From Natrinema saccharevitans (lineage in GTDB: Archaea > Halobacteriota > Halobacteria > Halobacteriales > Natrialbaceae), in the NCBI RefSeq assembly GCF_001953745.1, contig NZ_LWLN01000001.1, forward strand, positions 186,001 to 250,000: a stretch of 64,000 bases of DNA, written 5' to 3'. Below are positions 1 through 64,000 of the stretch, one piece after another. The notes below the pieces were generated by a model. It searched no databases, was not told where the DNA came from, and was given only the letters and a program-made list of their open reading frames with translations. A program made the position numbers and the translations under genes. The first letter of the stretch is position 1, and the number at the start of each line of letters is the position of its first letter.

Positions 1-158
1 AGTTGCGGGTTGGAACCGGGCGCTCAAGAAGGGCCGGGTTTCCGTTGACAGTTCCGACCCCGGCCCGTCGTCGGTAGATCCACCGGTACCGAACCTGCAC
101 CGTCGGTTCTCGACGTGACCGAAACCCTTTACCGCCGTCCGTTTTATCCCCGAGACAC

Positions 159-683
159 ATGCGGAAAAGTGGCCCGCCGAAAGGACTCATCGCCTATCTC
201 GTCCTCGAGCTGCTCGCGGAAAAACCGCGGTACGGCTACGAGATCTTGAAGGAGATCTGTGAGATCAGCGGCGGTCACTGGGAGCCGTCCTACGGTTCGG
301 TCTACCCCATCCTCTACAAGTTCGAGGAGAAGGGGTGGGCCGAGCGCATCGAACGTGCGGACGAACCCGATCGGAAGTACTTCGAACTGACCGCCGAGGG
401 GCAGGCGGAACTCGAGGAACGCCGCGAAACGGGCGCGGAGAAGGCTCGGGACTTCGCGGACGTCATCCTCGGCTTTTTCCACGTCTATGCTGCCTTCTCG
501 ACGGACGACCGGTTCGAGATCCCCCCGATGGACGGCGAGTGGCACTTCGACGAGGCGTTCAGCCGCTGGGTCGTCGAACAGGTCGTCCGCCACTACGAAC
601 ACTACTTCGATACCGAGTTCGAACGCCTCGAGGCGACCCCGGAAGAGTTCTACGAGCGCCACGGCGTCGAGCCGGAGGAGTGA
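159..683 (+). CDS. PadR family transcriptional regulator
   Basis: The 174-residue protein has an N-terminal winged helix (about residues 8-85) with the PadR signature: a YGYEILKEI helix and a PSYGSVYPILYKFEEKGW recognition helix-wing stretch. The C-terminal half is acidic and helical, as in PadR dimerisation regions. The family binds operators as dimers and usually represses transporter, stress or membrane genes; no target is evident here. The ATG at 159 follows a weak TATA-like CCTTTAC at about 126-132, a spacing that fits a leaderless transcript. The gene converges on the site-2 protease with a 16-base gap, so its target is probably elsewhere. Family assignment is secure, role unknown. Confidence 0.9.
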   Translation: MRKSGPPKGLIAYLVLELLAEKPRYGYEILKEICEISGGHWEPSYGSVYPILYKFEEKGWAERIERADEPDRKYFELTAEGQAELEERRETGAEKARDFADVILGFFHVYAAFSTDDRFEIPPMDGEWHFDEAFSRWVVEQVVRHYEHYFDTEFERLEATPEEFYERHGVEPEE

Positions 684-699
684 GAAAGCGGGCCGCCCA

Positions 700-2541
700 C
701 TATCCCGAGACCAACTGCGGCCCGAACAGTAACAGGAGGAAACTCACGAGCATCGTCACGCCGACCGTGGTCGTCACGACCCGGACCATCCCGCGGGTCG
801 CGTCGACCGGCAGCCGCGAGATGACCGCTTCGGTACTCGTCCGGAGGATGTGGCCACCGTCCAGCGGGAACGCCGGGATGCAGTTGAAAAAGCCCAGCTG
901 GACGTTGATCCAGCCGGTCCAGAACAACAGGTTCGCCACCAGGAAGACGGTCCCGTCGCCGAACGCCCCGAGGAGACCCTGTGCCTCGTAGAAGTTCTGA
1001 ATCCCGCCGGTGAACCCGGCGAAGTTAAACGGCAGCGCGCCGCTGACGCCCATCACCGGCAACAAGATTGCGAGCCCCATCTTCCCGAGGAACGTGTCGG
1101 TAATCGGTCCGAACCGCGTGTCCCCGTCGCCGCCGAGCAGCCCCAGGTACTCGTCGGCGGGGTAGAGCTGCACCCCGATGTCACTGACCGCCACGCCGGA
1201 CGTTCCCTGGAACGGCTGAATGCCGAGGAACCCGCTGTCGGATCGCGGATGCTCGTCGAGGGTTACCTCGTAGCTCTCCCGTTCGTCGCCGAGATAGCCC
1301 GCGACCGCGACCGCCTGTCCGGGCTCGGTGTCCTCGAGCAGGTCGGCCAGCTCCGCGTAGTCGTGGACACGTTCGCCGTCGAATCGGGTGATGACCATCG
1401 TCTCGTCGGTCGGTCCGGTCTCGGCCTCGAGCGGCTCGTCCTCGACGACCGAGACGGCGGCTCCGATGGGGACCTCGCGCTCGACGCGGTCGTCGCCGCT
1501 GGCGGGGTCGACCGTCAGCGTCACGCGCTCGCTCTCGCCGACGGCGTCGAAGAAGCCGCGTTCGGTCGCGACCGTTTGCCCGTCCACGGCGCGGATCTCG
1601 TCACCGGTCGAGAGGCCAGTCGGTCCGTCGTCGACCGCCGCGGTCACGAGCAGCGATCGGTCGACGGTCTTCGTCTCCTCGCCGTCGAGTTCGACGGCGA
1701 CCTGCTCGCCGCTCGTGGCCTCGAGACGGTCCGCGAGGTCGTCGTTGCCCTCGACGGCGGTGCCGTTGATCGCCGTGATGCGGTCGTTGGGTTCGATTCC
1801 GGCGTCGGCGGCGGGGGAGTCGGGTGCGACGCCGCCGACGGCGGCCCCGGAGGCGACGCCGATCGAGCCGACGACGGGGCCGAAAAGCAAGGCGAAAGCA
1901 AGCAGCGTAATCGCGAAGTTGTTGGTGACGCCGGCGGCGAACATTCGGGTCTGGCCGCCGCGGGAGGCCGACTTGCTGCTCTCCTGATCGGGCTCGACGA
2001 ACGCGCCGACCGGCAGGACGGCGAGCATCGCGACCCCCATCGAGTCGATGTCGATGTCCTCGACGCGACAGAGCAGCCCGTGGCCGCCCTCGTGGACGAC
2101 GAGACCGACGAGCAGCCCGAAGACGATTCCGGGCGTGGCAGACAGCGGGAGGAAGTCGTTGACCCCGGGAATCACGAGGACGTTTCGCGGCTGTCGGACG
2201 GCGGACGTCGCCATCTCCGGCGTCGAGAGCGCGGTGATCGCCGCCTGGACGAGAAAGACGAACATGCCGATCATCACGACAAGCGCGATGCCGACGCCGA
2301 GGTTCGACCACGCACGCCAGAACCGTTTGGGACGAGCGAGACGGTCGAGAAGGGCGCGGCCGCGTTTGGTGTGGAGGGTGAGGATCGGCCCCTGCGTGCC
2401 GACGTAGTCCGGGAGCCAGCCCGCGTTCCGCAGGCCGACGATCACGACCCAGTAACTGAGGAGCCCGATCAGGACCCACGTGACGAGTTCGGAGCCGTAT
2501 ATTGCAGGGGGCGAGACGAAACCGAGGGATCCGTGATCCAT
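700..2541 (-). CDS. Site-2 protease family (M50) membrane protein with two PDZ-like domains
   Basis: This 613-residue intramembrane zinc protease cleaves transmembrane segments of its substrates. The zinc site HEGGH is at residues 150-154 within a membrane segment, and the third ligand motif PAFPLDGGH is at about 556-564 near the C-terminal membrane segments. Between them lie two PDZ-like domains (about 230-330 and 330-430), the first starting with GVAPDSPAADAGI. At least five hydrophobic segments are visible (about 20-36, 83-104, 138-150 and two near the C-terminus). It is the last gene of a leftward group with capA remnant, pyrH and lysS. Substrates are unknown; a regulated membrane-proteolysis role is inferred from the family. 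Confidence 0.88.
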   Translation of the reverse strand: MDHGSLGFVSPPAIYGSELVTWVLIGLLSYWVVIVGLRNAGWLPDYVGTQGPILTLHTKRGRALLDRLARPKRFWRAWSNLGVGIALVVMIGMFVFLVQAAITALSTPEMATSAVRQPRNVLVIPGVNDFLPLSATPGIVFGLLVGLVVHEGGHGLLCRVEDIDIDSMGVAMLAVLPVGAFVEPDQESSKSASRGGQTRMFAAGVTNNFAITLLAFALLFGPVVGSIGVASGAAVGGVAPDSPAADAGIEPNDRITAINGTAVEGNDDLADRLEATSGEQVAVELDGEETKTVDRSLLVTAAVDDGPTGLSTGDEIRAVDGQTVATERGFFDAVGESERVTLTVDPASGDDRVEREVPIGAAVSVVEDEPLEAETGPTDETMVITRFDGERVHDYAELADLLEDTEPGQAVAVAGYLGDERESYEVTLDEHPRSDSGFLGIQPFQGTSGVAVSDIGVQLYPADEYLGLLGGDGDTRFGPITDTFLGKMGLAILLPVMGVSGALPFNFAGFTGGIQNFYEAQGLLGAFGDGTVFLVANLLFWTGWINVQLGFFNCIPAFPLDGGHILRTSTEAVISRLPVDATRGMVRVVTTTVGVTMLVSFLLLLFGPQLVSG

Positions 2542-2586
2542 CGGTACTATCTCGGGCGGGCGTTCTCAAATGGCTTTTGTCTGTCC

Positions 2587-4293
2587 TCAACGCTCCCGCC
2601 GCAGTCGCGCGACGACGAACTCCCGGTCGACCTTCGCGAGGAACGGGCCGAGCTTCGGCCCCTGGTCCTCGTCGAAGAACAGCCGGTAGCCCGCCGCGAA
2701 GAAGTCGCCGACGTCGACGTCGTGGCGCTTTGCCGTCTCGTAGATTTCGCCCTGGATCTCGTCGGGCTCGTGGCCCGCTTCGATGAAGTCGGCCAGTTCC
2801 GCCAGCGCGTCCTCGGTCGCCGCGTCGAACTCGTGATCGGGGATCTCGCTGCGCTTGAGTTCGTAGTCGAACTCGTTGCCGGTGCGTCGCGCCCAGTTGC
2901 GAGCCTGCTCGACCCGCTTTAGCGCCGCATCGACGGCCCACTCGGGCGCGTCGTCTGGGATGTGGCCCTCTCGACGGGCGACCTCCTCGCGCAGGCCGGG
3001 ATCGTCGAACATCCCGAGTACCGCGGCGAACGTGTAGGGCAGCCGGATCCGCTCTTCACGGGGCTCTCCGACGATGAACGGGTAGACACGCTCGGCGAAG
3101 GCCCGCTCGTCCTCGTCGGCCTCGAGTTCGCCGAAGTAGATCGCCTCGAGCCGGTCGAACTCGTCGACCAGCTGGTCGAGGCGCTCGATGCTGAAGTCGC
3201 GTGCCTTCACGGGGTCCTTCGCGAAGAAGTACCGCAGCACCTCGGGCTCGAGTAACTCGAGGACGTCAGAGACCAGAATCACGTTGCCCGCGGAGGAGGA
3301 GAACGGCTCGCCGTCGAGGGTGAACCACTCGTAGACCATCGGGACGGGGGGCTCGATCTCGAGGACGTTGCGGGCGACGTCCTGCCCGCTCGGCCACGAT
3401 CCTTCGGCGTGGTCTTTGCCGAAGGGCTCGAAGTCGACGCCGAGCAGCTGCCACTGACCGGGCCACTCGAAGCGCCAGGGGAGTTTGCCCTCCCGCAGCG
3501 TGGCGGTGCCCTCGTGGCCGCAACCCTCGATCGTCTGATCGCCGGCCTCCATGTCGGTACAGCGGTAGTCGACGGTCGGTTCGTCACCGGCCAGATCGAC
3601 GCTCGTCACCGTTTCGGTGATCGTCCCGCACTCCTCGCAGATCGGGTTGAACGGGACGTAGTCGCCGTCCGCGTCGACTTTGTCCTGATACTTCGAGAGG
3701 ACCTCGCTCGCCCGCTCGCGGTGTTCGAGGACGAACCGGGTTACGTCGTCGAACGCGCCCGACTCGTACAACTCGGTGTTCGAGACCAGCTCGATTGGCA
3801 CGTCGAGCGCGTCGGCGCTGTCCTGAATGATCGTCGCGAAGTGGTCGCCGTAGGAGTCACAGCAGCCGAACGGATCCGGGATATCGGTGTAGGGCGCGCC
3901 GAGGTTCCGGCCGAGCGCGCCGGCGTCGACCTCGCCGAGATCGACGAGGTTCCCCTCGAGGTCACAGAGGGTCCGGGGCAGTCCCCGGAGCGGATCGCGG
4001 TCGTCGGCGGTGAAGACCTGTCGGACCTCGTGGCCGCGGTCCCGAAGCACCTCGGCGACGAAGTACCCCCGCATGATCTCGTTGACGTTGCCCAGGTGGG
4101 GAACGCCCGAGGGCGAGATGCCACCTTTGACGACGATCGGTTCGTCGGGGTCTCGCTTTTCGATCCGATCCGCGACGGTATCGGCCCAGAACGCGTGGCG
4201 CGTCTCGCTGGCTTCCTCGCTCTGGAGGGTGTAGGGGCTGATCGCGTCCGATTCCGCCGCGTCTCCGGTCTCCCCGTCGCCGTCGGGACTCAT
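2587..4293 (-). CDS. lysS: Lysyl-tRNA synthetase, class I (archaeal type)
   Basis: This enzyme activates lysine and charges tRNA-Lys in the cytoplasm. It is the class I form typical of most archaea, not the class II form of most bacteria. The HIGH-like signature is HLGN (residues 66-69, after ISPSGVP), and the KMSKS-like loop appears as FSSSAGN. A zinc-ribbon-like insertion (CEECGT, later a CGH motif) sits around residues 215-260, and the C-terminal part is an alpha-helical anticodon-binding cage. The length of 568 residues is normal. Its ATG overlaps the pyrH stop by four bases (ATGA), indicating co-translation with pyrH. Confidence 0.95.
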   Translation of the reverse strand: MSPDGDGETGDAAESDAISPYTLQSEEASETRHAFWADTVADRIEKRDPDEPIVVKGGISPSGVPHLGNVNEIMRGYFVAEVLRDRGHEVRQVFTADDRDPLRGLPRTLCDLEGNLVDLGEVDAGALGRNLGAPYTDIPDPFGCCDSYGDHFATIIQDSADALDVPIELVSNTELYESGAFDDVTRFVLEHRERASEVLSKYQDKVDADGDYVPFNPICEECGTITETVTSVDLAGDEPTVDYRCTDMEAGDQTIEGCGHEGTATLREGKLPWRFEWPGQWQLLGVDFEPFGKDHAEGSWPSGQDVARNVLEIEPPVPMVYEWFTLDGEPFSSSAGNVILVSDVLELLEPEVLRYFFAKDPVKARDFSIERLDQLVDEFDRLEAIYFGELEADEDERAFAERVYPFIVGEPREERIRLPYTFAAVLGMFDDPGLREEVARREGHIPDDAPEWAVDAALKRVEQARNWARRTGNEFDYELKRSEIPDHEFDAATEDALAELADFIEAGHEPDEIQGEIYETAKRHDVDVGDFFAAGYRLFFDEDQGPKLGPFLAKVDREFVVARLRRER

Positions 4294-5015
4294 TGCTCGT
4301 CGGCCGCCCAGTAGGTCGGTTCCGCGCCGGCTCTTTCGGGGACGATGTCGGTCCCCTCGTGATCGCCGTCTCGAACGGCGCGGGCGATCCGGTCCGGGTC
4401 GGTGCCGTCGAGGACGATCGTCCGCATTCCCGAGCGCTCGATGATCTTCGCCGCCAGCAGGTCCACGGGCGCGGAGGCACCGGCGTTCATCTCGAGGCCG
4501 GCGATGGCGTCGACCAGTTCCGTCGCGGAGAGCCGGTCGTGCTTGGTCGCGTCGTCGTCTTCGTTGGGGTCGGCGCTGTAGACGCCGGGGACGCTCGTGG
4601 CGTAGATCAGCAGGTCGGCGTCGATGTACTCCGCGAGGGCGGCCCCGACCGCGTCGGTCGTCTGGGCCGGCGCGACCCCGCCCATGATACAGATGTCGTC
4701 CCGGCGAAGCGCCTCGCTGGCTTCCTCGTAGTCCAGTGCGGGCGCTGTCACCGACTCCTCGCTGAGCGCGGCGATGAGCAGCCGCGCGTTGAGTCGGGTG
4801 ACGTCGATCCCGAGCTGGTCGAGTTCGATCTCGTTGGCACCGAGGTCACGTGCGGCCCCGATGTAGTCGCGGGCGACGCCGCCGCCCCCGACGACGGCCC
4901 CGATCCGACAGCCTTCGGCGATGAGGTCCTCGATGACGGCGGCGTGCTCGGCCACCCGATCCGCGCCCGGCTCGGGGACGAGTACGCTCCCACCGATGGA
5001 GACGACCACTTTCAT
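4290..5015 (-). CDS. pyrH: UMP kinase
   Basis: PyrH phosphorylates UMP to UDP in pyrimidine nucleotide synthesis. The 241-residue protein is a complete archaeal-type amino acid kinase fold: it starts MKVVVSIGGS, has the glycine-rich VVGGGGVARDYIGAA loop at about residues 50-65, and an ATSVPGVYSADPN nucleotide-binding segment near residue 155. The ATG at 5015 is chosen because the kinase fold begins exactly there. However, the frame stays open upstream into the capA remnant with no stop between, so a fused product is formally possible. It is followed by lysS with an ATGA overlap. Confidence 0.93.
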   Translation of the reverse strand: MKVVVSIGGSVLVPEPGADRVAEHAAVIEDLIAEGCRIGAVVGGGGVARDYIGAARDLGANEIELDQLGIDVTRLNARLLIAALSEESVTAPALDYEEASEALRRDDICIMGGVAPAQTTDAVGAALAEYIDADLLIYATSVPGVYSADPNEDDDATKHDRLSATELVDAIAGLEMNAGASAPVDLLAAKIIERSGMRTIVLDGTDPDRIARAVRDGDHEGTDIVPERAGAEPTYWAADEQ

Positions 5016-6104
5016 ACTACCCCGGTGTAGCGGAGTTGCTATCTTAAGGGTTGTCAACTGCCCGGACGGCGTGGTGACACACCCCTCGAGCGGTAGGACG
5101 AGTCCGTCGCCGTCTCGTTCGAACTCGGTCCCGAACGGGTCGGATAGTTCACGCATCCGATCCCGGGCCCACGCGGCCGCGTCCGGACTCGCCTCGCGGA
5201 CCGTACAGCCGTCGGTCTCGGTGGGAGACACTCGGAGGTCGCGGAGCCGGCCCTCGGGCGTCGCCCGCAGGACGAACAGGAAGCTCCGGTCGTTACGCAA
5301 CTCCTCGTCGATCTTGTAGTCGTCTACGAAATCGCCCATATCGTAGCAGATCGGTACCCCCTCGTGGACCTCGATTCCCTGCAAGACGTGGGTGCTGTGG
5401 CCGTGGACGAGGTCGACGCCGTTCTCGACTAGCCAGTGGCCGAAGGCCCTGAACGAGTCCGGCGGTTCCGTCACCATGTTCGGACCCCAGTGTAGCGAGG
5501 CCACCAGCAGATCGAGATCCCGTTCGCGTGCGCGCTCGAGGGCGTCCCGGACGAGCCGTCGCGTCTCCGGATCGTCGGCGTCTACGTCGATCCGCGCCGT
5601 TCCCGGCGAGTCCGCGTCGGCGGCGTATTCGGGCGTGCTGTCGGTCAACGAGACGACCGCGAGGTCGAGCCCGTCGGTGCTTTCCCTGCTCGCCTCGGAG
5701 GCGGGGATCGTCACCACCGCCGGCTCGAGCGCCTCGTCGAGCGTCTCCCCCGCACCCGTGCGGGCGATCCCGGCGTCGTCGAGCGCGCCGAGGGTGTCCC
5801 GTAACCCGATCTCCTCGTAGTCGAGGACGTGGTTGTTCGCCAGCGCACAGACGTCGACGCCCGCGCGCTCGAGCGCCGGAACCGCCCAGTCGGGGTCGGC
5901 CCGAAAGTGACACGGACGGTGAGTGCGCTGTCACTCCCGGCCCCGCGTCGAGAGGACGCACTCGAGGTTGCACACCAGCCCGTCCAGTCCGCGGAGTCGC
6001 TCGAGGACGGTTCCCCAGACGGCGTCGATCGAGCGCCTCTGCTGGCGGTCGTCGACGACCCGCCCGAGCATGACGTCACCGGTGAAGCCGATCCGGAGCG
6101 CCAT
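5016..6104 (-). pseudogene. CapA-family metallophosphatase-like gene broken by an in-frame TGA
   Basis: Starting at the ATG ending at 6104, the first 57 codons read as a CapA (poly-gamma-glutamate synthesis PgsA-like) N-terminus, with FTGDVMLGRVVDD at about residues 7-19 and CNLECVLSTRGRE at 45-57. Codon 58 (5933-5931) is TGA. Past it the same frame continues as good CapA: QRTHRPCHFRADPDW, LANNHVLDYEEIG, SLHWGPN and HGHSTHVLQGIE, with the family's metal-site Asp, Asn and His residues. In related proteins I expect Trp at the TGA (TGG to TGA). There is also no stop before the pyrH ATG. A shortened protein could restart at 5717, but it would lack the N-terminal metal ligands. A sequencing error is the main alternative. 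Confidence 0.8.
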
Positions 6105-6241
6105 ACGGGCCGTTCGCGACCGAGACCCGAAATCCGGACCAGCGTTCGACGGCTCGAGGCTCCGTGTCCCGACCGCGATGACCCCCCGGCCACGGGGCTT
6201 TCGTCGACAGCTACAAACCCCGACCTACCCACAGTCTAGCC

Positions 6242-7078
6242 ATGCACGTACTCGGTGTTCGCGACGCGGGAGCCGACGGCGACGCGCTCGAGGCGGTCGT
6301 CGATCGGGTCGTCGACCGGCTCTCCGAGCGGGGACGGGTCGGGGTCGTCAGATACGACGCGACGATCGCCGACGGGACCCAGATCCGCGAGTCGGCGACG
6401 CTCGGCGGCGATGTCACCTACGACCTCGGCGTCGACGGCGACTGGACCGCCTCCGGGACGGGGATGGACGTCGGCGACGCGCTCGACCGACTGGCGACCG
6501 ACTGCGCGTACGCGGTCGTCGTCGGCGTTCCCTCGCTGCAGTACCCCTCGATACTCGTCGGCGGCGACGAGTCCGACCGCGAGGCCGCCGGCGAGGTGCT
6601 GGCGGCCGTCGAGGGGCCCGCCAGCCTCGACCTCGCGGTGCTGGTCGACGACCTCGAGGCAGCCGAGCCCCACCGAACCCTCGAGTCGCTGGTCGCCCGA
6701 GTCAAGGCGTCGCCGGCGGCCGACCGTGCGGGCGCGATCGCGACGTTTACCGGCCGCGTCCGAGCGAAAGACAGCGCGGACGACGCGCGCACGCGGTACC
6801 TCGAGTTCGAGAAGTACGAGGGGGTCGCCGACGAGCGGTTGGCCACCCTCGAGGCCGACCTCGAGTCGCGAGACGGCGTCTTCGCGGTCGAACTCTACCA
6901 CCGAACCGGGATCGTCGAGGACGGCGAGGACATCGTTTTCGTCGTCGTGCTAGCCGGCCACCGCGGGGAGGCGTTCCGGACCGTCGAGGATGGGATCAAC
7001 CGGTTAAAAGACGAAGTTCCGCTGTTCAAAAAAGAGGTGACGGTCGAGGACGAGTTCTGGGTCCACGAGCGATCGTGA
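6242..7078 (+). CDS. moaE: Molybdopterin synthase catalytic subunit (MoaE) with an N-terminal MobB-like domain
   Basis: MoaE transfers sulfur from thiocarboxylated MoaD onto precursor Z to make molybdopterin. The C-terminal part (about residues 145-278) is MoaE: GAIATFTGRVR, YLEFEKYEG, HRTGIVEDGED and the lysine-rich active-site strand RLKDEVPLFKKE, ending in EFWVHERS. The N-terminal 140 residues resemble a MobB-like nucleotide-binding domain, although the usual P-loop is not clear; haloarchaea often carry such a fusion. The 278-residue length fits the two-domain form. The gene stands alone, divergent from the capA remnant. Two moeA-type genes lie 11-17 kb further on. Confidence 0.9.
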   Translation: MHVLGVRDAGADGDALEAVVDRVVDRLSERGRVGVVRYDATIADGTQIRESATLGGDVTYDLGVDGDWTASGTGMDVGDALDRLATDCAYAVVVGVPSLQYPSILVGGDESDREAAGEVLAAVEGPASLDLAVLVDDLEAAEPHRTLESLVARVKASPAADRAGAIATFTGRVRAKDSADDARTRYLEFEKYEGVADERLATLEADLESRDGVFAVELYHRTGIVEDGEDIVFVVVLAGHRGEAFRTVEDGINRLKDEVPLFKKEVTVEDEFWVHERS

Positions 7079-7334
7079 TCGCTCCCGTCGTTCACCGACC
7101 GGGCTGAACGGGCGAAACGGTTGGGGCAGGCGACATTGAATTACCCGTGTTTATCGAGTCGAAGATAATACGTTAGACGCGGTTTTAAAATGTCTAGCGG
7201 AATCTGAGCGAGTCGATAAGAATTCTATTACCAGGTATAAAACGTCTATTACCCACCAGATAGCTGAACACAATCGAAACAGGGCTAACCAACCCTTCTT
7301 TATAACGGGTTGCCGCCACGAGGGAGAATCGTCG
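7079..7334 (+). other. AT-rich intergenic region upstream of the small winged-helix-like gene
   Basis: This stretch is strikingly AT-rich for the window between 7136 and 7310. It holds several TATA-like runs (for example GGTTTTAAAATG near 7180, GGTATAAAACG near 7235 and CTTTATAAC near 7297). The last lies about 35 bases before the ATG at 7335 and is the likely promoter. I found no coding frame or tRNA in it. Multiple promoter-like motifs leave room for an untranslated RNA, which is speculation. Confidence 0.5.
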
Positions 7335-7574
7335 ATGAGTACGACAGCCCAACCCTCCACGGAAAGCAAGGAACGCCGCCTGAAACGCTACCTACGCGAA
7401 CGTGCCGAAGACGGCGAGCTGTACTTCAAGGGCAAGTTCATCGCGGACGACGTCGGGATGTCCCCCAAGGAGATCGGCGCGTTGATGGTCAAACTCTCGG
7501 ACTCGGTCAGCGACCTCGAGATCGAGAAGTGGTCGTACACGAGCGCGACGACGTGGCGCGTCGCCCCCGCGTAA
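7335..7574 (+). CDS. Small haloarchaeal protein of unknown function (winged-helix-like, probably DUF7123)
   Basis: The 79-residue protein has a charged N-terminus rich in K, R and E, then a compact region (about residues 25-75) with GKFIADDVGMSPKEIGALM followed by IEKWSYTSATTWRV. The pattern resembles a short helix-turn-helix or winged helix, and it matches my memory of a small haloarchaea-only family (DUF7123). It has no Cys and no signal peptide. It is monocistronic, preceded by a long AT-rich leader region. Reality of the gene is supported by a start next to a TATA box and typical codon use. The function is unknown. Confidence 0.75.
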   Translation: MSTTAQPSTESKERRLKRYLRERAEDGELYFKGKFIADDVGMSPKEIGALMVKLSDSVSDLEIEKWSYTSATTWRVAPA

Positions 7575-7778
7575 CGCGATAGTCTCTCGATCGTTCCGCC
7601 CGTCCCCGCAGTTTCACTCCCGCGTGCCGACGCGTCGTAGACGCTACCCGACGCGCCGGCGCGTTCGTCGTCCGATCGCGGTTCGTGTTCTCCGCCGGTA
7701 GCCGCGTCGCCGTCCCGTCGCCGATAGCCGCCGTCACGAACGGTTGCGAGAAACGGACTCGGCTGCCGACGACAGTCG

Positions 7779-7785
7779 TTTTATA
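7779..7785 (+). promoter_or_regulatory. TATA box of the site-2 protease gene
   Basis: A TTTATA core at 7779-7784 lies about 26-31 bases before the ATG at 7810. That is the usual haloarchaeal spacing for a leaderless mRNA, and it decides the start codon against the upstream in-frame ATG at 7744. Confidence 0.7.
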
Positions 7786-7809
7786 CGGTTCCGAGCCGAA
7801 TTACGGGTA

Positions 7810-8973
7810 ATGGACGACGGCGATCGGTCCGGCTTCGGCGGGTCGGCTCGCGACGGCCGTTCCCCCGCGGACGGACCGCCGATCGAGCGGATCGAGTCGG
7901 TGTTTGCGGTCTACGAAGTCCGGCGCGAGGACGACCAGCTAGTGTACTACGGTGATCCGTTGACCCACCCCGAGCGGGTCATGCGCGAACTCTGGCCGGC
8001 GTTTAACGACCGGGGATACGACCTCGAGTTCGAGCGCCGCCACGGCGAGTACGTCCTCGTCGCCGGACCGTCGACCCGCGGCATCGACGGGATTCCCTGG
8101 ACGAACGTGATCCTGCTGCTGGCGACGATCGCGTCGACGCTGTTCGTCGGCTCGTGGTGGTGGTATCCGGCGCTCGACCCGTTCGGGAACCCGATCGATC
8201 TCCTCCACGCGTGGCCGTTCTCGCTGGCGATCCTCGGCGTCCTCATGGTCCACGAGATGGGCCATTACGTCATGAGTCGGTACCACCGGGTCGACGCCTC
8301 GCTGCCCTACTTCATTCCGATCCCGACGCTCATCGGGACGATGGGCGCGGTCATCAGGATGAAAGGCCGGATGCCCGACCGGAAGGCGCTGTTCGATATC
8401 GGCGTCGCCGGGCCGCTGGCCGGGTTAGTCGCGACGGTCGTCGTGAGCGTGATCGGGCTTCACCTGCCCCCCGTAACCGTCGACCCGTCGCTGCTCCAGA
8501 ACCCCGATGCGGTCCGGATCGAACTCGGCTACCCGCCGCTGCTCGAGTTGCTCGCGGCGGCGTTCGACCAGCCGCTGTATCGCGACGATCCGACGACGGG
8601 CGTGAACCCGGTCGTCATCGGCGCGTGGGTCGGGATGTTCGTGACGTTTCTGAACCTGATTCCGGTCGGCCAGCTCGACGGCGGCCACATCCTGCGAGCG
8701 ATGACCGGCGAGTTCCACGACACCGTGGCCGCGCTCGTCCCCGGCGCGCTGTTCGTCCTCGCGGGCTATCTCTACTACGTCCAGGAGTACACGGTGAACG
8801 CGGTCTCGGTCTGGCTCATCTGGGGACTGTTGACGACGGTGTTCGCGTCGGCGGGGGCGGCGACGCCGATTCGGGACGACCGACTCGGCACCGGTCGGAC
8901 CGTCCTCGGCGTCGTCACGTTCGGGCTCGGCTTGCTCTGTTTCATGCCGGTGCCGGTGATGGTCGTCGGCTGA
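7810..8973 (+). CDS. Site-2 protease family (M50) membrane protein without PDZ domain
   Basis: This 387-residue polytopic zinc protease has the catalytic HEMGH motif at about residues 152-156 and the third-ligand motif NLIPVGQLDGGH near 281-292, both in membrane segments. About six hydrophobic segments are present. The cytoplasmic N-terminal 100 residues (YEVRREDDQLVYYGDP onward) are typical of haloarchaeal paralogues. It lacks the PDZ pair of the first site-2 protease at 0.7-2.5 kb, so the two probably cut different substrates. The ATG at 7810 is preferred over the in-frame ATG at 7744 because of the TATA box. It converges with thiL. The substrate is unknown. Confidence 0.9.
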   Translation: MDDGDRSGFGGSARDGRSPADGPPIERIESVFAVYEVRREDDQLVYYGDPLTHPERVMRELWPAFNDRGYDLEFERRHGEYVLVAGPSTRGIDGIPWTNVILLLATIASTLFVGSWWWYPALDPFGNPIDLLHAWPFSLAILGVLMVHEMGHYVMSRYHRVDASLPYFIPIPTLIGTMGAVIRMKGRMPDRKALFDIGVAGPLAGLVATVVVSVIGLHLPPVTVDPSLLQNPDAVRIELGYPPLLELLAAAFDQPLYRDDPTTGVNPVVIGAWVGMFVTFLNLIPVGQLDGGHILRAMTGEFHDTVAALVPGALFVLAGYLYYVQEYTVNAVSVWLIWGLLTTVFASAGAATPIRDDRLGTGRTVLGVVTFGLGLLCFMPVPVMVVG

Positions 8974-8997
8974 GACGACGTCGTCGGTCGCCGACGC

Positions 8998-9876
8998 CTA
9001 TCCGTGCGTGTAGCCCCGATCCGCCAGCGACTCGCCGTCCACGCTGATGCCGTGATCGGGCTCCCGGACCCGTCCGAGGACCGACAGCGAGACGTCGGTC
9101 GCCGACCGGACCGCCGACAGCGCGTCCGCGGGGACGGTCGCGACGAGTTCGAAGTCCTCGCCGAAGGTCGTCGCGCGCTCGAGCGCGTCGTCGTCACCGT
9201 CGGCGATCTCGCGGACGGCGTCGTCGATCGGCACGCGGTCGGATTCGATCGCGAACCCGCAGTCGCTGGCCTCGGCCAGCTGATGCAGCGAGCGGGCCAG
9301 CCCGTCGCTCGAGTCCATCATCGCGCTCGCGTGCGGAGCGAGCGCCCGTCCAGCGGCGATCCGCGGCTCGAACCGGAACAGTTCGTTCGCTCGCTCGGCG
9401 TGACCCCGGTCGAACAGCTCGAGCGCGGCCGCGCTGCGGCCGAGGGTGCCGGTCACGCAGACGCGATCGCCGGGACGGGCTCCCGACCGACGGACGGGGT
9501 CGTCGGCGCGGCCGATCGCGGTCGTGGCCGTCGTGAACTCCTCGTGACTATCGAGGTCGCCGCCAACGTATTCGGTATCGACGCGGTCGCAGACGTCGTT
9601 CGCGCCGCGAACGAAGTCCAGCAGCTCCTCCCCGTCGAAGGTCGGCGCGGCGTAGGCGGCGACCGCGGCCGTCGCCTCGGCCCCCATCGCAGCCACGTCC
9701 GACAGCGACGCGCCGACGGCGCGCCAGCCGGCGGTGTACCGGGTCGTCCCGTCCGGAAAATCGGTGCGATCGTGGAGCATGTCCGTCGTCACGACCAGCC
9801 CGTCGACGACGGCGGCGTCGTCGCCGGCCGCCGCGAGTTCCCCCTCGAGCAGTCGGAGGGCGGCGCGTTCGTCCAT
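8998..9876 (-). CDS. thiL: Thiamine-monophosphate kinase
   Basis: ThiL phosphorylates thiamine monophosphate to the active cofactor thiamine diphosphate. The 292-residue protein starts MDERAALRLL and shows GDDAAVVDGLVVTTDMLHDRTDF at about residues 18-40, the metal- and ATP-binding Asp cluster of the family, then GWRAVGASLSDVAAMGA, VTGTLGRSAAALEL and SMMDSSDGLARSL. The start at 9876 is chosen because the conserved sequence begins there; an 18-codon upstream extension has no family features. It is divergent from rps19e, with the S19e promoter in between. Confidence 0.93.
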   Translation of the reverse strand: MDERAALRLLEGELAAAGDDAAVVDGLVVTTDMLHDRTDFPDGTTRYTAGWRAVGASLSDVAAMGAEATAAVAAYAAPTFDGEELLDFVRGANDVCDRVDTEYVGGDLDSHEEFTTATTAIGRADDPVRRSGARPGDRVCVTGTLGRSAAALELFDRGHAERANELFRFEPRIAAGRALAPHASAMMDSSDGLARSLHQLAEASDCGFAIESDRVPIDDAVREIADGDDDALERATTFGEDFELVATVPADALSAVRSATDVSLSVLGRVREPDHGISVDGESLADRGYTHG

Positions 9877-9940
9877 ACCCCTCGTTTCGACTCGAGGGCG
9901 AAAAACCGTCCGGGCCGGCCGGATCGGCACGATACGATGG

Positions 9941-9948
9941 TCTTAAAT
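9941..9948 (+). promoter_or_regulatory. TATA box of rps19e
   Basis: The TCTTAAAT sequence lies about 25-32 bases before the ATG at 9973, in the usual leaderless arrangement. Confidence 0.65.
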
Positions 9949-9972
9949 GCCGCGGACGGAAATCACACGCCA

Positions 9973-10428
9973 ATGGCTACGATGTACGACGTTCCGGCGG
10001 ACGACCTCATCGAGGCGCTCGCCGACGATCTCGCGGACCGACTCGAGGAACCGGACTGGGGCAAATTCGCCAAAAGCGGCGTCGACAAGAAACTCCCGCC
10101 CGAACAGGACGACTTCTGGGCCACCCGCGCCGCGAGTCTCCTGCGCAAGGTCGCCGATCGCGGCCCGATCGGCGTCGAGCGACTGTCGACCGAGTACGGC
10201 GGCGCGAAGGGCGGCTCGAACCGCTATCAGGTCGCGCCCGCGAAGCGAACCGACGGCTCGAAGAACCTCATCCGGACCATCCTCCAGCAGCTCGAGGAGG
10301 AAGACCTCGTCGAGACCGCCGAGGGCGAGGGTCGCCGCATTACCGCCGACGGCCGGAGCCTGCTCGACGAGACCGCCGACGAGGTCCTCGAGGAACTCGA
10401 CCGCCCGGAACTCGAGCGCTACGCCTGA
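9973..10428 (+). CDS. rps19e: 30S ribosomal protein S19e
   Basis: S19e is an archaeal/eukaryotic small-subunit ribosomal protein needed for 30S/40S maturation and has no bacterial counterpart. The 151-residue protein reads MATMYDVPADDLIEALA, then PDWGKFAKSGVDKKLPP, WATRAASLLRKV, a GGAKGGSNRYQ basic loop and IRTILQQLEEEDLVE. This is the all-helical winged fold along its full length. The frame is open far upstream, antisense to thiL, but the family start and TATA box place the ATG at 9973. It is followed about 100 bases on by the PDCD5-like gene, an order common in archaea. Confidence 0.96.
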   Translation: MATMYDVPADDLIEALADDLADRLEEPDWGKFAKSGVDKKLPPEQDDFWATRAASLLRKVADRGPIGVERLSTEYGGAKGGSNRYQVAPAKRTDGSKNLIRTILQQLEEEDLVETAEGEGRRITADGRSLLDETADEVLEELDRPELERYA

Positions 10429-10533
10429 TCGCGGAACGCAGTTGAACCGTTTTCGTGCCGCTTGCAGCCCCCAGAGCGACGCCTCCGTCGTCCGTAATCA
10501 TTTTCCCGCCCGCCGGCCAAGTACGGGACAACG

Positions 10534-10884
10534 ATGAGTGGCTCACCGGACGAGGAAAAACTCGAGGAGCTCCGACAGAAGAAAATGGAGCAGCTACAGG
10601 ATCGGGCCGAGGCCCAGCAGGGCGAGGGCGGCCAGGAGGCGGCCCAGCAGCAGGCCGAAGCCCAGAAGAAGGCCGTACTGCGCCAGCACCTGACCGACGA
10701 CGCCCGCAAGCGGCTCAACACGGTCAAGATGAGCAAGCCCCAGTTCGGCGAACAGGTCGAGCGCCAGGTCATTAGTCTCGCCCGCAGCGGCCGCATCCAG
10801 GGGAAGATCGACGACGACAAGATGAAACAGCTCCTCAAGGAGCTGAAACCCGACTCCCAGAGCTTCGACATCCAGCGCCGGTGA
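10534..10884 (+). CDS. PDCD5-like DNA-binding protein
   Basis: The 116-residue protein belongs to the archaeal PDCD5/TFAR19 family. It has a charged helical N-terminus rich in Q, E and K (likely coiled coil, about residues 5-50), then the conserved three-helix core [18 protein letters not shown], with [17 protein letters not shown] and [12 protein letters not shown]. The family binds nucleic acid or chaperonins; the archaeal role is not settled. It lies directly after rps19e, and its TGA overlaps the ATG of the PP-loop gene (TGATG), so the two are translationally coupled. Confidence 0.9.
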
Positions 10885-11474
10885 TGGAGCTCGGACTGCT
10901 CTACAGCGGCGGCAAGGACTCGACGCTCGCCGCGCTCTTGCTCGAGGAGTTCTACGACGTGACGCTACTGACGGCCCACTTCGGTATCAGCGACGACTGG
11001 AAACACGCCCGCGAAACGGCCGAGTCCGCGGACTTCGCCTTCGAACGCCTCGAGTGTGACCCCGACGTCGCCCGCGAGGCCGTCGACCGCATCCGCGAGG
11101 ACGGCTTCCCGCGAAACGGCATCCAGCACGTCCACCAGCACGCCCTCGAACGGTTGGCGGCCAAGGAGTTCGACGCCATCGCCGACGGCACCCGCCGGGA
11201 CGACCGCGTGCCGACGGTCTCGCGGGCGCAGGCCCAGAGCCTCGAGGACCGTCACGACATCGACTACATCGCGCCGCTGTCGGGCTTCGGTCGGTCGGCC
11301 GTCGATCGACTCGTGGAAGCGCGACTGGACGTGACGGTCGGTCCGAGCGAGGAGATCGACCGGGCCGACTACGAGGCCGAACTCCGGGCGCTCATCGCCG
11401 CAGAAGAGGGGCGGGCGGCGATCGCGGACTACTTCCCGGATCACGATCAGACGTACGTGACCGACGTCCGCTGA
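10884..11474 (+). CDS. PP-loop ATP pyrophosphatase family protein (asparagine synthase/alpha-hydrolase-like)
   Basis: The 196-residue cytoplasmic protein opens with the adenylation PP-loop YSGGKDST at residues 6-13, as in enzymes that activate a substrate with ATP and release pyrophosphate (tRNA thiolases, diphthine-ammonia ligase relatives, asparagine synthase). Later conserved parts are DAIADGTRRDDRVPT and PLSGFGRSAVD. It lacks the Cys pairs of sulfur-transfer tRNA enzymes, so thiolation is unlikely. A GTG one codon upstream is also possible, but the ATG in the TGATG overlap with the PDCD5 gene is the better start. The substrate is unknown; a link to translation is suggested by the S19e-PDCD5 context. 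Confidence 0.82.
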   Translation: MELGLLYSGGKDSTLAALLLEEFYDVTLLTAHFGISDDWKHARETAESADFAFERLECDPDVAREAVDRIREDGFPRNGIQHVHQHALERLAAKEFDAIADGTRRDDRVPTVSRAQAQSLEDRHDIDYIAPLSGFGRSAVDRLVEARLDVTVGPSEEIDRADYEAELRALIAAEEGRAAIADYFPDHDQTYVTDVR

Positions 11475-11502
11475 CGGCTACTATAGCGCTTCGGGACGGA
11501 GT

Positions 11503-12579
11503 CTACCCGCCGCGAGTGAACTCGAACCGGGCTCCGCCGGACTCGCTTTCGGTAATCGTCACTCGCCAGCCGTGTGCGTCGGCGACGGCCCGGACGATCG
11601 CGAGTCCGAGGCCGGATCCCTCCGCCGAGGTGGAGTACCCCTGCTCGAGGACGGCGTCGCGTTCGTCTTCGGGGATACCGGGACCGTCGTCGGCGACGAA
11701 AAAGCCGCCGTCACAGGGGCCGACGCGGACGTGAACGTCCTCGCGGCCGTGTTCGATCGCATTTCGATAGCAGTTCTCGAAGAGCTGTTTCGCCCGCTTT
11801 GGATCGACGCGTAGCGGGCGGTCACCGACGACCTCGTAGGTAGCGTCGTCGGTCTCGACGACCGTCCACGCTTCGCTCGCGAGTTCGACCAGCGGTACCT
11901 CGTAGGGGTCTTCGACCTGGGTTCCGCTGCGGGCGACCGACAGGCTCTCGTCGATCAGTTCGTCCATCCGGGTCAGCGCCGCGTCGACCTCGTGGAGATG
12001 CTCCGGATCGCCGCTGGTAAACGCCGCCCGAAGCCGTCCCTGCGCGACGCTGAGCGGGTTCCGCAGGTCGTGGCTGACGACGCTCGCGAACTCCTCTAAC
12101 CGCTCGCTCTGGCGTTTCGCTTCCCGAGTTGCGGCCCGCTGTCGGATCTCGTAGATGCCGGCGACGGTGCCCGCTCCGACGCCGACCGTCCCGCCCATCA
12201 AGAGCAGGTAGAGCGGGGCCCGCGCGCCGGTTTCCTCGAGATAGAGGACGTAGAGATGCAGCGCCGTCACGAGAAAGGCCGCGAGAAAACCCCCGAGACC
12301 GTAGCCGAAGACGGTGAGTCGGTCCCGCGTCGAGACGTCGCGAGCGACGAGCCACCGGTCGGCGAAGACGACCGCCGTCGCGGCCAGCAACGGAAAGACG
12401 CTCTCGAGCAGTGCGCGATTCGAGAGTTGCTCGCCGGCGAGGCGAACGCCGATGAGCGCGGCGAGAAACAGTCCCAGCGCCGACAGCGGCGACACCGGCA
12501 GTTGCTCGCCGATCTCCGCGACCCAGTCGTCGTCGGCCACGCGTTGCACGGTCGCACTCTCGGTACAGGCCGGTATCAA
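11503..12579 (-). CDS. Membrane sensor histidine kinase
   Basis: The 358-residue protein has four hydrophobic segments (about residues 31-46, 60-73, 89-115, 122-143). They are followed by a HisKA domain with the phospho-acceptor in SVVSHDLRNPLS (His170) and a HATPase domain with N-box NCYRNAIEHG, G1 VADDGPGIPEDE and G2 SGLGLAIV. It autophosphorylates and would pass phosphate to a response regulator. No regulator gene is adjacent, so it is an orphan kinase as is common in haloarchaea. The membrane region resembles multi-helix sensor modules and has no extracellular domain, so the signal may be within the membrane. It is convergent with the PP-loop gene. Confidence 0.92.
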   Translation of the reverse strand: MIPACTESATVQRVADDDWVAEIGEQLPVSPLSALGLFLAALIGVRLAGEQLSNRALLESVFPLLAATAVVFADRWLVARDVSTRDRLTVFGYGLGGFLAAFLVTALHLYVLYLEETGARAPLYLLLMGGTVGVGAGTVAGIYEIRQRAATREAKRQSERLEEFASVVSHDLRNPLSVAQGRLRAAFTSGDPEHLHEVDAALTRMDELIDESLSVARSGTQVEDPYEVPLVELASEAWTVVETDDATYEVVGDRPLRVDPKRAKQLFENCYRNAIEHGREDVHVRVGPCDGGFFVADDGPGIPEDERDAVLEQGYSTSAEGSGLGLAIVRAVADAHGWRVTITESESGGARFEFTRGG

Positions 12580-12728
12580 CTTACGGGACGATCTCGGATT
12601 CCAGACTGTCGAACTAACGCCACGGATGGCTGAACCAAACGTTCGTCCCCGGTCGCCGGCGAGCGAGGCGACCCTGCCGATTCGGCCGTCCCGGAACGGA
12701 AGGATAGAAGTTCGCCGTCCCCGAACGG

Positions 12729-14033
12729 ATGTCCATGTACGACCGGATCAAGGGCTTTCGTGACTTCTATCCCGGCGAGATGGCCGCCAGACGGCAGGCC
12801 ATCGACACCGTGGAGGACACCGCTCGCGAGTACGGCTTTCGCGAGGTCGGGACGCCGGCGCTGGAACGCGCCGAGATGTGGACCGACAAGAGCGGCGACG
12901 ACATCGTCGACGAACTCTACGCCTTCGAGGACCAGAGCGGTCGCCACGTCACGCTGACGCCGGAGCTGACGCCGACCGTCGCCCGGATGGTCGTCGCGAA
13001 ACAGCAGGAACTCTCGAAGCCGATCAAGTGGTTCTCCACGCGACCGTTCTGGCGCTACGAGCAGGTTCAGCAGGGTCGCTACCGCGAGTTCTACCAGACC
13101 AACGTCGACATCTTCGGCTCGTCGGAGCCGACGGCCGACGCCGAGATCCTCGCGTGGGCCGCCGACGCCCTGACCGGGCTGGGGCTGACCGGCGACCACT
13201 TCGAATTCCGGATCTCCCACCGGGACATCCTCGGGGGCGTCCTCGAGAGTTACGATACCGAGGTCGACACCGAGGCGGCGATCCGCGCGGTCGACAAGTC
13301 CGACAAGATCTCGCGGGCGGAGTACCACGACCTGCTGATCGGTGCCGGGCTCTCGGCGGACCAGGCCGCCGAGTTCGGCGACCTCATCGCGGGCGGCGAC
13401 CTCGAGGAAGTCGAGGCGTTCGCGGGGACCGAGCGCGTGACGGCGGCGGTCGAGAACTTACAGAACGTACTGGACGCGGCCGCGGACTTCGGTGCCCGGG
13501 AGTACTGTACGATCTCGCTCGAGACGGCCCGCGGGCTGGACTACTACACGGGCGTCGTCTTCGAGTGTTTCGACTCCGCGGGCGAGGTCTCGCGGTCGAT
13601 CTTCGGGGGCGGGCGCTACGACGACCTCATCGAGAGCTTCGGCGGCCAGCCGACGCCGGCGGTCGGCGTCGCGCCGGGCCACGCGACGCTCGCGTTGCTC
13701 TGCCAGCGGGCCGGCGTCTGGCCCGAGGAGGACGTGACGACCGACTACTACGTCCTCCAGATCGGGAACACGCGGGCCGAAGCGGCCCGGATCGTCGGCG
13801 AACTGCGCGATCGGGGCCACGTCGTCGAGACGGACATCGCGGGCCGGTCGTTCGGCGCGCAACTGGACTACGCCGACTCGATCAACGCCGAGACGGTCGT
13901 CATCGTCGGCGAACAGGACCTCGCGAACGACGAGGTGACGATCAAGGACATGGCCTCGGGCGACCAGACGCAGGTCCCCGTCGGCGAGTTCCCCGGCGAC
14001 CGCGAGCGGCCGACGTTCGAGGACCTCGCCTGA
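12729..14033 (+). CDS. hisS: Histidyl-tRNA synthetase
   Basis: HisRS is a class II enzyme that charges tRNA-His. The 434-residue protein has motif 1 around GFREVGTPALERAEMW, LTPELTPTVARMV and motif 2 WFSTRPFWRYEQVQQGRYREF. The HisRS-specific signature GLDYYTGVVFE is near residue 268, with motif 3 SIFGGGRYDDLIE after it. The C-terminal anticodon domain carries GNTRAEAARIVGELRDRG. The start MSMYDRIKGFRDF is normal for the family. The gene is monocistronic and convergent with a small zinc protein, whose end lies one base downstream of the hisS stop. Confidence 0.96.
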   Translation: MSMYDRIKGFRDFYPGEMAARRQAIDTVEDTAREYGFREVGTPALERAEMWTDKSGDDIVDELYAFEDQSGRHVTLTPELTPTVARMVVAKQQELSKPIKWFSTRPFWRYEQVQQGRYREFYQTNVDIFGSSEPTADAEILAWAADALTGLGLTGDHFEFRISHRDILGGVLESYDTEVDTEAAIRAVDKSDKISRAEYHDLLIGAGLSADQAAEFGDLIAGGDLEEVEAFAGTERVTAAVENLQNVLDAAADFGAREYCTISLETARGLDYYTGVVFECFDSAGEVSRSIFGGGRYDDLIESFGGQPTPAVGVAPGHATLALLCQRAGVWPEEDVTTDYYVLQIGNTRAEAARIVGELRDRGHVVETDIAGRSFGAQLDYADSINAETVVIVGEQDLANDEVTIKDMASGDQTQVPVGEFPGDRERPTFEDLA

Positions 14034-14034
14034 C

Positions 14035-14265
14035 TCACTCGCGGTTCGGTCGCTGCTCTCCGGTACCCGGCTCTGGGCATCGCGGTGACTGTTCTTCGGC
14101 TCCCCGACGATCGCCGTCGGTCTCGAGGCGGTCGTCCGCGTCGCGGCGCTCGACCGGCGAGTGGCCGGTCTCGACGAAGTGATCGATCATGGCCCGGCTG
14201 AGTTCCCCGTCCGCCCCGTCGGTCCGATACTCCCACCCACACTCGTCGCAGTACGCGCTCGGCAC
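14035..14265 (-). CDS. Small protein with a CxxC zinc-knuckle-like start, unknown function
   Basis: The 76-residue frame begins with GTG and reads MPSAYCDECGWEYRTDG, then a histidine-containing helix AMIDHFVETGHSPVERRD. Together, Cys6, Cys9 and two spaced His residues look like a single C2H2-type zinc site, a common haloarchaeal small-protein design. The C-terminal 30 residues are low-complexity and charged. It ends one base beyond the hisS stop, so the genes converge tightly. No partner is evident. The start is a GTG because no in-frame ATG exists nearby; this lowers certainty. Confidence 0.6.
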   Translation of the reverse strand: MPSAYCDECGWEYRTDGADGELSRAMIDHFVETGHSPVERRDADDRLETDGDRRGAEEQSPRCPEPGTGEQRPNRE

Positions 14266-14397
14266 GTGCGGCCCCTCGAAGGGCGGACCAATGAACGATC
14301 GGGTTCACGCGGTTGCGTCTTATAACGGCAGCCGCGCGCGTCGCCGAGCGCCGCCGCAGGTCCCACCATTAACTGCGACCGGGGTGTACGACGGTCG

Positions 14398-15873
14398 ATG
14401 GCCGACTCCGACTCCCGCCCGAACGTCCTGTTCGTCCTCACAGATCAGGAGCGATACGACGCCAGCGCACCCGACGGGCCGCCGGTCGAAACCGAGGCGA
14501 TCGACTCGCTCTCGAGGGAGGGAATTCGCTTCGAGCGGGCGGTGACCCCGATCAGTATCTGCTCGAGCGCTCGCGCGTCGCTGCTGACCGGGCAGTTTCC
14601 CCACGGTCACGGGATGTTGAACAACTGCCACGAGCCCGACGCGATCCGGACGAACATCCCCGACGAACTGCCGACGTTCTCGGAGGAACTCGTCGCGGCC
14701 GGCTACGACCTGACCTACACGGGCAAGTGGCACGCCGGTCGCGATCGGACGCCGGCCGACTTCGGTTTCTCGTATCTCGGCGGGAGCGACACGCACCACG
14801 ACGACATCGACGAGGCGTTTCGCGAGTACCGCAGGGAGCGGGGCACGCCCGTCGACGAGGCCGACCTCGAGGACGCGATCTACACCGGCGAGGAGCCCAG
14901 AGACGCCGACGAGGGGACGTTCGTCGCCGCGAAGACGGCCGTCGACGTCGAGGAGACGCGCGCGTACTTCCTCGCCGAGCGGACGATCGACGCGATCGAG
15001 TCCCACGCCGACGGCGACCGGGACGGCCCGTTCTTCCACCGAACGGACTTCTACGGGCCCCACCACCCCTACGTCGTCCCGGAACCCTACGCCTCGCTGT
15101 ACGATCCGGACGACATCGAGCCGCCCGACAGTTACGCCGAGACCTACGAGGGGAAACCGCGCGTCCACGAGAACTACCTCGCCTACCGCGGCGTCGCGGA
15201 CTTCGACTGGGAGCTGTGGGCCGAGGCGCTCGCGAAGTACTGGGGCTTTCTCACGATGATCGACCACCAACTCGAGCGGATCCTCGCGGCCCTCGACGAC
15301 TACGGACTGGCCGACGAGACGGTCGTCGTCCACGCCTCCGATCACGGGGACTTCGCCGGGAGCCACCGCCAGTTCAACAAGGGGCCGCTGATGTACGACG
15401 ACACCTACCGGATCCCGCTGCAGGTCCGCTGGCCCGGCGTCACCGACGGCGCGACCTGCGAGACGTCGGTCCACCTCCACGACCTCGCGGCGACGTTCCT
15501 CGAGATCGCCGAGGTACCCGTTCCCGAGAGCTTCGACGCACGGAGCCTGGTCCCGCTGCTCGAGAACGGGGGCGAGCCGCCCGCCGACCTCGAGTGGCCC
15601 GACTCGACGTTCGCCCAGTACCACGGCGACGAGTTCGGCCTCTACAGCCAGCGGATGGTCCGGACGGACCGGTACAAGTACGTCTACAACGGTCCGGATA
15701 TCGACGAGTTGTACGACCTCGAGGCCGATCCCGCCGAACTGCAAAACCTGATCGATCACCCCGAGTACGCGAACGCCCGGAGAGAAATGCGCGAGCGGCT
15801 GATCGAGTGGATGGACGAGACGGCGGATCCGAACCGGCTGTGGGTGAGCGGCGCGTTGGAAAACGCGTCGTAG
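14398..15873 (+). CDS. Sulfatase-family hydrolase with a CSSAR active-site variant
   Basis: The 491-residue protein has the sulfatase/alkaline-phosphatase fold. Its metal site starts with VLTDQERYD (the second Asp is replaced by Gln, as in choline-sulfatase-like enzymes). The nucleophile region is ICSSARASLLTGQ with Cys55, and later YTGKWHAG, HASDHGDFAGSH and LYDLEADPAELQNL. Sulfatases need Cys or Ser converted to formylglycine in CxPxR or CxAxR; here the +2 position is Ser, so maturation is uncertain. There is no signal peptide, so it is probably cytoplasmic. The substrate may be a sulfate ester or phosphonate. A dispersed repeat follows the gene. It is unrelated in detail to the second sulfatase at 55.3 kb. 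Confidence 0.88.
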   Translation: MADSDSRPNVLFVLTDQERYDASAPDGPPVETEAIDSLSREGIRFERAVTPISICSSARASLLTGQFPHGHGMLNNCHEPDAIRTNIPDELPTFSEELVAAGYDLTYTGKWHAGRDRTPADFGFSYLGGSDTHHDDIDEAFREYRRERGTPVDEADLEDAIYTGEEPRDADEGTFVAAKTAVDVEETRAYFLAERTIDAIESHADGDRDGPFFHRTDFYGPHHPYVVPEPYASLYDPDDIEPPDSYAETYEGKPRVHENYLAYRGVADFDWELWAEALAKYWGFLTMIDHQLERILAALDDYGLADETVVVHASDHGDFAGSHRQFNKGPLMYDDTYRIPLQVRWPGVTDGATCETSVHLHDLAATFLEIAEVPVPESFDARSLVPLLENGGEPPADLEWPDSTFAQYHGDEFGLYSQRMVRTDRYKYVYNGPDIDELYDLEADPAELQNLIDHPEYANARREMRERLIEWMDETADPNRLWVSGALENAS

Positions 15874-15892
15874 CTTTGGTTCTTCAGAACGT

Positions 15893-16083
15893 GCGGTGGC
15901 GCGCGCTGTCTGCCGATCGAGCGCTAGCGAGAGCGGTCGATAACCTCGTGCGGGGTCGTCGCGAGTGAAACGAGCGACTGCTTGGAAGATGCTCCGCATC
16001 TTCCAGTGGATGAGCGAGCGACTGAAGGGAGCGAGTGAATCGGTTGGGGTGGGTGTGGCCGCTCCGTGTTGCCACGATAACAG
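15893..16083 (+). repeat. Structured intergenic repeat, copy A
   Basis: This is a copy of the nine-member element that starts GCGGTGGCGCGCGCTG, passes a GATGAGCGA block and a CGGTTGGGGTGG block, and ends GCCACGATAACAG. Its variable 10-bp stem pairs 15909-15918 with 15931-15940 (8 of 10 pairs, one a G-T pair). It lies just downstream of the sulfatase gene in the same orientation and includes a double hairpin. It is the most diverged 3' end of the set. No gene is supported between 15874 and 16250. Confidence 0.85.
15958..16005 (+). repeat. Double hairpin inside repeat copy A
   Basis: Hairpin 1 pairs 15958-15966 with 15970-15978 around a GAA loop, with a tandem G-A mismatch. Hairpin 2 pairs 15983-15992 (TGGAAGATGC) with 15996-16005 perfectly around a TCC loop. 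The layout matches the double hairpins found inside gltB, the S9 peptidase and the DUF123 gene. Confidence 0.75.
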
Positions 16084-16250
16084 CGCGCTCCCTGTTGTTG
16101 TCGTCTGTACCGAGAGCGGAGTGTTCAGTCGAATTTTCGCTTGAAGCACCGACTCCACGATACGATCTCGGTACGGAAGCGTACGTTTACGGTGCCGAAG
16201 CCGATACCATCGTCTATGATCGCCGCCACCGACGAGACGAGGGGACAGCG

Positions 16251-16688
16251 ATGACGCGCGACGACACCGACGACTCGCCCGCCGACCTCCGCGAGCGGGC
16301 CGCCCGCGACGAGGAGATCGCCGACGCCCTCGAGGACCTCCTCGAAGAACTGCGCGACGAGGACATCAAGGGGTCGCGCCTCGAGGGCCTGTTCGACGAG
16401 GTCAGCTCGAGCAATCCGAACATCTGGAACATCGTCTCGGCCTTCATCGACGTCGAGGACGGCGAGGCGGTCGTCACCGACGAGTCGAAACTGGCACAGG
16501 GCAGCTGGGCCCCCGAGATCGTCGACGGCTGTGACACGATGATCACGCTCGAGATCGAGTACGGGATGATGCCCGACGAGTTCGCCTACGCCGCCGGCAA
16601 GAAGCTGACACAGCGGATCGAGGAGTTCCGCGAGCGGGCGGCCGAGGCGCGAGAACGGGCCGACGAACTCGAGGAGTCGGCTGACTGA
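16251..16688 (+). CDS. Acidic haloarchaeal protein of unknown function
   Basis: The 145-residue protein begins MTRDDTDDSPADLRERAARD and consists of a charged helical N-terminus, a central segment with SSSNPNIWNIVSAFIDVEDG, a WAPEIVDGCDTMITLEIEYGMM strand region split across two stretches, and a C-terminal coiled-coil-like helix (LTQRIEEFRERAAEARERAD). It has one Cys and no membrane segment. It looks like a conserved haloarchaea-only family, but I cannot name a function. The frame is open back to 16035 through repeat copy A; the ATG at 16251 is chosen because the earlier part is repeat sequence. Confidence 0.7.
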   Translation: MTRDDTDDSPADLRERAARDEEIADALEDLLEELRDEDIKGSRLEGLFDEVSSSNPNIWNIVSAFIDVEDGEAVVTDESKLAQGSWAPEIVDGCDTMITLEIEYGMMPDEFAYAAGKKLTQRIEEFRERAAEARERADELEESAD

Positions 16689-16706
16689 CTGCGCAGCCGG
16701 CCCGTC

Positions 16707-17141
16707 TCACGCGACGACGAGTTCCTCCCGCTCGAACCGATCGCCGGAAGCGTCGGCTCCGTCCCCGCCGGTTCGCCACCGCCACGACCCCACGTCGAGG
16801 GGCTCGAGCGAGACGATCACGTACGACCGATCTGGCCAGGTCGCCCGGGCGGCGTCGGTCTCGCTCGGCCGGTCGGGGCCGCGGGGATGGGAGTGATAGA
16901 AGCCGACGATCGCCTCGCCGCGGTCCTCGAGCCGGTCGAAGATCGCGAGTTGTTGCTCGGGCTCGATCTCGTATCGGGTCCGGGGGTTCTCGGCGACGTT
17001 TGCGGCCGGATACTGCGACGCCACGCGGCTCCGACCGTCGGGGTCGTACGCGCCGCCGAGGACGCCACAGATCTCCTCGGGCGTCCCCTCGCGAGCGCGC
17101 TCGAGGATCGCTTCCCGAATCCCGGCCGGCAGGACGATCAC
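16707..17141 (-). CDS. JAMM/MPN+ metalloprotease, probable desampylase (HvJAMM1-like)
   Basis: The 144-residue protein has the full JAMM zinc signature: catalytic Glu in PEEICGVLGG (about residues 21-30) and the HSHP motif at 83-86, followed by PSETD at 92-96. In Haloferax the similar JAMM1 removes ubiquitin-like SAMP modifiers and can release MoaD-like SAMPs; that function is inferred here from family and size. The start is the GTG at 17141, which overlaps the stop of the upstream cobalamin-binding gene (GTGA), so the two are translationally coupled. The longer upstream frame is arginine-rich antisense-like sequence and was rejected. Confidence 0.88.
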   Translation of the reverse strand: MIVLPAGIREAILERAREGTPEEICGVLGGAYDPDGRSRVASQYPAANVAENPRTRYEIEPEQQLAIFDRLEDRGEAIVGFYHSHPRGPDRPSETDAARATWPDRSYVIVSLEPLDVGSWRWRTGGDGADASGDRFEREELVVA

Positions 17142-18124
17142 GGTCGGGAGTCGGCCCCGGCCCGTGTCTCTGTCTCGGCGGACTCGCCCGTCGGTGCGAC
17201 GCCCTCGAGGTCCGCGAACGGGACCGCGACCTCGGGGTCGGGGCCGTCGAACCGCTCGGGGTGGACGATCGGTGCCAGCGCCTCGAGGGTGTCGACCAGC
17301 CGCGGGCCGGGCCGGTTGAGGTAGTGGTCGCCGTCCATCGCCCACACGCGTCCCTCCTGCACTGCCGTCAGCTCCGCCCAGCCGTCGCGTTCGGTGAGGT
17401 CCGTCGCGTTCCGTGCGATCTGCTCGAGACCGAAGCCACAGGGCGCGGCGATCAGGACCTCGGGGTCGTACGCGCGGATAGGGTCCCAGTCACGCGGCCT
17501 CGAGGGCTCGCCGATGTCGGCCAGTCCGTACTCGCCGCCGGCCCAGTCGACGAGTTCGGCCGTCCAGTGGCCCGCGATCATGACGGGGTCGGTCCAGTCG
17601 AGGATCGCCACGCGCGGGCGGTCCTCGGGCGGGATCTCCGCCGTCCGCTCCCGGACCGCCTCGAGCCGGGCCTCGAGGTCGGCCCGCAGCTCCCGCGCCC
17701 GCTGCTCGCGGTCGATCGCCGCGCCGATCCGCTCGACGTCGTCGAGGACGTCGCCGACGCTGTGGGGATCGGTCGGGACGATCTCCGGCTCGGCCGCGAT
17801 GCGGTCGACGGCGTCTTCGATCACCGCCTCGTCGACCGCACAGACGTCGCACATCCCCTGCGTGACGACGGCGTCCGGCTCGAGGGCGTCGAGCACTTCG
17901 ATGTCGACGTCGTAGACGCCGCTCTCGGTGTCGGCGGTCTCGAGGACTTGGCGGTCGATCTCGCCGCTCGAAGTCGACTCGTCGACGTCGATTCTCGAGC
18001 GCGTGACGGCGGGCGCGTCCGCGGCCGCGGGCGGGTAGTCGCACTCGTGGGAGACGCCGACCGGCTCGCGGCCGAGTGCGGCGACGATTTCGGTGGCCGA
18101 GGGGAGCGTCGTGACGGTTCGCAT
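17138..18124 (-). CDS. Cobalamin-binding protein of the BtuF-like family, no signal peptide
   Basis: The 328-residue protein has the two-lobed helical-backbone metal/vitamin receptor fold: MRTVTTLPSATEIVAALG at the N-terminus, VSHECDYPP, then VVTQGMCDVCAVDE, a central helix and PRVAILDWTDPVMIAGHW in the second lobe. BtuF-type proteins bind vitamin B12 or haem/siderophore for ABC import, but this one has no signal peptide or lipobox and no permease beside it. It may therefore be a cytosolic corrinoid sensor or chaperone, which is inference. The ATG at 18124 starts at the family N-terminus. It shares a GTGA overlap with the JAMM protease gene. Confidence 0.82.
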   Translation of the reverse strand: MRTVTTLPSATEIVAALGREPVGVSHECDYPPAAADAPAVTRSRIDVDESTSSGEIDRQVLETADTESGVYDVDIEVLDALEPDAVVTQGMCDVCAVDEAVIEDAVDRIAAEPEIVPTDPHSVGDVLDDVERIGAAIDREQRARELRADLEARLEAVRERTAEIPPEDRPRVAILDWTDPVMIAGHWTAELVDWAGGEYGLADIGEPSRPRDWDPIRAYDPEVLIAAPCGFGLEQIARNATDLTERDGWAELTAVQEGRVWAMDGDHYLNRPGPRLVDTLEALAPIVHPERFDGPDPEVAVPFADLEGVAPTGESAETETRAGADSRP

Positions 18125-18213
18125 GGTCGTCCGTAGGGAGCGAGCGGTCAAAAACGGCGGGCTCGAGGAACGGCGGTGTGCAGCGTATTCGACGACGGTG
18201 AGAACGAACCGTG

Positions 18214-18352
18214 TCCTGCTATCGTGGCAACACGGAGTGGCCACGCCCTCCCCAGCCGATTCGCTCACGCCTATCGGCGTTCGCTCATCCCTCGCACAAT
18301 GTCGGGGCGCGGTTCGTCACCGACTCACCGCGCCCCAGTGCGCGCCACTGCC
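18214..18352 (-). repeat. Structured intergenic repeat, copy B
   Basis: This copy is in minus orientation, following the leftward moeA-type gene. It has the GATGAGCGA, AATCGGCTGGGGAGG and GCCACGATAGCAGGA blocks on the minus strand. The variable stem pairs 18304-18313 (GGGGCGCGGT) with 18327-18336 (ACCGCGCCCC), a perfect 10 bp. A small ACGCC/GGCGT hairpin sits in the second variable region. It fills most of the 18125-18449 gap, where I see no gene. Confidence 0.88.
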
Positions 18353-18449
18353 CGCTGACTGGCCGGTTCGGAGCGAGCAGTTCCTCACTGCCACGGCTAT
18401 GCCGGCCGCCCTCGAACAGTCAAGAACTGATTCGAACGCCGCGTCGCCG

Positions 18450-20315
18450 CTATCGCTGCGCCGACGACACGTCCGAAAGCGCCGCCTCGAGCTCCCGAAC
18501 CCCTTCCTTCTCGGTCCGATCGGGGTTCGCCAGCACTCGGATCGGCTGGTCGCCGAGCGGGACGAAACCGAGATCCAGCCGGTCGGCGGTCTCGCGCAGG
18601 CCCAGTCCGGCGTCGGCGTCGCCGGCGATGACCTTTCGAGCGGGGCTCTCGTGGGCGCGCAGTCCGAGGTCGAAGCCGTCGATCGCGTCGACGATGTCGT
18701 GGCGGTCCACGCCCCGCTGCTCGGCGAGGTCAGCTACCGCCGCGCCGAGACTCGAGCGCAGTCCGGAGTCGGTCGTCCGATTGACAAAGCGCAGGTCGCG
18801 ATCGACCAGGTCGGCCAGCCCCTCGAGTTCGGCGGGGTTGCCCGCGGGGACGACCAGCCCCCACTCGCGTTCCCAGCGGCCGAGTTCGACCGCTTCGAAG
18901 TCCGGTTCGGCGGGACCCGTGACGACGGCCGCGTCGGGGACGCCGTCCCGGAGCCGCCGCAGGCCGGGCCGACTGCCCACCGAGAGATAGCGGGGGTTCT
19001 CGAGGCCGTCGAGCAGTCGGGCGAACGTCGGGTCGTCCTCGCCGACGGCAAACAGCGTCGGCGGCCGCACGTCCGGCGAAAAGAGCGTGACCGTGACGGG
19101 TTCGCCCGCCTCGAGGTAGTCGGTCTCGGGACCGACCTCGACGACGCCGTCGGCGTCGGCGAGGCTGGTCGTCGCGCCGCTGCCCTTGTCGACGGGGTAG
19201 ACGAGCGTCTCGCCGTCGCCGTTTGTAACTATCCCTACCGGCATGAGCCGATGGCGACCTTCTTCGTACCGCTCTTGCCTGGCGAGGCGTCCGGAGACGG
19301 TCGACGACGCGGGTTCCGGGACGCCGGCGGCCTCGCGGATCGCCGGCGCGACGAACGTTCGGAAGACCATCATCGCGGAGACGGGATAGCCCGGGAGGCC
19401 GACGTAGGCGCTGTCGTCCAGTCGACCGATCAGCATCGGCTTCCCCGGTTTGACGCTGACCCCGTGGAGCAGCAACTCGCCTTGCTCCTCGATCACCCGG
19501 TAGATGACGTCGACCGCGCTCGCGCTGGTCGACCCCGAGGAGAGGACGAGGTCGCACTCGTCGGCCGCGGTCCGCAGGATCTCCTCCATCTCCGATTGCT
19601 CGTCGCCGGCGTGGGGGTAGAGTACGGCCTCGCCGCCCGAATCCTCGACCCCAGCGGCGATCGTGTAGCTGTTGACGTCGTAGATCTCGCCGCGCGAACT
19701 CTCGAGGGCCTCGCCCGGTCGCACGAGTTCGTCGCCGGTCGAGACGATGCCGACCCGCGGTTTCGCGCGGACGGGCACCTCGTCGATCCCCAGCGCCGAC
19801 AGCAGGCCGATATCTCGGGGCGTGATCGTGGTCCCGGGACCGAGCACGCGCTCGCCCGCGGCGACGTCCGCACCGGCGAACATGACGTTGTCGCCGGGCG
19901 CGACCGAGGTGCGGACCAGAACCTCGCTCCCGTCCGCATCCGTATCGGTTCGTTCGACCGGGACCATCGCGTCGGCACCGTCGGGCATCACCGCGCCCGT
20001 CGAAATCTCCGCTGCCTGTCCCTCTGCGAGCGCCACGTCCGGCTTCTCGCCGGCGTGGACCGCGCCGACGATCTCGAGGCGGGCGGGATCGGCCTCGTCC
20101 GCGCCGAACGTGTCCCGGGCCCGGAGCGCGTAGCCGTCCAGACTCGCCCGGTCGAAGCCGGGGACGTCGAGTTCGGCGTCGAGTCGCGCCACGAGAACCC
20201 GGCCGCGGGCGTCTTCGAGCGGGACGCGTTCGACGCCGCCCTCGAGGGACAGCGAGTCGATCGCCTCGCGGGCCTCGTCGGGGGAGGCCAGATCGCGGAA
20301 CTCCTTGCGGTTCAT
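18450..20315 (-). CDS. Molybdopterin molybdotransferase-like protein (MoeA) fused to a substrate-binding (PBP) domain
   Basis: MoeA inserts molybdate into adenylated molybdopterin. Residues 1-400 are MoeA: FDRASLDGYALRARDTFG, ISTGAVMPDGADAMVPVE, VGIVSTGDEL and SSGSTSASAVDVIYRV, then the SVKPGKPMLIG segment. Residues about 410-621 form a periplasmic-binding-protein-like domain (VVTGPAEPDFEAVELGRW, RFVNRTTDSGLRSSL). Such fusions may sense molybdate/tungstate or help choose the cofactor. The ATG at 20315 is preferred over an upstream ATG because the conserved sequence begins there. It is distinct from the shorter moeA at 21.9 kb. Confidence 0.9.
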   Translation of the reverse strand: MNRKEFRDLASPDEAREAIDSLSLEGGVERVPLEDARGRVLVARLDAELDVPGFDRASLDGYALRARDTFGADEADPARLEIVGAVHAGEKPDVALAEGQAAEISTGAVMPDGADAMVPVERTDTDADGSEVLVRTSVAPGDNVMFAGADVAAGERVLGPGTTITPRDIGLLSALGIDEVPVRAKPRVGIVSTGDELVRPGEALESSRGEIYDVNSYTIAAGVEDSGGEAVLYPHAGDEQSEMEEILRTAADECDLVLSSGSTSASAVDVIYRVIEEQGELLLHGVSVKPGKPMLIGRLDDSAYVGLPGYPVSAMMVFRTFVAPAIREAAGVPEPASSTVSGRLARQERYEEGRHRLMPVGIVTNGDGETLVYPVDKGSGATTSLADADGVVEVGPETDYLEAGEPVTVTLFSPDVRPPTLFAVGEDDPTFARLLDGLENPRYLSVGSRPGLRRLRDGVPDAAVVTGPAEPDFEAVELGRWEREWGLVVPAGNPAELEGLADLVDRDLRFVNRTTDSGLRSSLGAAVADLAEQRGVDRHDIVDAIDGFDLGLRAHESPARKVIAGDADAGLGLRETADRLDLGFVPLGDQPIRVLANPDRTEKEGVRELEAALSDVSSAQR

Positions 20316-20425
20316 ACCCGTTCTTGGAGCGCCGCGGCTAAAAACGTCGGTCGACGCGCGGACGAATGCCTGCGAGATGTTCTCGTACGACAACCGTTAA
20401 ACGTCCGCCCGGAGAGTACCGTGCC

Positions 20426-21553
20426 ATGTCACGGATCTCCGAGCGGGACCGCGAGCGCATCGCCGACCTCTTCGATCGCCATCTCGAGGCCGGCCTCCAT
20501 CACGGGGCCCAACTCGCCGTCTACGTCGACGGCGAACCTGAGATCGACCTCGCCGGCGGCGTCGAAGCGCCCGACGGCCCCGAGGAGACACGCGAGACGC
20601 GGCACATCCTCTTCTCGAGTACGAAACCCTACGCCGCGGTGACGCTGCATTCGCTGGTCGAGGAGGGCGCCCTCGCGTACGACGATCGGGTCGTCGACCA
20701 CTGGCCCGAGTTCGCCGACGAGGGGACCGCAAAGGCCGAGATCACCGTCCGGCAGGTACTCAGTCACACGTCGGGACTCAACCGCGGTGAGATCGACGAC
20801 CGGCCCGACCTCTGGGGCGACTGGGACGCCGTCGTCGAGAAACTCGAGGAAATGGAGCCGAACTTCACGCCCGGCGAACAGCCGGCCTACCACGCGCTGA
20901 CGTTCGGCTGGCTGGTCGGTGAACTCGTCCGGCGGGTATCGGGAACGCCGATCGAGCAGGCCGCCGAAGAGCGCGTCTTCGACCCGCTCGGACTGGACGA
21001 CACCGGGATCGGCCTGCGGGACGACGAGGACGACGACGTCGCGACCCTGGTCGGCTTCGAGCCGTTCGACCGCTGTCGCGACCCCGACGAGGGACTCGGA
21101 AAGAACGCCGAGGTCGCGGCCCCATTCAACTCGGAGGAGATCCACCGCGCGGTGATCCCCGCCGCCAACGGGATCGGAACTGCCGGCGACATGGCCCGCT
21201 TCTACGCCTGTCTGGCCAACGGCGGCGAACTCGAGGGAACGCAACTGCTCGAGTCCGAGACGGTAAAGCGGATGACGCAGGTGCAAGCCGAGACCGAGGC
21301 CGACGGCACGATCGGCCGCGAGGGCCGGTTCGCGCTCGGCTTCTGGAAGGGAGGCACGACGGTCGCGCCGTACGGCTCGCTTTCGCCGGAACACGTCTTC
21401 GGCCACGCGGGGCTGGGAAGCAGCGTCGGCTGGGCCGACCCCGAGGCAAACGTCGGCTTCGCCTACGTGACCAACGGCGTCCGGGACGGCTCTTACGAAC
21501 ACGTCGCCCGCGTGAACGCGCTGGGGGACGCGGTTCGACACGCAATCAAGTGA
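20426..21553 (+). CDS. Serine hydrolase, class C beta-lactamase/esterase family
   Basis: The 375-residue protein has the SxxK nucleophile motif in LFSSTKPYAAV (about residues 63-73), the YHALTFGWLVGEL region giving the second catalytic Tyr, and the HAGLGSSVGW block that corresponds to KTG/HxG. It matches EstB-like esterases more than true beta-lactamases. There is no signal peptide, so a cytoplasmic esterase or peptidase is likely; the substrate is unknown. A likely TATA element (CGTTAA) lies about 25-30 bases before the ATG at 20426, and the upstream in-frame ATG at 20366 was not chosen. It lies between the two moeA genes. Confidence 0.88.
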   Translation: MSRISERDRERIADLFDRHLEAGLHHGAQLAVYVDGEPEIDLAGGVEAPDGPEETRETRHILFSSTKPYAAVTLHSLVEEGALAYDDRVVDHWPEFADEGTAKAEITVRQVLSHTSGLNRGEIDDRPDLWGDWDAVVEKLEEMEPNFTPGEQPAYHALTFGWLVGELVRRVSGTPIEQAAEERVFDPLGLDDTGIGLRDDEDDDVATLVGFEPFDRCRDPDEGLGKNAEVAAPFNSEEIHRAVIPAANGIGTAGDMARFYACLANGGELEGTQLLESETVKRMTQVQAETEADGTIGREGRFALGFWKGGTTVAPYGSLSPEHVFGHAGLGSSVGWADPEANVGFAYVTNGVRDGSYEHVARVNALGDAVRHAIK

Positions 21554-21617
21554 GTCGACGACTCGCCGTCGTGAGACTCCACCGATTCTTTATGTGATCC
21601 GAGACCCAAACAAGGGT

Positions 21618-21773
21618 ATGCCCCACGACCAGGACGTCGAAGGCGAGAACGACCCGGAGTCCGTATCGACCTACGAGTGTCTCGAGTGCGGCGACGTCGT
21701 CGAGTCGACCACGCACCCCGGCGTCTGCGACTGCGGCGGCGAGTATCAGAACCGGGCGAAGTCCCTCGAGTAG
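21618..21773 (+). CDS. Rubrerythrin-like zinc-ribbon small protein
   Basis: This 51-residue protein runs from the ATG at 21618 to a TAG at 21771-21773. It has an acidic N-terminus and then two Cys pairs, YECLECGDVV and VCDCGGEYQN, the four-Cys zinc ribbon of rubrerythrin-like haloarchaeal small proteins. A double-Cys site of this kind binds zinc (or iron) and is often a protein- or nucleic-acid-docking module. It follows the serine hydrolase at a distance of 64 bases, with a TATA-like TTTATG just ahead. The function is unknown, but the Cys spacing makes the gene credible. Confidence 0.8.
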   Translation: MPHDQDVEGENDPESVSTYECLECGDVVESTTHPGVCDCGGEYQNRAKSLE

Positions 21774-21910
21774 GCGCGACGCGATTTCGGCGGCGACTTC
21801 TGTGGCGCGTGTACGGACTGCGGCCTCGGTCGTGCAGCCACGGCGTCGTCGATCGAGTCGGCGGCCGACGACGCGGGTACTGCGAGCCGGCGCGCGGTTC
21901 CCGTCCCGTC

Positions 21911-23224
21911 TCACGCGTGGCGTTCCCAGTCTTCGACGGCGACCGTCTCGCCGGCCGGAATCCCCTCCCGGTCGTCGTCGACGACCACCCAGCCGTCGGC
22001 TAAGGCGACGCTCGAGAGGACGCCCGACCCGCTGGCCCGCGTCGGGGTCGCCTCGTATCGGGGCTCGTCTGGCTCGAGGTCGCCGTCCTCGCGGGCCTCG
22101 AGTTTCACCCGCGCGAACGTCCGCGCCCCTGGCTCGCTGGGAATCTTGCGCTCGAGGCGGGCCCGCGTCGTCGGGTGGGGGTCGGGCTCGGTCCCCTCGA
22201 GCCACCGCAGGACCGGCCGCAGGAACTGGACGGCGTTGACGATGCAGGCGACGGGATAGCCCGGCAGCGCGAGGACGGGGGTGTCCTGGACGATCCCCAG
22301 ACAGACGGGGTGGCCGGGCTTGAGGCCGACGCCGTGGACCAGCACCTCGCCGAGGTCGTCGATCACCTCCGGCAGGAGGTCGCGCTCGCCGACGCTCGAG
22401 CCGCCGGTGGTGACGACGACGTCTTTCGTCAGATCCCGCTGGATCGCCACGCGCAGGGACTCGGGGTCGTCGGTGACCACGTCGCGGTAGGTCGCCCTCG
22501 CGCCCCACCGCTGGGCCAACCGCGAGACGGTCAGCCCGTTGGTCTCGATCACCTCGCCGGGCCCGGGATCGCCCGCCACGAGTTCCTCGCCGGTCGGGAC
22601 GACGCCGACCGTCGGCTGCCTGGCGACCGCGACGCGGCCGTAGCCCGCCGAGCGAAGGAGGCCGAGGTCCGACGGCCGGAGCCGGTGGCCCGCGTCGTAG
22701 AGGTGCTGGCCCTCCTCGACGTCCTCGCCGACCGGCGCGACGTTTTCCCCCTCCGCGAGGGCGTCCTCGACCTCGAGTTCGCCGACCGATTCGCGTTCGG
22801 TGACCCGCTCGATCATGACGACCGCGTCGGCTCCCTCCGGGAGCGCGCTGCCGGTGTGGACTCGCGCGGCCGTGCCGGGTTCGATCCGGTCGGCGGTGGC
22901 GTGGTCGCCCTCGGCGTCGACACCGTCGGCCGGTTCCGTGAGCCCCAATACTTCCGGCGAGCGCTCGCTGGCCCCGAAGGTGTCCGCGGCCCGGACCGCG
23001 TAGCCGTCCATCGCCGCCCGTTCGTAGTGAGGGACGTCGCGGGCCGATTCGACGGGTGCGGCGAGGACGCGGCCGTCCGCGCGGTCGACGTCGACCGTCT
23101 CGGTCCCACAGGGCACGTCGCTCTCGCCCCCCGCGACCGCCTCTCGCAGTATCCGGTGCGCCTCGTCGACCGGCGTCCGTACCTTGAACCCGGCCTCCGT
23201 GCGCTCGCGGTCGGCTCCTTCCAT
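21911..23224 (-). CDS. moeA: Molybdopterin molybdotransferase (MoeA)
   Basis: This 437-residue MoeA/gephyrin-E-type protein has PVDEAHRILREAV and YERAAMDGYAVRAADTFG, then HTGSALPEGADAVVMIE and VGVVPTGEELV. The molybdopterin-binding site is TTGGSSVGERDLLPEV with VGLKPGHPVCLG after it. The C-terminal domain IV is present and no substrate-binding domain is attached, unlike the paralogue at 18.5 kb. It inserts Mo (or W) into molybdopterin adenylate. The start at 23224 is chosen at the family N-terminus; nine more upstream codons are open. Two paralogues side by side suggest separate Mo/W cofactor branches, which is inference. Confidence 0.93.
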   Translation of the reverse strand: MEGADRERTEAGFKVRTPVDEAHRILREAVAGGESDVPCGTETVDVDRADGRVLAAPVESARDVPHYERAAMDGYAVRAADTFGASERSPEVLGLTEPADGVDAEGDHATADRIEPGTAARVHTGSALPEGADAVVMIERVTERESVGELEVEDALAEGENVAPVGEDVEEGQHLYDAGHRLRPSDLGLLRSAGYGRVAVARQPTVGVVPTGEELVAGDPGPGEVIETNGLTVSRLAQRWGARATYRDVVTDDPESLRVAIQRDLTKDVVVTTGGSSVGERDLLPEVIDDLGEVLVHGVGLKPGHPVCLGIVQDTPVLALPGYPVACIVNAVQFLRPVLRWLEGTEPDPHPTTRARLERKIPSEPGARTFARVKLEAREDGDLEPDEPRYEATPTRASGSGVLSSVALADGWVVVDDDREGIPAGETVAVEDWERHA

Positions 23225-23381
23225 ACCCTGAATCGGGTCGCCGGAGGCCAAAAGCGTGGGGGAACCCGTCGTCTCCGAAGCCGGCTCGAGGCCGAATTTG
23301 GCGTCAGAGTCCCCCGCTCTCGTCTCGACGACTGTTCAATAGCGGGTTCTCCGTCGTCCCCTGAAACCGGTCAACCGGTGT

Positions 23382-23520
23382 GCGGTGGCGCGCGCTGTCG
23401 GCCGACCGAACGCTAGCGAGGACGGCCGAGAACATTGCGCGAGGGATGAGTGAGCGACTGAAAGGAGCGAACGAATCGGCTGGGGAGGGCGAGGAAATCC
23501 CTGTTGCCACGATAGCAGGA
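23382..23520 (+). repeat. Structured intergenic repeat, copy C
   Basis: The blocks GCGGTGGCGCGCGCTG, GCGCGAGGGATGAG, AATCGGCTGGGGAGGG and GCCACGATAGCAGGA are all present. The variable stem pairs 23398-23407 with 23420-23429 (9 of 10 pairs). It forms an inverted pair with copy D, 3' ends facing each other, in the 734-base gap between moeA and hsp20 (23225-23958), which contains no gene. Confidence 0.9.
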
Positions 23521-23560
23521 CGCTTCTCTCTCCAGTCGACTATCTATTCAGGTCGACCAT

Positions 23561-23646
23561 CTATAGTAGCCGCTGAAACGATTCACACACTGATCGCAGC
23601 GCCATCGTGCGATCAGGTGTGCAATGACTTTCAGCGGCTACTATAG
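23561..23646. mobile_element. MITE-like 86-bp palindromic element between repeat copies C and D
   Basis: Perfect 18-bp terminal inverted repeats (23561-23578, CTATAGTAGCCGCTGAAA; and its complement at 23629-23646) enclose an interior that is itself largely palindromic (TGATCGCA and TGCGATCA around a short centre). There is no open frame. This is typical of a miniature inverted-repeat transposable element moved by a transposase elsewhere. The ends CTATAG could include a duplicated TA target, which I cannot prove. Confidence 0.8.
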
Positions 23647-23694
23647 TCGTCTCGAGTAGAGCAGTGGTTTTTGCCGTGAACAGCAGCTAACGCG

Positions 23695-23824
23695 TCCTGC
23701 TATCTGGCAACAATGAGGGCCACACCCTCCCCAGCCGATTCACTCACTTCGTTCGTTCATCCCTCGCGCAATGTTCTCGCCCGCCTTCGTAAGTACTCAG
23801 GCGGCCGACAGCGCGCGCCACCGC
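23695..23824 (-). repeat. Structured intergenic repeat, copy D
   Basis: This minus-strand copy is the partner of copy C. Its stem pairs 23777-23786 with 23799-23808 (9 of 10). The terminal block is slightly damaged (GCCAGATAGCAGGA instead of GCCACGATAGCAGGA). The 3' ends of C and D face each other with the MITE-like element between them. Confidence 0.88.
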
Positions 23825-23958
23825 ACGTCGATTGTCCGCCGTCGCCCGACTCGAGGGCGGCCCGTTGGCGGACGGTCTCTCTTCCCGCGGGACGCTCGAG
23901 CGATCGACGAATCGCCGCGACCGCGGCCTTTTTCGTATCGGCGTTCGAACCGATAGCT

Positions 23959-24330
23959 ATGTCAGCGCTCCGCGACGCGTTGCGGGACCTCTCCGACGAC
24001 GTCTTCTTCGATCTGCTCGAGAGCGAAGACGCCTATCTCCTCGTCCTCGACGTCCCGGGCGTCTCCGCCGAGTCGCTCGAGGTCGCGATCGAGGACGGTC
24101 GCATCTCCATCGACGCCCAGCGGAAGAAAGACCCCGCCGGCGACTACCGCTATCTCGAGGAGAACCGGTCGCTGTTCCTCGAGGTGGACCTCCCGCTGCC
24201 CGACGACGCCTCCGACGCCGGCGGCGAGGCGACGGTCGACCGGGGCGTCCTCGAGTTGCGGCTGCCGAAACGCGGGGCCGGCGAGGAGACGACGATCGAC
24301 GTCGTCGACGAGGACGCCCAAACGGGGTGA
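23959..24330 (+). CDS. Hsp20/alpha-crystallin family small heat-shock protein
   Basis: The 123-residue protein is an alpha-crystallin domain with short ends: AYLLVLDVPGVSAESLEVAIEDG is split over two strands (about residues 25-47), then YLEENRSLFLEVDLPLP and the closing DRGVLELRLPK strand (the family's GVLxxxxP motif). It acts as an ATP-independent holdase for unfolding proteins in the cytoplasm. No C-terminal IxI motif is seen, so large oligomers may not form. Its TGA at 24328 is in the same frame as, and just before, the UbiB-like gene, suggesting one operon. Confidence 0.87.
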   Translation: MSALRDALRDLSDDVFFDLLESEDAYLLVLDVPGVSAESLEVAIEDGRISIDAQRKKDPAGDYRYLEENRSLFLEVDLPLPDDASDAGGEATVDRGVLELRLPKRGAGEETTIDVVDEDAQTG

Positions 24331-24396
24331 CCGAGGCTGGCCTCTCTCCGTGCGTACAAGCGGTTCGTCATCGTCGCCTGGCAGTTCCTCCCGCTG

Positions 24397-26034
24397 TTGC
24401 TCGCGTACGCCCGTGACCGGCGGCGCTTCCTGCTGTTCGGTCGCCGGCGGCGGGTCGACCCCGAGACCCATCGCCACCGGGCCGAGGTGTTGCTCGAGTC
24501 GCTGCTGACGCTCGGCCCGACCTTCATCAAACTGGGGCAGTTGCTCTCGACTCGACCCGACATCCTCCCGCCGTCGTACGTCGACGTCCTCGCGTCGCTG
24601 CAAGACGACGTGCCGCCGGCCGGCTGGACGGAAGCGAAAGCGGTCCTCGAGGACGAACTCGGCCCCGTCGAGGAGCGCTTCGCCGAGTTCGACACCGAGC
24701 CGATCAGCGGCGCGAGCTTGGGACAGGTCTACCGCGCGCGGCTCGACCCCGAAAGCGAGCGCACACGGGGCGATCGGGACGGCCGCGACGTGGCGGTGAA
24801 GATCCGGCGACCGAACATCGAGTCGCTCGTGCGGGCGGACCTGCGGGTGATCGAGTGGTCCCTGCCGATCCTGCTGTACTTCGTGGACGACGCCCGGTCG
24901 TTCTCGCTCGAGAACCTGGCCGAGGAGTTCTCGAAGACGATCCGCGAGGAGATGGACTACGAACGCGAGGCCGAGATGCTCACCGAGATCCGGGCGAACT
25001 TCGCGGACGACGACCGCTTTCTCATCCCCGACGTGATCGAGAGTCACTCCGGCCCCCGCGTGCTGACCATGGAGTACGTCGAGGGGACGAAGATCAACGA
25101 CGTCGAGGAACTCGAGCGCAGGGGGATCGACCGCACGCGGGTCGCGGAGAACTTAGAGCGGTCCTACCTGCAGATGATCATGGACGACGGGGTCTTTCAC
25201 GCCGATCCCCACCCCGGGAACCTCGCGGTGACCGACGAGGGGCGGATCGTCTTCTACGACTTCGGGATGTCGGGCCGGGTCGACCCGTTCGTTCAGGAGA
25301 AGATCGTCGACTTCTACGTCGCCGTCGCCAATCAGGACATCGACGGCATCCTCGACGCCTTAGTCGAGATCGGGACGCTCTCGCCGGAGGCCGATCGGGG
25401 CGTGATGGCCGAGGTCATGGAGATCGCCATTCAGGACGCCCGCGGCGAGGACGTCGAACAGTACCGGGTCAACCAGATCGTCGGGCAGGTCGAGGACTCG
25501 ATCTACGAGTTCCCGCTGCGGCTCCCGAAGAACCTCGCGCTCGTCCTCCGGGTCGCGACCGTCGTCGAGGGCGTCTGCGTGACCTTAGACGAGGACTTCG
25601 ATTTCATCTCGGTCGCGACCGACTACCTGACCGAGCAGGGCTACCGCGAGGAATCGATCCGACAGTACATCGACGAGACCGGCGACCAGCTCCTGCGAAC
25701 CGGCCACTCTCTGACCCGGATCGCCCCCAAGGCCGAGCGGGCCCTCGACCGGCTCGACCGCGACGACCTCTACGTCCGGATCGGCGTCGAAGACGAGTCG
25801 AACGTCTTCGAGAACCTCGCCAAGCGGCTCGTCTACGGAATGCTCCTGACGATGTCGCTGTTCTCGATGGGCGTGCTGTACGCCCTCGAGGCCCCCCGGG
25901 CCTCGATCGTCGCGGCGGTCTTCTCGGTGGTCATCCTGATCCAGCTCTATCGGTCGTTCCGCTCGGCCAAGGGGATCGGTGCCCGACCGCAGTTCACGCG
26001 ACAGAACCTCCGCCAGCGCCGCGGCGAGGAGTAA
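24397..26034 (+). CDS. ABC1/AarF/UbiB-family atypical kinase, start uncertain
   Basis: This UbiB-like ATP-binding protein shows LGPTFIKLGQLLSTRPD (the KxGQ motif), ISGASLGQVYRAR (A-rich loop), VAVKIRRPN, EEMDYEREAEM, FHADPHPGNLAV and FYDFGMSGRV, with two membrane segments at the C-terminus. UbiB proteins support isoprenoid quinone handling; haloarchaea make menaquinone, so the role is inferred. The only start codon in frame is TTG 24397, but the frame is open and family-like upstream (SLRAYKRF, then WQFLPLLLA) back to the hsp20 stop. The natural start may be the GTG at 24327, overlapping that stop but in another frame, which implies a one-base shift or an unusual start. Confidence 0.88.
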   Translation: MLAYARDRRRFLLFGRRRRVDPETHRHRAEVLLESLLTLGPTFIKLGQLLSTRPDILPPSYVDVLASLQDDVPPAGWTEAKAVLEDELGPVEERFAEFDTEPISGASLGQVYRARLDPESERTRGDRDGRDVAVKIRRPNIESLVRADLRVIEWSLPILLYFVDDARSFSLENLAEEFSKTIREEMDYEREAEMLTEIRANFADDDRFLIPDVIESHSGPRVLTMEYVEGTKINDVEELERRGIDRTRVAENLERSYLQMIMDDGVFHADPHPGNLAVTDEGRIVFYDFGMSGRVDPFVQEKIVDFYVAVANQDIDGILDALVEIGTLSPEADRGVMAEVMEIAIQDARGEDVEQYRVNQIVGQVEDSIYEFPLRLPKNLALVLRVATVVEGVCVTLDEDFDFISVATDYLTEQGYREESIRQYIDETGDQLLRTGHSLTRIAPKAERALDRLDRDDLYVRIGVEDESNVFENLAKRLVYGMLLTMSLFSMGVLYALEAPRASIVAAVFSVVILIQLYRSFRSAKGIGARPQFTRQNLRQRRGEE

Positions 26035-26077
26035 CGGGACCGCAAACACCCTTCCGTCCCGCCCCCGTAGGACCGGT

Positions 26078-27166
26078 ATGGAATACGATCGGATCGCCGA
26101 CCTCTCGGTGTCGATCGACGGCGTCTCGACGGCCCGCCTCGAGCGCGAGACGACCAGCGATTTCACCCGCGTCACGACGATCGTCTCGCTGTCCGGGCCC
26201 GCGCCGGACGGCAACGGGACCGTCACGGGACGCGGCGAGGACGTCACCTACGAGACCGCCGATCACGACCGGCTGGTCGAGACCGGACTGCCCGATCTCA
26301 CTGGGGCGTACACGCTCGACTCCTTTGCCGACCGGCTCGACGAGCTCGACCTGTTCCCCGGCGGCGCGCCGGATCGCGAAGTCTTCCGGAACTACCGGCG
26401 CTGGGGCCTCGAGAGCGCCGCGCTTGACCTGGCGCTCCGACAGGCCGAAACCGACCTCGGGAGCGTCCTCGACCGGACCGCCGATCCCGTCCGGTTCGTC
26501 GCCAGCACCCGGCTGGGCGACCCGCCGACGGCCGACCGGCTCGCGGAACTGCGCGAGCTGGTTCCGGGTCTCGAGTTCAAGCTCGATCCGACGCCCGAGT
26601 GGGACGCGGCCCTCGTCGACGCGATCGACGAGGCGGTCGGCACCGACGCCGTCCGCATTCTGGATCTGAAGGGCCACTACGAGGGGACCGACGTCGACGT
26701 GCCGGCCGATTCCGACCTGTACGAACGCGTCCTCGAGTCGTTCCCCGAAGCGATCATCGAGGACCCCAACCTGACCGACGGGACGCGGCCGCTTTTCGAC
26801 GATCCCGCGGTCCGAGCGCGGGTCTCGTGGGACGCGCCGATCCACGGCGTCGACGATATCGAAGCCCTGCCGTGGGTGCCCGACTGGCTCAACGTCAAAC
26901 CCTCGCGCTTTGGCTCGCTCGAGTCGCTGTGCGAGACGCTGCGCTACTGCGACGATCGTGACATCCGGTGCTACGGCGGCGGCCAGTTCGAACTCGGGAT
27001 CGGCCGCGCCCAACTCCAGACGCTGGCCGCGATCGGCTATCCCGACGGCCCCAACGACGTCGCGCCGCGGGCGTACAACGATCCCGGAGTGGCGGACGGA
27101 CTGCCGGCAAGCCCGCTCGAGCCCGCGACCGATGCCGTCGGCTTCGGCCCGTTATTTGACGGCTGA
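26078..27166 (+). CDS. Enolase-superfamily-like protein (enolase C-terminal-like barrel)
   Basis: The 362-residue protein has an N-terminal capping domain and a TIM-barrel region with DPTPEWDAALVDAI, VRILDLKGHYEGTDV, AIIEDPNLTDGT and WLNVKPSRFGSLE, plus YGGGQFELGIGR. These correspond to the enolase-superfamily metal-ligand strands (Asp, Glu, Asp) and a catalytic-Lys region. The closest recognised group is muconate-lactonising/o-succinylbenzoate-synthase-like, but the exact Lys and metal pattern is non-standard, so the reaction is not assigned. The ATG at 26078 is used because it starts the conserved sequence. It follows the UbiB-like gene by 43 bases on the same strand. Confidence 0.75.
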   Translation: MEYDRIADLSVSIDGVSTARLERETTSDFTRVTTIVSLSGPAPDGNGTVTGRGEDVTYETADHDRLVETGLPDLTGAYTLDSFADRLDELDLFPGGAPDREVFRNYRRWGLESAALDLALRQAETDLGSVLDRTADPVRFVASTRLGDPPTADRLAELRELVPGLEFKLDPTPEWDAALVDAIDEAVGTDAVRILDLKGHYEGTDVDVPADSDLYERVLESFPEAIIEDPNLTDGTRPLFDDPAVRARVSWDAPIHGVDDIEALPWVPDWLNVKPSRFGSLESLCETLRYCDDRDIRCYGGGQFELGIGRAQLQTLAAIGYPDGPNDVAPRAYNDPGVADGLPASPLEPATDAVGFGPLFDG

Positions 27167-27544
27167 GCGGTCGCTGGGGCGATCGACGTACGAGCCCCTC
27201 ACTGGTCGGCCAGCAACACTTTACTCGTGTGACTGCAATCGAAGATGTCCGGGTTGGACTGGATGGATGTGAGCGTGCGGTCCAGCCTGGATGTGAGTTT
27301 TTTACCCGGACACTCGTTCAGTTTCTGACCCTCCTCAAAAATAGATGCGGTTCCGGCAGCCGACGAACTCCCCCGGGACGCGATAGCGCACGCCGGTGCC
27401 GCCTCGAGATCGATCGTCGACTCCCGAGCGATCGCCATGGTGAACTACTGCTCGCGAACGGCCCGACCGGCCCTGTTAGCACATCGAACGCGCGCCAGCG
27501 GCCATTCCAAACGGTTTATGCACGTCGATTGATTACGCCGGGAC
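27167..27544 (+). other. Intergenic region with a lower-GC patch upstream of IF-5A
   Basis: No convincing gene lies here. The part at 27205-27345 is noticeably less GC-rich than its surroundings and has imperfect direct repeats (GGATGGATGTGAG and CCTGGATGTGAG near 27262-27297). A minus-strand frame of 79 codons (27199-27438) has mixed, non-haloarchaeal-looking composition. It could be the worn remnant of an insertion element, but nothing is recognisable. Confidence 0.45.
27514..27520 (+). promoter_or_regulatory. TATA box of the IF-5A/agmatinase operon
   Basis: The GTTTATG sequence lies about 25-31 bases before the ATG at 27545, fitting leaderless transcription of IF-5A. Confidence 0.65.
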
Positions 27545-27919
27545 ATGGCGAAACAGCAGACCGAAGTTCGCGATCTCCAGGAAGGCAGCTACGTAATGAT
27601 CGACGATACGGCGTGTAAGATCAACGCCTACTCGACGGCCAAGCCGGGCAAACACGGCAGCGCCAAGGCCCGCGTCGAGGCCGAGGGCGTCTTCGACGGC
27701 AAGAAACGCTCGCTCTCCCAGCCCGTCGACGCCAAGATCTGGGTCCCGATCATCGAGCGCAAACAGGGCCAGGTCGTCTCCGTCGACGGCTCGGACATGC
27801 AGGTCATGGACCTCGAAACGTACGAGACGATCACGATGCGGGTCCCCGAGGACAAAGACGTCTCCCCCGACGAGAACATCGAATACCTCGAGATGGAAGA
27901 CCAGCGAAAGATCGTCTAA
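27545..27919 (+). CDS. eif5A: Translation initiation factor IF-5A (hypusine-containing)
   Basis: IF-5A relieves ribosome stalling and helps at initiation and termination; it works only after a lysine is changed to deoxyhypusine or hypusine. The 124-residue protein has the modification loop [13 protein letters not shown], with Lys36 as the expected target (GKHG motif), followed by a C-terminal OB-fold ([16 protein letters not shown] to [13 protein letters not shown]). Its stop TAA overlaps the ATG of the agmatinase gene (TAATG). In Haloferax the modification goes through agmatine and needs agmatinase, so this coupling makes biochemical sense. Confidence 0.97.
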
Positions 27920-28767
27920 TGTTTCCCGGGGCGACCGACGACGGCGAGGGAACCGACGCGGCGGACGCTGCCGACCGTGGAGTCGCGAACTTCGTGGTCG
28001 TCGGTGCGCCCCTGGACGCCACGACGACCTTTCAGCCGGGGACCAGGTTCGGTCCCCGACGGATCCGTTCTTTTGCCGAACCGTTCGACGACTACGACCA
28101 CCGGACGGGCCAGCACTTCTCCGAGCTGGGCGTCGTCGACCGCGGCGACGTCCGCGCGTGGAACGACGTCGAAGCCTACCTCGAGTATCTCACGAGCACG
28201 CTCCGCGAGGCCGTCTGGGACGACGCCGTCCCGCTGACGCTGGGCGGGGAACACACCGTCTCGCTCGCGGGCGCACGCGCAGTCGAACCCGAGGTGTTCG
28301 TCTGTTGCGACGCCCACCTCGACCTGTACGACGCCTACGACGGCAACCCGCTCTCACACGCCGCCGTCACCCGGCGGATCCTCGAGGACGTCGACTCGGT
28401 CGAGGAGGTCATCCTGCTCGGCGTGCGCACGGGTAGCGAGGGCGAGTGGGACCGAGCCGCTGCCGACGACGTGACCGTCGTTCCCCCCGAGGACGTGGGC
28501 GAGTGGACTCCCGGTGACCGGTTCGCCGACCGGGAAGTCTACCTCAGCGTGGACATCGACGCCGCCGACCCCGGCTACGCGCCGGGAACCGGGACGACGG
28601 AACCGTTCGGGCTCGAGCCCCGCGAACTCCGCGACGTGGTGCGCGAAGTGGCACCGCAGGCCGGCGGCTTCGACGTGGTCGAGGTCAACGACCGCGACGA
28701 CGGCCAGGCGGCCGCGCTGGCCGCGAAACTGGTCCGGGAGTTCGTCTTCTCGCACGCCGACGGGTGA
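27919..28767 (+). CDS. speB: Agmatinase (ureohydrolase family)
   Basis: Agmatinase hydrolyses agmatine to putrescine and urea; in haloarchaea it is thought to act on the agmatine-derived side chain during IF-5A hypusination. The 282-residue protein shows the Mn ligands of the family: GGEHTVS (His), DAHLDLYD (Asp, His, Asp) and SVDIDAADPGYAPGTGTTEP (Asp, Asp). The start overlaps the IF-5A stop by one base. The FQPGTRFGPRRIR loop is in the usual place near the N-terminus. A dispersed repeat (copy E) follows the gene and lies in the same orientation. Confidence 0.95.
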   Translation: MFPGATDDGEGTDAADAADRGVANFVVVGAPLDATTTFQPGTRFGPRRIRSFAEPFDDYDHRTGQHFSELGVVDRGDVRAWNDVEAYLEYLTSTLREAVWDDAVPLTLGGEHTVSLAGARAVEPEVFVCCDAHLDLYDAYDGNPLSHAAVTRRILEDVDSVEEVILLGVRTGSEGEWDRAAADDVTVVPPEDVGEWTPGDRFADREVYLSVDIDAADPGYAPGTGTTEPFGLEPRELRDVVREVAPQAGGFDVVEVNDRDDGQAAALAAKLVREFVFSHADG

Positions 28768-28796
28768 GCCGTCGACTCGTTCTCCGCCGGTGTACT

Positions 28797-28998
28797 GCAG
28801 TGGCGCGTGCTGAGCGACAGTGAGCCGCGAGGCCCGACCGGCGGGAGGGCCTCGGTACTGCGAACGGTGACCGCAGGAACCGTGAGCCGACGGCGAACTG
28901 TCGTTCGAAGCCGCGCGAGGGATGAGCGAGTGAGCGGAGCGAACGAGCGAATCGGCTGGGGAGGGTGTGGTACCTCCGTGGTGCCACGATAGCAGAAG
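28797..28998 (+). repeat. Structured intergenic repeat, copy E
   Basis: This copy starts 29 bases after the agmatinase stop. The blocks GCAGTGGCGCGTGCTG, GCGCGAGGGATGAGCGA, GAATCGGCTGGGGAGG and GCCACGATAGCAG are present. The variable stem pairs 28812-28821 (GAGCGACAGT) with 28897-28906 (ACTGTCGTTC), all ten pairs with one G-T, but with a much longer loop than other copies; the loop holds a CGAGGCCC/GGGCCTCG hairpin. It fills most of the 28768-29088 gap. Confidence 0.87.
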
Positions 28999-29088
28999 GA
29001 TCTCTCGGGCGTCCCGTTTTCACGAACGACTCGAGACACCTTCGAAGCGAGCGTACACCCTTTTCACGCTCCGAGCGAATCCCCGCGT

Positions 29089-29577
29089 ATGATCGAGGCG
29101 ACGCTGTGTTTCCCACTCCGGAACGACGGTGGCGACGCCGACGAAGTCCTCCTCATCGAGAAACGCCGCGGACTGGGCGAGGGCTGGTACAACGGCCCCG
29201 GCGGGAAACTCGAGGCCGGGGAGACCCCGCGGGAGTGTGCCGTCCGCGAGACGCGAGAGGAAGTCGGCCTCGAGGTGACGACCCTCGAGAAGGCCGGCGA
29301 ACTCACCTTCCTGCTCGACGGCGAGGGCCACACGCGCTGTCACGTCTACCGCACCCGGTCGTTCGCCGGCGAGCCGACCGCCTCCGAGGAGGCCTATCCC
29401 GAGTGGGTCCCCGTCGACGACGTTCCCTACGACCGGATGTGGGACGACGATCACCTCTGGCTGCCCGGCGTCCTCGAGGGGGAGACGGTCGCCGGCGAGT
29501 TCCGGTTCGAGGGCGGCGAGCCCCTGGACGAGGCCGATTTCGTCGATCACGACCTCGAGTGGGACGTATCGTTCTGA
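29089..29577 (+). CDS. Nudix hydrolase (8-oxo-dGTP diphosphatase-like)
   Basis: The 162-residue protein has a full Nudix box (GX5EX7REUXEEXGU) as GGKLEAGETPRECAVRETREEVGL split at residues about 43-66, which binds Mg and hydrolyses nucleoside diphosphate-linked substrates. The N-terminus MIEATLCFPLRNDGG and the later EWVPVDDVPYDRMWDDD resemble MutT/NUDT1-like enzymes that remove oxidised nucleotides from the pool. The substrate is inferred from the family. The gene is monocistronic and converges with the quinone-oxidoreductase-like gene. Confidence 0.9.
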   Translation: MIEATLCFPLRNDGGDADEVLLIEKRRGLGEGWYNGPGGKLEAGETPRECAVRETREEVGLEVTTLEKAGELTFLLDGEGHTRCHVYRTRSFAGEPTASEEAYPEWVPVDDVPYDRMWDDDHLWLPGVLEGETVAGEFRFEGGEPLDEADFVDHDLEWDVSF

Positions 29578-29599
29578 CCCGCGGTCGATACCGACGCCG

Positions 29600-30574
29600 C
29601 TAGGGCTTCAGCACGATCTTCCCGGAACTCTTCCGGTCCTCGATGTACTGGTGGGCCTCGGCGGCGTCCTCGAGCGCGAAGGACTCGCCCAGGATGATCT
29701 CGAGGTCACCGCTGGCCAGCCCTTCGGTGAGTTCGGGGACGGCTTGCATGACTCTGTCCGGGTCGTGCATGGCGGCCTGCCCGAGGTGGAATCCCTTGAC
29801 GGTCTTGTTCTCGAAGAGCAGCCGCTGGTTGCTTACCTCCGCGGGCACGCCGCTTGCGACCCCGTAGGTGACCATGCGTCCGAAGTGGGCCATTGCGTCG
29901 AGGCTGCGGTCGAAGACGTCGTCGCCGACGCTCTCCAAGACGAGGTCGACGCCCTCGCCGTCGGTCTCGGCCTCGACGATCTCGCGGAAGTCCGTCTCCG
30001 TGTAGTTGATCGGGTGGTCACAGCCCAACTCGGCCGCGAGGTCGAGTTTCTCCTGCGTGCTCGCGGTGCCGAAGACTTCCGCGCCGTGGTTCGACGCCAG
30101 CTGGACGGCAGCCGTGCCGACCCCGCCCGCGGCGGCCTGAATGAGGACGGACTCGTCTGCCTCGAGCCCGCCCCACTCGAACAGGCAGGCGTGAGCGGTG
30201 AGAAACTGGACGGGGAAGCCGGCGGCCTCGTCGAAGCTCATCGCCTCGGGGATCGGAAAGAGCAGGTCCGCGGGGGCGGTGACGTACTCGGCGTAGCCGC
30301 CGGTATCGAGCATGCCGACGACGCGGTCGCCGACCGAGAGATCGTCGACGCCCTCCCCGACCGCGTCGACCGTTCCCGCGGCCTCCATGCCGGGGACGTA
30401 GGGGGCTTCGGGTCCGCTCGGGTAGTGGCCCCGTCGCTGCATGATGTCCGCGAAGTTGATTCCCGCGGCCTCGATCTCGATTCGGACCTCCCCCGCCTCG
30501 GGCTCGGGCGTCGGGACGTCGACGACCGATAGTTCGTCGCTGTCGCCGTAGGACTCGACTTCGATTGCCTTCAT
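29600..30574 (-). CDS. Zinc-independent quinone oxidoreductase-like protein (MDR family)
   Basis: The 324-residue medium-chain dehydrogenase/reductase binds NADPH through AAAGGVGTAAVQLA (Rossmann motif near residue 150) and has EAAGINFADIMQRRGHYP and VPGMEAAGTVDAVGEG in the N-terminal catalytic domain. The Cys and His zinc ligands of alcohol dehydrogenases are missing, so it is a quinone reductase/crotonase-like MDR rather than a zinc ADH. The ATG at 30574 is chosen over an upstream ATG at 30604: a GGTTTATGG TATA-like element at about 30600-30608 lies at the right distance for it. The substrate is unknown. Confidence 0.9.
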   Translation of the reverse strand: MKAIEVESYGDSDELSVVDVPTPEPEAGEVRIEIEAAGINFADIMQRRGHYPSGPEAPYVPGMEAAGTVDAVGEGVDDLSVGDRVVGMLDTGGYAEYVTAPADLLFPIPEAMSFDEAAGFPVQFLTAHACLFEWGGLEADESVLIQAAAGGVGTAAVQLASNHGAEVFGTASTQEKLDLAAELGCDHPINYTETDFREIVEAETDGEGVDLVLESVGDDVFDRSLDAMAHFGRMVTYGVASGVPAEVSNQRLLFENKTVKGFHLGQAAMHDPDRVMQAVPELTEGLASGDLEIILGESFALEDAAEAHQYIEDRKSSGKIVLKP

Positions 30575-30950
30575 GTCGATCCCGTATAAGACGGTCGCGT
30601 CCATAAACCTGTGAGAACCGGATGAAACGAAGCGAGGGTTTCCGAGTTTTTCGCACCGATTGCCGTCCGCGGACGTGACGGCTCGAGTCGCCCGCGGTCC
30701 CACCGGTACCGGTTCGGTGGTGGGTGCAAGTACGATAGCTGGCGCTCGAGAGTGTTAGAGAGACGGTGTAGGTCGGACAGCGGAACCGCCACGGAAACCG
30801 CGGCGGCTGAAAGGGGCCGGCCGACCGTGCCGCCTACTCCCTTCGAGTGGCTATCGGTACAAAACACCTCCGGTACGCGGATCCGAAGCGGACTCGAGCG
30901 AGCGTTGCCCTTCGCATGGTTTAAGCCCGCGCTGACTGCATGTCGTACTA
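30575..30950 (+). other. Intergenic region between the quinone reductase-like gene and proS
   Basis: The 376 bases hold two divergent promoters: one for the leftward gene at about 30600-30608 and one for proS at 30919-30926. The middle is ordinary GC-rich sequence with no supported gene, tRNA or repeat copy. Confidence 0.5.
30919..30926 (+). promoter_or_regulatory. TATA box of proS
   Basis: The GTTTAAGC sequence is 25-32 bases upstream of the ATG at 30951, a normal leaderless spacing. Confidence 0.65.
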
Positions 30951-32432
30951 ATGAGTTCGGAGAGTCAAGAACTCGGCATCACCGAGTCGAAATCACACAA
31001 GCCCGGCGAGTGGTACGCCGAGGTCGTCCAGAAGGCCGACCTGGCGGACTACGCGCCGATGGGCGGGTTCATCGTCACCAAGCCCCGCGGCTACGCCCTC
31101 TGGGAGGCCATTCAGGACTCGCTCGACGGCTGGTTCAAAGAGACCGGCGTCGACAACGTCTACTTCCCGATGTTCATCCCCGAGAGCTTCCTGGAGCGGG
31201 AAAAGGACATCGTCGAAGGGTTCGACCCGGAAGTCGCGTGGGTGACCCAGGGCGGGCACGACGAACTCGAGGAACGCCTCGCGGTGCGTCCGACGAGCGA
31301 ATCGATCATCGCGCCGTTTATGGCCGACTGGACGCGCAGCCACCGTGACCTGCCGATGCGGCTCAACCAGTGGTGTTCGGTCGTCCGCTGGGAGGCGACG
31401 GAGACGAAGCCGTTCTTCCGGACGAAGGAGTTCATGTGGCAGGAGGGCCACACCGCCCACGCCAGCAACGAGGGCGCGTGGGAGGAGGTCTGGACCCGAC
31501 TGGGCCAGTACGAGCGCGTCTACGAGGACGTCCTCGCGATTCCGGTCCTCCGGGGGAAAAAGCCCGAACACGACAAGTTCCCCGGCGCGGACACCACGAC
31601 GACCGTCGAGGCGTTGATGCCCGACGGCAAGTCCGTCCAGGGCGCGACCAGCCACAACCTCGGCCAGAGCTTCGCCGAGGCCTTCGACATCACCTTCGTC
31701 GACGAGGACGAGGAGGAACAGACGGCCTACACCACCTCGTGGGGCCTCTCTTGGCGCGCGCTCGGGGCGCTCATCATGACTCACTCCGACGATCAGGGGC
31801 TCGTCCTCCCGCCGACGGTCGCGCCCACGCAAGTCGTCATCGTCCCCATCTGGCAGGAAGACACCAAAGAGGAAGTCCTCGAGTACGCCGAGGGAATCGC
31901 CGACGACCTCGAGGACGCCGGCTTCCGCGTCGAACTCGACGACCGCGACGAGCGCAATCCCGGCTTCAAGTTCAACGAACACGAACTCAACGGCGTCCCC
32001 CTCCGGCTGGAGATCGGTCCCTACGAGGTCGAAGACGGGGAGGCCACGCTGGTCCACCGTCCGGACAACGAGGAGACCGTCGAGGACCGCGACGGGATCG
32101 TCGACGCCGTCGACGAACACCTCGAGGAAATATACGACAAACTGTACGAGGCCGCCGAGGAGACCCTCGAGGACAACGTCCGCGAGGCCCACAGCCCCGA
32201 GGAGATCCTCGGGACGATCGGTAAACACGGCGGCTACGTGAAGACGCCGTGGTGCGGCGACGAGGCCTGCGAGGAGGTAATCAAGGAGAAGATCGCCGCC
32301 GAAATCGTCATGCAACCCCTCGAGGACGAGGGAGGCTCGTCGGGCGGTGAGGTACCCGAACCCGACCGCGACGAGTGTGGCGTCTGTGGCGATCCCGCCG
32401 ACGAAATCGCGTACTTCGCGAAGTCGTACTGA
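30951..32432 (+). CDS. proS: Prolyl-tRNA synthetase (archaeal/eukaryotic-type)
   Basis: ProRS is a class II enzyme charging tRNA-Pro. The 493-residue protein lacks the bacterial editing insertion, as expected for the archaeal type. It has VYFPMFIPESFLEREKDI (motif 1 region), RPTSESIIAPFMADW, RLNQWCSVVRWEATETKPF, RTKEFMWQEGHTAH (motif 2) and TTSWGLSWRALGALI (motif 3). The C-terminal anticodon domain contains a zinc-site pattern with CGDEACEEV and ECGVCGDPADEIAYFAKSY. It starts right at the family N-terminus. Confidence 0.96.
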   Translation: MSSESQELGITESKSHKPGEWYAEVVQKADLADYAPMGGFIVTKPRGYALWEAIQDSLDGWFKETGVDNVYFPMFIPESFLEREKDIVEGFDPEVAWVTQGGHDELEERLAVRPTSESIIAPFMADWTRSHRDLPMRLNQWCSVVRWEATETKPFFRTKEFMWQEGHTAHASNEGAWEEVWTRLGQYERVYEDVLAIPVLRGKKPEHDKFPGADTTTTVEALMPDGKSVQGATSHNLGQSFAEAFDITFVDEDEEEQTAYTTSWGLSWRALGALIMTHSDDQGLVLPPTVAPTQVVIVPIWQEDTKEEVLEYAEGIADDLEDAGFRVELDDRDERNPGFKFNEHELNGVPLRLEIGPYEVEDGEATLVHRPDNEETVEDRDGIVDAVDEHLEEIYDKLYEAAEETLEDNVREAHSPEEILGTIGKHGGYVKTPWCGDEACEEVIKEKIAAEIVMQPLEDEGGSSGGEVPEPDRDECGVCGDPADEIAYFAKSY

Positions 32433-32796
32433 ACCGAGCCCGTCCGGTCTCCGTTTTCCCTGCCGTACCGACTCGACGCCCGCTCGAGTCACGAGCTGGT
32501 GGCAGAATTCGGAACCGGAGATCGGCTCTCCTTCGAGACGCCGGTGCCTGCGACGTGCGCTCCGACGAACTGTTTACGCGGGTGATTGTTTCACGCACAC
32601 CTAATTCTTTAGCCCAAGATTGCTTACGGGTGGATGCTGTTCCAAGGGATGTGGTGTTCACTCTGGTGGGTGAGCACTACGTGCCTCTGACATTTCGTCC
32701 CGTCACCGGGAACTCGCGTTTCCGGGTCGGGATTTCGACCGGCGCTCCGACGACTGCGAGTTTTCCCGTCCGATAGCCGGCCTCGATAGCCGAAAC
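32433..32796 (+). other. Intergenic region with a lower-GC patch between proS and gltB
   Basis: The first half is GC-rich with no supported gene. From about 32570 to 32700 the GC content drops clearly (TTCTTTAGCCCAAGATTG and neighbours), unlike local coding sequence. A minus-strand frame of 117 codons (32308-32661) crosses proS and has no family features. It may be the decayed end of an insertion element, but I cannot identify one. Confidence 0.4.
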
Positions 32797-32849
32797 TAAG
32801 GTGTTTACATACACCTTATACTGATCTATATGTGTTTATAATACACTTA
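32797..32849 (+). promoter_or_regulatory. Two palindromic operator-like sites upstream of gltB
   Basis: Site 1 (32797-32818) has perfect 8-base arms TAAGGTGT and ACACCTTA around TTACAT. Site 2 (about 32829-32849) has GTGT and ACAC arms around TTATAAT within GTGTTTATAATACAC. The site centres are about 31-32 bases apart, roughly three helical turns, and they lie about 20-70 bases upstream of the gltB TATA box. The shared GTGTTTA...ACAC core suggests a single dimeric regulator binding twice. Its identity is unknown; a nitrogen or amino-acid regulator would fit. Confidence 0.65.
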
Positions 32850-32867
32850 GCCATAATGGATTAGCCT

Positions 32868-32874
32868 CTTATAT
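32868..32874 (+). promoter_or_regulatory. TATA box of gltB
   Basis: CTTATAT lies 22-28 bases before the ATG at 32896. This supports a leaderless or near-leaderless gltB mRNA and puts the palindromes upstream of the core promoter. Confidence 0.65.
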
Positions 32875-32895
32875 CCCTTCCCGCTACGGGTGTGT

Positions 32896-35800
32896 ATGTC
32901 ACAGCCACATATGGAGTCATCCACCGAGCGTTCGCAGGGGCTCGCCGACCCCGCGGACGCGCGGTCGAACTGCGGTGTCGGTGTCGTTATGGATCTCGAC
33001 GGGGATGGGGGCCACGACATCGTCGCCGACGGACTCGAACTGCTCGAAAACCTCGAACACCGCGGGACGACCGGCGCGGAGAAAGACACCGGCGACGGAG
33101 CCGGTATCATGCTTCAGACGCCGGATCCGTTCTTCGAGAGCGTTCTCGAGACCGATCTCCCCGAAACCTACGCCGTCGGCTCGCTCTTTCTGCCACAGGA
33201 CGATCGGGCACGCGAGCAACTCCGCGATCTCACCGCCGACACCTTCGACACCTACGATCTCGAGGTCCTCGAGTGGCGCGACGTGCCGACGAACAACGAC
33301 GGCCTCGGACAGACCGCCGTCGACTCGGAACCCGACGTCCATCAGGTCGTCGTCGCGCCCGAGGACGATATCTCCGGCGACGACTTCGACCGCCGACTGT
33401 ACGTGGCTCGACGCGCGCTGGAAAACGCCGTCGAGGACGCCGACGTCGAGAACAAAGATCGGTTCTACGTCGTCTCTCTCGACTCCAAGACCGTCGTCTA
33501 CAAGGGACTGCTGAAGGGCGTTCAGGTCCCCGCGTACTACCCCGATCTCACCGATGAGCGCATGGAATCGACGTTCGTAATGGTCCACGAGCGGTTCTCG
33601 ACGAACACGCTCGGCGCGTGGCACCTCGCCCATCCGTACCGCAACATCATCCACAACGGCGAGTTCAACACCATTCAGGGCAACATCAACTGGATGCGGG
33701 CCCGCGAGACCGACATCGAGAGCGACGTTCTGGAGGACCTCGAGGCCGTCAAGCCGATCATCGACGACCCCGACCAATCGGACACGGCGAGCGTCGACAA
33801 CGCCCTCGAGTTGCTGATGCAGGGCGGCCGGGACCTCGCACACGCCCTGCGGATGCTCGTCCCCGAGGCCTGGCGCGGTCGTGGCGCGAAGCGCCACGGG
33901 CAGCAAACTTCTGACGAAGTTTGCGACGGCGACGACGCGATGGACGCCGACCGGAAGGACTGGTACGACTTCCACGCGTCGCTGGTCGAGCCGTGGGACG
34001 GCCCCGCGCTCGTGGCGGCGACCGACGGCGAACGCGTCGGCGCGGTGCTGGACCGTAACGGACTGCGCCCGTGCCGGTACGACGTCACGACCGACAACCG
34101 GCTCATCATGGCCAGCGAGGCCGGCGCGCTCGAGACCGAGCCAGCGGAGATCGAAGAACGTGGCCGCCTCAAGCCCGGCCAGCTCTTCCTCGCCGACCCC
34201 GAGGAGGGCCGGGTCATCCCCGACGAGGAAGTCTTCGACGACCTCACCGACGACCGCTACGGCGAGTGGATCGCACAGGAGCAGGTCCATCTGGACGACA
34301 TCCGGGCCACGAACGACCGCTCGCCGCAGACGGAGATTCCGGCGCTGCGCGACCAACAGGCCGCGTTCGGCTACACGCACGACGAACTCGAGAACCTGAT
34401 CGAGCCGATGACCCAGAAGGGGAAAGACCCCGTCGGCTCGATGGGCGACGACACGCCGCTGTCGGTGCTGACCGAGTTCAACCGACCGCTGTTTTCCTAC
34501 TTCAAACAGCTGTTCGCACAGGTCACGAACCCGCCGCTTGACTACATCCGCGAGGAACTGGTCACCTCGATGGAGTCGCGGCTGGGCTTCCAGCGCAACC
34601 TGTTAGACGAGTCGCCCGAACACGCCCGCCAGCTCGTGCTGGACTCGCCGATCCTGACCGACGCCGAACTCGAGTCGGTCCGCGACTGTTCGGCCAACGG
34701 GATCACGACCGCGACGATCGACATCACCTACGAGCCCGAGAGCGACGACCCCGGCGCGGACCTCGAGGCCGCGATCGAGCGCGTCCGCGAGGACGTCGTC
34801 GACGCGATCGAGGACGGCGGCCACGACGTCATCGTCCTCTCGGACCGGAACGTCGACGAGGACCGGGTCGCGATCCCGAGCCTGCTGGCGACCGGCGGCG
34901 TCCACCACCACCTCGTGCGCAACGGCCTGCGAAACCACGTGGGCCTCGTCGTCGAGTCGGCCGACCCGCGGACCGTCCACCACTTCGCGACTCTCGTGGG
35001 GTACGGCGCCGGCGCGGTCAACCCGTACCTGGCCTACCAGACCATCGAGGACATCACCGCCGGCCCCGACGGCGCCGACACCGAGGTCGCCATCGACGCC
35101 TATATCAACGCCGTCGAGGACGGCCTCCTGAAGATCATGGCCAAGATGGGAATCTCGACCGTCGAGAGCTATCAGGGCGCCCAGATCTTCGAGGCCGTCG
35201 GCCTCGATTCGGACCTCGTGGCCGAGTACTTCGAGGGCACCGAGAACCGCACCGAGGGGATCGGCCTCGCCGAGATCGAGGAGGACCTCCGCGAGCGCCA
35301 CGCGACCGCTTTCGGCGACGGCGAGGAACCGGACCTCGACCGCCACGGCGAGTTCGAACACCGCTCGGGCGGCATCCACCACCAGTGGAACCCCGACACC
35401 GTCGGCGCGCTCCAGCAGGCCGTCCGCTCGAACGACTACGAGCGCTACCAGGAGTTCGCTGAACAGATCAACGACCAGCAACAGAACCTCCAGACCTTGC
35501 GTGGCCTGCTCGAGTTCGACTCCGATCGCGATCCGATCCCGATCGAGGACGTCGAGCCGATCACGGACATCGTCCAGCGGTTCTCGACCGCCGCGATGTC
35601 GCTGGGTTCGCTCTCGCCGGAGGCCCACGAGAACAACTCGATCGCGATGAACCGGCTCGGCGCCAAGAGCAACTCGGGCGAGGGGGGCGAACCGCCGGAG
35701 CGGTTCAACACCGAACGCGAGTGTAACGTCAAGCAGGTCGCTTCCGGCCGGTTCGGCGTCACCTCGACGTACCTCTCGAACGCCGACGAACTGCAGATCA

Positions 35801-37503
35801 AGATGGCCCAGGGTTCCAAGCCCGGCGAAGGCGGCCACCTCCCCGGCTCGAAAGTCAACGAGATGATCGCCCACGTCCGCAAGTCCACGCCCGGCGTCGG
35901 GCTGATCTCGCCGCCGCCGCTGCACGACATCTACTCGATCGAGGACTTGAAGCAGCTGATCTTCGACCTGAAGGCGGCCAACGAGGACGCCGATATCAAC
36001 GTCAAGCTCGTCTCCGAAGCGGGGATCGGCACCGTCGCCGCCGGCGTCGCGAAGGCCAACGCCGACGTGGTCCACATTTCCGGCCACGACGGCGGGACCG
36101 GTGCCTCGCCCAAGACGTCGATCAAGAGCGCCGGCCTCCCGTGGGAACTCGGTCTCGCGGAAGCCAACCAGATGCTCTGTCGGACCGGCCTCCGCGACCG
36201 CATCCGCGTCTCCGCCGACGGCGGGATGAAGACCGGGCGCGACGTCGCCGTCGCCGCCCTGCTGGGTGCCGAGGAGTACATCTTCGGGACCGCCTCGCTG
36301 GTCACCGGCGGCTGCGTCATGGCCCGGCAGTGTCACAAGAACACCTGCCCGGTCGGCGTCGCCACCCAGCGCGAGGACCTGCGCAAGCGGTTCCCCGGCG
36401 AGCCCGAACACGTCATCAACTACATGACTTTCATCGCGCAGGAACTGCGCGAGATCATGGCCGAACTCGGCTACGAGACCATAGACGAGATGATCGGCCA
36501 GGTCGACGCCCTGGCGCAGCGCGACGACGTCGACCACCCGAAGGCCCGCAACGTCGACCTCTCGGAAGTGCTGGCCGACCCCGGCAGCGAGGTCCGACGC
36601 AAGATCCGCGAGCAGGACCACGAACTCGAGGACCAGCTCGATCGCGACCTCATCGAAGCCGCGGCAGACGCCATCGAAGACCAAGAGCCGGTTGCCCTCG
36701 AGACCGAGGTCACGAACGTCGACCGCACCGTCGGCGCGATGCTCTCCAACCGAATCACGGACCGCTACGGCGAGCCCGGCCTCCCCGAGGACACCATCAC
36801 CGTCGACGTGGAGGGGACCGCCGGCCAGAGCTTCGGCGCGTTCCTGGCCAGCGGCGTCTCGATACACCTCGATGGCAGCGCCAACGACTACGTCGGCAAG
36901 GGCCTCTCCGGCGGCAAGCTCACGATCCGGACGCCCGAGTCCGCCGCCTACGACCCGACCGAGAACGTCTCGATCGGCAACGTCGCGCTCTACGGCGCGA
37001 CCGACGGCCAGCTGTACGTCAACGGCGTCGCCGGCGAGCGCTTCGCGGTGCGCAACTCCGGTGCCAAGGCCGTCGTCGAGGGCGTCGGCGACCACGGCTG
37101 TGAGTACATGACCGGCGGCGTCGTCGCCGTGCTGGGCGAGACGGGCACCAACTTCGCGGCCGGGATGTCCGGCGGCGTCGCCTACGTCTACGACCCCGAC
37201 GAGGAGTTCGCGGCCAAGGCCAACACCGGCATGGTCTCGCTCCACGACGACCTCGAGGAGAAAGACGAGCGGATGCTGCGCCGCCTCGTCGAGAACCACG
37301 TCGCCTACACCGGCTCCGAGCGGGGCGAACTCCTGCTCGCAAACTGGGAGCGCGCGCTCGAGGCCTTCGTGAAGGTCATGCCCGAGGCCTACTACGAGGC
37401 GATCACCGAGCAGGGCAGCGACGACGTCCGCAACGAACTGCCCGGCGAACCCGAGGCCGCGGCCGAAGCCGAATCGGCCAACTTCGCCGCGAGCGACGAC
37501 TGA
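32896..37503 (+). CDS. gltB: Glutamate synthase large subunit (GOGAT)
   Basis: GltB makes two glutamates from glutamine and 2-oxoglutarate, the main ammonia assimilation route with glutamine synthetase. The 1535-residue protein has the class II amidotransferase Cys26 (after ADARSN), then GLRPCRYDVTTDN, a central domain, and the FMN-binding synthase domain (SKPGEGGHLPGSKV, GHDGGTGASP). The 3Fe-4S motif MARQCHKNTCPVG follows, then the C-terminal GXGXG beta-helix (GKGLSGGKLTIRTP, YMTGGVVAVLGETG). The ATG at 32896 is chosen from the TATA box. At residues about 329-345 the family reading appears interrupted by about 17 extra residues encoded by a double hairpin. No gltD follows, so a ferredoxin- or separate electron donor is implied. 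Confidence 0.94.
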   Translation: MSQPHMESSTERSQGLADPADARSNCGVGVVMDLDGDGGHDIVADGLELLENLEHRGTTGAEKDTGDGAGIMLQTPDPFFESVLETDLPETYAVGSLFLPQDDRAREQLRDLTADTFDTYDLEVLEWRDVPTNNDGLGQTAVDSEPDVHQVVVAPEDDISGDDFDRRLYVARRALENAVEDADVENKDRFYVVSLDSKTVVYKGLLKGVQVPAYYPDLTDERMESTFVMVHERFSTNTLGAWHLAHPYRNIIHNGEFNTIQGNINWMRARETDIESDVLEDLEAVKPIIDDPDQSDTASVDNALELLMQGGRDLAHALRMLVPEAWRGRGAKRHGQQTSDEVCDGDDAMDADRKDWYDFHASLVEPWDGPALVAATDGERVGAVLDRNGLRPCRYDVTTDNRLIMASEAGALETEPAEIEERGRLKPGQLFLADPEEGRVIPDEEVFDDLTDDRYGEWIAQEQVHLDDIRATNDRSPQTEIPALRDQQAAFGYTHDELENLIEPMTQKGKDPVGSMGDDTPLSVLTEFNRPLFSYFKQLFAQVTNPPLDYIREELVTSMESRLGFQRNLLDESPEHARQLVLDSPILTDAELESVRDCSANGITTATIDITYEPESDDPGADLEAAIERVREDVVDAIEDGGHDVIVLSDRNVDEDRVAIPSLLATGGVHHHLVRNGLRNHVGLVVESADPRTVHHFATLVGYGAGAVNPYLAYQTIEDITAGPDGADTEVAIDAYINAVEDGLLKIMAKMGISTVESYQGAQIFEAVGLDSDLVAEYFEGTENRTEGIGLAEIEEDLRERHATAFGDGEEPDLDRHGEFEHRSGGIHHQWNPDTVGALQQAVRSNDYERYQEFAEQINDQQQNLQTLRGLLEFDSDRDPIPIEDVEPITDIVQRFSTAAMSLGSLSPEAHENNSIAMNRLGAKSNSGEGGEPPERFNTERECNVKQVASGRFGVTSTYLSNADELQIKMAQGSKPGEGGHLPGSKVNEMIAHVRKSTPGVGLISPPPLHDIYSIEDLKQLIFDLKAANEDADINVKLVSEAGIGTVAAGVAKANADVVHISGHDGGTGASPKTSIKSAGLPWELGLAEANQMLCRTGLRDRIRVSADGGMKTGRDVAVAALLGAEEYIFGTASLVTGGCVMARQCHKNTCPVGVATQREDLRKRFPGEPEHVINYMTFIAQELREIMAELGYETIDEMIGQVDALAQRDDVDHPKARNVDLSEVLADPGSEVRRKIREQDHELEDQLDRDLIEAAADAIEDQEPVALETEVTNVDRTVGAMLSNRITDRYGEPGLPEDTITVDVEGTAGQSFGAFLASGVSIHLDGSANDYVGKGLSGGKLTIRTPESAAYDPTENVSIGNVALYGATDGQLYVNGVAGERFAVRNSGAKAVVEGVGDHGCEYMTGGVVAVLGETGTNFAAGMSGGVAYVYDPDEEFAAKANTGMVSLHDDLEEKDERMLRRLVENHVAYTGSERGELLLANWERALEAFVKVMPEAYYEAITEQGSDDVRNELPGEPEAAAEAESANFAASDD
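33879..33924 (+). repeat. In-frame double hairpin inside gltB
   Basis: Hairpin 1: GTGGCGC (33881-33887), GAA loop, GCGCCAC (33891-33897). Hairpin 2: GCAAACTTC (33903-33911), TGAC loop, GAAGTTTGC (33916-33924). All arms pair perfectly. It encodes a basic, Gln-rich patch in an otherwise conserved GltB stretch, between AWRG and DDAMDADRKDW, and keeps the frame. Confidence 0.8.
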
Positions 37504-37564
37504 TTCCGCCGGCGCGTTTCTCTTCGGTTCGCACTGGCCGACACGTCCCGTCGCCGGCGCTCGA

Positions 37565-38215
37565 TCACTCCGTCAGCCGCGCGTGGAAATACGGGAACCG
37601 GGCCTCTTCCTCGTCGGCCAACGCGTCCCTGAACTCTCCCGTCGCGACCAGTTCGAACCCGGCCGATTCGAGCTGCTCACGCGTCGCTTCCGCCCCGGCC
37701 ATGTGCCACTGCATCTCGGTGCCGGTCTCGAGCCAGTCCGGGTTCGACCCGGCCCACTCGGTCCACCCTTCGGTGAGGAGGAGCTGCCCGCCCGGTCGAA
37801 GGACGCGGGCGAACGCCTCGATCGCCGTCGAGTGGTCGTCGATCGGGACGTGAATCAGCGAGTACAGTGCGGTGACGGCATCGAACGTGGCCGCGGCGAA
37901 CGGGAGCCGCGTCATCTCACCCTGACACAGCGTCGCGTCGGGAACGAGCCGCGTCGCCGTCTCGAGTTGCCCCCGCGAGAGGTCGAGGCCGACGGCCAGG
38001 TCCGGAGCGACCCCGTTCGACGGGTCGAGGGCGTACTCGAGCGCCGGGATTCCGTGCCCGCAGCCGGCGTCGAGGAGGCGACACCCGTCCGGCACCGAAT
38101 CGAACAGCGCCGCGAGCGCTGCCGACTCGGCCTCGTCGTGCGTCGCGACTCGCTCGTTCGCGTACGTCGACGTGATTTCGTCGTACGCACGGCGGACGGC
38201 TTCCCTGTCGACCAT
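37565..38215 (-). CDS. Class I SAM-dependent methyltransferase
   Basis: The 216-residue protein has the SAM-binding motif I LLDAGCGHGIPALEYA (about residues 47-62), acidic motif II VGLDLSRGQLETA, and the TFDAVTALYSLIHVP motif IV region, then VLRPGGQLLLTEGW. It lacks an additional target domain, so the substrate (small molecule, lipid or tRNA) is not predictable. It lies between gltB (convergent) and the AhpD-like gene, with no clear operon partner. The N-terminus YDEITSTYANER is typical of UbiE-like methyltransferases. Confidence 0.88.
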   Translation of the reverse strand: MVDREAVRRAYDEITSTYANERVATHDEAESAALAALFDSVPDGCRLLDAGCGHGIPALEYALDPSNGVAPDLAVGLDLSRGQLETATRLVPDATLCQGEMTRLPFAAATFDAVTALYSLIHVPIDDHSTAIEAFARVLRPGGQLLLTEGWTEWAGSNPDWLETGTEMQWHMAGAEATREQLESAGFELVATGEFRDALADEEEARFPYFHARLTE

Positions 38216-38263
38216 AGCCGTCCGTCTCGTGGACGCGATAAGTGCCTTTGGTTGCCGTGCGGT

Positions 38264-38878
38264 TCACTCCCGCCCGAGCGTGTGGAACTCGTCGTTGGGC
38301 CGCATCTCGGCGAAGGTCGCCATGCGATTGCTCATGTTGTAGTAGGCCGTGACGGCCGCGATGTCCCAGATCGCCTCCTCGCTGAAGCCGGCCTCGCGCA
38401 GCGCCTCGAGGTCGGCGGGCTCGATCGCGTCCGGCCGTTCGGTGAGTTTGACGGCCACGTCGAGCATCGTCCGGTGGGCGTCGCTGATGTCGGCGCTCCG
38501 GTAGTTCGCGATCAGCTGGTCGGCCAGCGTCGGATCGTCGGCGTAGATTCGGACGAGCGCGCCGTGGGCGACGTTGCAGTAGTAGCAGTGGTTGACGCCG
38601 GAGACGGCGACGACGATCATCTCGACCTCCTCGCGCTCTAAGGCGGAGTCCTCGACGAGCGCGTCGTGATACTGGAAAAACGCCCGGAAGTGCGAGGGTT
38701 TGTACGCAAACGCCGAGAATACGTTCGGCGTGAACCCGGACCGTTCGGTTTCTTCTTCGATTCGTTCCTGGAGATCCGACGGCAGTTCTTCGAACTCCGG
38801 AACGGGAAAGCGGGACATCGCGTCGTCGTCGAGTTCCGGCGTCGGTTGGGACGTCGAGTCGGCGTCTGAATTGGCCAT
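38264..38878 (-). CDS. Peroxidase-related protein of the AhpD/carboxymuconolactone decarboxylase family
   Basis: The 204-residue helical protein has the AhpD active-site motif NHCYYCNVAHGALVR (CxxC followed by His, about residues 100-114), used to reduce peroxides with thiol relay, and LEREEVEMIVVAVSG ahead of it. It belongs to the uncharacterised peroxidase-related subgroup. The start at 38878 gives a Ser/Asp/Thr-rich N-terminal tail of about 20 residues; the frame has 9 more open codons upstream. Electron donor partners are not nearby. The methyltransferase gene lies 49 bases downstream on the same strand. Confidence 0.88.
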   Translation of the reverse strand: MANSDADSTSQPTPELDDDAMSRFPVPEFEELPSDLQERIEEETERSGFTPNVFSAFAYKPSHFRAFFQYHDALVEDSALEREEVEMIVVAVSGVNHCYYCNVAHGALVRIYADDPTLADQLIANYRSADISDAHRTMLDVAVKLTERPDAIEPADLEALREAGFSEEAIWDIAAVTAYYNMSNRMATFAEMRPNDEFHTLGRE

Positions 38879-38928
38879 AGCTACCGGTTCACAATCTAGC
38901 CTCAAGAACGCATCGGCGATTGCACGCG

Positions 38929-39417
38929 CTACTCGTCGACGACGCCGCCCGCGTCGACCGCGGCGGTTCGAATCGCTGTCGTGTCAGTGGCCGCGAGGAG
39001 ATGCGCCGGACAGTCACAGTCCGACGCGCCGACCCCCTCGACCGGCTCGCCCGGCAACGCGGTCGCCAGTTCACACTCCCGATCGGCGTCGGGGAACGTG
39101 ATCGCGGTCTCGAGCCGGGTCGCTGGATGACCGAGCAGATAATCGACGTGCCAGTGGCGCGTCTCCCGGTCGCCGGCGGCCAGTTCGCGGTGGCGGTCTC
39201 GCGAGCGAAGCGAGTGAGACCTCGTCGGTGCTTTGCTCCGACGGCGATCGACCCGGCTGAAGCCGCCGGGGCCGAACGCCGAGCCGACGTAGGCGTACGC
39301 CCCCGCTTCGAACGCCAGGTCGCCCAGCGCACCGACCTCGATGGTCGCGGCTCGCGTCGCCTCGATCACGAGAACGTACGTCCCGTCCGTGGCAGCCCCT
39401 CGGGACGGGAGCGGCAA
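38929..39417 (-). CDS. DUF123/GIY-YIG-like protein with an in-frame double-hairpin insertion
   Basis: The 162-residue protein has the DUF123 (GIY-YIG nuclease-related) pattern: GTYVLVIEATRAATIEVGAL, GAYAYVGSAFGPGGFSR, then after an insertion RHWHVDYLLGHPATRLE, and C-terminal GASDCDCPAHL. The segment RRRSKAPTRSHSLRSRD (about residues 57-72) is absent from the family as I know it and is encoded by a double hairpin at 39196-39243. The start is a TTG at 39417, because no ATG or GTG is available in frame. Related proteins are linked to DNA repair or tRNA handling, but the function is not established. Confidence 0.75.
   Translation of the reverse strand: MPLPSRGAATDGTYVLVIEATRAATIEVGALGDLAFEAGAYAYVGSAFGPGGFSRVDRRRSKAPTRSHSLRSRDRHRELAAGDRETRHWHVDYLLGHPATRLETAITFPDADRECELATALPGEPVEGVGASDCDCPAHLLAATDTTAIRTAAVDAGGVVDE
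39196..39243 (-). repeat. In-frame double hairpin inside the DUF123 gene
   Basis: Hairpin 1 pairs 39196-39206 with 39210-39220 around GAA, with a tandem G-A mismatch. Hairpin 2 pairs 39223-39231 with 39235-39243 around TTT, with one T-T mismatch. On the coding strand the insert is flanked by near-identical GATCGCC and GACCGCC, which could be a target duplication. Confidence 0.72.
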
Positions 39418-39465
39418 AAACGGGGGTGATGTCGGCCCGCGGGATTCCGCGTGGCGAGTCGCGTC

Positions 39466-40611
39466 TCAGCGCGACCGATCCTCGGTTCGGCCGTGGTCCT
39501 CGTCGGCGGTCGGATCGCCCTCGTTGACGTGCCGGCGGTTGCTCGTGTCGTCGTCCCGTCGCTGGGCCTCCGCGTCGCTCGAGCCCCGAGACTCGCGAGA
39601 GTCGGTCCAGTCACCCGACTCGGCGCGGCGTCCCCGCTGGCGGTACTCGAGGCCGCCGCCGGATTGCTGCTCGCGGTTCATGCGGCCGCCGGAGGTATCG
39701 CGTTCCCCGCCGCGGTCGAACTGCTGGGCGTCGCCGTAGTCCCGTTGCGAGCGGTCCGTCTCCTGCGAGCCGCGATCCCGCTGCCGTCCGCGCTCGTAGC
39801 CCGCGCTTCGCTGGTGGCGACGGGGCTCGGGCTGACCCCGCTGGTACTGACTGCCGTGTTGCTCGCCGGTCCACCGGGACTGGCTCCCCTGGTCCTCGCC
39901 CCGGATGCCGCTTTGCTGCCCGCGATGCTGTCGGTTCTGCCCGCCTCGGTCGGACGTCGCACCGGTCCGGGTCTCGCGGTCCTCGTGCCAGCGCTGTTGG
40001 GCTCCCTGCCGGTCGTCCTCGCGTCGCGTCTCCCCCCGACGCTGTTGGGTCCGATCCTCCGTCCGGTGGCCCCGTTCCACGGGGCCGCGCTGGCCGCCCT
40101 GCTCGTGTCGATCCTGCTCGCCGGGCTGTCGACGCTGCTGACCCTGTTCGTGTCGTCCACGCGTCCCGCCCCGCCGTTGGTCCTGCCCGCGTTGGCCGCC
40201 GCGGTGGCTCTCGTGTCGGGCCTCGCCGCCGTACTCGAGGGCCGCTTCCTGCATCGCGTTCGTTTCGAAGCCACTGCGTTGCCCGTGACCGCTCCCCTGG
40301 CCGGTTCCACCCCGTCGCCGGCCGGACTGTCGGCCCTGCTGGCCGGCGCTCTGGCTGCGCTCGCGATGCGGGCCCGACTCCTGGCTCTGCTGGCGGTCGG
40401 GCTGACGGCCTTCGGCCCGGCGCTGTTCCCGCCCGCGGTCGGGCCCCTGCGCCTCCCGATCGTCGCTCCCGCCGCGGCTGAAGAGGCCGTGGAGCCAGCC
40501 GCGATCGGCGCCCTCGCGGTCCCGGTCGCCGCCTCGGTCCCGCGTGCCGCGTCCGCGCTCGGTCGATCGCTCGGTACGCCGCCGGTCTCGGTCCCGGTTT
40601 CGATCGGTCAT
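39466..40611 (-). CDS. Arg/Gln/Gly-rich disordered protein without lysine or cysteine
   Basis: The 381-residue protein starts MTDRNRDRDRRRTERSTER and stays low-complexity to the end, with about 83 Arg by my count (22%) and many Gln, Gly, Asp, Glu and Ser. There is no Lys or Cys and only a short ordered-looking patch, RGWLHGLFSRGG (about residues 37-48). Imperfect repeats such as RHEQGQQR and RHEQGGQR occur around 150-180. Its basic character is exceptional in an acid-rich halophile proteome. RGG-like repeats suggest nucleic-acid binding or condensates; that is inference. An equally long hydrophobic frame lies antisense (39451-40632), but the TTG-free ATG start and GC-third codon pattern favour this strand. 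Confidence 0.6.
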   Translation of the reverse strand: MTDRNRDRDRRRTERSTERGRGTRDRGGDRDREGADRGWLHGLFSRGGSDDREAQGPDRGREQRRAEGRQPDRQQSQESGPHRERSQSAGQQGRQSGRRRGGTGQGSGHGQRSGFETNAMQEAALEYGGEARHESHRGGQRGQDQRRGGTRGRHEQGQQRRQPGEQDRHEQGGQRGPVERGHRTEDRTQQRRGETRREDDRQGAQQRWHEDRETRTGATSDRGGQNRQHRGQQSGIRGEDQGSQSRWTGEQHGSQYQRGQPEPRRHQRSAGYERGRQRDRGSQETDRSQRDYGDAQQFDRGGERDTSGGRMNREQQSGGGLEYRQRGRRAESGDWTDSRESRGSSDAEAQRRDDDTSNRRHVNEGDPTADEDHGRTEDRSR

Positions 40612-40844
40612 GATGTGGCTGTCGGTCGGTAGCGTCGTCTCTCACTGTCGCTTCGAGCGACGCGCCCGTCGCTGGTCGGTGTGTGACTGCGGCCGATCCT
40701 ATACTCAACGTCCGGATAAAGCCTGAGCGCGCCTTTGCGTGCAGCCAAAGCGGGGCCGGGCGGGACCACGCCCGGTCGGGAACGGCGACCGCGCGGTGGC
40801 TCGAGCGCCGCCCCGTCGTCGATACTGCACCCCATACCCGGCCG

Positions 40845-41849
40845 CTACCGGCGCTGGGTCGACGCGACGGGGCCGTTCCCGCGGTCGTAGACCTGTCGCG
40901 CGTCCGTGTTCGGACCGAACGCGAACAGCCCGCGGGCGGGCTCGTGGTCGTAGGTCACCCACTGGGGGAGAACCGCCGCCCCGGTTAGCTTTCGGACCGC
41001 GAGCCGTTTGAGCCGGGTCCCCGCCGCGTTCCCGTCGGTCAGCCGCAGGTCGACGATCCCGTCGAAGACGCGCTCGGGTTCCGGATGCTCCGCCTGTCCC
41101 GCCGTCGTCGCCGCGGCGACGATCGGGACGAAACGGGCCGTACAGACCGTCGATCGGACGTCTTTGAGAAAATCGTGGACGAGCCCGCCACCCGCCAGCG
41201 ACTCGAGTTCGTCCAGCGAGTCGATCGTCACCAGTCCCGTCTCGGACATCTCGAGGTCGTCGATCGCCCGGTGGATCCCGTTCGCTACCTCGCGGCGGTC
41301 GCTCGGATCGGCCACCTCGACGACCGCGTCGGCGGCGGCCTCGCCGAGAAAGGTCGCCCACTCGGTTCGCCCGGCGCGAAACTCGTCGCGGTCGTCGAGC
41401 CGACGGGTGAAACAGTCGACGATCCGCAGGCGGTCGGTCTCCAGCGCCGGCAGGACGTTCCAGCCGTTCTCGTAGAAGCGCTCGAGCGCCGCCGTCGGCG
41501 GGTTCGCGACCGAACAGACGACCGCGGGCTCGCCGCGCTCTAAGGCCCGCCAGACGAGTTCGGTCTCGAGTTCGGCCCGGCGGGTGCCCTCGTCGCCCGA
41601 CAGGAGTACCAACGAGTCGGCCGGAATCCCGTTCGGGACCAGCGAGTCCAGCGGCTCGACCCCGGTCACGACTCGCTTGTAGGCGTCGGGGTCGGGCATC
41701 GTCGAACCGTCGGCGGCGGCCTCGCGGCAGGCCGCCGAACAGTAGCGGCCGTCCTCGCCCGCCTCGGGCTCGCCGGGGATCGGATAGTGGCAGTGATCGC
41801 ACTCGAGGGGGTACTCCCGGGCGCGATCCGTCCAGAGCTGATCGGACAT
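40845..41849 (-). CDS. RecA-superfamily ATPase-like protein (KaiC/RAD55-like, HTR-like) with N-terminal zinc finger
   Basis: The 334-residue protein begins MSDQLWTDRAREYPLECDHC, with a zinc-finger-like site (CDHC at 17-20, then YCSAAC near 37-42). It continues with a RecA-type fold: GVEPLDSLVPNGIPADSLVLLSGDEGT (degenerate P-loop region), VVCSVANPPT and ETGLVTIDSLDELESLAGG (Walker B-like). The P-loop lacks the usual GKT/S, so ATP hydrolysis is doubtful. Such haloarchaeal proteins (HTR-like) are thought to be signalling or regulatory. The start at 41849 is chosen because ten upstream codons are not family-like. Repeat copy F lies beyond the start. Confidence 0.72.
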   Translation of the reverse strand: MSDQLWTDRAREYPLECDHCHYPIPGEPEAGEDGRYCSAACREAAADGSTMPDPDAYKRVVTGVEPLDSLVPNGIPADSLVLLSGDEGTRRAELETELVWRALERGEPAVVCSVANPPTAALERFYENGWNVLPALETDRLRIVDCFTRRLDDRDEFRAGRTEWATFLGEAAADAVVEVADPSDRREVANGIHRAIDDLEMSETGLVTIDSLDELESLAGGGLVHDFLKDVRSTVCTARFVPIVAAATTAGQAEHPEPERVFDGIVDLRLTDGNAAGTRLKRLAVRKLTGAAVLPQWVTYDHEPARGLFAFGPNTDARQVYDRGNGPVASTQRR

Positions 41850-41984
41850 ATCGACCCGCCCTACCACCGACGCCGGCAAAGAACCCGCCCCTGCAGGCGA
41901 CCGAGCCGATCGTCTCGGGACGGCGCTCGTTCGACGAGACAGCCAGTTCGGTCAGCGACTCTCTCTGGCCCGCTCAGTCGACCT

Positions 41985-42175
41985 GCGGTGGCGCGCGCTG
42001 TCGACTGCTCGAGCGACGGCGAGAGCAGTTGATGACACTGCGCGAGGGATGAGCGAACATGGTTCGAGAGAGCGAAGCTCTCTCGTCATCACGAAAGACG
42101 CGGAGCGTCTTTCGAACGAGAGTGAGCGAATCGGCTGGGGAGGACGTGGTAACCCCTATTAGCCACGATAGCAGA
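41985..42175 (+). repeat. Structured intergenic repeat, copy F
   Basis: The blocks GCGGTGGCGCGCGCTG, GCGCGAGGGATGAGCGA, GAATCGGCTGGGGAGG and GCCACGATAGCAG are intact. The variable stem pairs 42001-42010 (TCGACTGCTC) with 42023-42032 (GAGCAGTTGA), all ten pairs with one G-T. It contains the best-formed double hairpin in the window. It forms an inverted pair with copy G in the 41850-42503 gap between divergent genes; no gene is supported in this gap. Confidence 0.92.
42065..42114 (+). repeat. Double hairpin inside repeat copy F
   Basis: Hairpin 1: CGAGAGAGC (42065-42073), GAA loop, GCTCTCTCG. Hairpin 2: CGAAAGACGC (42092-42101), GGA loop, GCGTCTTTCG (42105-42114). All arms pair perfectly. This is the same plan as the hairpins inside gltB, the S9 peptidase and the DUF123 gene. 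Confidence 0.85.
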
Positions 42176-42231
42176 CGACTTCTTCGGCGCTTTCTCTCAA
42201 CGGATCGTTCGTGATTGCGTGACAACGAGCG

Positions 42232-42371
42232 TTCTGCTATCGTGGCAACACGGAGGGGCCTCGCCCTCCCCAGCCGATTCGTTCGTTCCCGGAGGTCACT
42301 CACTCATCCCTCGCGCAGCGTCGTCGATCGCCCTCACTGCCGTTCGGCCGCTCGACAGCGCACGCCACCGC
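42232..42371 (-). repeat. Structured intergenic repeat, copy G
   Basis: This minus-strand partner of copy F lies 56 bases away, 3' ends facing. Its stem pairs 42323-42332 with 42345-42354 (8 of 10). The blocks GCCACGATAGCAGAA and AATCGGCTGGGGAGGG (minus strand) are clear. It lies upstream of the epimerase gene at 42504. Confidence 0.9.
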
Positions 42372-42503
42372 GCGTTCCGGTCGCGTCGGCTGATGTGTGG
42401 GTCCGTATTCGTCACGTGACTCGCGCAGTCTCGGTGCCCCCGAACCGCGCTATATCGACCGCTCGTCCGCCACCGTTTTCCCCGACAGCGGTGACGATTC
42501 GCT

Positions 42504-43493
42504 ATGGACGACGCCCTAGTCATCGGCGGCACGCGCTTTATCGGCCGCCACCTCGTCGCGGAACTGCTCGACCACGACTACGACGTGACCCTGTTCACGC
42601 GGGGCACCCGCGAGAACCCCTTCGCGGACGACGACCGCGTCGACCACGTCGAGGGCGACCGGACGAACGACACCGCCCTCGAGGCGGCCGCGACGACGGT
42701 CGACCCCGACGCCGTCTTCGACTGCGTGGCCTACCACCCGAAGGACGTCCGGGCCGCGACCCGGATCTTCGACGACTGCGAGGCGTACGTCTACGTCTCG
42801 AGCGGCGCGGCCTACGGGCGCGAAGAGATCCCCAAGCGAGAGGGCGAGACGCCCTTGCACGACTGCACGCCGGAGCAGGCGACCGACGACTCCGTCGAGA
42901 CCTACGGCAACCGGAAGGCCGAGGGCGACCGGGCGGCGTTCGCGGCGGCCGACGACGGCGTGCCCGCCATGGTCGTCCGGCCGCCGATCGTCTACGGCCC
43001 CCACGACTACACCGAGCGGCTGAACTGGTGGATCGACCGCGTGAACCGCTTCGACCGGGTCGTCGTCCCCGGCGACGGGACGAACCTCCGTCACCTCGTC
43101 TACGTCGAGGACGTCGCCGCCGCCCTCCGGATCGTCGCCGAACGCGGCGACCCCGGCGAGGCCTACAACGTCGGCGACCGCCGGCTCGTCCCGCTCGAGG
43201 AACTGGTCGAATCACTCGCGGACGCCCTCGAGACGGCGGTCGAGATCGTCCACGCCGGACCGCGCGAACTCGCGGCCGGCGAACTCGCCCTCGAGGACTA
43301 CCCGCTCTACCGGTCCTACCCGCACGTCCTCTCGACGGCGAAACTCGCCGGACTGGGCTGGGAATCGACGCCGCTCGAGGCGGCGCTGGCTCACACGGTC
43401 GACGAGCACCTCGAGAGCGATCGAAACGGCGACGACAACGGGCCGGCCCGCGAGGACGAGGAGCGCGTGCTGGCGATCCTCGAGACGCTTTAG
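42504..43493 (+). CDS. NAD-dependent epimerase/dehydratase family protein
   Basis: The 329-residue extended short-chain dehydrogenase/reductase has the Rossmann motif GGTRFIGRHLV (about residues 8-18), DAVFDCVAYHPKDV, SSGAAYGREEIPKREGE and the catalytic-type YGNRKAEGDRA (Tyr and Lys, near 134-139). Later VVRPPIVYGPHDYTERLNWW and YVEDVAAAL match sugar-nucleotide epimerases or dehydratases. Acidic residues dominate the surface. The exact sugar substrate is unknown. Its stop overlaps the end of the convergent M48-like gene by four bases. The ATG at 42504 follows repeat copy G by about 130 bases. Confidence 0.88.
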   Translation: MDDALVIGGTRFIGRHLVAELLDHDYDVTLFTRGTRENPFADDDRVDHVEGDRTNDTALEAAATTVDPDAVFDCVAYHPKDVRAATRIFDDCEAYVYVSSGAAYGREEIPKREGETPLHDCTPEQATDDSVETYGNRKAEGDRAAFAAADDGVPAMVVRPPIVYGPHDYTERLNWWIDRVNRFDRVVVPGDGTNLRHLVYVEDVAAALRIVAERGDPGEAYNVGDRRLVPLEELVESLADALETAVEIVHAGPRELAAGELALEDYPLYRSYPHVLSTAKLAGLGWESTPLEAALAHTVDEHLESDRNGDDNGPAREDEERVLAILETL

Positions 43494-44566
43494 GCGTCGC
43501 GGAGCCGCTCGAGCCGCCGGCTCGTCGACGGCCGTGGCGCGAGCCGTTCGTGGACTCGACTCCGGTCGTCGGTCAGGTCGGTGCCGGCCTCGATCGCGCT
43601 CGCGAGGGCGTCCGTACCGACCGCCCGCGCGGCGCGCCGATCGGCGGCGAACTCGGTACGCTGGAGCGTTCGGGCGAGCAGCGGCCCGGCGACCGCGAGG
43701 CCGACGAGCCCGGCGGCCAGCGACGCCCAGACGGTCAGCGTCAGGAACAGCCCGAAGAGGGCCGCTACGACCAGCGCCCGTCGCTCGAGGAGCCGACGTT
43801 CGTCTGCGATCTTTGCCCGCGCACACAGTGCCGTCAGCGCCTCGTCATCGAGAGCGTCGAGCGCGTAGTCGGTGACGTACGCTCGCCGATTCCAGAACGG
43901 CCCGTCGAGATAGCAGCCGGCGGTATCGGTTTCGCGGCCGGGCATCACGCCACCGATCGCCGCCGACAGATCGGCCCGGTCGACCGCGGCCTCGAGCCGT
44001 CGGCGCTGGTCGGACGTCGGCGCGGCGATCGTCTGCGAGAGCCGGACGCTGTACTGTACCCAGGCGTAGCACCCGACGGCGAGGGCGGCAAACAGGAGGG
44101 GAATCAGCAGCGGGCTGGGGTCGGACGCGGCGACCAGCGCCGTGAACGGCGCGAGCGCGGCCGCCACGAAGAGCGCGATCGTCGCGAGGTACTTTGCGAG
44201 CCGGCCGACCGCCGTCACGGCGCTGATATCGAGGTCGCGGCGCTGTCGTGCGTAGGGGAAGACGCCGCGGTACGCGACTAACACGGCGGCGATCGTTCCG
44301 CCCGCGGTCGGGAGCCAGGAAAGCGGCGCGGCGAACCCGCCCGCCAGCGCCGGATGGACGGCCGCGATCGCGCGCTCGGTCGCGTCGACGAGACCGGCGA
44401 ACGCGAGTGCGAGCAGGGCCACGAGGCCGACGACGGTGAGGAGTCGATACGTCCCGCGAGAGCGGTCGCCCTCGTCGGCGCGTCGGAGCGAGTACCGGCC
44501 ATAGAGTCGGCCGCTGCCGTAGCCGACGGCGAGCAGTCCGAACCAGAGCGCGAGTAAGCCGAGCAT
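43490..44566 (-). CDS. M48-like integral membrane protein lacking the HExxH active site (pseudoprotease)
   Basis: The 358-residue protein is highly hydrophobic, with an N-terminal membrane segment (about 1-20), three more near 45-65, 80-100 and 125-165, and a hairpin near 255-290. The soluble part carries the M48 landmarks: TDYALDALDDEALTALCA corresponds to the helix that should hold HExxH, and TEFAADRRAARAVG matches the EFxAD motif. The zinc HExxH is missing: the spot reads ALTALCARAKIADERR. It is therefore probably non-catalytic, perhaps a membrane scaffold or regulator of active M48/HtpX. Its promoter (CTTATAATAT on the minus strand) is at 44587-44597. Confidence 0.75.
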   Translation of the reverse strand: MLGLLALWFGLLAVGYGSGRLYGRYSLRRADEGDRSRGTYRLLTVVGLVALLALAFAGLVDATERAIAAVHPALAGGFAAPLSWLPTAGGTIAAVLVAYRGVFPYARQRRDLDISAVTAVGRLAKYLATIALFVAAALAPFTALVAASDPSPLLIPLLFAALAVGCYAWVQYSVRLSQTIAAPTSDQRRRLEAAVDRADLSAAIGGVMPGRETDTAGCYLDGPFWNRRAYVTDYALDALDDEALTALCARAKIADERRLLERRALVVAALFGLFLTLTVWASLAAGLVGLAVAGPLLARTLQRTEFAADRRAARAVGTDALASAIEAGTDLTDDRSRVHERLAPRPSTSRRLERLRDA

Positions 44567-44586
44567 ACGCGACCGTTGCAGTTGGA

Positions 44587-44597
44587 AATATTATAAG
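44587..44597. promoter_or_regulatory. AT-rich core promoter between the M48-like and G1P dehydrogenase genes
   Basis: ATATTATAAG reads as a TATA box on both strands. It lies 21-31 bases from the ATG of the leftward gene (44566) and about 67-77 bases before the ATG at 44664. It fits the leftward gene as leaderless; for the rightward gene a 5' leader of about 45 bases would result. Confidence 0.6.
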
Positions 44598-44663
44598 ATC
44601 GGTGATCGCTCCGCTCACTCCGATGAGGAAAAGCACATGTCTCGAGGGTGTGTGGGACCCGGT

Positions 44664-45725
44664 ATGTTCGAGAAGTCGACGTGGATCCGCCTCCCGCGAA
44701 ACGTCGTGGTCGGCCACGGCGTTCGCAGCGACGTCGTCGACGTGGTCGACGATCTCCACCTGCAGGGGCGGCCGCTGTTCGTCACGAGTCCGACGCCCCG
44801 CGAGGTCGCCGCCGATCCAATCGCGGCCGACTTCGAGGCCGCCGGGATCGACCCCGCGATCGTCACGATCGAGAAAGCGACCTTCGACGCCGTCGAGCGG
44901 GTGATAGAGGTCGCCGAGGCCGAGGGTGCGTCCTATCTGGTCGGCATCGGCGGCGGGAAGGCCATCGACATCGCGAAGTTGGCCAGCCACCACCTCGAGA
45001 TGGGCTTTCTCTCGGTCCCGACGGCCGCGAGCCACGACGGGATCGTCAGCAATCGGGGATCGGTGCCGGACGGCGACTCCCGACACAGCGTCGCCGCCGA
45101 ACCGCCGCTGGCGGTCGTCGCCGACACCGGGATCCTCGCCGAGGCCCCCTGGGAGCTGACCACCGCCGGCTGTGCCGACATTATCTCCAACTACACCGCC
45201 GTCATGGACTGGCGGCTCGCCCAGCGGCTGCAAGACGTCGAGTACTCCGAGTACGCCGCCGCGCTCTCGGAGATGACCGCCGAGATCCTGGTCGACAACG
45301 CCGACCTCATCCGGCCGGGTCTGGAAGAGTCGGCCTGGGTCGTCACCAAGGCGCTGATGTCCTCCGGCGTCGCGATGAGCATCGCCGGCTCCTCGCGGCC
45401 GGCCAGCGGGGCCGAACACCTCTTTTCCCACCAGCTCGATCGACTGGAACCCGACGCGGCCCTGCACGGCCATCAGGTCGGCGTCGGCTCGATCATGACC
45501 GCCTACCTCCACGGCGGCGACCGGGGAATCTGGCGCGACATCCGGGAGGCGCTGGCGAGTATCGACGCGCCGACGACCGCGGCGGAACTGGGGATCGACG
45601 ACGAGACCGTGGTGGAGGCCTTGACGACCTGCCACGAGATCCGCGATCGCTACACGATCCTCGGCGGCGGGATGAACGAGCGGGCCGCTCGAGACGTGGC
45701 GACGAAAACGGGCGTCATCGACTGA
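44664..45725 (+). CDS. egsA: sn-glycerol-1-phosphate dehydrogenase (NAD(P)+)
   Basis: This enzyme reduces dihydroxyacetone phosphate to sn-glycerol-1-phosphate, setting the stereochemistry of archaeal ether lipids; it is diagnostic of archaea. The 353-residue protein has the Fe/Zn-ADH fold with MFEKSTWIRLPRNVVVGHG, LVGIGGGKAIDIAKLAS, SVPTAASHDGIVSN, and the metal-ligand parts AGCADIISN, SRPASGAEHLFSHQLD and LHGHQVGVGSIM. The ATG at 44664 starts at the family N-terminus (nine codons upstream are also open). The gene diverges from the M48-like gene and converges with the ABC transporter genes. Confidence 0.95.
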   Translation: MFEKSTWIRLPRNVVVGHGVRSDVVDVVDDLHLQGRPLFVTSPTPREVAADPIAADFEAAGIDPAIVTIEKATFDAVERVIEVAEAEGASYLVGIGGGKAIDIAKLASHHLEMGFLSVPTAASHDGIVSNRGSVPDGDSRHSVAAEPPLAVVADTGILAEAPWELTTAGCADIISNYTAVMDWRLAQRLQDVEYSEYAAALSEMTAEILVDNADLIRPGLEESAWVVTKALMSSGVAMSIAGSSRPASGAEHLFSHQLDRLEPDAALHGHQVGVGSIMTAYLHGGDRGIWRDIREALASIDAPTTAAELGIDDETVVEALTTCHEIRDRYTILGGGMNERAARDVATKTGVID

Positions 45726-45772
45726 CCGACGCGACGGAGCGATTCGTGGGCCGAGTCGCCCTCGAGGACGAG

Positions 45773-46594
45773 TTATCCGAGGTCGGCCCGCTGGAACTGC
45801 CAGATGCCAAGCGCGAGCGGGACGGCGAGCCAGGCGAGCAAGACGACGAGCATCGTCTCCCCCTGCAGGAACCACGGCAGGTCCGGCGGGATGGTGTTGA
45901 ATCCGTCGGGGAACGCGAGCCCGGTCGCGTTGACGTACGCCGCCGTCGGACTGATCAGCGACTGCACGAACATGATCTGGTTCACCGAGACCTCGAGGCC
46001 CGCGAGGTCGTTGAGCAGGTAGTCGATCGCCAGTTGGAGCGGCCCGAACACGTTCAACACGCTCGTGACGAAGAAGAAGGCGATCGAGCCGCCCATCGCA
46101 CGCGACCGGGAGGCCGTCGCGGCCGAGATCGCGATCGCGACGGCGACGTAGGTCAGCGCGTACAGGACCGTCAACGCCGCCATGAGCGCGAACGTGTCCA
46201 TCTCGGGCGAGGGGTACCACGCCAGCGTGAGCGCGCCGCCGATCAGGAACGCGAGCAGGATCGACGCGCTGACGACGGCCGTCCGGGTCACGAACTTCCC
46301 GAGGACGACGTCGGTGCGGCTGTTGGGGATCGACAGGAGGTACTTGATCGCGCCGGACTCGCGCTCGCCGGCGATCGAGAGATACGCCGTCACGAGCGCG
46401 ATCAGCGGGATGAACATCGCGCCGACGGCGGTCAGGTTCCAGAGCGCGTTCAGGATGGACGGGTCCGGTCGGTTGTTCTGCCCGAAGTACACCAGCAACA
46501 GCATGAACAGGGTGTACAACGCGCCGACGAACCAGACGATCTTGGCCCGGCGGACGTCGAGGAAGTCCTTCCTGGCGACGTCGAGGGTACTCAT
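45773..46594 (-). CDS. ABC-2 type transporter permease
   Basis: The 273-residue membrane protein has about six hydrophobic segments (starting near residues 20, 60, 105, 145, 180 and 245) and the ABC-2/NosY-like N-terminus STLDVARKDFLDVRRAKI. It would form the channel of an exporter whose ATPase is encoded just upstream. Its start overlaps the ATPase stop by four bases, showing co-translation. Substrate could be a lipid, drug or copper-related compound (NatA/NosFY-like systems); this is not resolved. It converges on egsA. Confidence 0.9.
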   Translation of the reverse strand: MSTLDVARKDFLDVRRAKIVWFVGALYTLFMLLLVYFGQNNRPDPSILNALWNLTAVGAMFIPLIALVTAYLSIAGERESGAIKYLLSIPNSRTDVVLGKFVTRTAVVSASILLAFLIGGALTLAWYPSPEMDTFALMAALTVLYALTYVAVAIAISAATASRSRAMGGSIAFFFVTSVLNVFGPLQLAIDYLLNDLAGLEVSVNQIMFVQSLISPTAAYVNATGLAFPDGFNTIPPDLPWFLQGETMLVVLLAWLAVPLALGIWQFQRADLG

Positions 46595-47532
46595 GCCGTC
46601 ACCTCCGGCGCCGCGGCGTCTTCCTCGCGGCCGCCGTTCGTGTACGTGTTGAACAACTGCTCGAGCGAGACGTCCTCGGAGACGATGTCGCGGACGGTCG
46701 TCGCGTCGGCGACGTGTTCGACGACGTCGATCTTGACCGAGGGGTCGGCGCAGGTCGCGGTGATCGTTCCGTCCTCGACGGTGACCGAGCGGACGCCGTC
46801 GAGGGCCTCGAGCGCGAGGTCTCCGGGGACGGACTCGACCTCGAGCGAGATGGGCACGCCGAGATCGAGTTCGCCCTGGAGGTCGTCGAGGGTTCCGGTC
46901 GCGACCAGTCGCCCCTCGTTCATGATGCCGATGCGGTCACAGACCGCTTCGACCTCCCCGAGGATGTGACTCGAGAAGAAGACGGAGGTGCCGCGGTCGG
47001 CCTCGTCGGCGATGATCTCGCGCATCTCCTGCATTCCGGTGGGGTCGAGTCCGGAGGAGGGCTCGTCGAGGATCAGGAGGTCGGGATCGCCGACCAGCGC
47101 CATCCCGAACCCGAGGCGCTGGGCCATTCCCTTCGAGTACCCCCCGGCGGGGCGGTCGCCGTCCGCGGGGGTGAGGCCGACCCGCTCGAGGATGGCGTCC
47201 GGATCGTCGTCGGTGCCTTTCGTGTCGATGACCCACTCGAGGTGTTCACGCGCGGTGAGCCGGTCGTAGAGGGTCGCGCCTTCGGGGAGGACGCCGATCC
47301 GATGGCGGATCTCGCCGGTCTCCGACTGGGCGTCGAGTCCGAGGACCGTCGCCGAGCCCTGGGTCGGTCGGACGAAGTCCAGCAGCATGTTGATCGTCGT
47401 CGACTTGCCGGCCCCGTTCGGGCCGAGGAAGCCGAACACTTCACCGTCCGCGACGGTCAGGTCGAGGTCGTCGACGGCGAGGACCGAGTCGCCGTACCGC
47501 TTGGTCAGCGAGGTCGTTCGAATGGCGGCCAT
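46591..47532 (-). CDS. ABC transporter ATP-binding protein
   Basis: The 313-residue ATPase has Walker A FGPNGAGKST (written FLGPNGAGKST, about residues 35-45), the Q-loop region RIGVLPEG, the signature YSKGMAQRLG (ABC C-loop variant of LSGGQ), Walker B LLILDEPSSGLDP and the H-loop SSHILGE. A C-terminal extension of about 90 residues (VPISLEVESV and on) is typical of the NatA/CcmA-like DrrA subgroup. It pairs with the permease gene through a four-base overlap. It powers export across the cytoplasmic membrane. Confidence 0.94.
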   Translation of the reverse strand: MAAIRTTSLTKRYGDSVLAVDDLDLTVADGEVFGFLGPNGAGKSTTINMLLDFVRPTQGSATVLGLDAQSETGEIRHRIGVLPEGATLYDRLTAREHLEWVIDTKGTDDDPDAILERVGLTPADGDRPAGGYSKGMAQRLGFGMALVGDPDLLILDEPSSGLDPTGMQEMREIIADEADRGTSVFFSSHILGEVEAVCDRIGIMNEGRLVATGTLDDLQGELDLGVPISLEVESVPGDLALEALDGVRSVTVEDGTITATCADPSVKIDVVEHVADATTVRDIVSEDVSLEQLFNTYTNGGREEDAAAPEVTA

Positions 47533-47607
47533 ACCTGTCAGTCCGTCATCGAATCAAGTATAGCTTTTGTAATAATCTCTCGAACAGATTCGGCGACGAG
47601 CGGCCGA

Positions 47608-49557
47608 TCAGACGTGTTCGTCGAGGAAGTCCGCGATCCCGCTGTAGGCCTCGATGCGGTTCTCGAGTTTCGAGAAGCCGTGGCCTTCGTCCTCGAAGAT
47701 GAGCGTCCGGACGGGAACGCCCTGCTCGGCCGCCCGATCGGCGATCTGTTCGGCCTCCCCGACCGGGACGCGGGGGTCGTTCTCGCCGTGGAGGACGAAC
47801 AACGGGGCCGCGATGTTTTCGACGTTGTTGATCGGCGAAATCTCCTCGAGGAACTCGCGGTCCGCGGCGAGGCTGCCGTACTCGGCTTCCCGCAACTCGC
47901 GCCGCCAGTCGCCCGTGTTCTCGAGGAAGGTGACGAAGTTGGCGATCCCGACCACGTCGATCCCGGCGGCCCAGAGATCCGGGTATTCGGTCAGCGCGGC
48001 AAGCACCATGAAGCCGCCGTAGGAGCCGCCTTTGGCGGCGATTCGATCGGGATCGACCGCGGGGTGGTCCTGCAGCCACTCCACGCAGGCCCGGACGTCG
48101 GCGACCGAGTCCATCCGGTTCTCGACGTCGTCCAGCGCCGCGTAGTCGGACCCGTAGCCCGACGAGCCCCTGACGTTTGGCTCGAAGTAGGCGTACCCCC
48201 GATCGAGGAAGTACTGCTTGACGGAAGAGAACGAGGGGCGGCGCTGGCTCTCGGGGCCGCCGTGGATGTCGACGATGACCGGCGTCTCGCCCTCGGTGTA
48301 CTCGTCCGGGAGGGTGAGAAAGCCGGGGACCTCGAGACCAGCGTGGGACTCCGGAGGAGTCCCACTGGCTGACGGGCGCTGCCCGTCAACGCCGAAACTC
48401 TCGACGCTCACGAGATCGGAGCCGTCGAACGATTCGCGGGGGATGCCCGCGGTCGGCGCGTCCGTCCAGCGCTCGGCGTCGCCCGTCTCGACGTCGACCA
48501 CGAAGACGTTCGTGTTGACCGTGTCGCCGCTCGTCGAGCAGGCGAACCGCTCGGCGTCGGGGTCGAAGCTCACGCCGCCGGCCACCCCGCCCGGCAGGTC
48601 CGGTTCGGGGAAGGTCTCGTAGTCGGTCGGTTCGTCGGGATCGAACGCCCCGACGGTCAACTCGGTGTAGCCCTCGACGTTGCGCGAGCAGACGAACCGG
48701 CCGGTCTCGTCGTCCAGCGCGATCCCGTCGACGTTCCACTCCCCTCCGTCGATGACCGTCTCGAGGTCGTTGGTCTCCGGGGCGCTTCGCGCCTCGCCCT
48801 CGAGGCCCAGATAGGCCAGATAGAGCGTGTCGGCGTCGCCCTCGTCGGTCACGAGGTAGATCCCCTCGCCGTCGGGTGCCCAGCTGGCGCTCTGGTACCG
48901 CACGTCGCCTTCGTGGGGCGTGAGGTGGTCGAGGGTTGGTTCGTCGCGCTCGAGGTCGAGAACGTAGAGGTCCTGATCGAAGTTGGAGTAGGCCTGCGAG
49001 ACCAGCAGCCGGGAGTCGTCGGGGCTCCAGCCGGACAGCGAGAGCCAGCCGTCGCCCTCGCAGACGAGTTCGGCGTCGTCTCCGTACTCGTTCCGACCCT
49101 GTACGTAGACGTCGAAGACGGACTCGTCGCGGCGGTTCGAGGTGAAGGCGAACCGCTCGCCGTCGTGGCTCCAGCCGCCCCAGCGGTGTTTCGCGCGAGC
49201 GATGCGAGCGCGAGGGTCGTTGCGGCTCCCCGAGCCGCAACGCTGTTTGGCGTCGGGCATCGCCGTCAGGTTCTCGATCTCGCCGGTCTCGGCGTCGAGC
49301 CTGAATAGCTGGACGCGTTCGTTGCCGCCCTCGTCCATGCCGAAGATCAGCTCCGGGCGCTCGGGCGACCACGAGGCGAAGGTCACCCGCTCGTCGTAGA
49401 AGGTCCGCTGTTCGGGCCACTCCCGGGCCCCCTCGAGGGTCCAGACCTGTGACGTTCCGGTCGTGTCCATCAGGAAGGAGAGTCGGTCCCCCTCGGGACC
49501 GAACGAGCCGCCGTAGGCACTGCGGATATTGAGGTAACGCTCGATATCGTAGCTCAT
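47608..49557 (-). CDS. S9 family peptidase (prolyl oligopeptidase/acylaminoacyl peptidase) with two in-frame hairpin insertions
   Basis: This 649-residue serine peptidase has an N-terminal beta-propeller and a C-terminal alpha/beta hydrolase domain. The catalytic triad is Ser512 in GGSYGGFMVL, Asp594 in HGENDPRVP and His626 in DEGHGFSKLEN. It cleaves small peptides in the cytoplasm. Two stretches look foreign to the family: about residues 99-118 (KQRCGSGSRNDPRARIARAK) and about 388-407 (GVDGQRPSASGTPPESHAG). Each is encoded by a double hairpin, and both lie in loops of the propeller or linker. The start at 49557 is chosen at MSYDIERYLNIRSAYG, since the longer frame upstream is Arg-rich shadow. 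Confidence 0.92.
   Translation of the reverse strand: MSYDIERYLNIRSAYGGSFGPEGDRLSFLMDTTGTSQVWTLEGAREWPEQRTFYDERVTFASWSPERPELIFGMDEGGNERVQLFRLDAETGEIENLTAMPDAKQRCGSGSRNDPRARIARAKHRWGGWSHDGERFAFTSNRRDESVFDVYVQGRNEYGDDAELVCEGDGWLSLSGWSPDDSRLLVSQAYSNFDQDLYVLDLERDEPTLDHLTPHEGDVRYQSASWAPDGEGIYLVTDEGDADTLYLAYLGLEGEARSAPETNDLETVIDGGEWNVDGIALDDETGRFVCSRNVEGYTELTVGAFDPDEPTDYETFPEPDLPGGVAGGVSFDPDAERFACSTSGDTVNTNVFVVDVETGDAERWTDAPTAGIPRESFDGSDLVSVESFGVDGQRPSASGTPPESHAGLEVPGFLTLPDEYTEGETPVIVDIHGGPESQRRPSFSSVKQYFLDRGYAYFEPNVRGSSGYGSDYAALDDVENRMDSVADVRACVEWLQDHPAVDPDRIAAKGGSYGGFMVLAALTEYPDLWAAGIDVVGIANFVTFLENTGDWRRELREAEYGSLAADREFLEEISPINNVENIAAPLFVLHGENDPRVPVGEAEQIADRAAEQGVPVRTLIFEDEGHGFSKLENRIEAYSGIADFLDEHV
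48343..48388 (-). repeat. In-frame double hairpin, first site in the S9 peptidase
   Basis: Plus-strand arms GTGGGACTCC (48343-48352), GGA loop, GGAGTCCCAC (48356-48365); then TGACGGGC (48370-48377), GCT loop, GCCCGTCA (48381-48388). All pair perfectly. It encodes a Gly/Pro/Ser-rich insert near residue 395 in the linker to the hydrolase domain. Confidence 0.82.
49191..49242 (-). repeat. In-frame double hairpin, second site in the S9 peptidase
   Basis: Outer arms TCGCGC (49191-49196) and GCGCGA (49208-49213), with a GC/GC inner pair; then an 11-bp perfect stem 49218-49228 with 49232-49242 around CCC. The insert lies between two copies of the coding-strand pentamer AAACA, which may be a target duplication. 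Confidence 0.8.
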
Positions 49558-49737
49558 GCCGGGGTCGTACGGACGCGGGGGAGTAATCGTTTCGGTCGCT
49601 GGACCCCTCGCGCCCCCAGTAGGGATCGATTTCTCGCGATCGGCCCGTGGACGCTCGCTCGAGCGCCGTGGTCGGCTCCGTCCCCGTCGCGAAATTGCAT
49701 CGGTTAACAAAGCCCTCCGGGGGAGTGGCGTCGCTCG

Positions 49738-50334
49738 ATGGCAACCGAAACCGACGCCTCGTCGGTCGGCGTCGTCCTCCTGACGACCGTTCTCATCCTC
49801 GCGGCCTTCGGGCTCACCGTCGCGGCCGTCGGGCCGGAACTGTTCGTGGGGGATCCGGTCGAGGACTCGACGGCCGACGGCGGGACCGAGCAGCCGGAGT
49901 TCGATGAGCTCGACCGCGACGACGGTGACGGCGGCGCTTCGGACGACGACGGCGAGCGGGGCGAGGACGGCGAGGGAGTGTTCGGAGACGGAGATCCGGA
50001 CGACGGGAACGAATCGGACGGGGGCGAAAGTGACGAGACGGACGGTGAAGACCGGGACGACGAGACGGACGAAGCGGACGATTCCGGGGGCGACGATGAC
50101 GACGAAGACAGCGACGGGGCGACCGGGAGTGACGATGGCGACGGAGACAGCGACGAGACGGCCGACGGTGACGGCGGATCGGACACGGCGGAGGGCGATA
50201 CCGTGGACGAGGACGGCGGTGACGGCGAGACGGAGACCGACGATACCGACGCCGAAAGCGACGACGACGGCTTTTTCGAGGGCGTCGACTCCTTTTTCGG
50301 CGACGACGACTCCGCCGACGACGGCGGCGACTGA
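49738..50334 (+). CDS. Membrane-anchored acidic disordered protein
   Basis: The 198-residue protein has one N-terminal membrane segment (VGVVLLTTVLILAAFGLTVAAV, residues about 9-30, split here by description) and then a very acidic tail of Asp, Glu and Gly with a few Ser and Thr, ending with FFEGVDSFFGDDDSADDGGD. No domain is recognisable. Such proteins in haloarchaea are often cell-surface or membrane-associated. The tail most likely faces outside by the positive-inside rule, but this is uncertain. It is divergent from the S9 peptidase gene, about 180 bases away. Confidence 0.7.
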   Translation: MATETDASSVGVVLLTTVLILAAFGLTVAAVGPELFVGDPVEDSTADGGTEQPEFDELDRDDGDGGASDDDGERGEDGEGVFGDGDPDDGNESDGGESDETDGEDRDDETDEADDSGGDDDDEDSDGATGSDDGDGDSDETADGDGGSDTAEGDTVDEDGGDGETETDDTDAESDDDGFFEGVDSFFGDDDSADDGGD

Positions 50335-50525
50335 CGCTTCCCACGACTGACGTCCTGGGATCGTATTGGTCTCGGCTCACGTGCCCGACCGTCTCGGGCA
50401 CCCCGCGACGGAAGTTCCGCCGTCGGCTGTCACGGTTCGGGCCGGGCCAGTACGGTTCCCGACGGGGACCGGCGGCCGCCCGCTCATTCGGACCCGCGGG
50501 CCGACGAATCGAATGAAAAAAGTGA

Positions 50526-50532
50526 TTTTATA
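50526..50532 (+). promoter_or_regulatory. TATA box of the glycosyltransferase gene
   Basis: TTTTATA lies 26-32 bases before the ATG at 50558 and favours that start over an in-frame upstream ATG at 50546. Confidence 0.7.
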
Positions 50533-50557
50533 GCCCGGGGCTTCGTTGCCGCCGAGT

Positions 50558-51619
50558 ATGCGAATCGCGTTCGTCTCGTTCGAAACGGCTCACCACCGCG
50601 ATACCGAGACGAACCAGCGGTTCCGGACCGTCTGCGAGATCCTCGCCGAGAACGGCCACGACGTCCACTGCTACTGTGCGGGCTTTTGGGCCGGCGAGGA
50701 CGCGACGTTCGAGCGAGACGGGATCACCTATCACGCGGTCTCGAGCGGCCTCGAGGCCCGGAGTTCGTTCCTGCTCCGTCTCCCTTTCGTCCTCGCCGCC
50801 GCGCGGCCGGACGTGATCCACGCTAGCGCCGAGCCGGCGAGTCAGGTTGTCGCCGCAAAGTGGGGCGCGCGGCTCGCGCGGGCCCCGCTCGTCCTCGAGT
50901 GGTACGGCGACGGCGGCGTCGCGGAGACGCGATGGACGCGGGCCGCCGCCCGGCGGCCGGCTCGGATCGTCACTCCGTCGTCGCTCGTCACGACGTGGGT
51001 CCGCGAACTCGGCGCGGACGGCGACCGCGTCGCGGCCGTCCCGAACCCGATCGACTGCGACAGCATCCGGGCGGTGGAGCCGGCCGACGAGGTCGACGTG
51101 ATCTACGCCCGCCGGCTCGACGAGGGGGCCAACCTCGAGAGCCTGCTGTTGGCCCTCGCGGAACTGCGAGGGCGGGACTGGCGGGCGACGGTCGTCGGCG
51201 ACGGACCGGAACGGGACACCTACGAGCGACTCGCGAGCGACCTCCGGATCGAAGACCGCGTGACCTTCGCCGGCGACCTCGATCTCGAGGAGCGGATCGC
51301 GGCCTATCGGGGCGCACACGTTTTCGCCCAGACGGCCGACCACTGCGTGTTCCCCACGGAGATGCTGTGGGCGCTCGCGGCCGGCTGCGTCGGCGTCGTG
51401 GAGTATCACGTCGACTCGAGCGCGCACGAACTCGTCGAGGGCTGGGACCGTGGGTTCCGGACCACCAGCGAGACCGAACTCGTCGAGGCCATCCTCGCGG
51501 CGCGCGACCTCGAGCATCGCGAGTTCGACGACCGCTTCGCCGACTACGACCGCTCGGCGGTGGCCGAGCGGTACCTCGAACTGTACCGAACGGTTCGGGA
51601 CGAGTACGGCGTGCTGTGA
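50558..51619 (+). CDS. Glycosyltransferase family 4-like protein
   Basis: The 353-residue GT-B enzyme starts MRIAFVSFETAHHRDTETNQ, has HDVHCYCAGFWAG, an RPDVIHASAEPASQ region, IVTPSSLVTTWV, and the donor-binding half with VIYARRLDEGANLESLLLAL, VVGDGPERDTYERLA and VFAQTADHCVFPTEMLWALA (the EX7E-like glutamate motif is replaced by PTE in this stretch). It would transfer a nucleotide-activated sugar to an acceptor such as a glycolipid or surface glycan. The acceptor is unknown. The gene is followed by HIT with no overlap. Confidence 0.85.
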   Translation: MRIAFVSFETAHHRDTETNQRFRTVCEILAENGHDVHCYCAGFWAGEDATFERDGITYHAVSSGLEARSSFLLRLPFVLAAARPDVIHASAEPASQVVAAKWGARLARAPLVLEWYGDGGVAETRWTRAAARRPARIVTPSSLVTTWVRELGADGDRVAAVPNPIDCDSIRAVEPADEVDVIYARRLDEGANLESLLLALAELRGRDWRATVVGDGPERDTYERLASDLRIEDRVTFAGDLDLEERIAAYRGAHVFAQTADHCVFPTEMLWALAAGCVGVVEYHVDSSAHELVEGWDRGFRTTSETELVEAILAARDLEHREFDDRFADYDRSAVAERYLELYRTVRDEYGVL

Positions 51620-51670
51620 TCGCGACGCGGTCGGAGATAGCTATTTGTTAGTGCACGAGAACATTCGGCC

Positions 51671-52081
51671 ATGCATAACGACTGTGAGTTCTGCCGGATC
51701 GCCGCCGGCGAGCAAGCGGCCCACGTCCTGTACGAGGACGAACTGACACTCGCCTTCCTCGACGAGAACCCGGCCACGACGGGACACACCCTCGTCGTTC
51801 CGCGGGCCCACGAGGAGGAGGTGGTGACCGCCGACGGATCGACGGGGGCCGCCGTCTTCGAGACGGTCCGAACCGTCGCGACCGCGCTCGAGTCCGTCCT
51901 CGAGTCGGACGGGTTCAGCGTCTTCCACACCAGCGGCCCGCTGGTCGGCAGCGTCGACCACGCCCACGTCCACCTGGTCCCCCGCCGAACGGACGACGAC
52001 GTGCGGTTGTCGCTGTCGCGGACGCCGCTCGAGCCCGACGCGGCGGCCGACCTGACGGGGCGGGTCCGGTCGACCCTATAA
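51671..52081 (+). CDS. HIT family protein (histidine-triad nucleotide hydrolase/transferase)
   Basis: The 136-residue protein has the histidine triad in HAHVHLVPRR (about residues 96-105) and the N-terminal CEFCRIAAGEQ zinc-type Cys pair. HIT enzymes cleave nucleotide phosphoramidates or dinucleotides in the cytoplasm. The Cys4-His type resembles Hint-like proteins that hydrolyse AMP-amidates. A TATA-like ATTTGTTAG lies about 25 bases upstream. It converges with trpB with a six-base overlap of the two gene ends. Confidence 0.92.
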   Translation: MHNDCEFCRIAAGEQAAHVLYEDELTLAFLDENPATTGHTLVVPRAHEEEVVTADGSTGAAVFETVRTVATALESVLESDGFSVFHTSGPLVGSVDHAHVHLVPRRTDDDVRLSLSRTPLEPDAAADLTGRVRSTL

Positions 52082-53227
52082 GTCGAACTTCGCCGCCGCC
52101 GTCTCCATGTCCTTGTCGCCGCGCCCGGAGAGGTTCACCAGGATCGTGTCGTGGTCGCCGGCCTCGGCCAGCTCGATCGCGCGAGCGATCCCGTGGCTCG
52201 ACTCGAGCGCCGGGATGATCCCCTCGGTCTCGCTCAGTTCGCGGAAGGCCGCAAGCGCCTCGTCGTCAGTGACGCCGGTGTACTCACAGCGGCCGACGTC
52301 GCGGAACATGGCGTGTTCGGGGCCGACGCCGGGGTAGTCGAGTCCCGCCGAGACGGAGTGGACCTCGACGTCGTCCTCGATGACCCGGGTCTTCATCCCG
52401 TGGATCGTCTCGTCTTTCCCCGCCGCCAGCGGAGCAGCGTGGCGACTCGAGTCGGACCCCTCGCCGCCGCCTTCGGCACCGTAGAAGTCGACGTCGTCGT
52501 CGCGGAAGGCGTGGAAGAGCCCGATCGCGTTGGAGCCGCCGCCGACGCAGGCGACCGCGGCGTCGGGCAGGTCGCCGGTCCGCTCGCGGATCTGCTCGCG
52601 GGCCTCCTGGCCGATCACCGACTGGAAGTCCCGGACCATCCGCGGGAACGGGTCCGGGCCGACGACGCTGCCGACGAGGTAGTGCGTGTCGTCGACGTTC
52701 TCGGCGAAGTCCTCGAGCGCGGCGTCGACGGCGTCGGCCAGCCCTTCGTCGCCGCGGGTGACCTCGTTGACCTCAGCGCCCATCAGGCGCATCCGGAAGA
52801 CGTTCATCTCCTGGCGCTCGACGTCTTTCTTCCCCATGTAGATCTCCGTCTCGAGGTCGAGCAGGGCCCCGACCATCGCAGTCGCGGTGCCGTGCTGGCC
52901 GGCCCCGGTCTCGGCGATCAGCCGGTCGCGGCCGGCCCGCTTGGCCAGCAGGGCCTGTCCGAGACAGTTGTTGATCTTGTGTGCGCCGCCGTGGAGCAGG
53001 TCCTCCCGCTTGAGGTAGATGTCGGCCCCGTAGCGCTCGCTCAGGTTCCGCGCGTAGTACAGCGGCGTCGGCCGGCCGGCGAACGTCTCGAGCAGGTCGC
53101 GTAGCTCCGACTGGAACTCGTCGGTGGCCGCGATGTCGTCGTACGCGGTGGCCAACTGCTCGAGCGGATCCAGCAGCGGCTCCGGCACGTGCCGTCCGCC
53201 GTACCCTTCGAATGCTCCGTTTCCCAT
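52076..53227 (-). CDS. trpB: Tryptophan synthase beta subunit
   Basis: TrpB condenses indole with serine to make tryptophan using PLP. The 383-residue protein reads GRPTPLYYARNLSERYG, then DLLHGGAHKINNCLGQA with the PLP lysine in HKINN, AETGAGQHGTATA, and the PLP phosphate loop CVGGGSNAIGLFH (GGGSNA). The Glu-bearing catalytic region is ETGAG. It looks like the TrpB1 type that works with TrpA, but no trpA, trpC or other trp gene is adjacent, so either the pathway is split or this is a second trpB copy. The ATG at 53227 is the family start. Confidence 0.94.
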   Translation of the reverse strand: MGNGAFEGYGGRHVPEPLLDPLEQLATAYDDIAATDEFQSELRDLLETFAGRPTPLYYARNLSERYGADIYLKREDLLHGGAHKINNCLGQALLAKRAGRDRLIAETGAGQHGTATAMVGALLDLETEIYMGKKDVERQEMNVFRMRLMGAEVNEVTRGDEGLADAVDAALEDFAENVDDTHYLVGSVVGPDPFPRMVRDFQSVIGQEAREQIRERTGDLPDAAVACVGGGSNAIGLFHAFRDDDVDFYGAEGGGEGSDSSRHAAPLAAGKDETIHGMKTRVIEDDVEVHSVSAGLDYPGVGPEHAMFRDVGRCEYTGVTDDEALAAFRELSETEGIIPALESSHGIARAIELAEAGDHDTILVNLSGRGDKDMETAAAKFDL

Positions 53228-53328
53228 ACGCCGGCGGTTGCTCGTTCAGGGACAAATAGGTTCCTACAGACGGATGGCGGCGTCCGAGCCCCGGTAGCCG
53301 CGGCCGGGCCGTCTGGTCGATCGGTACC

Positions 53329-53335
53329 GTTTATG
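53329..53335 (+). promoter_or_regulatory. TATA box of the PAP2 phosphatase gene
   Basis: GTTTATG lies 25-31 bases before the GTG at 53360. Its overlap with the alternative in-frame ATG at 53333 argues against that ATG being translated. Confidence 0.6.
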
Positions 53336-53359
53336 TGTCCGGTCGCCCGTACTCCGCAC

Positions 53360-54295
53360 GTGTCCAGAGGAATCGACTGGTTCGACGCGTTCCGCGAGAT
53401 CGCGCCGGAGTGGGCCGTCGTCGTCCTCGGGCTGGTGACCCAGCTCGGTGACGTGTGGCTTCTCGGCCTGCTCGTGGGGGCGTTCTACTGTCTCGAGACG
53501 GACGACCGGGCCGTTCCCGCCGGGGTCGCCGGTCTGTTGCTGGCGGGCCTGTCGCTGATCGTCGGGCTGAAACACGTCTTCGCGCTCCCGCGACCGGAAC
53601 GGGTACTCGTTCGAATGGGGGCGCTTCCCGACTCGATCCACCCGCTGTACGAGGCCACTGCGACGGCGACCGGCTACGGCTTCCCGAGCGGCCACGCCCT
53701 GATTACGACGGTCGTCTACCTCAGCCTGGCCAAGACCCTGTCCGTCGGGACGCGCCGCCAGCGGTATCTCGGTGCCGCCGCCGCCGTGACCGTCGTCTCG
53801 CTCTCGCGGATCGGGCTCGGCGTTCACTACCTCGTCGACGTCGTCGCGGGGGTCGGCGTCGGGCTGGCGTTCGCGGCGCTCGCGTGGCGATTGCTGGATC
53901 GCTATCCCGCCCACCGCGGCACGCTCGGGTTCGGGCTCGCGGTCGTCCTCGCCGTCGGCGCAATGATCGTAAGCGGTGCGGCCCGCGACGCCGTCCTCCT
54001 GGTCGGGACGTCCGTCGGTGCCTTCGCCGGCTGGGAACTCGGCGTCCTCGTCCGATCGGTCGCCGCCGGACGCGGGCCGATACGGACCGACCGGGGACTC
54101 GCGGCGAGGGCCGCGGCCGTCGCCGCCGCGCTCGCCGCCCTCGTCGCGCTCACCGGCTACTACTGGCCCGCGCCTCTCTTCGCCGGGAGCGGCCCCCTCG
54201 GGCTCGTCGTCGCCGCGCTCGTCATCGCCCCCGTCGTCTACCGGCTCGAGCGCGCCGGCGGTCGGAGGGAGCGAACGCCCGCTCGCTCGCGGTAG
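53360..54295 (+). CDS. PAP2 family membrane phosphatase
   Basis: The 311-residue integral membrane protein has the three phosphatase motifs: KHVFALPRPER (KX6RP), GFPSGHALIT (PSGH) and SRIGLGVHYLVDVVAG (SRX5HX3D). It has about eight hydrophobic segments. The family removes phosphate from lipid or isoprenoid pyrophosphates, for example polyprenyl diphosphate recycling, with the active site facing outside. The GTG at 53360 is the preferred start (see the TATA box); an in-frame ATG at 53333 is the alternative. It is divergent from trpB. Confidence 0.9.
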   Translation: MSRGIDWFDAFREIAPEWAVVVLGLVTQLGDVWLLGLLVGAFYCLETDDRAVPAGVAGLLLAGLSLIVGLKHVFALPRPERVLVRMGALPDSIHPLYEATATATGYGFPSGHALITTVVYLSLAKTLSVGTRRQRYLGAAAAVTVVSLSRIGLGVHYLVDVVAGVGVGLAFAALAWRLLDRYPAHRGTLGFGLAVVLAVGAMIVSGAARDAVLLVGTSVGAFAGWELGVLVRSVAAGRGPIRTDRGLAARAAAVAAALAALVALTGYYWPAPLFAGSGPLGLVVAALVIAPVVYRLERAGGRRERTPARSR

Positions 54296-54329
54296 ATCGA
54301 CGCCAACTCGAGCGCGCCGGCGGTCGGCG

Positions 54330-55112
54330 TCACCGACCGCCGTCCGACTCCTCGTCGTCCGACTCGTCGTCGGCAGTCGCTTCCGAGTCGGCCGTCTCCG
54401 CGTCGGAGTCGTCGTCCTCGGGCGGCTCGACTTTCATCTCGGAGTCGTCCTCCGCGGGGCTCGCCTCCGGCTCCGTGTCCGCCGTCTGGGTCGGCTGGGC
54501 CTGCGTGGGGTCCGGCCCCGTCGCCTCGCTGGTCTCGTCGGCCATCGCGGTGTCGGAGACGTCGACTTCCACCTCGTCCGTCCCGGTCTCGCGTCGGGGC
54601 TCTCCCTCGTCGCTTCCGAGGTCGGGTCCGGACCGCGAGGGGTCCTCGTCCGGCTCGTCGGTGAACTCGATCCGCGAGCCCGAGTCCGCGGGGTCGTCCA
54701 TCCCCGGGTCCGCGATCTCGCCGTCGCCCTCGATCTCGGACTCGCGGCCGGAGTCGACGCTCTCGGCGGCCGCACCGGCCGCGTCCGAGACGTCTTTCCC
54801 CTCGGTACCCTCCTCGACGTCCGGCACGTCGCCGCCTTCGGCGCTCGAGCGGCGTCTGCGAAGCCCGTAGCCGGCGAGCGCGCCCCCGGCGACGGCGAGC
54901 GGGACCGCCCGCCGGCGGTTCGCGGCCAGCGAGCGGACGGCGGCCGCGAGCAAGAGACCGCCGCCGAGAACCGGGAGCGTCCCGCCCCCGAGCGCGTCGG
55001 ACGCCGCCGCGAGTCCGCTCGCTGCGTCGGCGAGTTCCTCGGGATCCTCGAGGCCGGGCAGTTCGTCGATCGACTCGTCGGTCGTCGCGTCGTCGTCGTG
55101 ATGTGCAGTCAT
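54330..55112 (-). CDS. Acidic protein with two hydrophobic segments, unknown function
   Basis: The 260-residue protein begins MTAHHDDDATTDESIDELPG and has two hydrophobic segments (LGGGTLPVLGGGLLLAAAV, residues about 39-57, and VPLAVAGGALAGYGLRRRR near 67-85), then an acidic tail of about 170 residues rich in Asp, Glu, Ser, Thr and Pro. No catalytic motif is visible. A two-helix hairpin with a long acidic tail suggests a membrane-anchored adaptor. The frame is open further upstream, but the ATG at 55112 starts the acidic N-terminus that is typical of haloarchaeal proteins. It is divergent from the second sulfatase gene. Confidence 0.65.
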   Translation of the reverse strand: MTAHHDDDATTDESIDELPGLEDPEELADAASGLAAASDALGGGTLPVLGGGLLLAAAVRSLAANRRRAVPLAVAGGALAGYGLRRRRSSAEGGDVPDVEEGTEGKDVSDAAGAAAESVDSGRESEIEGDGEIADPGMDDPADSGSRIEFTDEPDEDPSRSGPDLGSDEGEPRRETGTDEVEVDVSDTAMADETSEATGPDPTQAQPTQTADTEPEASPAEDDSEMKVEPPEDDDSDAETADSEATADDESDDEESDGGR

Positions 55113-55326
55113 CCGTTCACCGCTGGTACGCCGTCCGGCCGGATGAAGATTCGACCGGCACCTGACTACCCGGTCGGGACGGGGTCGGTCGCCGCTCGCC
55201 TCGAGCGATATCGGATATTGCGGTTCTGGAGCGCATTCGACGGCAAATCGGCCGATAGGATTGATTACGGCCCTGCATACTCCGGGCCGGTGGCCTTCCC
55301 TCCACCGCGTGGAGGTACCCCCATCC

Positions 55327-56910
55327 ATGTCGGACTCGAACGGACGTGACGACGTGTCACATCGGACCGTGCGGAACGTCGTTCTCGTCGTTCTCGACAC
55401 GGCGCGGTCGAAAAGCGTCGGCCTGCAGGGGCTTTCGGAGGGGAACGCAGCGGGCACCGATCACGTCGGCGCGCAATCCCCGCCGAGCGACCGGGCGGTG
55501 AACGACGACGGCGGGGGCGCGCGCCCGACGCCCGCGTTGGCGCGACTCGCCGCCGAGGGCGTTGCCTTCGAGAACGCCTTCGCGACCGCGCCGTGGACGC
55601 TGCCCTCCCACGCGTCGCTGTTCACCGGCACCTCCCCCTCCGAACACGGCACTCACGGGGACCACACCTACCTCGAGGCCGACCTGCGGACGCTGCCGGC
55701 GGCCTTCGCCGACGCGGGGTACGAGACGGTCGGCGTCTCGAACAACACCTGGATCACCGAGGAGTTCGGCTTCGATCGGGGCTTCGAACAGTTGCGGAAG
55801 GGCTGGCAGTACATCCAGGCAGACGCCGACATGGGCGCGGTCGTCCGCGGCGAGGACCTCCGGGAGAAACTCGCCGCGACCCGCGAGCGACTCTTCGACG
55901 GCAACCCCGTCGTCAACGCCGCCAACATCCTCTACAGCGAACTGTTCCAGCCCGCCGGCGACGACGGCTCGGCCCGCGCGGTCGACTGGACCGCCGACTG
56001 GCTCCGCAGTCGTAGCGACGACCGCCCCTTCTTCCTGTTCTGTAACGTCATCGAGCCCCACGTCGAGTACGACCCGCCCCGCGAGTACGCCGAGCGGTTC
56101 CTCCCCGAGGGTGCCAGTTACGAGGCGGCGACGGCGATCAGGCAGGATCCCCGCGCCTACGACTGCGAGGACTACCACATATCGGACCGCGAGTTCGCCA
56201 TGCTGCGGGGCCTCTATCGCGCGGAACTGGCCTACGTCGACCACCAACTCGGCCGGCTCCGGACCGCGCTCTCCGACGCCGGCGAGTGGGAGGACACCCT
56301 GTTCGTCGTCTGTGGCGACCACGGCGAACACGTCGGCGAACACGGCTTCTTCGGCCACCAGTACAACCTCTACGACACCCTGTTGAACGTCCCCCTCGTC
56401 GCTCACGGCGGTCCCTTCACCGGCGGCGACGCCCGCCACGACCTCGTGAGTCTGCTCGATCTCCCCGCCACCCTGCTCGAGACGGCCGGCGTCGACGACC
56501 CCGCGCTCCGCGAAGGGTGGTCGAGCCGGTCGCTACATCCCGACTCGGACGCCGACCCCCGCGAGGCCGTCTTCGCCGAGTACGTCGCCCCTCAGCCCTC
56601 GATCGAGCGCCTCGAGGCCCGCTTCGGCGAGATACCCGACCGGGTCCGCGGGTTCGACCGCCGGCTGCGGGCGGTCCGGACGGTCGACTACAAGTACGTC
56701 CGCGGCGACGACGGCTTCGAACGGCTCCATCGCGTTCGGTCGGACCCGCTCGAGGGGACGAACGTCGCCGACGAGGAACCCGACCGGGTCCGGTCGTTAC
56801 GGCGGCGGCTCGAGGAGCGATTCGACCCGCTCGAGGCGGCCGACGCCTCGGGCGAGATCGAGATGCGCGAGGGGACCAAAGACCGGCTCGCGGATCTGGG
56901 CTATCTGTGA
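55327..56910 (+). CDS. Sulfatase/phosphatase superfamily protein with a Thr nucleophile candidate
   Basis: The 527-residue protein of the alkaline phosphatase superfamily has NVVLVVLDTARSKSVG (first metal Asp), TAPWTLPSHASLFTGT and HASLFTGTSPSEHGTH, then FFLFCNVIEPHVEYDPP and VVCGDHGEHVGEHGFFGHQ (metal Asp/His set). In true sulfatases the TLPSH site would be C-x-P-S-R; here Thr91 takes the Cys place, as in phosphotransferases and phosphodiesterases of this superfamily, so it is probably not an aryl sulfatase. It may act on phosphoglycerol or sulfoglycolipid head groups. The ATG at 55327 is used; the frame is open 66 bases upstream. Repeat copy H follows. Confidence 0.87.
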   Translation: MSDSNGRDDVSHRTVRNVVLVVLDTARSKSVGLQGLSEGNAAGTDHVGAQSPPSDRAVNDDGGGARPTPALARLAAEGVAFENAFATAPWTLPSHASLFTGTSPSEHGTHGDHTYLEADLRTLPAAFADAGYETVGVSNNTWITEEFGFDRGFEQLRKGWQYIQADADMGAVVRGEDLREKLAATRERLFDGNPVVNAANILYSELFQPAGDDGSARAVDWTADWLRSRSDDRPFFLFCNVIEPHVEYDPPREYAERFLPEGASYEAATAIRQDPRAYDCEDYHISDREFAMLRGLYRAELAYVDHQLGRLRTALSDAGEWEDTLFVVCGDHGEHVGEHGFFGHQYNLYDTLLNVPLVAHGGPFTGGDARHDLVSLLDLPATLLETAGVDDPALREGWSSRSLHPDSDADPREAVFAEYVAPQPSIERLEARFGEIPDRVRGFDRRLRAVRTVDYKYVRGDDGFERLHRVRSDPLEGTNVADEEPDRVRSLRRRLEERFDPLEAADASGEIEMREGTKDRLADLGYL

Positions 56911-56963
56911 CGGCGTGATCGGCCGGTGACCGCTCAGTCTCGTCTCGACCGTTCACACCTCGT

Positions 56964-57152
56964 GCGGTGGCGCGCGCTGGCGGCCGACCGAGAATTCTCG
57001 AGGGCGGCCGCTACCATTGCGCGAGGGATGAGCGAGCGCAGTGAGCGTTAGGGCGGGACCGCAGGTCCCGCGAACCATCCGAACGGCGCGGAGCGCCGTG
57101 AGGAGAAATCGGCTGGGGAGGACGTGGTACTCCTAGTAGCCACGATAGCAGG
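56964..57152 (+). repeat. Structured intergenic repeat, copy H
   Basis: Blocks GCGGTGGCGCGCGCTG, GCGCGAGGGATGAGCGAG, AAATCGGCTGGGGAGG and GCCACGATAGCAGGA are present. The variable stem pairs 56980-56989 (GCGGCCGACC) with 57002-57011 (GGGCGGCCGC), nine of ten pairs. It contains a double hairpin. It pairs in inverted orientation with copy I in the 56911-57432 gap, which has no gene. Confidence 0.92.
57053..57099 (+). repeat. Double hairpin inside repeat copy H
   Basis: Hairpin 1: GCGGGACC (57053-57060), GCA loop, GGTCCCGC (57064-57071). Hairpin 2: ACGGCGC (57083-57089), GGA loop, GCGCCGT (57093-57099). Both arms pair perfectly. Confidence 0.82.
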
Positions 57153-57197
57153 ACACTCGTTGTACGGTCTCTCGAGAAAATCGACTCGAGAGGAGCG

Positions 57198-57335
57198 TCC
57201 TGCTATCGTGGCAATACGGAGACGCCTCACCCTCCCCAGCCGGTTCGCTCGCTCCGGAGTCGCTCGCTCACCCCTCGCACAGTGTCGTCGACGATCCTCA
57301 CTGGCGTTCGGATAGTCGACAGCGCGCGCCACCGC
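57198..57335 (-). repeat. Structured intergenic repeat, copy I
   Basis: This minus-strand partner of copy H lies 45 bases away. Its stem pairs 57288-57297 with 57310-57319 (nine of ten). The spacer between H and I (57169-57192) is itself a perfect 8-bp palindrome CTCTCGAG with an 8-nt loop. The conserved GCCACGATAGCAGGA ends of H and I are complementary, so the pair plus spacer could form one long hairpin. Confidence 0.9.
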
Positions 57336-57432
57336 GCCACTGCACGATGGGCAACGGCCATAGCCGCGCCCGGTATCAAGCGCACACCTGTACACGCGGG
57401 GCGGTTTCCCGCCGCCGTCGCAACGTGGGGCC

Positions 57433-57768
57433 ATGTCTTCCAGCGGCCCCGCCCAATCGGCGTCGTTCCCGTTTCCGACGCAGGTCGTCTACGAGGGGTC
57501 GGCCGACCGACTCCGCGCCGCCGTCGACGTCGCCCCCGCGGCGATGGACGACGTGACGGTCGCAGTCGGCTCGCGTCGCCTCCGGATCGCGGTCGACCGC
57601 GGTGAGAGCGCTTTCGACGGCCACGACGGCGACGCGAACCCCGAGAGCGACGACCGCGTCGTCGAACGCACCGTCACGCCGCTCCCGCCCGGCCTCGAGT
57701 TCGGGGACGACCGACGCGCGTTCTACAACAGCGGCGTCCTCACCGTCTCGCTCGAGACGCAGTCGTGA
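57433..57768 (+). CDS. Hsp20-like fold protein, unknown function
   Basis: The 111-residue protein ends with a beta strand YNSGVLTVSLETQ that resembles the closing strand of alpha-crystallin domains (GVLxxxL). Before it are DDVTVAVGSRRLRIAVDRGES and VERTVTPLPPGLEFG, matching the alternating strands and the P-containing loop of CS/Hsp20-like folds. The N-terminus is Ser/Pro-rich. It has no Cys and no membrane segment. A chaperone-like or adaptor function is a guess from the fold. It sits between the second repeat pair and the propeller gene. Confidence 0.6.
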   Translation: MSSSGPAQSASFPFPTQVVYEGSADRLRAAVDVAPAAMDDVTVAVGSRRLRIAVDRGESAFDGHDGDANPESDDRVVERTVTPLPPGLEFGDDRRAFYNSGVLTVSLETQS

Positions 57769-57896
57769 CGCCCGCGTCGTCGGCCGCCGACCGATAGCGA
57801 CGCCGAGTCTGTCTCGCCGTGAGCGGTCGGTTGCGGGCTGCCTGCAGCACGTTTTTGCGCCCCAGTCCGGTAGGCAAGACGACAGTCACGGAACCG

Positions 57897-59195
57897 ATGG
57901 CAACCCACGACGAACGCTCGATCGACGGCTTCCTCTCGTTTTTCCGCGGCTACACGAAGACGTGGATCCACGCGGTCGCGGCGGCCGGACTGACCGCGTT
58001 CGGGACGCTGTCGGTCTATCACCGCGGGTTCATCGCCATCGCGCTGGCCGCCTACGTCGCCCCGCCGATCGTGCTGTACCTGTGGCGACCGTCAGCGGGC
58101 CGGGACGACGCGGACGCCGCGACCCCACGGGAACCCGAACCGACGGCCGGCGCACGAGCGGCGACCGGCGAAGTCGAGCGCCCCGGCGCGGCGGCCGAAG
58201 CCGGTGACGGCGACGGACCCGACGATGTCGCCTCCGGACCGGACGACGGCCGTCCCGACGACACCGACGACGGGGCGGGCCAAACCGACGCCGCGAGAAC
58301 GATCGACCGCCCCCGCGAGTGGCGGTCGGTCGACGTTCCGACGGAGTCGACGCTGCGGGACGTCTGCGTGACCGACGGCGGTGCTGCCCACGCGGTCGGC
58401 GAGGACGGGGTGGTCCTCTCGGCCGCCGGCGTCGACGCCGAGTGGGCGGTCGCGCTCGCGGACGGCCCGGCAGCGCAGGGCGAGGAACTTCAGGGGGTCG
58501 ACGCGACGGCCGACGGCGAAGCGGTCTGGGTCGCCGGCGACAGCGGCGCGCTGGGGCGACTCGAGCCCGAGGCGGGGCTCCACACCGATTACACGGCCCC
58601 GCTCGAGATCACGAACAACTGGCTTGGGGTCGCGGTCGCCGGCCGGAGCGGCGACGAGACGATCCTGCTGATCGACGGCTCCGGCGCCGTCTGCCGCGGG
58701 CGCTACCGCGACGGCGAGATGGCGTGGGACGAGCCCGTCACCCCCGGCAGCGGCTCGAGCCTGAGCGGGGTGGCGCTGGCCGACGCCTCGGTCGGCTACT
58801 GCTGTGACACGAACGACGCGGTCTTCGAGACGACCGACGGCGGGGCGTCGTTCGACGGCGTCGGCCCCGTCGGGGCCGGCGGCACGCTCGAGGCCGTGGC
58901 GACGCTCGGCCGCGGCGACTGTCTGGTGAGCGCCGACGACGGCGTCGTCCACCGCTACGGCGGGTCGACGTGGACGCCGGAACGGGTCGGCGAGGAAGCG
59001 ATCTGCGGGCTGGCCCGCCGGGAGGGGGAGACGATCGCCTGCGACGCCGACGGCGCGATCTACGAGCGCAGCGAGGGCGACTGGACGGCGGTCGACGCGG
59101 GGCCGCTCGAGTCGCTGATCGGCGTCGCGGTCGCGCCCGACGGCCGGCGGGCGGTCGCGGTCGGCGACGAGGGGACCGTCGTCGAACGGCGGTGA
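57897..59195 (+). CDS. Membrane-anchored beta-propeller-like protein (YCF48-like repeats)
   Basis: The 432-residue protein has two N-terminal hydrophobic segments (WIHAVAAAGLTAFGTLSVY and FIAIALAAYVAPPIVLYLW, about residues 24-62), an acidic disordered linker of about 75 residues, and then repeats of about 45 residues with the pattern D..AVGEDG/V.VAGD.G/..CDTNDAVFETTDGG, ending AVAVGDEGTVVERR. These resemble YCF48/BNR-type propellers, which bind proteins or glycans or assist photosystem-like complex assembly. No enzyme motif is seen. It is followed by the P-type ATPase after 63 bases, suggesting one transcript. Confidence 0.7.
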   Translation: MATHDERSIDGFLSFFRGYTKTWIHAVAAAGLTAFGTLSVYHRGFIAIALAAYVAPPIVLYLWRPSAGRDDADAATPREPEPTAGARAATGEVERPGAAAEAGDGDGPDDVASGPDDGRPDDTDDGAGQTDAARTIDRPREWRSVDVPTESTLRDVCVTDGGAAHAVGEDGVVLSAAGVDAEWAVALADGPAAQGEELQGVDATADGEAVWVAGDSGALGRLEPEAGLHTDYTAPLEITNNWLGVAVAGRSGDETILLIDGSGAVCRGRYRDGEMAWDEPVTPGSGSSLSGVALADASVGYCCDTNDAVFETTDGGASFDGVGPVGAGGTLEAVATLGRGDCLVSADDGVVHRYGGSTWTPERVGEEAICGLARREGETIACDADGAIYERSEGDWTAVDAGPLESLIGVAVAPDGRRAVAVGDEGTVVERR

Positions 59196-59258
59196 GCGAC
59201 GGCCCGTCCGCCGGCCGGATCGGCCACTGTTATTGCCGTCGAACCCGCAGCGCCTAGC

Positions 59259-61763
59259 GTGAGCGATCGAGACGCGACGGGCGACGGAACCGACCGCTGT
59301 CGGCTCTGCGGGACTCCGCTTTCGGAGACCGGCGACCGGGCCGCCGACGGCTTCTGCTCGAGTAGCTGTCGCGATATCGCCGCCGAGTACGGAACGAGCG
59401 CGGATGCCGGCCCCCGTTCGACGGACCGGCCGGCCGACGCGAGCCCGGATTCGGCGTCGGAGACCCACGGGACCGCCCGGGCCTTCTTCCGGGTCGACGG
59501 TATGCACTCGGCCAGTTGCGAGGCCTACCTCGAGTCCGTCGCCGAGGGCCGGGCGGGCGTGACCGATGCCGAGGCGAGCTACGTCACCGAGACGGTCCGG
59601 GTCGATCACGACCCCGACCGGATCGGCGCGGACGCCATCGAGGACGCGCTGAGTACGCTTGGCTACACCGCCTACCGGCGCGAGGACGCGAGTACAGACG
59701 AGGACGCCGGGGGAACCCGCCGCTCCCGGGAGATGGACGGGCTCCGGAAGCGCCGCACTGACGACATGCTCGAGATGCGCTACGTCGTCGGCGTCGTCTT
59801 CGGCTCCTTTCTCCTGTTGCCGTTCGTGGCGGTCTTCTATCCGATGTACCTGACCGCGTTTACCGACTGGGGAGCCATCGCCCACTTCGAAGGGTCGTTC
59901 ACCGGCCTCGGCGGCTCCCTCTATCTCCCGCTGTTCGTCGTCCTGACCGGGGCGATCGTCTACCTGACCGGCGGCCCCGTCCTCCGTGGCGCGTACGTCA
60001 GCCTGACGCTCCGGCGGCCGACGACGGACCTGCTCGCAGCCCTGACGATCCTGAGCGCGTACACCTACGCTTCGGTCACCGCCGCGCTCGGCCGCACGGA
60101 CGTCTACTTCGATCTGACCATCGTCGTCGCCGCGCTCGTGATGGGCGCGACCTACTACGAGTCGACGGTCAAGCGCCGCGCGACCGACCGGCTGACCGAC
60201 CTCACCGTCTCGCAGGTCGACACCGCCCGGCTGTACGCGTCGGACGGCTCCACGGCCGAGATCCCCGTCGCAGACCTCGAGTCCGGCGACCGCCTGCTCG
60301 TCCGCGAGGGCGAGCGCATCCCGGTCGACGGTCGGCTGGCCGAGGGCGAGTGTACCGTCGACGAGGCCGTCGTCACCGGCGAGTCGCTTCCGGTCCCGAA
60401 AGAAGCCGGCGACGAGGTGGTCGGCGGTTCGGTCGTCACGACCGACGCGGCCATCGTCGACGTCGGCGACCGAACGACGAGCAGCATCGAGCGGCTCACC
60501 CGGGTCGTCTGGAACGTCCAGAGCGCGGACCACGGCGTCACCCGGCAGGCTGACGAACTCGCCGCCCGGCTCGTCCCCGTCGTCCTCGCGGCCGCCGTCG
60601 TCGTCGGTATCGGATCGCTGCTGCTCGGTGCCGGCACGACCGCGACCGCCCTCGCGGCGCTGCTGACGCTCATGGTCGCCAGCCCGTGGGCGCTCGGGTT
60701 CGCGACGCCGTACACCGTCGCCACCAGTCTGGAAGCGGCCCTCGAGCGGGGCGTCGTCGTCTTCGACGAGACGGTCTTCGAGCGCCTGCGCGCGATCGAC
60801 GTCGTCGTCTTCGACAAGACCGGCACGCTGACGACCGGCGAGATGTCCGTCCGCGAGGCCGACGCCCCCGCAGACCTGCTGGCGGCCGCCGCCGCCCTCG
60901 AGCGGCGGGCGGCCCACCCCGCCGCGGCGGCGATCGCGGCGGCGTTCGGCGACGAGAGCGGAACGGCTGGCGAGGCCGACGGTGCGGCGCGGGCCGACGG
61001 CGGCTCGGCCGCGACGGGCGACCTCGAGGTCCGGGACTTTCACACGCACGCGACCGGCGTCGAGGGCACCGTCGACGGGCAGCAGGTGCTTGTCGGCCAT
61101 CCGGACCTCTTTCGGAAACGGGACTGGACGCTCGAGGCGGGCCTGGAGCAGCGGGTCGAGCGCGCTCGCGAAGCGGGGCGGCTCCCGGTCGTCGTCGGCC
61201 GGGACGGGAGCGCGGAGGGGGTCGTGGTCGTCGGCGACGAACCCCGCGAGGGGTGGGAGGAGACGGTGACGGCGCTCTCCGAGTCCGGCGTCGGGGTCGT
61301 GGTCCTGACCGGCGACGACGGGACGGCGGCCGACGCCTTCGCGGACCATCCGGGCGTGGATCGCGTCTTCGCCGGCGTCTCGCCCGACGGGAAGACGGCG
61401 GCGATCGAGCGGTTGCGGGCCGACGGCCGCGTGGCGATGGTCGGCGACGGGACCAACGACGCGCCCGCGCTGGCCGCGGCCGACCTCGGCATCTCGCTGG
61501 GTAGCGGGACAGCGCTGGCCGCCGACGCGGCGGACGTCGCCATCGCCGACGACGACCTCGCCGCGGTCGAGCGGGCCTTCGCGCTGGCTCGAGCCGCCCG
61601 CGACCGGATCAGACAGAACCTCGGGCTCGCGTTCGCCTACAACGCCCTCGCGATCCCGCCGGCGGTCCTCGGGCTCGTGAACCCGCTGGTGACAACCGTC
61701 GCGGTCGTCGTCGGGACGCTGCTGATCGTCGGCAACGCCGAGCGATCGCTGCTCGCGGACTGA
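59259..61763 (+). CDS. Heavy-metal P1B-type ATPase with altered metal-binding motifs
   Basis: The 834-residue ATPase starts from a GTG and has an N-terminal zinc-knuckle-like part (CRLCGTPL at about 13-20, then FCSSSCRD), a heavy-metal domain with GMHSASC at 81-87, and ATPase motifs TGESLPVPKEAGDE, DKTGTLTTGE (phospho-Asp 519), the HP-like RAAHPAAA and GDGTNDAPALAAADLG. Two metal sites are altered: the first Cys of the HMA motif is Ser, and the membrane CPC is SPW (475-477). Copper and zinc transport by the usual Cys pair is therefore unlikely. The enzyme may still transport another ion, or be a sensor. The family call is secure, the substrate is not. Confidence 0.9.
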   Translation: MSDRDATGDGTDRCRLCGTPLSETGDRAADGFCSSSCRDIAAEYGTSADAGPRSTDRPADASPDSASETHGTARAFFRVDGMHSASCEAYLESVAEGRAGVTDAEASYVTETVRVDHDPDRIGADAIEDALSTLGYTAYRREDASTDEDAGGTRRSREMDGLRKRRTDDMLEMRYVVGVVFGSFLLLPFVAVFYPMYLTAFTDWGAIAHFEGSFTGLGGSLYLPLFVVLTGAIVYLTGGPVLRGAYVSLTLRRPTTDLLAALTILSAYTYASVTAALGRTDVYFDLTIVVAALVMGATYYESTVKRRATDRLTDLTVSQVDTARLYASDGSTAEIPVADLESGDRLLVREGERIPVDGRLAEGECTVDEAVVTGESLPVPKEAGDEVVGGSVVTTDAAIVDVGDRTTSSIERLTRVVWNVQSADHGVTRQADELAARLVPVVLAAAVVVGIGSLLLGAGTTATALAALLTLMVASPWALGFATPYTVATSLEAALERGVVVFDETVFERLRAIDVVVFDKTGTLTTGEMSVREADAPADLLAAAAALERRAAHPAAAAIAAAFGDESGTAGEADGAARADGGSAATGDLEVRDFHTHATGVEGTVDGQQVLVGHPDLFRKRDWTLEAGLEQRVERAREAGRLPVVVGRDGSAEGVVVVGDEPREGWEETVTALSESGVGVVVLTGDDGTAADAFADHPGVDRVFAGVSPDGKTAAIERLRADGRVAMVGDGTNDAPALAAADLGISLGSGTALAADAADVAIADDDLAAVERAFALARAARDRIRQNLGLAFAYNALAIPPAVLGLVNPLVTTVAVVVGTLLIVGNAERSLLAD

Positions 61764-61843
61764 TACGGATTATTGTCACTGTTTACCGGTGTACCTGCGA
61801 CTGTCCTGCGGGTACATCGGTACTGACTGACAGTAAACCGTAT
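61763..61843. repeat. 81-bp imperfect palindrome between the P-type ATPase and MFS genes
   Basis: Arms of about 36 bases beginning ATACGG at both ends match in about 28 positions (from 61763 inward and from 61843 inward), with the inner parts TACCG and TGTACC also complementary. The first base overlaps the ATPase stop codon. It could be a worn MITE or a strong bidirectional hairpin; there is no open frame. Confidence 0.6.
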
Positions 61844-61926
61844 GAGCCGACGGTTCGGAGTCCGATCCCGGGGAGACGTACCGGGAGGCCAAACTACACG
61901 GCCCGCGGTCACCCATCCACGGCCGG

Positions 61927-63165
61927 ATGACTGGACGGATGGATCGCCGCCGCGCGTACGCGGCCGTCGTCGTCGGGACGCTGGGCTACACCTGCCTGAT
62001 GTTCGTCTGGTTCTCGCTGCCGGCCTATCTCTCGACGATCATCGCCGACCTCGGGCTCTCGGGCACGCAGGCCGGCGTCGTCGCCGGGGCGGTGCCGCTG
62101 ACCTACATCCCGATCGCGCTGTTTTCGGGCGTCGTCGTCGACCGGGTCGGGCCGGGTCGGAGCCTCGCCGCGGGCGTGCTGATCTACGGTCTCGCACAGG
62201 TCACTCGCAGCGTCGCGGCCGGCTTCCCTTCCCTGCTCGCTGCGACCCTCCTGATCGGCGTCGGCGCGACCGCGATCACCTTCGGCCTCCCGAAACTCGT
62301 CTCCGTACTCTTCCCGCCCGACGAGACCGGCCTCCCCTCGTCGATCTACCTCGTCGGCGCGTCGACGGGGACCGCGAGCGTCTTCGCCGTCGGCCGGCCC
62401 GTCCTCGGCCCGCTGCTCGGCGGCTGGCGGCCCCTCTTCTTCTGGAGCGGCGTCGTCGCGATCGCGTACGGCCTGCTGTGGTTCGGCGTCGCGCACCGAC
62501 TGGGGATCGACGCCCGCAACCGCGCGGCTAACGACGCCGACGCGGCCGACTCCTCGCTCTCGCCGCGATCGATCGCTCGAGACCTGAAACTCGTCCTCAC
62601 CCACCGCGAACTGCAGCTGGTGGTCGTCGTCGGGACGATGTACCTGCTGATCGCCCACGGCACCCAGAGCTGGCTCCCGACGCTGCTCGAGGCCCGTGGC
62701 TACTCGGCCGATCGGGCCGGCCGGACGACGAGCCTGCTGGTGGCCGCGAACGTCGTCGGCGTGTTGACCGTCCCGGCGGTCGCCGACCGGCTGGGAGCTC
62801 GCCGGACCGCCCTGATCGCCTGCGGGCTGATCGCCGGGATCGGCGTCTCCGGCATCCTCTCGAGCGGCCTCGGCCTCCTCCTGCTCGGCAGCGTCCTCGT
62901 CACCGGCTTCGGCTACGGCGGTCTCTCGCCGCTCGTCCGGGCGATCCCGCCGGAACTCGAGGGGATCGGCGCGCGCCTGACCGGAACCGCGGTCGGGTTC
63001 ATTTTCGCCGTCGGCGAGATCGGCGGCTTCCTCGGGCCGGTGCTGGTCGGGACGCTGTACGACCGCACCGGATCGTACGCGCCGGGGCTGGGGCTGTTGG
63101 CCGCGGCTGGGCTCGTCGTGGCGGTCGCCGGCGGCGCGTTGCGGTTTCGGTACGGCGATTCCTGA
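61927..63165 (+). CDS. MFS transporter
   Basis: The 412-residue protein has twelve hydrophobic segments in two halves, with the family loop GVVVDRVGPGRSLAAGV (between helices 2 and 3, about residues 61-77) and the matching VADRLGARRTALIACG in the second half. It belongs to the major facilitator superfamily, a single-polypeptide secondary carrier. CynX/NNP-like carriers of anions are the closest by look, but the substrate is unknown. The start MTGRMDRRRAY is taken; an internal ATG four codons later is also possible. The upstream palindrome may act on its transcription. Confidence 0.87.
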   Translation: MTGRMDRRRAYAAVVVGTLGYTCLMFVWFSLPAYLSTIIADLGLSGTQAGVVAGAVPLTYIPIALFSGVVVDRVGPGRSLAAGVLIYGLAQVTRSVAAGFPSLLAATLLIGVGATAITFGLPKLVSVLFPPDETGLPSSIYLVGASTGTASVFAVGRPVLGPLLGGWRPLFFWSGVVAIAYGLLWFGVAHRLGIDARNRAANDADAADSSLSPRSIARDLKLVLTHRELQLVVVVGTMYLLIAHGTQSWLPTLLEARGYSADRAGRTTSLLVAANVVGVLTVPAVADRLGARRTALIACGLIAGIGVSGILSSGLGLLLLGSVLVTGFGYGGLSPLVRAIPPELEGIGARLTGTAVGFIFAVGEIGGFLGPVLVGTLYDRTGSYAPGLGLLAAAGLVVAVAGGALRFRYGDS

Positions 63166-63237
63166 CGGCCGCGACCGCACCGGCCACGGAACCGCCTCGC
63201 TCGAGGAACTGCAGGGTCGCGAGCCGCGGCCGAGCGA

Positions 63238-63624
63238 TTAGCCATCGCGCGACTTCCGTCGGGCCGGCGGCGTCTTCGAGAGGTACGTCCCCAACCGGCC
63301 GCGGTTGTCGGCGACCCACCGGTAGACCCGCTCGCGGAACCGCTCGTAGTCCTCGAACTGCCGGAGGAATTCGACGGCGTCACCGGCGGGTTCGACCACG
63401 TCCGTCCGCCTGAGCGCCTCCTCGATCGAGGCCCCGCAGGAGTACACCTCGTCGTCGGTCACCAGGTGCGAACAGTCCTCGTAGTCGTCGGGCAGCCGCC
63501 CCCGCAGGTCGTCCGTGAGGTCGCTGAAGCCGACGATCCGGAGCTCCGTCCGGTCGTCGAAGAAGTCGGCCCACCACGTACAGAACCCGCAGTCGTCGTC
63601 GTAGACGAGCGTCGCCTCGCTCAT
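63238..63624 (-). CDS. DCC-family thiol-disulfide oxidoreductase-like protein (DUF393)
   Basis: The 128-residue protein has the family's DxxCxxC signature at the N-terminus, VYDDDCGFCTWWADFF (Cys12 and Cys15), in a thioredoxin-like fold, then a helical C-terminal part RFRERVYRWVADNRGRLG. DUF393 proteins are thought to be thiol-redox related; the partner is unknown. It starts at the ATG at 63624, and no upstream extension is needed. It converges with the MFS gene. Confidence 0.88.
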   Translation of the reverse strand: MSEATLVYDDDCGFCTWWADFFDDRTELRIVGFSDLTDDLRGRLPDDYEDCSHLVTDDEVYSCGASIEEALRRTDVVEPAGDAVEFLRQFEDYERFRERVYRWVADNRGRLGTYLSKTPPARRKSRDG

Positions 63625-63778
63625 ACCCCATCTGGGGGCCCGACGCTACTAACGGTTGTTCTCGAGCGAGGGGAGTTCGGGCCGGCGCTGCGAGCGAACG
63701 CGAGTCGGCTGCGTTCGCCGCCCGTGGCGACTGGTTCTCCGCCGGAACCTTCTTGAAACAGCTGGGCAATCCTGTGCC

Positions 63779-64000
63779 ATGAGCAGCGCGGCCCGGCCGC
63801 TGTCGGAACCGCGGGTACTCGCCCACGCCAAGCGGCGGCTCTTTCCCGCCGACGACGAGTCGCCCGCCTACGCGGTGGCCGACACCCAGTTCGCCAGCGA
63901 GGAGTGGCTCCCCGGCCGCCCGGTCGCGCCCGCGATCCGCGAGCGGCTGGCCCCGTTCAACCACGTCCGACTCGGTAGCGGCTACCCCGACCTCGTCGGG
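63779..64000 (+). CDS. Start of a hypothetical protein, cut by the window edge
   Basis: From the ATG at 63779 at least 74 codons are open to the window end: MSSAARPLSEPRVLAHAKRR, then LFPADDESPAYAVADTQFA and RLAPFNHVRLGSGYPDLVG. It has a basic start and an ordered look with no repeats. I do not recognise a family with confidence. A TATA-like TTCTTGAAA is about 25 bases upstream. The rest of the gene lies beyond 64000. Confidence 0.6.
   Translation, partial: MSSAARPLSEPRVLAHAKRRLFPADDESPAYAVADTQFASEEWLPGRPVAPAIRERLAPFNHVRLGSGYPDLVG

Follow-up and report, generated by a model that had tools for sequence, protein, structure and literature searches.

The locus discussed here raises the question of whether a long, basic and arginine-rich chain is a real product of a halophile genome and, if so, what role it might play in a cell filled with salt. 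The window (the whole stretch of DNA analysed, 64,000 nucleotides from Natrinema saccharevitans) carries two facing reading frames at this position:

39466..40611, minus strand: gene for a 381-residue Arg-rich protein, predicted to be disordered (open reading frame, composition, orthologues, synteny, purifying selection, AlphaFold2)
39451..40632, plus strand: antisense mirror frame of 393 residues, rich in A, L, V and P and hydrophobic; judged not to be a gene (dN/dS exceeding 1 in each of nine pairs)

Coding strand and composition

The minus-strand frame runs from an ATG start to a TGA stop, and the plus-strand frame lies in register with it as the mirror of an R/Q/D/G-rich sequence. Neither is interrupted by a stop codon over more than 1.1 kb, and their codon scores are close (0.35 versus 0.23), as would be expected if the plus-strand frame were the gene, or if neither were and the Arg-rich frame were an artefact of GC-rich DNA. 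Across nine ortholog pairs, however, dN/dS was 0.22-0.42 in the sense (minus) frame and 1.06-2.09 in the mirror (plus) frame, with 9/9 pairs above 1 in the latter, and substitutions fell mainly on the third positions of minus-frame codons. This difference between the frames indicates that the minus strand codes and is under purifying selection, the mirror frame evolving without it; the preservation of the minus-strand protein motifs and promoter across genera argues for the same strand. The plus-strand or artefact reading was ruled out by the two sets of dN/dS values, its remaining probability being very small, and the minus strand proposed by the sequence-only reading was upheld.

That reading had counted about 83 Arg among 381 residues, with neither Lys nor Cys, and had pointed to the abundance of Gln, Gly and Asp. 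All of this was borne out, coordinates and strand being exact: the protein contains 83 R, 65 G, 48 Q, 36 E and 35 D (71 acidic residues), with 0 K and 0 C. Its description as an outlier in an acidic proteome stood in part. Set against the window's 37 likely genes, nearly all of them net negative (R 7.5%, K 1.4%, C 0.8%, D+E 17.3%), the protein is a genuine outlier in its Arg content of 21.8% and its net charge of +12. Zero Lys (a chance of about 0.005 in 381 residues) is no outlier, because 2 of the 37 likewise contain 0.0% Lys. The Arg richness and positive charge are remarkable; the missing Lys by itself is not. The accompanying premise that halophile proteins avoid basic residues was too broad, as Lys is avoided in this genome (1.4%) but Arg is used freely (7.5%). 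The case shows that the proteome of a halophile has room for a disordered, basic protein maintained by selection.

Elsewhere in the window, a 474-residue frame (9004-10428, plus strand) matches ribosomal protein S19e over residues 326-463; the long Arg-rich stretch ahead of this is probably spurious, a result of choosing the first start codon.

The family, its locus and its losses

Searches of Pfam, NCBIfam, PHROGs and PDB gave no match for the window protein, and nothing on the Natrialbaceae family was found in the literature on Arg-rich disordered haloarchaeal proteins. Within its own genome and 60 relatives, matches were found in 17 genomes, all Natrinema. Halopiger, Halobiforma, Natrialba, Natronorubrum, Natronolimnohabitans and Natrarchaeobius also carry homologues, as recovered by a search of named genomes, and most of these lie in the same neighbourhood. 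Homologues are present in eight Natrialbaceae genera besides Natrinema. A DNA pattern for LEYGGEAR, one of the family motifs described below, occurred in 24 of 392 genomes of the order, covering 9 genera, all Natrialbaceae, and the matches read were members of the family bar one IclR-type regulator; since the pattern is exact, its absence elsewhere is a statement of lower sensitivity. A search with a second motif gave the same distribution, and the family motifs were found in other families of the order only as one chance match. A pattern of the RHVHE type was too loose to be informative. No match to the protein was found in a plasmid collection. Conserved orthologues, which the sequence-only reading had proposed to look for, thus exist in about nine genera, and the proteins form a real, selected, so far unnamed and undescribed family of long Arg-rich unstructured proteins restricted to Natrialbaceae.

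Two neighbours serve as syntenic landmarks:

40845..41879, minus strand: upstream neighbour, KaiC-like ATPase gene (Pfam KaiC 3e-14, synteny)
38929..39417, minus strand: downstream neighbour, DUF123 protein gene (Pfam DUF123 2e-28, synteny)

With the KaiC-like gene as anchor, orthologues were located at the same locus beside it in 16 Natrinema species, that of the window included, lying between it and the DUF123 gene or, where the latter is missing, the next conserved gene. No KaiC-like match was found beside the Arg-rich gene in Natrialba and Halobiforma, and the family does not require this neighbour. A coupling of the two genes was rejected because either can occur without the other. In L058 and L060 (G014 and G025) about 1.4 kb of extra DNA separates the two genes and holds an opposite-strand frame resembling, by eye, a secreted beta-propeller lipoprotein. 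A further conserved neighbour (43490-44566, minus strand; 358 residues, net charge +8) has no Pfam match at 1e-3.

Six Natrinema species show an empty site, with a short join of about 80-180 bp in place of the gene, two carry broken or decayed copies, and in one (L079, G015) the upstream region is kept while the gene is reduced to fragments of its two ends, the middle being gone. Because other genera hold the gene at the same locus, its absence from some Natrinema species points to loss; species lacking the gene occupy about four separate positions on a GltB tree, some nodes of which are weak, suggesting about four losses within the genus. Such repeated loss indicates that the gene is dispensable. 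In L079 the KaiC-like, AhpD-like and GltB matches are likewise split in two, perhaps by sequencing errors.

Promoter and motifs

Two elements were recognized upstream of the start codon:

40699..40743, minus strand: conserved promoter block, TGCACGCAAAGGCGCGCTCAGG-CTTTATCC-GGACGTTGAGTATAG, with the TATA-like TTTATCC (aligned in 16 Natrinema species and other-genus homologues)
40612..40692, minus strand: 5' leader, predicted at about 81 nt, partly conserved in sequence (TATA-to-ATG distance; inferred transcript start)

The promoter block, 45 bp long and lying upstream of the start codon, is kept in the 16 Natrinema species and in the homologues of other genera. Within the genus its core, CRCGCTCNGGNTTTANNC, is found at this locus only, and with 2 mismatches allowed the genome itself contains no second site with an intact TATA-like part. 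The alignment points to a dedicated, conserved promoter; a regulon shared through this motif was looked for in the genus and in the genome itself, and none was found. In many relatives the inverted arms CGAAC...GTTCG flank the TATA-like box, more weakly so in the window copy, and these could be a regulator site. The predicted leader measures 71-97 nt in relatives, which is long for a haloarchaeal mRNA; no convincing covarying structure was found in it (RNAalifold, weak pairing).

Conservation scored in 21 diverse members showed that invariant and near-invariant positions cluster into short motifs (consensus GWLHGxFSRG, FETxAxxxxxLEYGGEAR, RHQRS, SGGGLEYRxxxxRxExGxWT and SNRRHVHE), separated by fast-changing R/Q/G spacers. 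Their positions in the window copy are:

40462..40506, minus strand: motif 1, DRGWLHGLFSRGGSD, residues 36-50 (near-invariant in Natrinema)
40216..40275, minus strand: motif 2, SGFETNAMQEAALEYGGEAR, residues 113-132 (1-3 copies in the family)
39799..39831, minus strand: motif 3, PEPRRHQRSAG, residues 261-271 (member alignment)
39604..39663, minus strand: motif 4, SGGGLEYRQRGRRAESGDWT, residues 317-336 (member alignment)
39511..39555, minus strand: motif 5, DDDTSNRRHVNEGDP, residues 353-367 (member alignment)

Motif 1 is recognisable in several other genera and missing in Natrialba, motif 2 is duplicated within members, and in motif 5 the residues R359, R360, H361 and V362 are invariant in the 21 members. 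Complete members range from 325 to 759 residues, and in-frame repeat expansion is visible, for example QGQRHQQGQ in Halopiger. The conserved blocks make up 12.5% of residues and hold 28% of the hydrophobic ones, a 2.2-fold enrichment, and are poor in Arg and Gln.

The kept order of the motifs, the 1-3 copies of motif 2 and the many invariant positions would suit a scaffold for one specific complex, docked through its motifs, with the Arg-rich spacers as mere flexible linkers. Against this, no neighbour is constant, the KaiC-like match being missing beside the gene in some genera, and the Arg-rich gene can vanish while its neighbours remain. We regard this explanation as quite improbable.

Predicted disorder and possible behaviour at molar salt

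The disorder proposed by the sequence-only reading holds up in prediction as well as in composition. AlphaFold2 returned a mean pLDDT of 41.9 and no secondary structure, from an alignment so shallow (nine sequences) that a low pLDDT is no proof of disorder. Disorder predictors tend to overcall in halophiles through their acidic, hydrophilic surfaces (PMC6384707), a bias which should apply less to a basic Arg-rich protein because it stems from acidic composition. In the members tested, FCR is 0.29-0.50 and net charge per residue -0.02 to +0.07 while the spacers drift, and in all of them opposite charges are mixed more evenly than the shuffle mean. Lys numbers 0-3 per protein, net charge is positive in nearly all members (one stands at -10), and aromatic residues are few, at about 3%. 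The window protein is predicted to be a well-mixed, near-neutral to basic polyampholyte, fully disordered.

By analogy with other Arg-rich chains, the protein may be a salt-tolerant, multivalent scaffold whose Arg residues and motifs serve as stickers for condensation at molar KCl. This reading is the likeliest, but it is tentative and falls somewhat short of an even chance. The short linear motifs would act as stickers and the R/Q/G stretches as spacers. If the protein is intracellular, as is assumed here, a cytosol of several molar KCl would screen charge attraction, leaving Arg side chains to stack on one another and to contact Gln, Gly and aromatic residues; further association could come from the hydrophobic motifs GWLHGxF, FETxA..LEYGG, SGGGLEY and GxWT. 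Binding to itself and to partners might then yield a condensate or meshwork, probably in a conditional, stress-related accessory role driven from its own promoter. This is consistent with purifying selection in the sense frame, with a composition, low Lys and even charge mixing that persist as the spacers drift, with the hydrophobic enrichment of the conserved blocks and the duplication of motif 2, with the low pLDDT and with the unique conserved promoter. Lys avoidance lends it no specific support, because it is general in these genomes. The scarcity of aromatic stickers and the dispensability of the gene, with its six empty sites, two decayed copies and one end-remnant, count against it. Self-association at high salt, partner binding and a stress role all belong to a function that we infer.

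Protamine, which is Arg-rich, phase separates without a partner at 2.75 M KCl or NaCl, while at high salt re-entrant phase separation is not seen with Lys-rich peptides; the salt level of this regime was called well beyond physiological by the authors (PMC9705477). As a model for high-salt phase separation (PMC9705477) it shares with the window protein the use of Arg in place of Lys. The comparison is nevertheless loose, since protamine is far richer in Arg and is no polyampholyte, whereas the window protein is much longer, only 22% Arg and acid-balanced, and no homology between them was found. The salt of the haloarchaeal cytosol is at about the level of the re-entrant regime. It may be, though this is doubtful, that the family consists of Arg-driven condensate proteins adapted to molar KCl, in which living cells use the re-entrant high-salt branch and keep Lys out as non-supporting. 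So far, this re-entrant behaviour of Arg-rich chains at molar salt has been a test-tube phenomenon; besides adding an unnamed protein family, a natural, conserved, Arg-rich and Lys-poor disordered protein in haloarchaea would offer a direct test of whether life uses it.

The RGG-like repeats noted from the sequence are present as 7 RGG triplets among 33 RG/GR steps, but not as clusters: the window protein has 0 di-RGG and 0 tri-RGG. Across the family, tri-RG clusters number 72 against 17.6 expected from shuffles, an enrichment that is weak in the window protein taken singly. The LAF-1 and FUS RGG regions are examples of RG/RGG-box proteins, and the family resembles them in its RG clusters and its disordered chain rich in Arg, Gly and Gln. 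These features, the 83 Arg and the positive charge of nearly all members would fit a nucleic-acid-binding RG-type protein, such as an RNA chaperone, a ribosome-associated factor or a chromatin-like compactor. The window member differs in having neither an RGG box nor a folded RNA-binding domain and in Asp and Glu nearly balancing Arg; net charge in the family is near zero, and ionic contacts hold RNA only weakly in molar KCl. We consider such a role unlikely.

The chain could also protect in the manner of a hydrophilin, as a disordered filler, soluble and strongly hydrated, that shields proteins and membranes in drying or salt upshift without specific assembly. In yeast and E. coli, hydrophilins, for which a compositional rule is given in words, are linked to osmotic stress (PMC4190154). 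The window protein follows that rule, with 17.1% Gly and a mean Kyte-Doolittle hydropathy of -2.28 (family 7.5-21.3% and -2.18 to -2.60). The cut-offs of Garay-Arroyo 2000 are reportedly Gly >6% and a hydrophilicity index >1. Hydrophilins and LEA proteins are similarly disordered, Gly-rich and very hydrophilic; unlike them, the window protein has Arg for Lys and conserved hydrophobic motifs. The LEA profile was not matched, nor was any related Pfam family, a weak Collagen match being seen in 1 of 21 members and none for the window protein. Near-invariant motifs containing W, F, L and Y would be superfluous in a pure filler, and these cells live in very high salt already. Protection of this kind is rather unlikely, and it and nucleic-acid binding are live rivals to the scaffold reading.

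Functional Arg-rich regions are known in another haloarchaeal protein, GvpD, reported to resemble AAA+ ATPases with Walker motifs; there the Arg-rich regions are short and the chain is not wholly disordered (PMC4390858).
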